A stretch of DNA of 35,574 bases from Candidatus Sediminicultor quintus (lineage in GTDB: Bacteria > Atribacterota > Phoenicimicrobiia > Phoenicimicrobiales > Phoenicimicrobiaceae): contig MEYH01000002.1 of assembly GCA_001773955.1 (NCBI GenBank), positions 1 to 35,574 of the forward strand, in the 5' to 3' direction. Both the position numbers and the translations under genes were made by a program. The first letter of the stretch is position 1; every line of letters starts with the position of its first letter. The notes under the pieces are model-generated. The model ran no database searches and was not told the origin of the DNA. It saw only the letters and a program-made list of their open reading frames with translations. This document shows positions 1 to 35,574 of this stretch, piece by piece.

Positions 1-1
1 A

Positions 2-1120
2 CTACTCTGTCAACCTTTCTGGATGTTTGGTGCAGAGATGGGAGCCAATGAATATGGGGTGGTTATTGGTAATGAAGCAATATTCACCAGAGAAAAGCCG
101 GATAAAACAGGTCTAACTGGCATGGACTTAGTTCGCTTGGCCCTCGAAAGAAGCCAAACTGCCCGACAGGCATTGGAAGTTATTATTGAATTGTTGGAAA
201 AGTATGGACAGGGAGGTAATTGCGGTTATCGATTTAAATTGAAGTATATGAATAGTTTTTTAATTGCCGACAAAAAAGAGGCTTATGTATTGGAGACAGT
301 GAAAGCCTGGTGGGTTTGGAAGAAAATTAAAGATGTTTGGAGTATATCTAATATAATATCTTTACAGAAAGATTATGATTCTTGTTCTGAAGGATTGATA
401 GGTAATGCAATTAAAAAGGGTTACTGCAAAAAAAGAGAAGATTTTAATTTTCGAAAATGTTATTCCGCTAAATTTATGACCTGGGCCGCTAAGGGTGCAG
501 AACGGGAGAAGCGTACCCGAGCTTTGCTTTCACAGAGGAAGAAGAGGTTAGCTACCAGAGATTTTATTAATATTTTACGAGATCATGGGGAAAATTCCCG
601 GTGGACTCCTATCCGGGGACCTGGTGCCACCTTGTGCCTGCACGCAGCAGACAAGTTATTTCGCCGAACTCAAACAGTCTGTTCCCTGGTTGCAAAAACT
701 GGTGAGAACGGGCAATTTTTTTATGCCACCGGAGCTTCCAATCCCTGTATAAGTCCCTTTTTTCCCGTCTTTTCTCCTGATACAACCGTTCCTGGTGAGT
801 ATAGCGAGGGAAGCGAAAATTATCATTCAAAATCTTATTGGTGGGAGAGTGAACGATTTCATCGAAAGGCTTTACTAAATTTTAATTCGGCGCAAGTTGA
901 AATCCAGCCTTTGATCATTAATTATGAGGAAGAAATAATTTCAACCATTGAAAACAGTTTAAGTACATTAAATCAAAAACAGATTAATGAATATTTTATA
1001 CGAGCTCGAGCCATAGTTAAAAATTGGGGATCTAAATTAGATCACCTTCCTTCGGTAAACTTGGGATGGGGTTTCAGTCATTATTGGCGGGGATATAATA
1101 AACGAAACGGAATTATTTAA
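2..1120 (+). CDS. Secernin-like peptidase C69 family protein (5' end outside window)
   Basis: The reading frame is open from base 2, so the gene begins upstream of the window. The first visible residues, QPFWMFGAEMGANEYGVVIGNEA, resemble the secernin / dipeptidase C69 branch of the Ntn-hydrolase fold. In this family the N-terminal cysteine is the nucleophile after self-processing, and that residue would lie upstream and cannot be checked. An internal ATG at base 23 falls inside the conserved WMFGAEMGANE block and is unlikely to be the true start. The protein ends at 1120, about 60 bases before a flavodoxin gene on the same strand. The substrate is unknown; family members cleave dipeptides or amide bonds. 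The family call is fairly secure and the exact activity is not. Confidence 0.75.
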   Translation, partial: LLCQPFWMFGAEMGANEYGVVIGNEAIFTREKPDKTGLTGMDLVRLALERSQTARQALEVIIELLEKYGQGGNCGYRFKLKYMNSFLIADKKEAYVLETVKAWWVWKKIKDVWSISNIISLQKDYDSCSEGLIGNAIKKGYCKKREDFNFRKCYSAKFMTWAAKGAEREKRTRALLSQRKKRLATRDFINILRDHGENSRWTPIRGPGATLCLHAADKLFRRTQTVCSLVAKTGENGQFFYATGASNPCISPFFPVFSPDTTVPGEYSEGSENYHSKSYWWESERFHRKALLNFNSAQVEIQPLIINYEEEIISTIENSLSTLNQKQINEYFIRARAIVKNWGSKLDHLPSVNLGWGFSHYWRGYNKRNGII

Positions 1121-1185
1121 GATAAATAAAGATTTTACACTGAAGGTTTTTTCAAGACAGAATAAAGAATTGAGGGCATTTTTTG

Positions 1186-1668
1186 ATGAAAATATTAGTA
1201 GTATTTTATTCCAGAAGCGGGAAAACTAAAAAAGCAGCCGAAGCTATTTCAGAAATCTTAAAGTGTGATAAGGAAGAGATTTTTGATATGAAGAGCAGGG
1301 AGGGAATTGTAGGATTCTTAAGCGCCGGGACTGATGCTAACTTGAGAAGATTAACCGCAATTAAGGAGATAAAATATGATCCCTCTTTATACGATCTGGT
1401 TATTATCGGAACCCCTATCTGGTCCTCCAATATTTCTACCCCTATCAGAACCTATCTTTTTTTATTCAAAGAAGAATTTAAAAAAGTAGCTTTTTTCTGT
1501 ACCCGGTTAGGTTCAGATTCCAAGAAAGTGTTTGCTGATATGAAAAATCTTAGTCAAAAGGCACCACTTGTTGTGCTTGAGCTGACCACAAGAGAAGTGG
1601 CAAGGGACCAATATATACAGAAAGTGAAAGAATTTATAGAAAATTTAAAGGAAGAGATAGTAAAATAA
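1186..1668 (+). CDS. Flavodoxin-like protein
   Basis: This is a small flavodoxin-fold protein of about 160 residues. The N-terminus KILVVFYSRSGKTKKAAE is the FMN phosphate-binding loop (strand 1 followed by S/T-x-S/T-G-x-T). The stretch LVIIGTPIWSSNISTPI is the second FMN-contacting region, with the aromatic residue that usually stacks on the flavin. Flavodoxins carry electrons, or in longer variants act as FMN reductases; nothing here tells which. ATG 1186 is preferred because GAGGG at 1172-1176 sits about 9 bases upstream; TTG 1183 directly in front is a possible alternative. The next gene starts only one base after its stop, so the two are probably cotranscribed. Confidence 0.85.
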   Translation: MKILVVFYSRSGKTKKAAEAISEILKCDKEEIFDMKSREGIVGFLSAGTDANLRRLTAIKEIKYDPSLYDLVIIGTPIWSSNISTPIRTYLFLFKEEFKKVAFFCTRLGSDSKKVFADMKNLSQKAPLVVLELTTREVARDQYIQKVKEFIENLKEEIVK

Positions 1669-1669
1669 A

Positions 1670-2062
1670 ATGAAAGTAACCGAAGAAGAATTTGAAGAAT
1701 TAGTAACCGAGGCAATAAGCAGCCTTCCCGAAACATTTAAAGAAAAGATGGAAAATATTGCTATCGCAATTGAAGATTTGCCTTCCCAGGAACTCCTTGG
1801 GGAGATGAAAATCAAATCACCCTATGGCCTTTTGGGCCTTTATCGGGGAGTCCCTTATACCAGAAGAGGTATCTGGTATAGGAACGTTATGCCTGATAAG
1901 ATTATTATCTTTAAAAAGCCTATAGAAGTACGCTGTAGAAATAAAGAAGAAATAGGGGAATCTGTTAGAAGAGTAGTTATTCATGAGATTGGACATTACT
2001 TTGGTTTAGGAGAAGCAGACTTAAGAAGGATTGAAAGAGAAAGGGATAAAAATAGTACATAG
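1670..2062 (+). CDS. Small zincin-like metallopeptidase family protein
   Basis: This 130-residue protein carries a zincin motif HEIGHYFGL: His105, Glu106 and His109, with Glu/Asp ligands possibly in the following GEADLRRIE. Length, a single HExxH near the C-terminus and an RGVPYTRRG-like middle segment fit the family of minimal metallopeptidase-like proteins annotated as 'metallopeptidase family protein' (TTHA0227-like). Their substrate is not known to me. It follows the flavodoxin gene by one base and has only a weak upstream AG-rich ribosome site, which suggests translational coupling. There is no signal peptide, so it should be cytoplasmic. Confidence 0.75.
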   Translation: MKVTEEEFEELVTEAISSLPETFKEKMENIAIAIEDLPSQELLGEMKIKSPYGLLGLYRGVPYTRRGIWYRNVMPDKIIIFKKPIEVRCRNKEEIGESVRRVVIHEIGHYFGLGEADLRRIERERDKNST

Positions 2063-2325
2063 TATCGAGTAAAGAAAGAGAAAGAAAAGATAAAATAGCG
2101 TTTAGCGTGGAGCGTATACATTTAGTTAGTTGGTTGAAAATACAGGTTACAAGCTTCAAGTTACGAGTTTCAATTTTGAAAAAGCCCTTACAGTGAACCG
2201 AAATCTGAAAACTGTAAACAGTTTTTCCTTATCTAAAAACTAAAAACTAATTTTGTTTTTTGCATTTAAAACTAAAGACTATTCACTGACGACTAACGAC
2301 TAATTTATAGATAAGAGATAAAGTT
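2063..2325 (+). other. Intergenic stretch of short repeated words
   Basis: I see no gene in these 263 bases. The sequence is built from short, imperfectly repeated words such as ctaaaaactaaaaactaa and gactaacgactaa, plus variants of acaagcttcaagttacgag. It looks like low-complexity spacer that expanded by slippage or word duplication. No convincing promoter or terminator is visible. Confidence 0.5.
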
Positions 2326-3360
2326 ATGAAACCAATAAAAAAAGAAAAAATATTTTTAACCCATTCTTATTTTAAATATCCTTTGCCTGAGGAGATGTTA
2401 AAGGATTTAGCTCAAGAATTAAAAGACATCAATCTTTATCCATCAGGAGGAGAATATACTGAACTCCGACAGTTTTTAGCAAAATATGTAGGAGTAAAAA
2501 TAGAGAATATTTTACCTGCCAATGGTTCGGATGAAGTTATTGAAATAGTTTCCCGAGCGTACAAGGGAGAAGCTTTAATTCCTATTCCTACTTTTTCTCA
2601 ATATGAAGCGAGTGCAGATAGAGGCCGATTATCTAAAGTTTTAGTCAATTGTTTGAATAATGGAGTGTATTCCCTTAATTATTCTGCTCAACAATTAGAT
2701 AAAGCTTCTTTGGTTTGGATATGCAATCCTAATAATCCTACCGGGACGAGAATTCCCCGGGAAAACATAATTAACATTTTGCAAGGGGCAAAAGGGATGG
2801 TCATAGTTGATGAATGTAATTACGAGTATCTGGGAGAGACCGTAGTGGATTAAATAGATAAATATGAAAATTTAATCATCTCCAGAAGTTTTTCTAAAAA
2901 TTTTGGATTAGCCGGATTACGCCTTGGTTTTGCTGTATCTAATCCTCAGAATATTAAAAAATTAGCCTTTTTTGGTCAGGAATTCAGAATAAATAGAATG
3001 GCTGAAAAGGCTGCGGAAAAGATTCTAAAATATTTAGATTATTATCAAGAAGCTTGGGAAAAAATAAAGAAAGCAAGAGATAAATTTGTAAGACAAATAA
3101 ATGAGCTGGGATTTTTTGCTTATGATTCCCAGGCAAACTTTGTTTTAGTAGAGTTCAAGAATAAGAAAGAGACCGAAAGGGTTTGGAAATATCTAAAGGA
3201 AAAAGATATTTATACTTTAGCTGGCTGGGAAAATGAATTTTCTGGTTTAGGAGATCAATTTATCAGATTTACTATCGGAGAAGAATGGGAGATGGATAGG
3301 GTAGTAGAGGTGCTAATTGATTATATAAAGAAAAGTTATGAATCTGTTACTATTTACTAA
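2326..3360 (+). pseudogene. hisC: HisC-like PLP aminotransferase with one in-frame stop
   Basis: The frame encodes about 344 codons of a class I/II aminotransferase of the histidinol-phosphate aminotransferase type, full length for the family, but a TAA at 2851-2853 interrupts it at codon 176. Both halves lie in the same frame. The first half has the ANGSDEVIE region, NPNNPTG and VDECNYEY (the Asp/Tyr pair that contacts PLP). The second half, open from 2854, begins IDKYENLIISRSFSKNFG and holds the PLP lysine (about residue 191 of SRSFSKNFGLAGLRLGF) and the ANFVLVEF C-terminal part. Neither half could work alone. A single TTA to TAA change at a position where Leu would fit explains the break. 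HisC catalyses the transamination step of histidine synthesis; related enzymes (CobD, aromatic aminotransferases) cannot be excluded. It could be a recent pseudogene or a sequence error. Confidence 0.8.
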
Positions 3361-3373
3361 TTTTCTCCATTTT

Positions 3374-3448
3374 GTCATTGCGAGAAGCGAAGCGACGAAG
3401 CAATCTCAACCCGAGATTGCCACGCTCTCTTTGGTCGCTCGCAATGAC
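3374..3448. repeat. REP-like palindromic intergenic repeat
   Basis: An 11-base terminal inverted repeat, GTCATTGCGAG (3374-3384) and CTCGCAATGAC (3438-3448), encloses inner complementary words CAATCTC (3401-3407) and GAGATTG (3413-3419). The whole unit can fold into one long hairpin. Elements with this GTCATTGCGAG...CTCGCAATGAC design are widespread intergenic repeats in bacteria. It lies between the broken hisC and a tRNA gene. An apparent + strand reading frame across this area is an artefact of the repeat and the tRNA. Confidence 0.8.
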
Positions 3449-3474
3449 TAAATACTATCGACTAAATAAAAAGG

Positions 3475-3558
3475 TGCCGAAGGGGGGATTTGAACCCCCA
3501 CAGGCATACACCCACTACGCCCTGAACGTAGCGCGTCTACCAGTTCCGCCACTTCGGC
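3475..3558 (-). tRNA. tRNA-Leu (anticodon CAG)
   Basis: Read on the minus strand, GCCGAAG pairs with CTTCGGC as a 7-bp acceptor stem. The anticodon stem CTACG/CGTAG closes the loop TTCAGGG, giving anticodon CAG (Leu, codon CUG). A D arm with AACTGGTAGAC, a long variable arm typical of class II tRNAs, and a T arm GGGGG-TTCAAAT-CCCCC are all present. The discriminator is A, as expected for tRNA-Leu. The bases after it are CCTT, so the CCA tail is only partly encoded and would be completed enzymatically. Confidence 0.95.
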
Positions 3559-3692
3559 ATATTATTTTATTAAAAGATAAGATCAGGATAAGTTATTTAC
3601 TACTAAATAGCATAAAGAAAACAAGTAATATTGTCAAGTTTTGTAATGGCTGATGAGTCGAAAGTTGATTGAAATTTTTTTAAGAATTTTTA

Positions 3693-3721
3693 TTGACAAA
3701 AAATATAAGATAGTGTATTAT
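3693..3721 (+). promoter_or_regulatory. Sigma-70 type promoter of the ROK regulator
   Basis: TTGACA (3693-3698), a 17-base spacer and TATTAT (3716-3721) form a near-consensus promoter about 60 bases upstream of the ROK regulator. Transcription would start near 3728, just before a small inverted repeat that could be an operator. Confidence 0.75.
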
Positions 3722-3732
3722 TTTTTTAAAGA

Positions 3733-3746
3733 GACTTAATAAAGTC
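3733..3746. promoter_or_regulatory. Possible operator (inverted repeat)
   Basis: GACTT-AATA-AAGTC is a perfect 5-bp inverted repeat just downstream of the expected transcription start of the ROK regulator. Position and symmetry fit autoregulation by the ROK repressor, but no second copy with the same sequence was found before the transporter genes, so this is a weak inference. Confidence 0.3.
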
Positions 3747-3784
3747 ACTGGAAAAAGTAAGTTTATAAATAGAAGGTTAACCAA

Positions 3785-4993
3785 ATGCAAAAAACCGGGA
3801 ATTTGAAATTAATTCAAGAATTAAATAGATCTATCATACTTAAGACAATACGGCATTATGGTCCTATTTCCCGCAGTGAAATTGCTAAAAGGAATAAAAT
3901 AAGCCCTACAACGGTGACTGCTGCAGTAAGAAAATTACTTCAGCAGGGATTGGTATTTGAGGATGGTGTAGGAGCATCCAGTGGTGGCAGAAAACCTATT
4001 CTTATTCGATTTTCTCCAGAAAGTCGATTTGTTTTCGGGGTTGCTATTACTAATTCCTCCATCAAAATTGCAGAAATGAATTTAGAAGCAAAAGTTCGCA
4101 GACAAAAGGTATTTCCTATTTATAATCTAACTGGTAAATTAGTCACTGATTATCTTTTAAAGTCAATTGGCCAGTTTTTAGAAAAGTATTCTGATTTAAC
4201 CAAATGCATCGGGATTTCGATTGTATCACCCGGAATTATTGATGTAGACAAGGGAATAATTTATGAAAACACGAAATTGAAATTAAAAGATATTCCTCTG
4301 AAAGAAATGGTGGAAAAACAATTCAAACTAAAAACCTGGCTAGAAAATGATGCCAATGCAATTGCGTTAGCTGAAAAACGATTTGGAGCGTATAGAAAAT
4401 TTAAAAATTTAATTTATATTACAATTGGTGATGGAGTTGGGGCTGGGATTATAGTAAATGGATCTATCTTTCGCGGCTGTAGGGGAGGAGCAGGAGAAGT
4501 CGGTCATACAAGTATAGATAGAAATGGTATTCCCTGTGATTGTGGGAACACAGGCTGTCTTGAAAATTATGTAAGCTGGTCTGCTATCTGCTCTAAAGTA
4601 TTGTTTTCTGTAGCACAAGGAAAACCTACCATGATGTCGGAGTTAGTAAAAGGTGATATAAGTCGAATTACCCCCTCTATTTTTCGTGATGCATTGAAAA
4701 AAAATGATCAATTAGCCAAAGAAATTATGAAAGATACGGCGGCATATCTTGCAACCGGGATGGTTAATCTGGTTAATTTATTCAATCCAGATATAATCAT
4801 TTTAGGAGGGAAGGTTGCTTATGATAATCAATTTCTGCTTTCCCAGGTAAAGAAATTAGTGTTTAAACAAGCTCTGACTATTTTAACTAATAAACTAGAA
4901 ATTTGTTCGACTTCTTTGAGAGAGGATTTCAGAATGATTGCCGCTGCAACTATTCCTTTACAGGAGATATTTCATTTCTCTATTTCTTCTTGA
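3785..4993 (+). CDS. ROK family transcriptional repressor (NagC/XylR type)
   Basis: This is a 402-residue ROK regulator. Residues about 10-75 form a winged HTH ([22 protein letters not shown]) followed by SSGGRKP, typical of NagC/XylR repressors. The rest is the sugar-kinase-like ROK domain: [22 protein letters not shown] with the catalytic-type Asp, the glycine-rich [13 protein letters not shown], and the zinc site GHT plus [10 protein letters not shown]. Such proteins bind DNA without sugar and release it when a sugar or sugar phosphate binds. Placed first in an amino-sugar locus behind its own strong promoter, it probably senses GlcNAc, GlcNAc-6-P or the imported oligosaccharide and controls the genes that follow. 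No membrane segment is present. Confidence 0.9.
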
Positions 4994-5260
4994 TTTAAGG
5001 ATTAAATAAATATAAAAATGTAAAATTAAATAAGTTTTTAAAATAATTTTTTATGAAATTTTTATGGTTAAGATATATTAACTGTTAAAATGTGTGCTTT
5101 GTTTAATTAAAAAGACCATTGTTTAGGTTAAAGCAATAGAGAACTTCCTTTTATTTGGAGAAAGGGAGAAAAAAAGAGAAAGGAGGTTATTTTGAAATAA
5201 AATTAAATCCAATATTTTTTTCAATTTTTTTATGTAAATAAAAAATAGGGGAGGATAAAA
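4994..5260 (+). promoter_or_regulatory. AT-rich leader before the ABC transporter
   Basis: These 267 very AT-rich bases hold no gene. An inverted repeat GTTAA-GATATA-TTAAC (5067-5082) could be a regulator binding site. An AAAGGAGG sequence near 5180 is followed only by TTG-AAA-TAA, so it has no real reading frame behind it. I cannot point to a convincing -35/-10 pair, although the length and the inverted repeat make a regulated promoter likely. Confidence 0.35.
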
Positions 5261-6526
5261 ATGATGTTTAAAAAATTATTTTGTCTGGTTATGGCTTTAG
5301 TATTTGTTTCGAGTATATCAGTTTGTGTTTTTAGTCAAGAAAAAGAAGTAGAGTTAACGGTGCTTAATTATCTTGATATTACTTCTCCTGAAGCTAAGGC
5401 TTGGGATGCTACTGTAGAAGCATTTAATGCTAAATATCCTAACATCACATTGAAAATTGAAAATAGTTTTGGTGAGGCATACCATCAGAAACTTGCTGCA
5501 CTGGCTGCTGCAGGAGATTTGCCTGATGTTATGTATCTGTGGCCAGGTGGACGAAGTGCTGAAATTTATAAAAATGAGCTTACTGAAGATCTGTATCCAT
5601 TTCTAGGCCCAGATAAAGACAAATTTGTTCCTGCTGCTGTTACTCCCCAATGGGATGGTAAACTTTATGAGCTTCCTATTGGAATCACTGCAACCCATGT
5701 TATGTATGTTAATACTAAACTACTTATTGATCTTGGCCTTACCATGCCTAAGACCTACGGTGAACTTGTTGCGATGGTGCCTAAAATAAAAGAAGCTGGC
5801 CTTTATCCTATTTTGATGCCTAATAAAGCTGCCTGGGTTATGCAGTCCTGTCTATTCAGTGCATTGGTAGGAAGAATAGCTGGACAGGATTGGCTGGATG
5901 CATTAATTGCAGGAGAAGCTTCTTTTACCGATCAAGAGTTTGTTGATTCTCTTGCATTTGTAAAAGATATGTATGATACTGGTTTGCTTCCACCTCAAAG
6001 TATCCAGTTAGAGTATGGAGATGGTCCAAACTTATTTGCAACCGGCAGAAGTCCGTTTATGATTGATGGAGATTGGCGAGTAGGCGCCCTAGTTCCTCTT
6101 TTAAGTGAAGAGGAACAAGAAAATTTTGAGCTTACTGTATTTCCTGATATCGCAGGACAAAAAGGTGAGTCCGGTTCCACCTCTACTGTAGCAGCAACTG
6201 GTTTTGGTATGAAAGCAGGTCTTATAGGGGATAAAGTTGATGCTGCCTGGAAATGGATTTACTTCTTTGCAGGACCCCAAGCAGCAGAGATCAGATTAAT
6301 TGAGCAAGGAATGATACCTACTTATATTATGGATCTCTCGGCTTATGACATATCGCCACTGGCAGTAAAAAGAGGAGCTTTCTATCCTGAACACAGTGGT
6401 ACTTATGTACTTGATGATAAAATTACTGGTGAACCAATCAATATATTAAACATAGGTCTTCAGGAATTGGCATTAGGTAATACTACACCTGAAAAACTAG
6501 CGGCAGAAATAGAAGCTGCAAGATAG
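5261..6526 (+). CDS. ABC transporter sugar-binding protein (family 1 extracellular SBP)
   Basis: This 421-residue solute-binding protein begins with a signal peptide (MMFKKLFCLVMALVFVSS..., cleavage near SVCVFSQ). The mature part has the family 1 layout: a first lobe starting ELTVLNYLDITSPEAKAWD, the AAGDLPDVMYLWPGG segment with an aromatic residue that would stack on sugar, and a later ATGFGMKAG lobe. The cysteine near the cleavage site might allow lipid attachment, but no clean lipobox is visible. It delivers a sugar to the two permeases that follow. The context (GH3 hexosaminidase, nagA, nagB) points to GlcNAc-containing oligosaccharides such as chitobiose or cell-wall fragments; this is inferred from the neighbours only. 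Start: ATG 5261 after GGGGAGGA. Confidence 0.9.
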   Translation: MMFKKLFCLVMALVFVSSISVCVFSQEKEVELTVLNYLDITSPEAKAWDATVEAFNAKYPNITLKIENSFGEAYHQKLAALAAAGDLPDVMYLWPGGRSAEIYKNELTEDLYPFLGPDKDKFVPAAVTPQWDGKLYELPIGITATHVMYVNTKLLIDLGLTMPKTYGELVAMVPKIKEAGLYPILMPNKAAWVMQSCLFSALVGRIAGQDWLDALIAGEASFTDQEFVDSLAFVKDMYDTGLLPPQSIQLEYGDGPNLFATGRSPFMIDGDWRVGALVPLLSEEEQENFELTVFPDIAGQKGESGSTSTVAATGFGMKAGLIGDKVDAAWKWIYFFAGPQAAEIRLIEQGMIPTYIMDLSAYDISPLAVKRGAFYPEHSGTYVLDDKITGEPINILNIGLQELALGNTTPEKLAAEIEAAR

Positions 6527-6536
6527 AAGAATGTAT

Positions 6537-6564
6537 AATGGGCACTGTCTGCGCGGTGCCCATT
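6537..6564 (+). promoter_or_regulatory. Stem-loop between binding protein and permease genes
   Basis: AATGGGCAC (6537-6545) and GTGCCCATT (6556-6564) form a perfect 9-bp stem with a 10-base loop, 11 bases after the binding-protein stop. No U-run follows, so it is more likely an mRNA 3'-end stabiliser or partial attenuator than a full terminator. Such stems commonly make the binding protein more abundant than the permeases. Confidence 0.6.
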
Positions 6565-6595
6565 AAATATATTATAGAAGGATAGAATATAAAAA

Positions 6596-7483
6596 ATGGA
6601 AAAATTCAAAAGGGTATCGACATATATGATCTTTGTTTTTCCGGCTTTGGCTATTTATCTAGCAGTAATCGCATTTCCAATAATATCATCTGTGGGTTTG
6701 AGTTTTACAGATTATAATATTTATAAAAACCTGGCTATATGGACCGGGTTGGCAAACTATATAAAAATATTCAAAGACCCGGTTTTTTGGTTTTCAATGA
6801 GGAATAATTTTTTTGTTATCTTCGTATCTGTTTTTGGCCAGATACCACTCGGGTTTGTACTGGCATACTTAATATATAGAAGACTTGTAAAGCGTTCAGT
6901 TTTTTTTCAGGCTATGGTTTTTCTTCCAACTGTTATTTCCACTATCATTATAGGAATTCTCTGGTCAAAAATGTTTTCTCCAATTGGAGTTGTACCAAGG
7001 ATTATTCAAGTTATTACTAACAATCCTGATTATTCAATGACTATAATGACTAATAAAAATCTGGCGATGATTCCCATTGGGTTTGTTCTTCTCTGGATGT
7101 ATACGGGAACTTATCTGATTATTTTTTTGGCTAACCTGCAAAATATTGATCCGGATATCATTGAAGCTGCTCAAATAGACGGAGCAACAGATGGCCAAAT
7201 TTTTAGAAAAATTATTGTACCTCAACTTTACGGTGTATTAGTATTAACCTCGATTTTAGCCATATCAGGAAGTTTAAGGAGTTTTGATTTAATTTTTGCC
7301 ATGACTGGTGGGGGACCTGCCTATTATACAAATTTATTATCAATTTATATGTATAACCAATCTTTTATATTTCATAATTATGGTGTAGGATCTGCCGTTT
7401 CTACGGTTATGGTTATCTTATCAATTGTTTTAGTGATTCTAATACGATTGGCAAGAAGAAAAATTGATATTATGGAGGCGTAA
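6596..7483 (+). CDS. ABC sugar transporter permease, MalF/UgpA type
   Basis: This is an inner-membrane permease of 295 residues with about six hydrophobic helices, the first at residues 10-32. The cytoplasmic EAA loop that docks the ATPase is clear: EAAQIDGATDGQIFRKIIVPQL, about residues 186-207. FDLIFAMTGGGP follows, a hallmark of the MalF/UgpA branch. It pairs with the next gene to form the membrane channel for the sugar brought by the upstream binding protein. It starts 69 bases after the binding-protein gene, beyond a stem-loop, and ends 3 bases before its partner. Confidence 0.9.
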   Translation: MEKFKRVSTYMIFVFPALAIYLAVIAFPIISSVGLSFTDYNIYKNLAIWTGLANYIKIFKDPVFWFSMRNNFFVIFVSVFGQIPLGFVLAYLIYRRLVKRSVFFQAMVFLPTVISTIIIGILWSKMFSPIGVVPRIIQVITNNPDYSMTIMTNKNLAMIPIGFVLLWMYTGTYLIIFLANLQNIDPDIIEAAQIDGATDGQIFRKIIVPQLYGVLVLTSILAISGSLRSFDLIFAMTGGGPAYYTNLLSIYMYNQSFIFHNYGVGSAVSTVMVILSIVLVILIRLARRKIDIMEA

Positions 7484-7486
7484 ACC

Positions 7487-8344
7487 GTGTATGAGGATAC
7501 TTTAAATACAAGAAAAGAACGGAATATTTTTAATAGATTTTTAATCTATATGATTTTTATAATATTTGCGATACTTACTCTTTATCCTTTGATCTGGCTT
7601 TTTTATTCTTCATTTAAACCACAGCTTGAAATTATCAGGGATAGTTTTGCATTACCACAAGACCCGACTTTCAGTAATTATACCCAGGCAATAATAAAAG
7701 GAAAATTAAATATATATGCGATAAACAGTATAATTTATACATTTGTTTCTACCGGGTTGGTTATTATTTTTTCTATGATGGCCTCTTTTGCATTTGCTAA
7801 AATAAAAAATAGAGCAACTCCATTTTTATATAATTCGTTTTTGATAGGTTTACTTATCACCATACAGGCTATTTTGATTCCATTGTTTATTTCTATGACA
7901 CGGATTGGACTTAGAGATACCCGTATTGGAATAATATTTATTTATGTTGCCATTAATCTACCTCTGGCGGTTTATCTGGGAACAGAATTTGTGAAAGCAA
8001 TACCAGATTCTTTAATCGAATCAGCTCAGATTGATGGTGCTTCTTATTTTAGAATTTTTTTTAAAATCATTTTACCTATGTGTAAACCGGTTATGGTAAC
8101 CATTCTTATTTTTACTGCTCTTGCCTGCTGGAACGAATTTATGCTTGCTCTTGTCTTTACCAGTTCTGACTCAGTAAGAAGCCTTCCTGTAGGCATTTTT
8201 TCCTTCTCTGGTCCTCTTGCAACTGAATATGGGATGCAGTTTGCGGCTCTGGTTATTGGAATGACACCAATGATTTTATTATATACCATATTTCATAGGC
8301 AGATAACTCGTGGATTTGCAGCTGGAGGGGCAATAAAGGGATAG
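7487..8344 (+). CDS. ABC sugar transporter permease, MalG/UgpE type
   Basis: This second permease has 285 residues and about six membrane helices. The EAA loop reads ESAQIDGASYFRIFFKIILPM, and the C-terminus ends in RGFAAGGAIKG, as is usual for the MalG/UgpE branch. A GTG start at 7487 is chosen because GGAGG (7474-7478) lies 8 bases upstream; the nearby ATG at 7491 is out of frame. With the preceding permease it forms the translocation pore. No ATP-binding subunit is encoded between the regulator and nagB, so a shared MsmX/UgpC-type ATPase elsewhere in the genome must energise it. Confidence 0.9.
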   Translation: MYEDTLNTRKERNIFNRFLIYMIFIIFAILTLYPLIWLFYSSFKPQLEIIRDSFALPQDPTFSNYTQAIIKGKLNIYAINSIIYTFVSTGLVIIFSMMASFAFAKIKNRATPFLYNSFLIGLLITIQAILIPLFISMTRIGLRDTRIGIIFIYVAINLPLAVYLGTEFVKAIPDSLIESAQIDGASYFRIFFKIILPMCKPVMVTILIFTALACWNEFMLALVFTSSDSVRSLPVGIFSFSGPLATEYGMQFAALVIGMTPMILLYTIFHRQITRGFAAGGAIKG

Positions 8345-8371
8345 CATTAATTATTGAGGAGTGTTTCTATA

Positions 8372-9991
8372 ATGAGAAATGAAAATAAAAGCAAATTAGA
8401 AAAAGATACCACAATTTTTAAGAAGCTAATCTCTAAGATGACTCTGGAAGAAAAAATAGGGCAGATGTTTCAAGTTGGTTTTATTGGTACAAAGATTACT
8501 TCTGAAATATCGGAAATGATAAAAGATTATCACATAGGAGGGATAATATATTTCAGGCGTAATATAGAATCACTTCAACAAGTATCCGGTCTATCTAATG
8601 AGTTGCAGATATTATCGGCAAGCAAGAGACCAGGTTTACCGTTGATGATGTCTACTGACCAGGAAGGTGGAATGGTCAACCGTCTGGTAGGAGGAACTCG
8701 TTTTCCTGGAAATATGATATTAGGTGCAACAAGAAATGTTAGGCTGGCTAAAAGAGATGGTCAGGCAATTGCAAGGCAATTAAAAGCGGTGGGAATTAAT
8801 ATGGATTTTGCTCCTGTTTTAGATGTTAATAATAATCCATTAAATTTGGTTATAGGAGCTCGATCTTTTGGTGGAGACCCTCTTTTAGTGGCTAATTTAG
8901 GTGTAGCTTTTATTAAAGGGATGCAAGCAGAGGGAGTTATTACCTGTGCCAAACATTTTCCTGGGCATGGAGATACAGCTATTGATTCCCATTTAGGTCT
9001 TCCTGTTATTAAGCACGGAAAGGAACATTTAGAAAAGGTAGAACTTTATCCTTTTAAGCAGGCAATAAAGGTAGGGGTAGATAGTATTATGACTGCTCAT
9101 ATTTATTTCCCAGCCCTAGAACCCAGAAAAGGAGTACCTGCGACATTATCATATAATATTTTAACTGGTTTGCTAAGAAGGGAGTTGGGATTTGCAGGTC
9201 TAATTATTTCTGATTGTATGGAGATGAAGGCTATTACTAATAGTTTTGGTACAATAAAGGGATCAGTTATGTCCATCGAAGCGGGTAGTGATATGATTTT
9301 AGTGTCTCATAGTTTAGATAAACAAAAAGCAGCTATTAAGGCGGTAGTTGAATCAGTAAAAGAAGGTAGAATTACTGAGAAACGAATTAATCAATCCGTA
9401 TTGAGAATACTTAGACTGAAAAGAAAAAGAATTGGCTTAGAAGGTCCTCCAATTTCTGACTATAGAAAGATAAATAAAAAAATAGAAGAAGAAATTGCTT
9501 ATCAAATCTCCAAGGAAGGGGTAACATTGGTTAAAGATAAAGATAATTTAATTCCTATTGATAAATCAAATAATAAAAAAATATTAGTTATAGATTTTCT
9601 TTTGAACAAGTTGTCGCTGGCAGGAGATGATGTAGAAAATAAAAATCTATTAGTGAACTTTTTAAGGGCAGAAGGAATAAAAGTTGAGCATCACACTTTC
9701 CTTGAGGATAGCAATAGATTATCTTTATTAGAAGGAATTGATCTGGTTATTATTTGTAGTTTTAATGCTATCCATAACCCTTATCAGATTAAAATAATTA
9801 AAAAACTACATGCTATTAATATACCGTTTATCGTTTTATCCATTAATCCTTATGATCTTCAAGTTTTTCCAGAAGTATCTACTTTTCTGACTATTTATGA
9901 TTATAGTCCTTTTAATTTACAAGTAGCTAGCGAGGTAATAGTTGGTAAATATAAAGCTAAGGGAATTTTACCTGTAATTTTGAAATATTAA
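8372..9991 (+). CDS. nagZ: GH3 beta-N-acetylhexosaminidase (NagZ-like), cytoplasmic
   Basis: This 540-residue glycoside hydrolase family 3 protein has an N-terminal TIM barrel with KHFPGHGDT at residues 194-202. The NagZ-type acid/base dyad is Asp205-x-His207 (in AIDSHLGLP), and the nucleophile is Asp281 in ISDCMEMKAI. The DxH loop is the mark of the beta-N-acetylglucosaminidase branch of GH3. About 180 further residues form a C-terminal alpha/beta domain, as in Bacillus-type NagZ. No signal peptide is present, so it acts on imported material, freeing GlcNAc from chitobiose or GlcNAc-MurNAc peptides. Some relatives are phosphorylases and would give GlcNAc-1-P instead. ATG 8372 is preferred over TTG 8354 because GAGGAG ends 10 bases before it. 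Confidence 0.85.
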   Translation: MRNENKSKLEKDTTIFKKLISKMTLEEKIGQMFQVGFIGTKITSEISEMIKDYHIGGIIYFRRNIESLQQVSGLSNELQILSASKRPGLPLMMSTDQEGGMVNRLVGGTRFPGNMILGATRNVRLAKRDGQAIARQLKAVGINMDFAPVLDVNNNPLNLVIGARSFGGDPLLVANLGVAFIKGMQAEGVITCAKHFPGHGDTAIDSHLGLPVIKHGKEHLEKVELYPFKQAIKVGVDSIMTAHIYFPALEPRKGVPATLSYNILTGLLRRELGFAGLIISDCMEMKAITNSFGTIKGSVMSIEAGSDMILVSHSLDKQKAAIKAVVESVKEGRITEKRINQSVLRILRLKRKRIGLEGPPISDYRKINKKIEEEIAYQISKEGVTLVKDKDNLIPIDKSNNKKILVIDFLLNKLSLAGDDVENKNLLVNFLRAEGIKVEHHTFLEDSNRLSLLEGIDLVIICSFNAIHNPYQIKIIKKLHAINIPFIVLSINPYDLQVFPEVSTFLTIYDYSPFNLQVASEVIVGKYKAKGILPVILKY

Positions 9992-10041
9992 AATTATTTA
10001 TTCTAAATTGATTTCAGTGATTTTTAGGAGAGAGGCCATTG

Positions 10042-11016
10042 ATGGAATGTAGAAGAATTGTTACCAGAGATGGAATATACAAAGGAATAGATTTATGGAA
10101 CAGGGTTAATCCATCATTTTTTATAATTTCTCGTTTAGTAGAGCAGAATATTTTTACCCCATTTGCCGGAGTAAATGTTCATGCCTGGGGAGCTTTTGAA
10201 GGAGATAATTTACTTGCTTTTGCCTTAATAAAATATTTAACCATTCCCATAATTGAAAATGGCCAGGTGGATGAGGGTTGGATAAGCCTGATAGTTATAG
10301 ATAAAAAAAATATTAGAATTAATTCTATAGGAAATATTTTTTTTAAAATAATAGAGAGAGATTTAAAGGAGAAGGGAATACATAAAGTATATTTTGGTAG
10401 AGATCCACAGAATTTTTTACCTGGCTTACCTGCTAATTTAGATGAAGATTATTTACTTTTGTTAGAAAAAATGGGCTACAAAAAAGAGGGCGTGGTATAT
10501 GACCTCTACCAGGATATCTCGAAATTTACAATTTCTCCTAAAATTACGGTGCTGCAAAAGGAATTAGAATTAAATTTACAAGCAAAGATGGTTACTAAAG
10601 AAACGGAAAAATCTTGCTTAGAATTTTTAAAAACATTTTTTCCAGGGAGGTGGCATTATGAAGCAGAAAACATTAGACGTATTCCAGGTGGGATTGAAGA
10701 TTATTGGCTTCTCTGGTGTGATAATGTTCCAGTAGGATTTGCAAGAACCAATACCTCTGAATCGTCGTATATGGGGTCGAATGTTAATTGGGGCTCTCAA
10801 AAGGGTCAAAAATATTGTGGACTAGGACCAATTGGTATTGCTAATAATTGTAGAGGCAAGGGGTATGGGATATATTTGATGATTAATATCATCCAATATT
10901 TTCAGCAAAAAGGTTATAAACATATGATAATTGATTGGACTGATTTGCTAGATTATTATGATAAAGTTAAATTTAAACCTTGGATTAAATATTTTTTGTT
11001 ATACAAAAATTTATAA
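10042..11016 (+). CDS. Tandem GNAT-type acetyltransferase in the amino-sugar operon
   Basis: This protein has 324 residues and appears to carry two GNAT folds. The C-terminal one is clear: LGPIGIANNCRGKGYGIYLM contains the acetyl-CoA pyrophosphate loop (R/Q-x-x-G-x-G/A) around residues 262-282, followed by a helix and IDWTDLLDYYDKVKFKPW, the usual final strand and Tyr region. The N-terminal half (AWGAFEGDNLLAFALIKYL) looks like a degenerate second GNAT. It sits between the GH3 enzyme and a ROK-like kinase, with short gaps, so it is probably part of the same transcript. Acetylation of glucosamine or of a cell-wall amino group would fit, but the substrate cannot be read from the sequence. ATG 10042 and TTG 10039 are both possible starts. 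Confidence 0.7.
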   Translation: MECRRIVTRDGIYKGIDLWNRVNPSFFIISRLVEQNIFTPFAGVNVHAWGAFEGDNLLAFALIKYLTIPIIENGQVDEGWISLIVIDKKNIRINSIGNIFFKIIERDLKEKGIHKVYFGRDPQNFLPGLPANLDEDYLLLLEKMGYKKEGVVYDLYQDISKFTISPKITVLQKELELNLQAKMVTKETEKSCLEFLKTFFPGRWHYEAENIRRIPGGIEDYWLLWCDNVPVGFARTNTSESSYMGSNVNWGSQKGQKYCGLGPIGIANNCRGKGYGIYLMINIIQYFQQKGYKHMIIDWTDLLDYYDKVKFKPWIKYFLLYKNL

Positions 11017-11030
11017 CTAATCAATAGAAA

Positions 11031-11068
11031 ATATAATTTTATAATGACTATCATTTGCAAAATTATAT
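11031..11068. promoter_or_regulatory. AT-rich inverted repeat before the ROK-like kinase
   Basis: ATATAATTTT (11031-11040) and AAAATTATAT (11059-11068) form a perfect 10-bp inverted repeat with an 18-base loop in the 113-base gap between the GNAT and ROK-like kinase genes. It could be a regulator site, a weak RNA stem-loop or chance in AT-rich DNA. Confidence 0.3.
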
Positions 11069-11129
11069 GGTAACAATATTTAATTTATTGTAAAAATTCT
11101 AATAACGAAAGGATGGTCCGACTTGGTTT

Positions 11130-12539
11130 ATGGCCAATGACTTAATATCATTAATGAAACCAAAGATAGATTTTATAATTGATGAAAAATTGTATCCAGC
11201 TGTACTTTGGAATCATTCTTTTTTAAATGCTGTTCATAATTCAAAAAAAAGCGTGCCTTTATATATTGCTTTACAAAGAGGGGATGATTCTATTTCAACC
11301 TCTGAATCCCGGGTTTTTTTTCAAGAATCTAAATATAATTCTTTGAATTATTTTTATGTAGAACGGTTAGTAAAAACACTTTTGTGGATTTATGGTGGAA
11401 ATAAAATAATTATAGATGGTCCCAAGGAAATTGTTAAATATATTCAAAAATTATATTCTCAAAAAGGGAAACGTTTTTTTGATGCAAATTTTATGTCTAA
11501 TATATATGAAAAGCCTTTTTCTATAGTGGCTTGTAATGCCGAACAAGTAGTTCCGGTTAAAGAAAAATCAATTCCTTTAAATCGACAACTTAAAGGATGC
11601 CGTATCGGTTTTGACCTCGGAGCAAGTGATAGAAAAGTAAGTGCGGTAATAGATGGCAAAGTAGTTTTTAGTGAGGAAGTAGTATGGAACCCTAGCGTAC
11701 AAACTAATCCAAACTATCATTATCACGAAATTATGTCTATGTTACATCGTGCTGCGGCACGTATGCCCCGCATTGATGCTATAGGAGGAAGTTCTGCCGG
11801 GGTCTATATAAATAATCGGGTAATGAGTGCTTCCATATTTCGTGGAATTTCTCCTGATCTTTTTGAAAAAAGAGTAAAAAATATTTTTTTAGATATACAA
11901 AAGGAATGGGATGTTCCTTTTAAAGTGATAAATGATGGAGAAGTTACAGCTTTAGCTGGGTCTATGTCATTAAAAGTTAATGCAGTGCTAGGCATTGCTA
12001 TGGGATCGAGTGAAGCAGGGGGTTATGTAGATAGAAAGGGGAATATTACTACTCAGCTAAACGAATTAGCTTTTGTGCCTATTGATTTCAATGAACAAGC
12101 GCCTATTGATGTATGGTCTAAAGACTATGGATGTGGAGTTCAGTATTTATCCCAAGTAGCGGTTATACGACTTGCAGAAAGAGCTGGAATTATTTTTAGC
12201 GAAAAACAAACTCCTGCTGAAAAATTGAAATTTGTTCAAGAATTACTGACTAAAGGGGATAATAGGGCAGTAAAAATTTTTGAAACAATTGGGGTATATT
12301 TAGGATATGCTATTGCACATTATGCAGATTTTTATGATATAGAACATATATTAATATTGGGTCGAGTTACTTCAGGTGAAGGTGGACCTATAATTTTACA
12401 AAAGGCAATTCAAGTTTTACAAGAAGAATTTGTGGAATTATTTAATAAAATTTCTATACATCTTCCTGATGAATCTATGAGAAGAGTGGGTCAATCTATT
12501 GCTGCTGCCAGTTTACCTTTAGCAAATAGTGAAGGGTAG
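11130..12539 (+). CDS. ROK-like sugar kinase with long N-terminal extension
   Basis: Residues from about 158 on form an actin-like ATPase domain of ROK type: GFDLGASDRKVSAVIDG (phosphate 1 loop), GSSAGVYINN, NDGEVTALAG and the glycine-rich GIAMGSSEAGGYVDRKG (phosphate 2). The ROK zinc signature CxCGxxGCxE is absent; the matching area reads WSKDYGCGVQYLSQ. The first about 155 residues are not a HTH and I do not recognise them. In this operon a GlcNAc kinase is needed between hexosaminidase and NagA, and this protein is the best candidate for producing GlcNAc-6-P. That role rests on context. ATG 11130 is the only usable start in frame; the AAAGGA before it is about 16 bases away, so translation may be weak. 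Confidence 0.7.
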   Translation: MANDLISLMKPKIDFIIDEKLYPAVLWNHSFLNAVHNSKKSVPLYIALQRGDDSISTSESRVFFQESKYNSLNYFYVERLVKTLLWIYGGNKIIIDGPKEIVKYIQKLYSQKGKRFFDANFMSNIYEKPFSIVACNAEQVVPVKEKSIPLNRQLKGCRIGFDLGASDRKVSAVIDGKVVFSEEVVWNPSVQTNPNYHYHEIMSMLHRAAARMPRIDAIGGSSAGVYINNRVMSASIFRGISPDLFEKRVKNIFLDIQKEWDVPFKVINDGEVTALAGSMSLKVNAVLGIAMGSSEAGGYVDRKGNITTQLNELAFVPIDFNEQAPIDVWSKDYGCGVQYLSQVAVIRLAERAGIIFSEKQTPAEKLKFVQELLTKGDNRAVKIFETIGVYLGYAIAHYADFYDIEHILILGRVTSGEGGPIILQKAIQVLQEEFVELFNKISIHLPDESMRRVGQSIAAASLPLANSEG

Positions 12540-12641
12540 TTTTGATAAAAATTTGTTAAGTTAAATAAATTTTGCAATTCTATAAATTTTTTATAAGGAG
12601 AGTGATTAAATATTATTAACCAAAACAAAAGGACTGTTATT

Positions 12642-13799
12642 TTGCATGGTACTATAATTACTCCTTTTCAATTACTTGAGGATAGAATTATTATTATTGA
12701 AAAAGGAAAAATTATGGCTATAACAGATAAAAAAGAAGATTTCGCTCTTCTGAAAAATGTAGAAATAATTGAAGCCAAAGATAAATTTGTAGTCCCTGGC
12801 TATATTGATATACATATTCATGGTGGTGGGGGATCAGATGTTATGGACGGAGAATATGAAGCTATAAAGCAAGTTGCTACTACCCATTCTCGTTTTGGTA
12901 CTACAGCATTTCTTCCTACCACAATGACTATGAGTAAAGATAAAATCATTAGAAGTCTTCGGAGCATTTGTGAGGCAGTAAAAAAGGGAACTGCGGGCGC
13001 TGAAATTTTAGGGATACATCTGGAAGGGCCTTATATTAACCCTGAAAAGAAAGGGGCTCAAAAAGAAGAGGATATTAAAAAAATTTCCCTTGAGGAGTTC
13101 TTGGAATTTAATCAGGCTTCGGGCAATTTAATTCGTTTGGTAACTATTGCGCCAGAAATGCCCGGAGCAATTGATTTTATTCGTTGGTTACACCAACAAG
13201 GTATTATTGTTTCGGTTGGACATTCTAATGCTACTTATAAGCAAGTGCAGGAAGGTATTCAAGCTGGCTTATCCCAGGTTACCCATATATTTAATGCTAT
13301 GAGAGGACTGCACCACCGTGAGCCAGGAGTGGTGGGAGCAGCTTTATCTTCTCCAAAATTGATAGTAGAGATGATTGCTGATGGAATACACCTCCATCCA
13401 ATTGTATTAAAAATGTTAACTCAAATTAAAGAAAGTGAAAAATTAGTTTTGATTACCGATGCAATGAGGGCAACAGGTTTTAAAGAAGGTACTTATGATT
13501 TAGGAGGGCAAGAAGTTATTGTAACTAAAGGACAAGCGAGATTAAAAGACGGAACTTTAGCTGGCAGCGTGCTAACTATGGATAAAGCAGTTAAAAATAT
13601 GGTAACAAAAGTAGGTATTCCATTGTCAAAAGCGATTCAGATGGCAAGTTTTAATCCAGCGAAGTGCCTGGGAGTAGAAGACCGAAAAGGGAGTTTGGAA
13701 CCTGGTAAGGATGCCGATATAGTTATTTTAAATAAAAACTTAGAAACCGAATTAACTATGGTGGCTGGTAAGGTAGTTTACAGGAGAAAAGAAATATGA
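12642..13799 (+). CDS. nagA: N-acetylglucosamine-6-phosphate deacetylase
   Basis: NagA removes the acetyl group from GlcNAc-6-P to give GlcN-6-P and acetate. All catalytic elements of the amidohydrolase fold are visible: IHIHGGGG (His58, His60), [15 protein letters not shown] (metal ligand Glu128), GHSNATY (His194), [16 protein letters not shown] (His215) and ITDAMRATG (catalytic Asp273). The C-terminus has the usual [28 protein letters not shown] block. The start is uncertain. TTG 12642 has AAAGGA 8 bases upstream, but it trims the first beta strand. The frame stays open back to 12606 behind a stronger AAGGAG (12595-12600), where only non-standard ATT codons (12612, 12615) occur. The stop overlaps the nagB start as ATGA. 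Confidence 0.93.
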
Positions 13800-14533
13800 A
13801 AGTTGTTGTAGTAAAAAATTATAATGAGATTAGTTTCCAGGCTGCTCAATTAATTACTGATCAAATTATAAACAAAAAAAATTCTGTTTTGGGTTTAGCT
13901 ACAGGCAGTACACCAATTGGTGTGTATCAGGAACTTATTCGCAAATTTCAGAAAGGCGAACTAGATTTTTCTAAAGTAGTTACCTTTAATTTGGATGAAT
14001 ATTATGGCTTATCTCCAGAACATCCCCAGAGCTATCACTTTTTTATGTGGAATATTTTATTTAAACATATTAACCTTAAAAAAGAAAATATACACTTATT
14101 AAATGGAATTACAGAAAATATTGCTAAGGAATGTAAACAGTATGAAGATTTAATTCAAAAAAGTGGAGGAATTGATTTACAGATTTTAGGGATTGGTGAT
14201 AACGGTCATATAGGCTTTAATGAGCCCGATATTAGTTTAGATACTCGAACTCATTTAGTAAATTTGACTGCTAAGACAATCCGGGCAAATTCTCGTTTTT
14301 TTAATAACGCTCAGGAAGTGCCCAAACAAGCTATTACTATGGGAATAGGGACCATTATGCAGGCAAAAAAAATTATTTTGTTAGCTAACGGTAAAAGAAA
14401 AGCCAGAGTTGTGGAAAGAACAATAAATGGTCCTATTACTACTAAGGTACCGGCAACTGTTCTTCAGCTTCATAATGACGTAACCATAATTGTCGATCAA
14501 GAAGCAGCTTTTCAATTTGCAAGCCAACAGTGA
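13796..14533 (+). CDS. nagB: Glucosamine-6-phosphate deaminase
   Basis: NagB converts GlcN-6-P to fructose-6-P and ammonia, the last step of this pathway. The 245-residue protein has the phosphate-binding [22 protein letters not shown] with the general base Asp67, and [13 protein letters not shown] with His138 and Glu143, matching the E. coli active-site His143 and Glu148. Length is typical for the short, unregulated bacterial form. Its ATG overlaps the nagA stop by four bases, so the two are translationally coupled. A strong terminator follows at 14572. Confidence 0.95.
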
Positions 14534-14571
14534 GATAGCTTATTTTAATTAATAAATTTAAGTTAATTTTG

Positions 14572-14634
14572 AAAGCATAATTTAGATAATATTTTTAAAA
14601 GAACTGATTCTCTAAATTATGCTTTTTGTTATTT
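14572..14634 (+). terminator. Intrinsic terminator after nagB
   Basis: AAAGCATAATTTAGA (14572-14586) and TCTAAATTATGCTTT (14611-14625) form a perfect 15-bp stem with a 24-base loop, followed by TTGTTATTTT. It closes the amino-sugar operon. Confidence 0.85.
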
Positions 14635-14673
14635 TAAAAGTATAATCTTTAAAGGTATTTATAACCTTATAAC

Positions 14674-14701
14674 TTGAAAGATTTCCTAAAGAGAATAAAA
14701 T
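14674..14701 (+). promoter_or_regulatory. Candidate promoter for the yhaM-tldDE group
   Basis: TTGAAA (14674-14679), a 16-base spacer and TAAAAT (14696-14701) lie between the nagB terminator and the exoribonuclease gene, about 100 bases before its start. The match is moderate, but a new promoter is expected here. Confidence 0.45.
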
Positions 14702-14803
14702 ATTATATAATAAGACAAATTAAATCTTAACTAAAAATATAACGCATATTTATGATCAATCATAAATACCTCAGAATTTTTAAAGAAAGAGTGGTGAAGT
14801 GCT

Positions 14804-15805
14804 TTGGTTAAAAAACAGATGGTGACTGATTTTAATTTAAATACCAGGATTAACAACATATTTTTCTTAAAAAATGTGGAGTTTAGGGTGAGAAGAGATA
14901 ATAAAACCATAGATATGTTCTTTAAAATCGCCGATAAGACCGGGGAAATTGAAGCCGTAAATTGGGATGTTTCTGATGATAAGGTAGAAAAGTTAGGCAA
15001 GATTGAATTTGCCCGAGTTGAAGGGTATATTACCAAAAAGAAAAGTGATGGAACCCTTCAGGCAACAGTTTCTTCCCTTATCAAAGCTGCTCCTTTGGAT
15101 TTAGATTATTCAGATTATTTACCTCAATCAAAAAAAGATTTAGATCAACTAATGAATATATTATACTCGAATATAGAATCTATAAAAAATATTTATTTGA
15201 AGAAGCTATTAAAAACTTTTTTTGACGACCAGGAATTTGTAGAAAAATTTAAAAAAGCTCCAGCGGCTACAAAAGTACACCAGCCTTATCTCGGAGGTTT
15301 GCTCGAGCATACCTGTAATTTAGTCAGGATTTGTGAAACAATAGGTGATATTTATAAAGAGGTAAATCGTGACTTTTTGTTAACTATGGCTCTACTCCAT
15401 GATATAGGCAAAGTTAGAGAATATACTTATGACAGAGTCATTGAATATACCGATGAAGGCAAACTTTTAGGTCATATTACTATAGGGCTGGAGATGATTG
15501 ACCAAAAAATAAAGAGTTTAGATAATTTTCCTCACGATTTAGAATTAATGATAAAACATACTCTCTTAAGCCATCATGGACGTTTTGAATTTGGTTCACC
15601 AAAACTCCCCAGCATATTAACAGCTATTGCTCTTCATTATGCTGATGAAACAGAGGCTAAAATAAGTGGTTTTATCAATATAAAGGAAGAATGCGGAAAT
15701 TTTAAGGAAAAATGGAGTAAATGGATTTGGTGGTTAGAAAGGCCAGTTTATTTAGACGAAGAAAAAATATTAAAAAATAAAATAAATGAGACAGAGGAAG
15801 ATTAA
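14804..15805 (+). CDS. yhaM: 3'-5' exoribonuclease of the YhaM type (OB fold plus HD domain)
   Basis: This 333-residue protein has an N-terminal OB nucleic-acid-binding fold (about residues 18-95, FFKIADKTGEIEAVNWD) and an HD phosphohydrolase domain (about 155-290). The HD domain shows GGLLEHTCNLVRI, ALLHDIGKVREY, LLSHHG and a further Asp (HYADETEAK). This OB-HD order and length match YhaM/CBF1, a Mn2+-dependent exonuclease that trims RNA or single-stranded DNA from the 3' end in the cytoplasm. TTG 14804 is taken as start because GGTGA lies 6 bases upstream; ATG 14819 has no ribosome site. It precedes tldD by 14 bases and is probably cotranscribed with tldD and tldE. Confidence 0.88.
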   Translation: MVKKQMVTDFNLNTRINNIFFLKNVEFRVRRDNKTIDMFFKIADKTGEIEAVNWDVSDDKVEKLGKIEFARVEGYITKKKSDGTLQATVSSLIKAAPLDLDYSDYLPQSKKDLDQLMNILYSNIESIKNIYLKKLLKTFFDDQEFVEKFKKAPAATKVHQPYLGGLLEHTCNLVRICETIGDIYKEVNRDFLLTMALLHDIGKVREYTYDRVIEYTDEGKLLGHITIGLEMIDQKIKSLDNFPHDLELMIKHTLLSHHGRFEFGSPKLPSILTAIALHYADETEAKISGFINIKEECGNFKEKWSKWIWWLERPVYLDEEKILKNKINETEED

Positions 15806-15819
15806 AGGAGAAGCTAATA

Positions 15820-17193
15820 ATGAGAGAAATTTTTGAAAAGGCTTTAAAAAATAATAAAAATAATGGGGATTATATCGAAATAAGAGCGGAAAAGAAAGAA
15901 ACCACTACTATTCATTTTCAAGGGGAGAAGTTAGAAAAAATAAATTATTCCCAGCAAACAGGAGGAAATGTCCGTGCCCTGGTAAAAGGGGGATGGGGTT
16001 TTATTTCCTTTAATCAGTTTGATGATTTGGAAGAAAAAATTAGAGAAGCCATTGAGGTGGCGAGCTTAATTGAAAAAGAAGAAGTGAGCAAATTAGCTAT
16101 GAGTTTGCCAGTGGTAGAAATAATTAACCGGGAATTAGATAAAGATTTTCGCCAGGTAAGTTTGAGAGAAAAGAAGGATTTAATGGAAAATTATAATAAT
16201 ATAATTATGAAATCTAATCACCTGATCCAATCTTCTAATGTAATCTATACCGATAGATTTTCTACTATTTATTTTGCCAATTCGGAAGGTAGTTATATCG
16301 AACAGGAAAAACCGTTTTTAAGTGCGGGTTTTACAGCCGTAGCTCGAGAGGGGGATAATGTTCAAATGTCCAGCGAAAGTGTCGGAAGCACCAAGGGTTT
16401 TGCCATTATGGAAAGAATTTCCGAAAAAGCACAAAGAGCGGCTTCCCGGGCAGTCAATCTTCTTAAGGCACAGCCGGTAGAAGGTGGAGAATATACTGTT
16501 ATCTTAGACCAGACGTTAGGCGGGGTTTTTATCCATGAAGCCTTTGGACATCTTAGTGAAGCTGATTTTTTATATGAAGACGAGAGGATGAGTGGTTTAA
16601 TGAAATTAGGGAAGAAATTTGGCTCACCCCAGCTCAATGTAGTTGATGATGGTTCTATCCCCGATTTGTTAGGTTCTGCCAAATATGATGATGAAGGTGT
16701 GAGAACAAAGAAAAATTATCTGATAAAAGAGGGAATCCTGGCAGGCAGACTTCATTCGCGGGAGACTGCTGTTAAAATGGGGGAAGAACCAACCGGAAAT
16801 GCTCGTGCCCTCAATTATCGCTTCAAACCTATTGTTCGCATGACTAATACTTATGTCGAAAACGGAGATACTCCTTTTGAAGATTTATTATCCGGAATAA
16901 AAAAGGGAATTTATGCCAGGGATTGCTACGGAGGGATGACCACCTTCGAAATGTTCACTTTTAGTGCCGGGGAAGGTTTTATGATAAGATACGGGAAGAT
17001 CGCCGAGCCGGTTAAGGATGTGGTTTTAAGTGGGAATTTATTTACCACACTTCTTAATATTGAGGGAGTAGGAAATGATTTGAAGATGATTGAATCCGGC
17101 GGGGGATGCGGAAAAGCGGGGCAAAATCCTCTGCCAGTCTCTTTCGGCAGTCCTCATCTCAGGATAAAAAAAGTAGTAGTAGGAGGTAGATGA
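15820..17193 (+). CDS. tldD: TldD-type metallopeptidase subunit
   Basis: TldD is the zinc-bearing subunit of the TldD/TldE protease, which degrades unfolded peptides and matures or removes modified peptides such as microcins. The zinc site is HEAFGHLSEADF (HExxxH with a following Glu-Ala-Asp), near residue 240. Other family blocks are present: SVGSTKGFA, GMTTFEMFTFSAGEGFMI and the C-terminal GGGCGKAGQNPLPVSFGSPHLRI. The length of 457 residues is normal. AGGAG lies just upstream of ATG 15820. The partner gene starts one base after its stop. No antibiotic peptide gene is visible nearby, so a housekeeping role is likely. Confidence 0.93.
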   Translation: MREIFEKALKNNKNNGDYIEIRAEKKETTTIHFQGEKLEKINYSQQTGGNVRALVKGGWGFISFNQFDDLEEKIREAIEVASLIEKEEVSKLAMSLPVVEIINRELDKDFRQVSLREKKDLMENYNNIIMKSNHLIQSSNVIYTDRFSTIYFANSEGSYIEQEKPFLSAGFTAVAREGDNVQMSSESVGSTKGFAIMERISEKAQRAASRAVNLLKAQPVEGGEYTVILDQTLGGVFIHEAFGHLSEADFLYEDERMSGLMKLGKKFGSPQLNVVDDGSIPDLLGSAKYDDEGVRTKKNYLIKEGILAGRLHSRETAVKMGEEPTGNARALNYRFKPIVRMTNTYVENGDTPFEDLLSGIKKGIYARDCYGGMTTFEMFTFSAGEGFMIRYGKIAEPVKDVVLSGNLFTTLLNIEGVGNDLKMIESGGGCGKAGQNPLPVSFGSPHLRIKKVVVGGR

Positions 17194-17194
17194 G

Positions 17195-18514
17195 GTGGAA
17201 AAATTATTAAAACAGGCCTGCGAAAAAGTAGACTCAGCTGAGCTATTTAAAGTAAAGAGCAAGACTATTCCGGTAAATTTTGAGGTAAACAGATTAAAAT
17301 CTATCGATATTTCCGAGAGCGAAGGGAAAGCATTGCGGGTGATAAATAAAGGGAGGATAGGATTTTCTTCATCTACAGGAAAGGATGGCTTTAATTTAAT
17401 GCTTGAAAAAGCAGTGGCTACCTCTGAGTTTGGTTCAACGGCTTCTTTTGATTTTCCCGGGGAAATGAAAAGAGAGAATAAGAAAAAGAAAAATATAGCT
17501 ATATATGATGAAAAAGCAGCCGATAAAAGCATTGAAGAGATGGTAAAGATAGGCGAAGGTATTATAGAGAGAGTGAAGGATTTCAATCGAAAATTACGTT
17601 GTGATGTAACTATTTTAAAAGATTATAGTGAGATAGAGTATCTTAATTCCCGGGGAGGGAATTTTTCTTACCATAAGACTACCATTGCTTATTCGGTGAT
17701 GGCTCAACAAACCGAAGATCAAGATATGTTGATGATTTATTCTTCTCTTGAGTCAGGAAAAGATAATCTTGATGCCAAGGAATTGACCTCTGAGATAATA
17801 GAAAATTTAGAATGGGGAGAGAAGATTGTCCTTGTAGAAAGCGGGAAGATGCCGGTTATCTTTACTCCCAAGGCAGCTTTGGTCTTGATCCTCTCCATCA
17901 TTAGTGGTTTAAATGGCAAGATGATCTTGAAGAAAATTTCTCCTTTTACTTCTCAGAAGAACAAGAAATTATGGAGTGATCTGTTAACTTTTTATAGTGA
18001 TGGTACTATAGATTTTGCTTTAGGCAGTGCTCCTTTTGATGATGAAGGAATAGAAATGAAACGGGTTCCTTTGGTAGAAAAAGGAGAGATTAAGAATTTT
18101 TATTATGATCTACAGACAGCAGGAATGGCCGGAGTAGAGAGTACCGGAAATGGTTTGAGAGCTGGTATACAAAGCGAGCCCGTTCCTGGTATAAGCAACT
18201 TGATAATGGAGGAAGGAAAAGTTTCTTTTAAAGAGATGATTAAAGATATTCCGGAAGGGATAGTTATCGACCAGGTTCTTGGACTGGGACAGGGAAATAT
18301 AATAAGCGGAGCCTTCTCTAATAATGTACAACTGGGCTATAAGATAGAAAAGGGCAAAATAGCAGGGAGGGTTAAGGATGTAATGATTGCCGGCAATGCT
18401 ATAGAAGAACTAAAAAATATAGCTGCCTTGGGAAATAAAGCAAAATGGGTAGAAGGAAAATATAAATTTCCCCATATTTATCTAAAATCTCTATCAGTTT
18501 CTGCTAAAAAATAA
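17195..18514 (+). CDS. tldE: TldE/PmbA-type protease subunit
   Basis: This 439-residue protein is the TldE (PmbA) partner of the preceding TldD. It shares the fold but has no HExxxH motif, as expected. Family blocks include SEGKALRVINKGRIGFSSS near the N-terminus, GSAPFDDEGIEMKRVPLVEKG and GLGQGNIISGAFSNNVQLGY near the end. The complex works in the cytoplasm as a heterodimer in which TldE opens access to the TldD site. GTG 17195 is chosen because AGGAGG (17181-17186) sits 8 bases upstream inside the end of tldD. A large perfect hairpin follows two bases after its stop. Confidence 0.92.
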   Translation: MEKLLKQACEKVDSAELFKVKSKTIPVNFEVNRLKSIDISESEGKALRVINKGRIGFSSSTGKDGFNLMLEKAVATSEFGSTASFDFPGEMKRENKKKKNIAIYDEKAADKSIEEMVKIGEGIIERVKDFNRKLRCDVTILKDYSEIEYLNSRGGNFSYHKTTIAYSVMAQQTEDQDMLMIYSSLESGKDNLDAKELTSEIIENLEWGEKIVLVESGKMPVIFTPKAALVLILSIISGLNGKMILKKISPFTSQKNKKLWSDLLTFYSDGTIDFALGSAPFDDEGIEMKRVPLVEKGEIKNFYYDLQTAGMAGVESTGNGLRAGIQSEPVPGISNLIMEEGKVSFKEMIKDIPEGIVIDQVLGLGQGNIISGAFSNNVQLGYKIEKGKIAGRVKDVMIAGNAIEELKNIAALGNKAKWVEGKYKFPHIYLKSLSVSAKK

Positions 18515-18515
18515 T

Positions 18516-18586
18516 TGTCAGGGGGACGGTTCTCTTGACACTTTTCAATCTTGTCAGAAAGTGTCAAGAGAACCGTCCCCCTGACA
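18516..18586. repeat. Perfect 29-bp inverted repeat (REP-like hairpin)
   Basis: Arms 18516-18544 and 18558-18586 are perfect complements with a 13-base loop. The arm begins TGTCAGGGGGACGGTTCTC and continues with a second internal TTGACAC word. It fills the 82-base gap between tldE and the glycosidase gene, starting right after the tldE stop and ending at the ribosome site (AGGAA 18586-18590) of the next gene. It is far more GC-rich than its surroundings. The design resembles dispersed REP-type elements moved by RAYT transposases. As RNA it could end or reduce transcription and hide the next ribosome site, but no U-run follows. Confidence 0.85.
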
Positions 18587-18596
18587 GGAATAAGAT

Positions 18597-20390
18597 ATGA
18601 ATAAAATTATAACCAGGCCTGAAGAAATAGTAAAAAATGAGCAAGTTTTGTATGCCGGAAATCATTACCTCGGTGTACCCATCATTGATTGCCAGAATGG
18701 CGCAATTCAAAATATAAATGTGGTCTCTCTTTCTAATAAAGCTTTGATAGAATTAAAAGGAGAACCAAATCTATTTACACCGCATTTTTATCAAGAAGGA
18801 AAAGAAATTGGAATAGAAAGGATAGATATCTCTAAAGAACAGTATTATCTACCCCGATTAGACTTTTTTTTAAAGGGCGGGATAAGAGTAACCGGGAGAA
18901 TATTTACCGATCTTAAGGAAAAGGGTTTAATCTATAGCTTTGAAAGTTCAGAAGAAATTGAGATCTCTTTATTTTTTGATTTAAAAGATGTATGTTTATT
19001 GCGATTTAATTCTCATCAGATAGATACTAAAAAAATAATAAAAAGAGATAAATGGCTGGGCAATCCGGTAGTTAATATTTTATCTTCAGGAATTTCACTG
19101 GCCTTAGCCTTTGGCGGAGATAAAGATTTTGAAGTTGATGATTTAAAAGAAAAGGAAACCTTAAATTTAAAAATATCCTGCCAAAATAAAAACTGTTTTT
19201 ATATAGCGGCAAATTATGACCCGGATGGTGCTTCTGCTGCTCTTATTCACTTGAGAAGAAAAGGATATAGCGGAATCTACCATGAATTTCTGGATTGGCT
19301 AAAGAAAAAAACCATTCCCTATCCTAAAGACCCTGCATTGGAAACCAGATTAAATGAAAATCTATTTTTTAATTATTTTTACTCTATAGCCAAAGATATG
19401 GAGAGTGACAAATATCTAGCATTAACTTCAAGAAGTCCCCGCTATTATGTTTCCGGAGCATTTTGGGAAAGAGATGGTTTTTTATGGTCTCTTCCGGCAA
19501 TAAAATTGGTTTGCCCTAAATTATATCAACATCTGGCAAGAGAAATGATCCTGATACACAGCAAGAATCCGGGAGATCATGCCCATTATATTGATGGTAC
19601 CGTTTTATATCCCGGTTTTGAACTGGATGAAGCAGCCAGTTATTTTATTCTTTTAGATAACCTGGAAGACCATCTTTTCGATGAAAGGTTGATAAGGGCT
19701 CTGGAAGAAGTGTTTGAGCGGATAGAAAGAGAGTACGATCCCCAAACCGGACTCTATAAAACTTTCCTGCTTCCTTCTGATGATCCTGCAGAATACCCTC
19801 TGGTTACTATTGATAATGTTATTCTCTGGCGAGGGCTGCAGAATTGGAGAGATGTTTTATTAAAGAAAGGGAAAGTAAAAAAGGCACAGCTTATCCATCA
19901 AAAAATAGAAAACATCCATAAAGGGATCCATAAATATTTAGTTAAGGAAATAGGAGGAAAGAAAATATTTTTATGGTCTACTGACGGGAAGGGAAATTTT
20001 AGATTATATAATGACCCTCCCGGAAGTTTAGGGACTCTCTGTTTTTATAGATTTGTAGATAAAGATGACCCGATATTTAAAAACACCATAGATTATTACT
20101 ATTCTTCTTGCTACCCTTATTACTTTAAAAATGCCAGGATAAATGAACTGGCCTGCGATCACCATCCTCATACCCCTTCAGGGCTGGGATTATGCGGGAG
20201 TATTTTAAATCCGTTATTATCAAGCTTGGCGTTGGAATGGTTAAAAAAAGCCAATATGGACTTTGGTCTTCTGGCGGAGAGCTTTGATAAAGATTCGGGT
20301 GAAGCCAAGACCGGAGTGGGATTTGCATCCGGCTGTGGTTATCTGGCTTATTCTCTCTATTATGTCTTGATCAAGGAGGGGAGGGAATGA
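18597..20390 (+). CDS. Putative six-hairpin ((alpha/alpha)6) glycosidase
   Basis: This 597-residue protein has a beta-rich N-terminal part (residues 1-240) and an alpha-helical part from about 245. The helical part carries the aromatic and acidic motifs of six-hairpin glycosidases: PRYYVSGAFWERDGFLW (about 280-296), DHAHYIDGTVLYPGFELDEAASYF (about 328-350), YPLVTIDNVILWRGL (about 400-415) and ACDHHPHTPSGLGLCGS (about 519-535). The layout recalls GH15/GH63/GH125-like enzymes, but I cannot assign a family or substrate. There is no signal peptide, so it works on imported sugar. The next gene starts inside its stop (ATGA overlap), and the operon ends with a sugar symporter, so it should degrade what that symporter imports. 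ATG 18597 has AGGAA 6 bases upstream. Confidence 0.65.
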   Translation: MNKIITRPEEIVKNEQVLYAGNHYLGVPIIDCQNGAIQNINVVSLSNKALIELKGEPNLFTPHFYQEGKEIGIERIDISKEQYYLPRLDFFLKGGIRVTGRIFTDLKEKGLIYSFESSEEIEISLFFDLKDVCLLRFNSHQIDTKKIIKRDKWLGNPVVNILSSGISLALAFGGDKDFEVDDLKEKETLNLKISCQNKNCFYIAANYDPDGASAALIHLRRKGYSGIYHEFLDWLKKKTIPYPKDPALETRLNENLFFNYFYSIAKDMESDKYLALTSRSPRYYVSGAFWERDGFLWSLPAIKLVCPKLYQHLAREMILIHSKNPGDHAHYIDGTVLYPGFELDEAASYFILLDNLEDHLFDERLIRALEEVFERIEREYDPQTGLYKTFLLPSDDPAEYPLVTIDNVILWRGLQNWRDVLLKKGKVKKAQLIHQKIENIHKGIHKYLVKEIGGKKIFLWSTDGKGNFRLYNDPPGSLGTLCFYRFVDKDDPIFKNTIDYYYSSCYPYYFKNARINELACDHHPHTPSGLGLCGSILNPLLSSLALEWLKKANMDFGLLAESFDKDSGEAKTGVGFASGCGYLAYSLYYVLIKEGRE

Positions 20391-21247
20391 AGGCAGCTTC
20401 AGTAGAATGGCAAAAAAGTGAATGGAAAAGGATAGATAAGCCAAAGGATCTGATTGGTAAAATAAAAGAATATCTGGAAAAAGCGATAAAAGAACAGGTT
20501 GATATCATCGTATTCCCCGGATTTACGGGAGTTTTTTTTAATCAACTGAACTGCCCGGATAATATAAGTTTAAGGAGTCTAATAAAGGAAGCAGATTCCC
20601 GGGAATACATCGAACAGGTTAAAGAATTATCTCGGGAACATAAGATAGCCATTTGTCCAGGAAGTTACTGGCAAAAAGAAAAAAACAATATTTATCATGA
20701 ATCCTGTTTGATAATAAATGGAGAGGTCCAGCTTAAGCAGCGTCAAATTTATTTAGCCCGCTGGGAAAGAGAATTGGGATTTTCCCGGGGAGAAAAGATT
20801 GAGTTAAAAGAAATAAAGGATTGGAAACTGGCACTAATAATTTCTACCGATGTTTTTTATCCCCAGGTTTCCAGGATGGCGGCTTTAAGGGGTGCCGATA
20901 TTGTACTATGCCCGGCAGGATTTACCGGAGAAAAAAATCGGGCTTTACCATTAAGCGGACTGTGGCAGGAAGTCCAGCAGAATCAATTCTTTGCGATAGA
21001 GAGCGGATTTAATGGATTCCTGGGAGAGCAGAGTTTTTGGGGAGAATCGGTCATCTATGCCCCTTTGGAAATGACCAAAAAGGGGGATGGTTATTTAGCG
21101 AGAAACAGTGGACAGCAAAGTTTAATTATTGCTGAGTTGGATAATAAGAAGAGAAGAAAAGCCATTTCCCAATTTGATGTACTGTCCCAATTGAATCGAG
21201 AATTTTATCAGCAGATGAAAATATTTAGAGGAAGATGGATGCAGTGA
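20387..21247 (+). CDS. Nitrilase-superfamily protein lacking all three catalytic residues
   Basis: This 286-residue protein has the carbon-nitrogen hydrolase fold, but the E-K-C triad is missing when compared with the family and with the next gene. VFPE is VFPG (Gly45), the lysine of the RKIHL-type block is Gln120 (QRQIYL), and the cysteine of the ICxD block is Ser153 (IISTD). The scaffold is otherwise well kept: AALRGADIVLCPAGF, GLWQEVQQNQFFAIESG and FWGESVIYAPLEMTKKGDG all align with the following paralogue. It overlaps the upstream glycosidase by 4 bases and the downstream nitrilase by 13, so it is tightly coupled. A role as regulatory or structural partner of the active paralogue is the simplest idea. 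The frame is intact with no sign of decay. Confidence 0.8.
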   Translation: MKAASVEWQKSEWKRIDKPKDLIGKIKEYLEKAIKEQVDIIVFPGFTGVFFNQLNCPDNISLRSLIKEADSREYIEQVKELSREHKIAICPGSYWQKEKNNIYHESCLIINGEVQLKQRQIYLARWERELGFSRGEKIELKEIKDWKLALIISTDVFYPQVSRMAALRGADIVLCPAGFTGEKNRALPLSGLWQEVQQNQFFAIESGFNGFLGEQSFWGESVIYAPLEMTKKGDGYLARNSGQQSLIIAELDNKKRRKAISQFDVLSQLNREFYQQMKIFRGRWMQ

Positions 21248-22326
21248 AGATGGAATTTTTAATAGAAAAATGGTTTAACAGGAAAATATCTTTAGACAGA
21301 ATAGAAAAATATTTTAAGCAATTACAGATAAAAAAAAGAAAGCTTTCAAAAGATATTAATCCGGAAGACATACGGGTATCCTGTGTAGAAAGGCAGATTT
21401 ATCCGGTAAATAGCCTAGAAAAATATATAGATATGCTTTGCGGTTTTGTAGACCAGGCGGCAAAAGAGAACAGCCGCCTGATTGTCTTTCCGGAATACAA
21501 CTTTTTTGACCTATTCGGTTTCATTCCCGGGTTTAGCTTCATAAATCAAATTCTAAATAAAAAAGCAATAAAGAATAAAGACAAAGAGAAAGATAGAGGG
21601 ATAGAATCACATTTAAAAGGGAACAATTATTTTCTGACTGCTATTTTTAAAGGAGTTGCAAAACCGGTAGAGGCGGGAGTTAAAAAAATTGTTTCTCTGT
21701 TAGCAAAAGAATATGGAATACATATTTACACCGGAAGTTATATTTTAAAGGAGAAAGAAGAAATTTATAATGCCGGTTCACTCTTTGGTCCGGATGGAAA
21801 TTTAATAGGAACTCAAAAGAAAATGCACCTTACCGATTTCGAGGTTAAATTAGGAATAAAAAGAGGTAATAAAATGGAGGTATATTCTTTACCTTTCGGT
21901 AAAGTAGTATGCCCTATTTGTATGGATGCCACTTACTTTGAGACTTTCCGTATTGCCAGAGAGATGGGAGTGGATATGGTTATTTTACCTATTGCTAATT
22001 TAGAAGAATATTCTACCTGGAAGGCCTTGAGAGGAATTTGGCCCAGGGTGCAAGAATCATATCTGTATGGTTTTAAATCTTCCTTAAACGGATGGATTGC
22101 CGGGATGCATTTTACCGGAAAGGCCGGTATATTTGCTCCCCTATCAATGACTGAAAAAAAGGATGGAGTTTTATCTTTATCTCCCTTTTATGAGGGAAAT
22201 CACCTGATAACAGCCAATATAAACATGAAAAAATTGTATGAAGCAAGAGAAAAAGCAGAGTATCATGAAGATAAAAATGCTGAATTTGAAAAAAATTTTA
22301 TTGAAAAAACCTATAATATAAATTGA
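21235..22326 (+). CDS. Nitrilase-superfamily amidohydrolase with intact E-K-C triad
   Basis: This 363-residue carbon-nitrogen hydrolase has the complete triad: Glu87 (LIVFPEYNFF), Lys196 (GTQKKMHL) and Cys229 (CPICMDATYFE). It carries an extra N-terminal stretch of about 45 residues compared with typical members and with its upstream paralogue. Members hydrolyse nitriles, amides or N-carbamoyl groups with a cysteine nucleophile. Its place between a glycosidase and a sugar symporter suggests an amide or N-acyl group on the imported compound, but the sequence does not define it. ATG 21235 is very close to AGAGGA (21227-21232), so GTG 21244 or ATG 21250 may be the true start. It overlaps the preceding gene by 13 bases. 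Confidence 0.85.
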   Translation: MDAVKMEFLIEKWFNRKISLDRIEKYFKQLQIKKRKLSKDINPEDIRVSCVERQIYPVNSLEKYIDMLCGFVDQAAKENSRLIVFPEYNFFDLFGFIPGFSFINQILNKKAIKNKDKEKDRGIESHLKGNNYFLTAIFKGVAKPVEAGVKKIVSLLAKEYGIHIYTGSYILKEKEEIYNAGSLFGPDGNLIGTQKKMHLTDFEVKLGIKRGNKMEVYSLPFGKVVCPICMDATYFETFRIAREMGVDMVILPIANLEEYSTWKALRGIWPRVQESYLYGFKSSLNGWIAGMHFTGKAGIFAPLSMTEKKDGVLSLSPFYEGNHLITANINMKKLYEAREKAEYHEDKNAEFEKNFIEKTYNIN

Positions 22327-22362
22327 TAATTGGGAATAGAATTTCTAAGAAAGGAGAAAGAA

Positions 22363-23721
22363 ATGGAAGAATTTAAAGGTAAGAGACTTTTTCTCTATAA
22401 CCTATCCACAGCGGGATGGGTGTTGTTAGATTCGATCTGGTTGACTTTCGCTATAGCCTTTCTGCTTCCCCCTAAAGAGAAAGTAGCAGAAGGTATGATT
22501 CCTTTTATTTCGAATGAGAGGTTTTTGGGAATAATTACTGTGTTGGGAGCAGTGATGCTCTTTGGAAGGATTGTAGATGCTGTTGCTGATCCATTGGTGG
22601 CCTCCTGGACTGACCGTTCCACCTCAAGATTTGGGAGAAGGAGATTTTTCCTTATTATAGGCGGACTTCCCCTGGCATTATCTACAGTTCTGATATTTTT
22701 TCCACCTGTAGCCCATACTTCATTCATCAATGGTATCTATCTGGCTATTGTTTTTGGTTTCTACTTTTTTTTCTTTACGGTATATGTTGTTCCCTATCTT
22801 GCTCTAATTCCTGAACTCGGTCATAATGAAAAAGCTCGAATTAGTATTACCACGGCTCAAGGATACTTCTCTCTAATTGGTTCAGCAATAGTAATGATTG
22901 GCGGACCCCTTCTTTTAACTTTATTTATGCAGAATACTGACTATGTCGGCTCTTACCGGAAAATGATTATTTGTCTGGTTATTCTCGGGGTACTATTATT
23001 ATATACGGCTGTATTTGCGGTAGACGAGAAAAGCTTTTCCAATGCCAGGCCCAGCCAGGTTCTCCTGATGGATTCCTTCAAAAAAACAGTGAAGAATAAG
23101 GCTTTTATTATCTACCTTTTTGCCAATATATCCCTATGGTTTCTTTTTAATATTGTCCGTTCATCTGCCATACCTATTGTAATTACTCTGATGGGTGCTG
23201 ATGAGGCCTTTGCCGGGAATATGTTTACTATCCTCTTTATTATTGCGGCTATCTGTTTCCCGCTGGTGGGATTTTTAACTAAAATTTGGGGGAAGAAAGC
23301 GATTATGATGATCAGTCTTGGCCTGTTCTCAATATTTTCAATTTTTCTATCCCTCACCGGTCTGACCCCGGTCAATCCCAGGACATGGGGGATGATTTTC
23401 GTTGGACTTATGGGCCTTCCCGCAGCAGTTCTGATGATTATTCCCAACGTAATACTTTCTGAACTTTGCGATGTTGATTATGAAAAAACCGGAGAGAGAA
23501 GAGAGGCGATGTATTTTGGAGTCCAGGGTTTCTTTATGAAACTCAATTTAGGACTTTCGACTGCGAGCCTTGCTCTTTTATATTCTATCTTTGGGAAAGA
23601 CATCAGTAATCCCCTGGGAGTAAGATTAGCTCCCATATTGGGAAGCGTCGTTGCCCTTTTTGGGCTTATGATTATGACCCGGTATCCGGAAAAGCAAATT
23701 AAAGAACTTTTGTCAAAATGA
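22363..23721 (+). CDS. GPH-family sugar:cation symporter (MelB-like MFS)
   Basis: This is a 452-residue inner-membrane protein with about 12 hydrophobic helices. The GPH signature is plain: GRIVDAVADPLVASWTDRSTSRFGRRRFF near the N-terminus (the MelB Asp cation site and the D-R-x-G-R loop) and a matching loop EKTGERREAMYFGVQGFFMKL in the second half. Such proteins import glycosides, pentosides or hexuronides with Na+ or H+. It is the last gene of the glycosidase-nitrilase operon and presumably brings in its substrate. ATG 22363 is preferred because AAGGAG (22351-22356) lies 6 bases upstream; the earlier TTG 22330 has no such site. Confidence 0.88.
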   Translation: MEEFKGKRLFLYNLSTAGWVLLDSIWLTFAIAFLLPPKEKVAEGMIPFISNERFLGIITVLGAVMLFGRIVDAVADPLVASWTDRSTSRFGRRRFFLIIGGLPLALSTVLIFFPPVAHTSFINGIYLAIVFGFYFFFFTVYVVPYLALIPELGHNEKARISITTAQGYFSLIGSAIVMIGGPLLLTLFMQNTDYVGSYRKMIICLVILGVLLLYTAVFAVDEKSFSNARPSQVLLMDSFKKTVKNKAFIIYLFANISLWFLFNIVRSSAIPIVITLMGADEAFAGNMFTILFIIAAICFPLVGFLTKIWGKKAIMMISLGLFSIFSIFLSLTGLTPVNPRTWGMIFVGLMGLPAAVLMIIPNVILSELCDVDYEKTGERREAMYFGVQGFFMKLNLGLSTASLALLYSIFGKDISNPLGVRLAPILGSVVALFGLMIMTRYPEKQIKELLSK

Positions 23722-23767
23722 TAATTCTAAAAAAGAAGAAGAATTCTATTGTTCCGGCTCTACTTAT

Positions 23768-23790
23768 GTCATTCCCGCGCACGCGGGAAC
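23768..23790. repeat. Short GC-rich palindromic repeat
   Basis: GTCATTCCCGCG at 23769-23779 leads into a palindrome TTCCCGCG-CA-CGCGGGAA (23772-23789). This is the core of a very common dispersed intergenic repeat in bacteria. Its translation (CHSRARGN) appears as a false N-terminal extension of the next gene. Confidence 0.75.
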
Positions 23791-23832
23791 CTATCTTTAA
23801 TAATATTTTCTATTAAAAATAAGGATTATTTA

Positions 23833-24273
23833 ATGGAAAGAAGTAAAGAAATGGTTGTTTCAAAAAAAGGAATTCTATTTTTATGTACCGGAAATTCCTG
23901 CCGTAGCCAGATGGCAGAAGGATTTGCCAAAAAAATGCTTTCCAAAGATTTAAAAATCTTCAGCGCAGGGGTAGAACCAAAGAGAATACATCCTATAGCA
24001 GTAAAAGTTATGCAGGAAGTTGGAATTGATATCTCGCAACAAAGGTCAAAAAATATTTCAGAGGTTCCTATTGATAAAATAGATTTAGTGGTTACTTTAT
24101 GTGGAGATGCTGCTGAAAGTTGTCCTGTTTTTCCAGGTAAAGTGAAAAAAATTCATTGGGCAATAGAGGACCCTGCTAAAGTCCAGGGAAGTGAAGAAGA
24201 AATTACCAAAGTGTTCCGAAAAATACGGGATAATATTCAAACCTATATAATTAGTTATCTACTTGTGAAATAG
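23833..24273 (+). CDS. arsC: Thioredoxin-coupled arsenate reductase (LMW phosphatase fold)
   Basis: This 146-residue protein has the low-molecular-weight phosphatase loop CTGNSCRSQ with nucleophile Cys18 and Arg24. Cys90 and Cys97 in [13 protein letters not shown] match the redox cysteines Cys82 and Cys89 of the S. aureus enzyme. EDPAK supplies the Asp of the general acid. These three cysteines mark true arsenate reductases rather than tyrosine phosphatases. It reduces arsenate to arsenite, which must then be exported; no arsenite pump is visible in the window. ATG 23833 follows AAGGA by 7 bases; an upstream in-frame extension runs through a palindromic repeat and is not real. Confidence 0.9.
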
Positions 24274-24814
24274 AAGATAAAATGCATACAAAAAGCCAAG
24301 CCTACGATGATATGTATAAAAGATAAAATTATCAAAAGTCATGATAAAATAACCCGAAGAATTTTTTAATTGATCTGCCTTTTAATAATTTAGCTCTATT
24401 CAATTATCCCCAACTCTACTTTTACTCCGGTCAATTCTTTCTGCGCTTCTGAAAAGTGAATGGTGTAACATTCTCGATTCTGTTGATTTAAGAAGGTGGC
24501 TCTTTTGATACCCATTAGTCTCCAGCCTTCTTTGATTGATTTAATAAGGACCAGCAATGATGGATGAGTTTTTTCTTTTCCTCATTTCAGGATCTTTTTA
24601 TGCCTCGTGCTCTTTGTACTATTTCTTCTTTTTAAAAGCCTTAACTTTACCCTTCCTTTGTTCTTTTTTGCTTGTTATTTTAATTTTAGTATACCTGGTT
24701 GGGGGCGGGCAGTCCAATACTTTTAAACTTTAAATCATTAAAAAACAGCCCGGTTTTTATTTTTAAAGGACAATCTATAAAAAATCAAATCTATAAAAAA
24801 TCTATAAAAAATCA
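24274..24814. other. Gene-poor stretch with an unrecognised minus-strand fragment
   Basis: No intact gene is visible in these 541 bases. On the minus strand an open frame of 61 codons runs from 24581 down to a TAG at 24396. It contains LIKSIKEGWRLMGIKRATF followed by NRECYTIHFSEAQKELTG, and looks protein-like in composition. I do not recognise it, and it has no good start with a ribosome site (an internal ATG lies at 24515-24513). It may be the tail of a decayed gene. Near 24780-24810 the word ctataaaaaat is repeated three times just before the riboswitch promoter. Confidence 0.35.
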
Positions 24815-24843
24815 TTGACATTTTAAAATAAGTATGTTATAAA
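24815..24843 (+). promoter_or_regulatory. Strong promoter of the riboswitch-controlled gene
   Basis: TTGACA (24815-24820), a 17-base spacer and TATAAA (24838-24843) form a near-consensus promoter. Transcription should start near 24850, only a few bases before the riboswitch aptamer. Confidence 0.8.
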
Positions 24844-24857
24844 ATTTTTAATAAAAA

Positions 24858-24956
24858 TGAGAGTGCACCTAGGGTTCCGTTCAAATGAAGTCAGGACCGA
24901 GCGGTGCAAAGCATATTGTTTGCTACACCTTAAGGACAAAAGCCTAAAGGATAGGT
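24858..24956 (+). promoter_or_regulatory. ykkC-family riboswitch (guanidine-I or a ykkC-2 subtype)
   Basis: The conserved ykkC blocks occur in order: CCTAGGGTTCCG (24869-24879), a small hairpin TTCA-AA-TGAA, AGGACCGAG (24893-24901), a longer hairpin with GCAAA/TTTGC and flanking GGT/ACC (24903-24929), and GGACAAAAGCC (24934-24944). The bases ACCTA (24867-24871) and TAGGT (24952-24956) can close the P1 helix. The family is clear from GGGTTCCG plus GGACAAAAGCC. The ligand (guanidine, ppGpp, PRPP or a nucleoside diphosphate) depends on details I cannot judge by eye. GGACAAAAGCC and CCGAG favour the guanidine type, but the downstream gene is not a usual guanidine gene. Confidence 0.8.
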
Positions 24957-24996
24957 TTCATTTAATCATTTGTGATTTACTATCCTTTAGGCTTTT
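24938..24996 (+). terminator. Riboswitch expression-platform terminator
   Basis: A perfect 17-bp stem joins AAAAGCCTAAAGGATAG (24938-24954) to its complement at 24980-24996, with a 25-base loop and a U-rich end. The 5' arm includes the conserved AAAAGCC of the aptamer and the 3' strand of P1, so aptamer folding and terminator folding exclude each other. Ligand binding should therefore allow read-through (an ON switch). Confidence 0.8.
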
Positions 24997-25072
24997 ATAT
25001 TTAGGGGGGGGTGATAAGAAAGTATCTGAATTTATTTTAAAATTTTTTATTATATATAAAAAAAAGGAGGTA

Positions 25073-26608
25073 ATGATGAAAAAAATTTTAAAAAAATATT
25101 TGATTCTTTTCCTAACGACATTTTTATTAGTGAGTATTTATGTTTTTTCGGTAAATGCACAAGGGGTAATATCCCCGGAAAAAGATACTGCCTATCAGGC
25201 GGTGGAAAGAAATGCCAGTGAAGTCGGTAAAATTGGAGACGCCATCTTTAATTTTGCAGAGTTAGGAATGCAGGAATTTGAAAGCAATGATTTATGTGCT
25301 CGACTTTTAGAGGAATGGGGATTCAAAGTGGAAAAAGGTATTTCTGGTTTTCCAACTGCTTTAATGGCTACCTATGGTTCGGGAAAACCTGTCATTGCTT
25401 TGCATTTTGAATTTGATGCTCTTCCGGGAACCTCTCAACAAGCAGGAGTGATAGAGAGAAAACCGGTAGTAGAAGGAGCTCCCGGGCATGCTGAAGGGCA
25501 TAATACCAATGCTGCCGTCGTAATGGGAGCTGCTTTTGGGATAAAAGAAGCCATAGAAAAGTATAATTTAAAAGGAACAATTAAAGTATTTACTGCGCCT
25601 GCAGAAGAAAAAGGCATTCCTCGACCTTATTTTGTACGTGATGGGTATTTTAAAGATGTTGATGCTGCTTTTCATGCTCACGTAGGAAATGATTTATCTA
25701 CCAGTTATGGAGAAAGACAATATGCTGTTATTACTTCAGATTTTCTCTTTTATTGAAATACCGCTCATGCTGCGGTTGCTCCGTGGACTGGAGTAAGTGC
25801 AGTCGATGCTGCAAAATTAATGGATCTTGGTTGGGATGTATTAAGGGAACATTTACCTACAACGCAAAGAAGCCACTCAGTATTTACCGAAGGTGGAATA
25901 CAACCCAATGTAGTTCCTGATTTTGCCAGAATTTCCTGGATTTTCCGTGAATCTAATTATGAAAAAGTATATGATTTACATGAAAAAGCTAAAAAAGTAG
26001 CCGAAGGCGCTGCTTTAATGACTGGATGCACCTGGGAAGAAGAGGTTGTTTCAGCTATTTGGCCTACTCGGGATAACCAGACTATTGCCGAAGTAGTTCA
26101 GGCAAATATTGAATTAGTTGGTGTACCACAATGGACAGAAGAAGAGCAAAAATTTGCTAAAGAGGTACAAAGATCAGTGGGTGCAAAAGAAACTGGATTA
26201 ACTACCAAAATTACTCCTTTAGCGGAGGCAAAACAATCTACTTCTGCAAATGATTCCGGTGATATTACCTGGATGGTACCTCATGGCCGGATTACCTTCC
26301 CTGCAAATGTTAGTGGTATACCTGGTCATCATTGGGCTGCAGCCATTGTACCTGCAACTTCCATTGCCCATAAAGCTGAAGTTGCCGGAGCAAAGGTTTT
26401 AGCCGGTGCAGTAGTTGACTTACTTACCCAGCCGGCAATTCTAGAAAAAGCAAAAGAAACCTTCAAAAAAGAAGTTGGAGAAACCAAACATCAAACTTTA
26501 CTACCACTTGATCAAAAACCTCCAATACAGTATAACGTTGAGATGATGGCTAAATATCGTGAGTTGATGAAACCGTATTATTTGAAAGAAACCATTCAAT
26601 TTAAATAG
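25073..26608 (+). pseudogene. Secreted AbgB-like M20 amidohydrolase interrupted by a TGA
   Basis: The frame encodes about 511 codons of an M20-family amidohydrolase close to the AbgB (p-aminobenzoyl-glutamate hydrolase) branch, with an N-terminal signal peptide (KKYLILFLTTFLLVSIYVFSVNAQ). Metal-site blocks are visible: LHFEFDALPG, PGHAEGHN, PAEEKG and the later IPGHHWAAA. A TGA at 25754-25756 breaks it within a block that normally reads F-x-G-x-x-AHAA; here FLFY-stop-NTAHAAVAP. GGA to TGA explains it. Both sides keep the same frame and good similarity. TGA is an ordinary stop elsewhere in the window (nagA, nagB, tldD), so recoding is unlikely. ATG 25073, after AGGAGG, is the start. Its riboswitch and promoter are intact, so the break is recent or a sequence error. 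Confidence 0.8.
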
Positions 26609-26625
26609 TACCCGTATTTTATATA

Positions 26626-26672
26626 GATAAAACTACCGGGGGTAATTATATTATACCTCTGGTAGTTTTATC
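26626..26672 (+). terminator. Candidate terminator after the M20 gene
   Basis: GATAAAACTACC (26626-26637) and GGTAGTTTTATC (26661-26672) form a perfect 12-bp stem, 17 bases after the M20 stop. There is no clear U-run after it, so it may also serve to protect the mRNA end. Confidence 0.6.
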
Positions 26673-26905
26673 CACTTAATCTAACAACAGTTGTATCCTC
26701 TAAAATATGATATTTTTTAAATCAGCTTCCTTCAAAATTACCTCTATATTTATAATCTTATATTAGTTAAATTTTAAAAATAGGCTAAATTAAGATCAAT
26801 ATTTTTAACTTTTCGTATGCCCTGAGGCTCTTTTTACACCAAAAGTAATAAGCCAAGAAGACGTTAGATCTTGTAGTATAAAAAATAATATACTTTATCG
26901 GCAGC

Positions 26906-27385
26906 ATGGCCAGAAAGTTACGGATAGGATTTGCCGGAATAGTTTATCACCTAATCTCCAAAGGAAATACCTAACAAATCATCTTTCTTGATGAGAAAGA
27001 TTTTACTGATTTCTTTGGCGTCTTATGTGTAGCGAGAAAAAGACATTACTTCAGATTATATACCTACTGTCTTATGAACAACCATGATCATCTTCGGCAA
27101 GTGCAAAAAGCGGCCTCCAACCAATATCAAGCCTTTGTCTGTTTCGGGATAAAAGCAGAATCAACTTTAAAGACAATCAAGACATATTGTTTCTTGGATA
27201 TGAGAATTTTATCGGTGAGATAAAACACTTGATAAGATGTAAAGAAAAACTAAAGGAGATAACTAGGTAGCAGTGGTTTATAATCAGGCTACCCTTAAAA
27301 GAGATTTTTAAACCCAAGTACCTGAAGTCAAAAGAACAAATGATTAATAAGGCTCACCGACAGCATCATGCCTTAATCTATTTTT
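26906..27385 (+). pseudogene. Decayed REP-associated tyrosine transposase (RAYT, IS200-like)
   Basis: From ATG 26906 the frame reads MARKLRIGFAGIVYHLISKGN, the usual N-terminus of RAYT (Y1 transposase) proteins, then a TAA at 26972-26974, then QIIFLDEKDFTDFF and YTYCLMNNHDHL, where the HUH-like His pair should be (NNHDHL for N-x-H-x-H-L). After about 27120 the similarity shifts frame: FRDKSRINFKDNQDILFLG, FIGEIKHLI and a C-terminal LPLKEIFK can still be read. The catalytic Tyr region cannot be placed. With several stops and shifts it is clearly dead. RAYTs move REP palindromes, of which this window has three types. Confidence 0.75.
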
Positions 27386-27523
27386 AAATCTTTTAAATCG
27401 TCAAAAAATAAAGTAAATAAACCTGGATTATCCATCCCTTAGCGAAAATATCAAAAGGTTTTTATCTTAAAAGAAGGATTTTTAAAAAAATTGTCGTAAT
27501 ATCTATATAAGAAAGAGTTAGTA

Positions 27524-27552
27524 CAATCTCCTGGTACTTAGTTCACTATAAT
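27524..27552 (+). promoter_or_regulatory. Possible promoter for the sulfur-transfer operon
   Basis: A perfect TATAAT (27547-27552) lies about 70 bases before the GYD gene, but the expected -35 position (27524-27529) reads CAATCT, a poor match. The remaining bases from 26673 to 27620 hold only the transposase remnant. Confidence 0.35.
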
Positions 27553-27620
27553 AGAGATGTTTTTTAAAATTTTTTATTACTTAGTAAAAAATCTGAATAT
27601 CCAGTAAAGGAGGAGCAAAA

Positions 27621-27899
27621 ATGAATACTTATTTTATGTTTGGAAAATATTCCGCTGAAGCTATCAAGGGGGTAAGTGCTGAGCGCACTAAAAAAGCCAA
27701 TGATATTATTTTGAAACTTGGCGGTAAAATTATTGCTCAATATGCGCTGCTGGGGGATAGGGATCTGGTTTTTATTGTGAATTTACCGGGTGTAGAAGAG
27801 GTATTTAAGGCTTCTGCCGGTTTACATAAGCTGACTGGTATTTCCTTTTCTTCTGTCCCCGCTATAACTATAGAAAAATTCGATAAAATTCTAACCTAA
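27621..27899 (+). CDS. GYD-domain protein
   Basis: This 92-residue cytoplasmic protein is of the GYD family, named after a Gly-Tyr-Asp motif that here reads ALLGDRDLVFIVNLPG. The N-terminal strand YFMFGKYSAEAIKGVSAERTKKA and the end SVPAITIEKFDKIL also fit the family's ferredoxin-like fold. Its biochemical function is unknown to me. ATG 27621 follows AAAGGAGG closely. A 124-base gap separates it from tusA; it may be the first gene of the sulfur-transfer operon or an independent unit. Confidence 0.75.
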   Translation: MNTYFMFGKYSAEAIKGVSAERTKKANDIILKLGGKIIAQYALLGDRDLVFIVNLPGVEEVFKASAGLHKLTGISFSSVPAITIEKFDKILT

Positions 27900-28023
27900 A
27901 AATATTAATGTAATCTATAGTAAGAAGTGTTTTTTAAAAACAAACAGAACGATAGACCAGGACTGATTGTACTAACTCTGTACCTTTTCATTGCGACTTT
28001 TATACCAATAGGAGGCAAAAGAC

Positions 28024-28245
28024 ATGTCAAAAATAAAAGTTAACTGCTGCGGAGAGACTTGTCCGATTCCTTTGATAGAAACCAGAAAGGCAATTCGTAA
28101 AGCTTCTCCCGGAGATATTATTGAAGTAAGAGGCACTCACCCGGCATCTAAAAAAGAAATACCCATGGCGGTAAAGGCCTTGGGTTTAAAACTGGTTGAT
28201 GTGAAAGAAGAGGGAGGGGAATGGACAATTATCATTCAAAAATAG
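28024..28245 (+). CDS. tusA: TusA-family sulfur carrier protein
   Basis: This 73-residue TusA/SirA-like protein carries the CPxP motif with its persulfide-bearing cysteine, Cys13 in CGETCPIPLIETRKAI. The rest follows the family's two-layer fold, ending in EGGEWTIIIQK. TusA proteins accept sulfane sulfur from desulfurases or DsrE-type proteins and hand it on for tRNA thiolation, molybdenum cofactor or sulfur oxidation/reduction. Two extra cysteines (8 and 9) near the N-terminus are less usual. AGGAGG precedes the start, and the DsrE-like gene follows after 13 bases, so the two surely work together. Confidence 0.9.
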   Translation: MSKIKVNCCGETCPIPLIETRKAIRKASPGDIIEVRGTHPASKKEIPMAVKALGLKLVDVKEEGGEWTIIIQK

Positions 28246-28258
28246 GAGGACTCAAAAG

Positions 28259-28678
28259 GTGGCAGAGAAATTAACCATTGTGGTTCATAGCGGAGATATG
28301 GATAAGATTTACAGTACCTTGATTATTGCGAATGGCGCTCTTTCCATGGGCATGGAAGCCTCTCTATATTTTACTTTTTGGGGCTTGCAACGGCTGCAAA
28401 AAGGAGGCCTGGAAAAAGGATCTCTATCAAAGATGCACCTGCTGGGTATAGGAAAATCGATGATGAAGCAGCGCATGAATAAAGCCAATGTATCATCACT
28501 GGAGCGGTTGATGCAAGATTTCAAGGAATTGGGCGGAAAGATTATTGCCTGTGAGATGACCATGGAAATCATGGGGATAAAAAAAGAAGATTTAAGAGAA
28601 GATTTGATTACTGAATACGGAGCGGTAGGCACTTATATTCAGGAAGCAAGAGAATCTTCCGTTAATCTTTTCATTTAA
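28259..28678 (+). CDS. DsrE/DsrF-like sulfur-transfer protein
   Basis: This 139-residue protein belongs to the DsrE2-like (DsrE/DsrF/DrsH) group. The N-terminus TIVVHSGDMDKIYSTLIIANGA, the FTFWGLQRLQKGG segment and the C-terminal IIACEMTMEIMGIKKEDL are typical; the cysteine in ACEMTME (about residue 99) is the likely persulfide carrier. Family members pass sulfur between TusA and other partners, often as oligomers. GTG 28259 is chosen because AGGAGG (28244-28249) overlaps the tusA stop and lies 9 bases upstream. The NifS-like gene follows after 12 bases. Confidence 0.88.
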   Translation: MAEKLTIVVHSGDMDKIYSTLIIANGALSMGMEASLYFTFWGLQRLQKGGLEKGSLSKMHLLGIGKSMMKQRMNKANVSSLERLMQDFKELGGKIIACEMTMEIMGIKKEDLREDLITEYGAVGTYIQEARESSVNLFI

Positions 28679-28690
28679 GGAGAGATATTT

Positions 28691-29860
28691 ATGTTTGATG
28701 AAAAAATGATTTATCTAGATAATGCTTCTGCCACCCGGCTGGATGAGCGCGTTTTAGAGGCCATGCGACCCTATTTTTTTGATACCTATGCAGTAGCTAC
28801 TTCGGAGTTCGGGTATTCTCAAGGAATAGAAGCCAGGGAAGCATTGCAGAAGGCCCGCGAAACAATTGCCTCAAGGCTTAATGCGGGTCCCGAGGAATTT
28901 GTTTTTACTTCCGGAAGCACCGAATCCAGCAATATGGCCATTAAGGGTGTGATGATGGCACTTCAAAAGCAAAATAAAAATCACCTGATTGTTTCCAAAA
29001 TAGAAGACTTTCCGATACTGTATAGTGCAAAAAACCTGGAAAAACAGGGAATAAAAGTGACCTACTTAGAGGTAGATAAATACGGCTTTGTTGATTTAGA
29101 ACAGCTTAAAGGTTCGATATCGAAAGATACTGCCCTGATATCCATTCAGCATGCCAATCAAGAAATCGGGACCGTTCAAAACATTGAAGCCATAAGCCAA
29201 ATTTGTAAAGAGAAGAAGATATTATTTCATACCGATGCGACGCATACTTTTACAAGACTACCCATCGATGTAAGTAAGATACCGGTTGATTTGATTTCAG
29301 TCGCTGCTCATACCCTCCATGGTCCCAAAGGGATTGGCGGCCTTTATATTCGTAAAGGTACGCCTTTAACCAAATGGATGGATGGAGGCTTTCAAGAATT
29401 TAACCGAAGAGCAGGTTTGGAAAATATTCCCGGTGCCATCGGGTTTGCGAAAGCGGTTGAATTGGTCACTGCCCAGGAGAATGAGCAATTGATTTCTCTC
29501 AGGGACCATTTGATCAGTCATATTTTAGCAGAAATTTCCCAAACTACTTTAAATGGCCATCCTGAAAGGAGAACACCTCAAAATGCGAATATTACCTTTC
29601 ATTTTATAGAAGGAGAATCCATTACCCTGCATTTGGATATGCACGGTTTTGCGGTAAGCACCGGTTCGGCTTGCTTTAGCCGTTCACTGGAGGCCAGCCA
29701 TGTTATTTTAGGTATCGGCGGAGACCACGAAAGGGCACACGGCTCCATTCGTTTTACCCTGGGACGGTATAATAATCTGAAGGAAATAGACAAATTAATA
29801 GAGACGCTAAAAGAAATCATTAGCGAATTAAGAGAAATCAGTCCTTTGGGCAAAGATTAA
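28691..29860 (+). CDS. NifS/IscS-like protein without the PLP lysine
   Basis: This 389-residue protein is full length for the NifS/IscS class of cysteine desulfurases, starting YLDNASATRLDERV. Compared with E. coli IscS, the internal aldimine lysine (Lys206) is Thr208 (AAHTLHGPKG), His104 is Asp106 (KIEDFPIL), Asn155 is Gln157 (HANQEIGT), Gln183 is His185 (HTDATHTF) and Ser203 is Ala205. Asp182 (IscS Asp180), the catalytic Cys328 (STGSACFSRSLEASHV) and the GSIRFTLGR arginine are retained. It should not make an internal aldimine, so normal desulfuration is improbable. Keeping the sulfur cysteine beside TusA, DsrE and IscU genes suggests a persulfide relay or scaffold partner. The frame is intact and in tight operon spacing, so it does not look decayed. 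Confidence 0.85.
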   Translation: MFDEKMIYLDNASATRLDERVLEAMRPYFFDTYAVATSEFGYSQGIEAREALQKARETIASRLNAGPEEFVFTSGSTESSNMAIKGVMMALQKQNKNHLIVSKIEDFPILYSAKNLEKQGIKVTYLEVDKYGFVDLEQLKGSISKDTALISIQHANQEIGTVQNIEAISQICKEKKILFHTDATHTFTRLPIDVSKIPVDLISVAAHTLHGPKGIGGLYIRKGTPLTKWMDGGFQEFNRRAGLENIPGAIGFAKAVELVTAQENEQLISLRDHLISHILAEISQTTLNGHPERRTPQNANITFHFIEGESITLHLDMHGFAVSTGSACFSRSLEASHVILGIGGDHERAHGSIRFTLGRYNNLKEIDKLIETLKEIISELREISPLGKD

Positions 29861-29876
29861 AAGGAGGTTTAATTTA

Positions 29877-30512
29877 ATGGAATTTCCCTATAATGAAAAA
29901 GTATTGGAACATTTTCGACACCCTCGTAATGTCGGAAAAATTGAAGATGCAGATGGAAAAGCCATGGAAGGAAGTCCTGCCTGTGGAGATATGGTATCGG
30001 TTCAAATTAAGGTGGATGAAAAGACCAAGCGAATTCAGGATATCAAATTCGAATCCTACGGCTGTGCTTCCAATATCGCCACCGGTTCGATTATTACCGA
30101 ATTGGCCAAAGGAAAGACTTTGGAGGAAGCAAAAAAAATCAGCTGGAAACAGGCATCAGATGAATTGGGTGGCCTTCCTGCCATAAAGGCACACTGTTCT
30201 GTATTGGCGGTTGAAGGTTTACGTTCAGCCATCAGAAATTACGAGGAAAAACACAGTCTGGTAACAGATAAAACCCCCACCACCATCGAAACAATCGAGA
30301 AAAGATTGAGGAAAGTCATGAATCCCTTAAGCGGTCTCGATTTGGTGGGCACCAAACTCATAAAAAAAATAGAACTAAAAGAAGGGGAAGTTAAAATAGA
30401 TGTTGACCTGCCGGAAAATCATCAATTTGCCAACTCAATCAAGGAAGAGATAAGGGAAAAAGTTGAATCTTTACATGATATTAAAAAAGTATCGATGACC
30501 TTTAGCGGATAA
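29877..30512 (+). CDS. IscU-type Fe-S scaffold fused to a MIP18/DUF59-like domain
   Basis: Residues 1-130 are an IscU/NifU-N scaffold with all ligands: Cys36 and Asp38 (GSPACGDMV), Cys63 (SYGCASNIATGS) and His106-Cys107 (IKAHCSVLAVEGL), matching E. coli Cys37, Asp39, Cys63, His105 and Cys106. From about residue 140 a second domain follows, IEKRLRKVMNPLSGLDLVG... with IKKIELKEGEVKIDVDLP and ESLHDIKKVSMTFSG. This is the pattern of MIP18/DUF59 domains found in Fe-S assembly proteins and at the N-terminus of Mrp/ApbC. It lacks the NifU CxxC domain. It would assemble and pass on Fe-S clusters in the cytoplasm. AGGAGG precedes ATG 29877; the NifS-like gene ends 16 bases upstream. Confidence 0.85.
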   Translation: MEFPYNEKVLEHFRHPRNVGKIEDADGKAMEGSPACGDMVSVQIKVDEKTKRIQDIKFESYGCASNIATGSIITELAKGKTLEEAKKISWKQASDELGGLPAIKAHCSVLAVEGLRSAIRNYEEKHSLVTDKTPTTIETIEKRLRKVMNPLSGLDLVGTKLIKKIELKEGEVKIDVDLPENHQFANSIKEEIREKVESLHDIKKVSMTFSG

Positions 30513-30555
30513 TATAATTAATAAATGGGAACGATTCTATTTTTTACAATCCCGA

Positions 30556-30851
30556 CTAATATTCCACAGACTGAAGGGCTTTAGCCGCTTTATCTAACTG
30601 AGCCAGTTTAATTAAGCAGGATATTCGAATTCTCGAGGTGTTAATGGTTTCCATATGAATACCTGACCGGGATAATGCCCGGAACATTCTTAAAGCAATA
30701 CCGGCTTCTTTGGCTATACCGTCATCAACGATGGAAACCTTTGCTAAATTGCAATCAGTATTAATTTGTTGGACCCCAATTTTCTCTGCTATTTCTTTGG
30801 TAATTTTTAAAGAAGGCAAGAAATCATCTTCCGTCACAATAAAAGAAACCG
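30556..30851 (-). pseudogene. C-terminal ACT-domain fragment of aspartate kinase
   Basis: On the minus strand the frame reads ATVSFIVTEDDF, then CNLAKVSIVDDGIAKEAGIALRMF and GIHMETINTSRIRISCLI, the tandem ACT region that binds lysine or threonine in aspartokinase (LysC). Only about the last 100 residues exist; the whole catalytic kinase domain is absent. Similarity stops sharply near 30851, where an alcohol dehydrogenase fragment begins on the opposite strand. It is therefore a truncated remnant rather than a gene, although a GTG at 30837 could start a stand-alone ACT protein. Confidence 0.75.
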
Positions 30852-31073
30852 TTGCCCATTCCGGGGAAAGGTGAAATTCTGGTTAAGGTTATAGCTTGCG
30901 GTATTTGCCATACGGAGTTGGATGAAATTGAGGGTCGGCTACTGCCTCCGAAGCTTCCCATTATTTTGGGACATGAAATCGTCGGACAGGTAGGAAAAAC
31001 GGGACTGGCTGCGGGATGTTATCGAAAGGGAGATCGCGTCATCAAAATTGACTTTATAGTTAAAATATATTAG
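30852..31073 (+). pseudogene. N-terminal fragment of a zinc alcohol dehydrogenase
   Basis: The frame begins abruptly with PIPGKGEILVKVIACGICHTEL and continues to LPIILGHEIVGQVGKTGLAAGCYRKGDRV, the catalytic-zinc region (Cys and HE) of medium-chain zinc alcohol dehydrogenases. The usual first 20 or so residues are missing, and the similarity is lost after GDRV, just before the structural zinc cysteines. A stop comes at 31071-31073. No ribosome site is present. It is a fragment left by rearrangement. Confidence 0.75.
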
Positions 31074-31239
31074 AGTGATATTTGTTGTATTTGTGCAAGA
31101 ATAAAAAAATAGGGATGGTCTACCAGGTTAATAATTCGGTAATTTTTAGCGGAAAACCTATAGGATCTGAGAGTTTCTTTTAATATTAGGAAGAAAAAAC
31201 TAAGAGAGAAAATATTTAATAATAAAAAGGACAAACTAA

Positions 31240-33936
31240 ATGAAAAAATATTATCAGCAATCTATTGATGAGGTTGTTCAATACAGTAAAACTGACCTAA
31301 AAATAGGATTATCCTCTTCGGAAGTGAAAAAACGATTGGATGAGGTAGGACCCAATCGACTAGAGGAGAAGAAAGGCCGTTCTCCCTGGGATATGTTTGT
31401 GGGGCAGTTTAAAGATATTCTGGTTCTTATTTTACTAATTGCGGCTTTGGTATCATTTATTTTAGGTGAAGTAAGTGATACTATTGTTATTGCTATAATC
31501 TTGATATTGAATGCTACCTTAGGAGTAGTCCAGGAGTATAAAGCCGAAAAGTCATTAGCTGCCTTAAAGAAGATGGTCGCACCTGCCGCTTTAGTTATAA
31601 GAGATGGGAGGCAGAGCAGAATCGAAGCCTCTCAATTGGTGCCAGGTGATATTGTTCTTTTGGAATCCGGTGACCATATACCCGCTGACCTTCGCCTCTC
31701 TACGGTTACTAATCTTAAAATTCAGGAGGCTGTCCTAACCGGTGAGTCAGTGCCGGTGGAAAAGAAAAGTGAGTTAATAGATAAAGAAGATGTTTCTCTG
31801 GGTGATCGGAATAATCTGGCTTTTATGGGGACTGCGATTATCTCCGGAAGAGGCAGAGGGATTGTAGTAGCTACGGGTATGAAAACAGAGATGGGTCAGA
31901 TTGCGGGGATGTTAGAAGAACAGAAACAAGAGGACACTCCCTTACAGAAGAAATTAAATCAAGTGGGTAAAAAACTCGGTTTGATTATATTAATTGTGGT
32001 AGGATTGGTGGTTTTGTTAGGTTATTTACGTGGCATTGAGTTTTTTGAGATGTTTCTTACCGGAATTTCTCTGGCTGTAGCCGCGGTGCCGGAAGGTTTA
32101 CCAGCAGTGGTTACGGTTGTTTTAGCTCTCGGAGTACAGAGGATGATAAAAAAACACGTTATTGTCCGGCGTTTACCGGCAGTAGAAACTTTAGGTGCTA
32201 CCACAGTTATTTGCTCGGATAAAACCGGGACTTTAACCCAGAACCAGATGACCGTAAGAAAATTAGTTCTTCCGGAGAAAAATATTGAAGTAGAAGGGGA
32301 AGGTTATCAGCCGGTGGGGAAATTTTATCAAGCCGAGCAAGAGATTCAACCCCGACTAGATCCGGATTTATCCTTATTATTAAAAGGAGCAGTTCTCTGT
32401 AATAACGCCGAACTGCAAAAGAATAATGATAATGAACAGTGGGAAATTATTGGTGATCCTACCGAGGGTGCTCTGGTAGTAACCGCCGTTAAAGCTGGTT
32501 ATGATAAGAAAAAATTGGAAGAGGATTATCCTCGGGTGATAGAATTTCCTTTCGATTCAGATCGCAAACAAATGTCCACTATTCATCAGACAAATGATGG
32601 CAATCAAATTATTTTTGTCAAAGGAGCTCCTGATCAAGTGATCCATTATTGTAAATATTATCAGAAAAATGGCATGATTGAGGAGATGGGAGAATTCATA
32701 AAAAATAAAGTTTTATCTCAGAATAGAGAATTGGCTCAGGAAGCCTTGCGAGTTTTAGCCATAGCTTATAGGTTTGTGGATAAAGAAAATCTTGATGAAA
32801 TTAAAGAAATAAAAGATGCTGAAAAAGAGCTAATCTTTATAGGATTAATGGCCATGATCGATCCGCCGCGTAAGGAGGCTATTGAATCAGTAAAAACCTG
32901 TCTTAGAGCTGGCATACATCCGATTATGATTACCGGAGATTATTCTCTTACCGCAAAAGCAATCGCTGCTGAAATGGGTATTTACCATTCAGGAGATAGG
33001 ATTATTGCTGGAGATGAATTAGAGAAAATGTCTCAATCTGAATTAGAAGAGGCAGTGGGAAACACTACGATCTTTGCCCGGGTATCTCCACGTCATAAAC
33101 GCCTTATCGTCAGGGCTTTGCAGAAGAAAAATCAGGTAGTAGCGATGACCGGGGACGGAGTAAATGATGCGCCGGCCTTAAAGGAATCGGATATCGGGGT
33201 AGCTATGGGTATTACCGGGACCGATGTAACCAAAGAAGCTGCTGAAATGATTCTGACCGATGATAATTTCGCTTCTATTGTAGGAGCCGTAGAAGAAGGA
33301 AGGAAGATTTATGATAATATTAAAAAATTTATCCACTATTTAATCTCCTGCAATCTGGGCGAAATCATTGCCATTGCCGGTGCTATTTTAATCGGACTAC
33401 CCAGTCCGTTAATTCCGATTCAGATACTCTGGGTAAATTTGGTCACTGATGGTTTACCTGCCCTGGCTCTGGGTCTGGATCCCACGGAAGAAGATATCAT
33501 GAGTAGACCACCCCGTGATCCGAATGCCGGCATATTTTCCGGTAAAATGGGTTTCAATATTTTTTCGCAAGGGACTTTTATCGGATTAATCACTTTAGTT
33601 GCTTTTTACCTGGGTTTTTCCTTTTATTCCCTGGATATTGCCAGGACCATGGCCTTTACCACTCTTGGCTTTTCTCAGTTATCCCAATCATTAAATTCTC
33701 GCTCTGAAAAATACTCTATTTTTAGATTAGGTTTATTTACTAATCTATATTTAATTATGGCTATCTCTATTTCCGGTCTCTTACAATTAATGGTAATTTC
33801 AATGGCTCCCTTGCAAATTATTTTTAAAACAGTTCCGTTAACTTTAAATCAGTGGTGGATTATTATTATTCTATCTTTATCTCCGATAGCATATGTTGAA
33901 CTTCTTAAATTAATGAAGCTCACCTATAAAAAATAA
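31240..33936 (+). CDS. P-type Ca2+-transporting ATPase (SERCA/PMR1 type)
   Basis: This 898-residue P2-type cation pump is of full length. LTGESVPVEKK (actuator loop, about residue 170) precedes the phosphorylated Asp327 in CSDKTGTLTQNQMT, KGAPD in the nucleotide domain and MTGDGVNDAPALKESD (about 635-650). Calcium ligands expected from SERCA are visible: AAVPEGLP in M4, ISCNLGE in M5 and NLVTDGLPALALGLD in M6. About ten membrane helices are present. It exports Ca2+, or Mn2+ as PMR1-like pumps also do. AAAGGA sits 8 bases before ATG 31240. The neighbouring mntP makes a Mn2+ link plausible. No other regulatory element was recognised in the 166 bases upstream. Confidence 0.92.
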   Translation: MKKYYQQSIDEVVQYSKTDLKIGLSSSEVKKRLDEVGPNRLEEKKGRSPWDMFVGQFKDILVLILLIAALVSFILGEVSDTIVIAIILILNATLGVVQEYKAEKSLAALKKMVAPAALVIRDGRQSRIEASQLVPGDIVLLESGDHIPADLRLSTVTNLKIQEAVLTGESVPVEKKSELIDKEDVSLGDRNNLAFMGTAIISGRGRGIVVATGMKTEMGQIAGMLEEQKQEDTPLQKKLNQVGKKLGLIILIVVGLVVLLGYLRGIEFFEMFLTGISLAVAAVPEGLPAVVTVVLALGVQRMIKKHVIVRRLPAVETLGATTVICSDKTGTLTQNQMTVRKLVLPEKNIEVEGEGYQPVGKFYQAEQEIQPRLDPDLSLLLKGAVLCNNAELQKNNDNEQWEIIGDPTEGALVVTAVKAGYDKKKLEEDYPRVIEFPFDSDRKQMSTIHQTNDGNQIIFVKGAPDQVIHYCKYYQKNGMIEEMGEFIKNKVLSQNRELAQEALRVLAIAYRFVDKENLDEIKEIKDAEKELIFIGLMAMIDPPRKEAIESVKTCLRAGIHPIMITGDYSLTAKAIAAEMGIYHSGDRIIAGDELEKMSQSELEEAVGNTTIFARVSPRHKRLIVRALQKKNQVVAMTGDGVNDAPALKESDIGVAMGITGTDVTKEAAEMILTDDNFASIVGAVEEGRKIYDNIKKFIHYLISCNLGEIIAIAGAILIGLPSPLIPIQILWVNLVTDGLPALALGLDPTEEDIMSRPPRDPNAGIFSGKMGFNIFSQGTFIGLITLVAFYLGFSFYSLDIARTMAFTTLGFSQLSQSLNSRSEKYSIFRLGLFTNLYLIMAISISGLLQLMVISMAPLQIIFKTVPLTLNQWWIIIILSLSPIAYVELLKLMKLTYKK

Positions 33937-34001
33937 TATATATTTAAATAATAGATACTGTGCAAGAAGAAAAATAATTCGATAACTTTTAATGGAGAGT
34001 T

Positions 34002-34124
34002 ATTTTAAATAAAAAAGTAAAATTATACGAGCTTCCAATTTGCCCTATTTGCGGGAGGACTAAACAATATTTAGATGAAGAAGGTATTGACTGGGTTTTT
34101 AGGGGCTGGATGAAAGAGGCATAA
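34002..34124 (+). pseudogene. Glutaredoxin-like fragment ahead of mntP
   Basis: The frame reads KVKLYELPICPICGRTKQYL then DEEGIDWVFRGWMKEA and a TAA at 34122-34124. The beginning has the first strand and CPxC active site of glutaredoxin-like proteins, but the remaining half of the fold is missing. No ATG, GTG or TTG occurs in frame before it; only a GGAGAG site (33994-33999) hints at former translation. The stop is followed at once by the mntP ATG in the same frame. It is probably a remnant, or possibly a small coupled peptide with a non-standard start. Confidence 0.5.
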
Positions 34125-34682
34125 ATGGATCTTATTTCAATTATATTTATTGCATTTGGCCTGGCAATGGATGCTTTTGCTGTATCGATTACCAGCGGAT
34201 TAACTATAAAACACCTAAGAATCAATAATGCCTTAAAGATTGCCATATTTTTCGGATCATTTCAGGTTATTATGCCATTAATCGGGTGGTCAGCCGGACT
34301 GGGCTTTCGAAATTATATTTCAGATATTGACCATTGGATAGCTTTTGGACTTCTAAGTTTAATTGGCTGTAAAATGATTTATGAATCATCTAAAATAGAA
34401 ATAAACAAAAAGAAAATAGATCCACTGAATGTTTATGTTTTGCTGATGTTATCCATTGCCACAAGCATAGATGCTTTGGCCGTTGGTCTAAGCCTGTCAT
34501 TCTTAAACCTTTCTATTGTACTACCGGCAATAATAATTGGAATTATAACCTTTTTACTATCGATTTTCGGGGTTTATTTTGGGAATCGATTTGGACATTA
34601 TTTTGAAAGGAAAATTGAAATAATTGGTGGTCTAATTTTAATCGGTATCGGAATAAGAATATTAATTGATCACTTAACTTAA
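34125..34682 (+). CDS. mntP: Manganese efflux pump, MntP family
   Basis: This 185-residue membrane protein has about six helices and the two repeated family motifs: GLAMDAFAVSITSG near the N-terminus and IATSIDALAVGLSLSF in the middle, each holding the Asp that is essential for Mn2+ export. It belongs to the former DUF204/YebN group. The start codon follows directly on the stop of a small glutaredoxin-like frame, so translation may be coupled; GAAAGAGG just upstream serves as ribosome site. No yybP-ykoY manganese riboswitch was recognised upstream. Confidence 0.9.
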   Translation: MDLISIIFIAFGLAMDAFAVSITSGLTIKHLRINNALKIAIFFGSFQVIMPLIGWSAGLGFRNYISDIDHWIAFGLLSLIGCKMIYESSKIEINKKKIDPLNVYVLLMLSIATSIDALAVGLSLSFLNLSIVLPAIIIGIITFLLSIFGVYFGNRFGHYFERKIEIIGGLILIGIGIRILIDHLT

Positions 34683-34852
34683 AGAGTGGAAAAAACATTC
34701 GGCTAATCACTTTTAATTTTATTTCTTCTGCTTTTTAACCTTATATCGATTAATGATATAAAATTAATGCAATAAATGGATAAATCAAGTATAATAAAAA
34801 AATCTTAATTTTTTTAAAATTCTTTCTACTTAAGCCAGTTAAGGAGTAATAA

Positions 34853-35476
34853 TTGTTACTATCAGCTTTTTTATTAGAAGCAGTTTTGATATCTTTATCC
34901 GGAGTAATAGCTCCCGGACCGGTTACTGCCATCACAGTCAGCAAAGGGGCTAAATCTCCTCATGTCGGAGCAATGATTGCCCTGGGACATGGTATGGTAG
35001 AAATCCCTTTAATGATATTGGTACTTTATGGTTTTGGTGATATATTAAAAATGACTTATATTAAAGCTATAATCGGATTACTAGGAGGGTTATTTCTCTT
35101 GAAGATGGGTCTTGATTTACTCAAGGGAATTAAGCGAATAAAAATTGATTCAGTGAATGGTCCAAGTTCTCCCTTGATGGCCGGAATTATACTCACTCTG
35201 GCTAATCCTTATTTTCTGGTCTGGATGGCCACCATTGGCTCTATTCTTATTTTTCGTTCTTTTGCTTTTGGATTGCTCGGTTTTACTCTCTTTATGATTG
35301 CCCATTGGTCATGTGATTTTTTATGGCTTTACTTTCTTTCTGCTTTATCTTTTAAGGGTGGGCAGTTTTTTGGTAAAAGACTTCAGCAGGTTTTATTTGT
35401 AATATGCGGGATTTTTCTCTTATTTTTTAGTACTAAATTTATCTATGATGCAGCGAAAATAATCTTTTCTTTCTAA
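34853..35476 (+). CDS. LysE-family exporter
   Basis: This 207-residue membrane protein has about six helices and the LysE/RhtB hallmark near the N-terminus, SLSGVIAPGPVTAITVSKGAK, with the conserved Pro-Gly-Pro. LTLANPYFLVWMATIGS in the middle is also typical. Such carriers export amino acids; some relatives move cadmium or peroxide-related solutes. The exact substrate is open. TTG 34853 is chosen because AAGGAG (34841-34846) lies 6 bases upstream. It follows mntP after 170 bases. The remaining bases to the window end hold no recognised feature. Confidence 0.82.
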   Translation: MLLSAFLLEAVLISLSGVIAPGPVTAITVSKGAKSPHVGAMIALGHGMVEIPLMILVLYGFGDILKMTYIKAIIGLLGGLFLLKMGLDLLKGIKRIKIDSVNGPSSPLMAGIILTLANPYFLVWMATIGSILIFRSFAFGLLGFTLFMIAHWSCDFLWLYFLSALSFKGGQFFGKRLQQVLFVICGIFLLFFSTKFIYDAAKIIFSF

Positions 35477-35574
35477 ATAACTAAAATGACTTATTTCTTC
35501 AACCAGGATTTGTCGGATTGACTGGTATGTTCTTCTCGTAAAACAAAAACTGGTAAGAAGATCCGGTCTATCAA

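Follow-up and report, generated by a model that had tools for sequence, protein, structure and literature searches.

What can a protein with the IscS fold do when the residue at the PLP-lysine position is no longer a lysine? The question is raised by one gene, termed here iscS*, in a 35,574-nucleotide stretch of DNA from Candidatus Sediminicultor quintus (Atribacterota; contig MEYH01000002.1), called the window below. It is part of a wider question, that of sulfur supply to IscU in anaerobes when IscS cannot use cysteine, which has stood since the Archaeoglobus fulgidus IscS structures.

The iscS* gene (28691..29860, + strand) translates uninterrupted to 389 aa, including AAHTLHGPKG, Cys328 and RFTLGR, and is third in a cassette of four ordered tusA, dsrE-like, iscS*, iscU. 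The first gene (28024..28245, +), preceded by an AGGAGG ribosome-binding site, encodes a TusA-family sulfur carrier of 73 aa whose CPxP motif holds Cys13 (Pfam TusA, 83 bits; cut-off 28.6). The second (28259..28678, +), starting 13 bp 3' of tusA, encodes a DsrE/DrsE_2-family sulfur carrier of 139 aa with Cys98 (Pfam DrsE_2, 126.6 bits; cut-off 25). The fourth (29877..30512, +) encodes a 211-aa protein, an IscU/NifU_N scaffold joined at its C-terminus to FeS_assembly_P (Pfam NifU_N 149 bits, FeS_assembly_P 45.8 bits), with C36, D38, C63, H106 and C107 as its predicted cluster ligands. Pfam thus confirms the three neighbors named in the first-pass annotation, all at gaps of 12-16 bp. A scan of the real sequence for promoters and terminators did no better than scans of shuffles. 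A GYD gene at 27621-27899 was considered as a further member and ruled out, since among the loci examined it is common only to the window and to a congeneric Atribacterota genome (G001). Elsewhere in the window, an M20-type amidohydrolase spans two ORFs (24857-26608), its frame apparently broken, and directly 3' of iscU lie an aspartokinase ACT-domain fragment (minus strand) and an alcohol dehydrogenase N-terminal-domain fragment (30556-31073).

The iscS* product (P0001) is a full-length IscS-like protein of fold-type I (Pfam Aminotran_5, 231 bits); its AlphaFold2 model has a pLDDT of 92 and a TM of 0.93-0.95 to IscS/Nfs1. It nevertheless falls under all of the IscS/NifS NCBIfam equivalog cut-offs listed (TIGR03402, 453 vs 530.75; TIGR02006, 360 vs 643.2). 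Residue numbering was referred to E. coli IscS, its sequence confirmed against 1p3w. On this alignment the five substitutions originally claimed are all exact: H104 is replaced by D106, N155 by Q157, Q183 by H185, S203 by A205, and the PLP lysine K206 by T208 (codon ACC, 29312..29314, +). Kept are D182 (= D180), H207 (= H205), C328 and R354, so that the cysteine, aspartate and RFTLGR arginine said to be retained are indeed present. Cys328 (codon 29672..29674, +) sits in a loop reading VSTGSACFSR, predicted to be mobile and sulfur-carrying (residues 327-331 have low pLDDT).

Mutagenesis showed H104, D180, Q183, K206 and C328 to be required for the activity of E. coli IscS (PMC9978102); three of these five are replaced in iscS*, and desulfurase activity is therefore very unlikely. 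A residual, slow cysteine desulfurase working with non-covalent PLP could be imagined from E. coli K206A, which reacts at a very low rate (PMC9978102), but here the residues required in E. coli have been lost jointly, along with Asn155, implicated in substrate binding, and with His104, which stacks on PLP, among the losses; we consider such an enzyme very improbable.

Is the missing lysine an accident of one sequence? The orthologue in G001 has 96% identity, the same residues and the same gene order; dN/dS between the two species is 0.086, and the codon for Thr208 is ACC in the window and ACT in G001. An isolated mutation or assembly error is ruled out by these three observations, and iscS* is under purifying selection. 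The same dN/dS, with the residues and gene order conserved in G001, upholds the earlier argument that an intact frame and compact operon speak against decay. A lysine-bearing paralogue in the same genome might be thought to free this copy to become a pseudogene, but with orthologues and operon kept in at least ten phyla, as well as the selection and the differing threonine codons just described, we give practically no credence to decay or misassembly.

A scan of a genome collection, selected for a non-lysine codon at the AAHTLHGPKG-type motif position, yielded at least 117 loci; since it selected on that codon and its listing is incomplete, this is no count of lysine-less genes, and an unselected archaeal sample was also taken (see below). 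At least 70 of the scan loci are 57-96% identical to the window protein, and the complete ones nearly all carry a D-Q-H signature. These DQH proteins form one clade (SH-aLRT 98-99) spanning ten or more phyla of bacteria and archaea, with lineages in Chloroflexota, Bacillota, Methanosarcinaceae, Thermoplasmatota, Heimdallarchaeota, Actinomycetota, Thermodesulfobacteriota, Myxococcota, Caldifarciminota and Atribacterota. The first-pass annotation had called for a homologue alignment and allowed that lysine might be normal in homologues; the whole clade is lysine-less, and the rebuilt pocket is fixed across it.

Residue conservation was compared between 58 clade members and 57 lysine-type proteins. 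In the clade D106, Q153, Q157, D182, H185, R189 and H207 are conserved at 97-100% (Asp106 and His185 each in 57/58), with D106, Q157, D182, H185 and H207 fixed at that level; Cys328 is present in 58/58, and Phe329 (100%) and Gly344 are also fixed. Relative to the lysine-type proteins the clade has also lost Asn35, Thr243, the small side chain at position 75 (E. coli numbering) and Met151, which has become Gln. Lysine has thus been lost, and its loss fixed clade-wide, together with loss of His104, Gln183, Asn155, Asn35 and Thr243, which again makes a desulfurase very unlikely. As read from these alignments, iscS* is very likely without cysteine desulfurase activity; most of the contacts to PLP and substrate have been lost, yet the pocket is not decaying.

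Such strong, family-specific conservation of pocket residues could mean that the pocket was rebuilt for other chemistry, binding a metal, another ligand or non-covalent PLP, in an enzyme with a different substrate. E. coli K206A keeps trace reactivity (PMC9978102), and A. fulgidus IscS, likewise without the lysine, is drawn with PLP bound in 4EB5 according to a figure legend (PMC9769115). Against this, residue 208 drifts within the clade (50 T, 5 L, 2 V and 1 P; n = 58), residue 76 varies among S, D, A, E and N, the Thr243 position has become V, L or I, and the operon offers only sulfur carriers and a scaffold as partners. We therefore hold a new enzymatic activity to be improbable, though less so than a residual desulfurase.

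The usual DQH cassette is, nearly always, tusA-dsrE-iscS*-iscU with the FeS_assembly_P extension. Among the matches listed, in loci with sufficient flanks, tusA adjoins 41/49 DQH loci vs 0/51 lysine-type loci, and iscU adjoins 48/49 vs 46/51. The functional residues of the partners are kept as well: Cys13, Pro14 and Pro16 of TusA in 56/56 family operons, Cys98 of DsrE in 54/55, and the IscU positions C36/D38/C63/H106/C107 in 57/57. Gene order varies, with tusA-dsrE first or, in many Chloroflexota, last; the tusA/dsrE linkage has therefore been kept through rearrangement or rebuilt.

The archaeal phylum-wide sample, retrieved regardless of residue 206, gave 90 iscS loci that split into 37 lysine-type, 20 DQH-type and 33 Asn-Asp type, with no intermediate; Cys328 is present in all 90. 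The lysine-type loci all read H-N-Q-H-K, and none has tusA or dsrE. The DQH-type loci all have Thr, with tusA at 16, dsrE at 16 and iscU at 20, while the Asn-Asp type has tusA at 29, dsrE at 22 and iscU at 32 of its 33. A chance neighborhood is ruled out by the operon counts in the global listing and in this unselected sample. The search proposed at the outset, for the variant beside tusA, dsrE and iscU, thus found a general linkage, absent from the lysine-bearing iscS loci sampled, and we found no published description of a tusA-dsrE linkage of lysine-less iscS in the open-access literature.

Three further loci deserve record. In the window's genome (G000, contig C83; L001) a second TusA precedes a lysine-bearing group II desulfurase-like protein (GHKSLFGPPG), and adjacency of tusA to a desulfurase-like gene is therefore not confined to lysine-less forms. 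In Dehalococcoidales bin10 (L117) a canonical iscS-iscU pair lies within a few hundred bases of the lysine-less cassette, in convergent orientation. A lysine-bearing IscS branching beside the DQH clade (L021, in G050) is accompanied by a long IscU (223 aa), which suggests that the long IscU is older than the lysine loss.

The chief rival to a sulfur relay arises here. IscS* might have a structural or ligand role, docking IscU while Cys328 transiently ligates the nascent cluster; sulfur would come as free sulfide, and TusA/DsrE would supply a different acceptor or do some parallel job. The precedent is A. fulgidus IscS, which has Asp at the lysine position and no desulfurase activity (PMC7585200), and whose cysteine is a cluster ligand when IscS and IscU are in complex (PMC7585200; PMC9769115; Pagnier 2015); the proposal made for it is that this cysteine binds the cluster transiently and does not donate sulfur (PMC7585200; PMC9769115). 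Sulfide can feed E. coli IscU anaerobically without IscS (PMC13015791), and at four Methanococcoides-like loci iscS*-iscU is kept with tusA/dsrE not nearby. What this role leaves unexplained is why tusA and/or dsrE should lie beside lysine-less iscS, in Archaeoglobus too, and never beside the lysine-type loci sampled. We judge it rather unlikely, but a serious contender.

Lysine-less IscS proteins also occur outside the DQH clade. The DQH and Asp types are two separate clades (support 98 each), and a test of a single DQH + Asp clade gave p 0.0009 without related lysine-less rows. Once six such rows were included, a common lysine-less superclade had an AU p of 0.33, so that one origin for both clades is not rejected. 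With the Arg type added, one shared origin for all three types is likewise not rejected (p 0.24), and we therefore claim no convergence for them. The Arg type is found in acid-mine-associated bacteria, Nitrospirota and Verrucomicrobia, with tusA in 9/15 loci with adequate flanks among the matches listed. In acid-mine-associated loci (L035/L052, L066, L145, L169) an Arg-type IscS is followed by iscU and tusA; Verrucomicrobial Arg-type homologues (L107, L109, L144, L147, L166 and others) have iscU/tusA not nearby. The Leu/Met type (Rokubacteria, Leptospirillum-like Nitrospirota) is significantly separate for its Leu-type members (p 0.007) and lies in isc operons with hscB-hscA, with an Rrf2 regulator and iscA where seen, and no tusA. 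Rokubacterial L054 and L095 and the Leptospirillum-like L057 and L101, with Leu at the PLP-lysine position, represent a separate loss, without tusA/dsrE.

What else do the hosts have for making clusters? The window's genome (1.95 Mb, 94% complete) carries, in addition, a canonical iscS-iscU pair with the lysine on contig C109, and most iscS*-bearing genomes likewise hold a lysine-bearing IscS; iscS* may therefore be specialized rather than the main route. In G001 (90% complete) we found no IscS or IscU beyond iscS* and its single IscU, and SufB/SufD were found in neither Atribacterota genome, while present in all 14 control genomes. G001 is an incomplete draft with congeners that have canonical iscSU, and its iscS*-only state is therefore only suggestive. 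Within the phylum the lysine-less gene occurs in 2 of the 50 genomes searched, those of the window and G001, so iscS* was probably acquired by transfer in Atribacterota.

Taking the residues and the neighborhood together, we lean toward a sulfur relay, with somewhat better than an even chance: the iscS* clade has lost desulfurase chemistry and is an IscU partner that receives sulfane sulfur via TusA/DsrE on Cys328. IscS* would be the IscU-docking, persulfide-bearing member of an ISC module fed by inorganic sulfur. Sulfide, polysulfide, thiosulfate acting through rhodanese, or some other donor of persulfide might supply the sulfane sulfur; TusA and the DsrE-like carrier would bring it to Cys328 and load it there, the mobile loop would pass it to iron-loaded IscU, and the FeS_assembly_P domain at the IscU C-terminus may aid cluster handling. 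In E. coli sulfur flows from IscS to TusA, so the reversed direction in this relay is an assumption; both the direction of flow and the primary sulfur source are what we infer. In vitro, sulfide persulfurates the DsrE of A. vinosum (PMC3397948).

The first-pass interpretation, that of a PLP-independent persulfide route to IscU, gains from the desulfurase loss, with Lys, His104, Gln183 and Asn155 replaced clade-wide, and from the generality of the tusA/dsrE/iscU linkage, and is thereby partly supported; an inactive lysine-less IscS was already known, and the PLP drawn in 4EB5 in spite of its missing lysine calls for caution in taking iscS* to be PLP-free. In the broadest reading, anaerobes would have a general ISC pathway independent of cysteine, running from TusA/DsrE to a repurposed PLP-free IscS whose sole chemical job is persulfide delivery to IscU; this we hold more tentatively, as somewhat short of an even prospect. 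If true, it would cover A. fulgidus IscS, Methanosarcina IscS1 and the Atribacterota gene alike. The tusA/dsrE linkage, absent from every lysine-bearing iscS locus sampled, points to a specific answer, one open to testing in culturable Methanosarcina, Acetobacterium and Archaeoglobus, and many anaerobe genes annotated as cysteine desulfurase probably are not.

Lysine-less IscS has precedents in A. fulgidus and M. acetivorans; the clade size, the rebuilt pocket and, above all, the tusA/dsrE linkage appear undescribed in the open-access literature. A. fulgidus IscS (4eb5, 4hvk, 4r5f) resembles iscS* in its IscS fold, missing PLP lysine, Cys loop and IscU partner. Both of its iscS copies (G207, query matched at 100%) lie beside dsrE and iscU, one also beside tusA, and the linkage therefore takes in the only case studied by biochemistry. 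It differs in having Asn-Asp for His205-Lys206 and Q183A, with His104 and Asn155 kept, and falls in a separate clade; at these signature sites of the Asp clade the window protein has His207-Thr208 and His185. Its IscU has no C-terminal domain, whereas that of the window has FeS_assembly_P.

M. acetivorans IscS1, flagged as lysine-less (PMC7585200), is also similar: by the description of MA0808, it too has no lysine and an STGSACFS loop, with a 24.2-kDa IscU1 (MA0807), and Methanosarcina-type DQH loci read tusA-dsrE-iscS*-iscU. MA0808 was reported in inclusion bodies, and its neighbors were described as of unknown function.

E. coli IscS and human NFS1 share with iscS* the fold (at the TM given above), an IscU partner, Cys328, Asp180 and His205; Lys206, His104, Asn155, Gln183 and others are replaced in iscS*, and tusA is not adjacent in the lysine-type loci sampled. 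The minimal ISC system (MIS), defined with a cysteine desulfurase (PMC12192291), is like the cassette a two-gene IscS/IscU core in anaerobes, but it has no carriers; the cassette, its scaffold present, is missing the catalytic lysine and has two sulfur carriers adjacent. Tus/Dsr relays, finally, resemble the cassette in carrying persulfide on cysteines of TusA and DsrE; the cassette differs in being linked to IscU, and in a proposed sulfur flow that would run toward IscS* rather than away from it.
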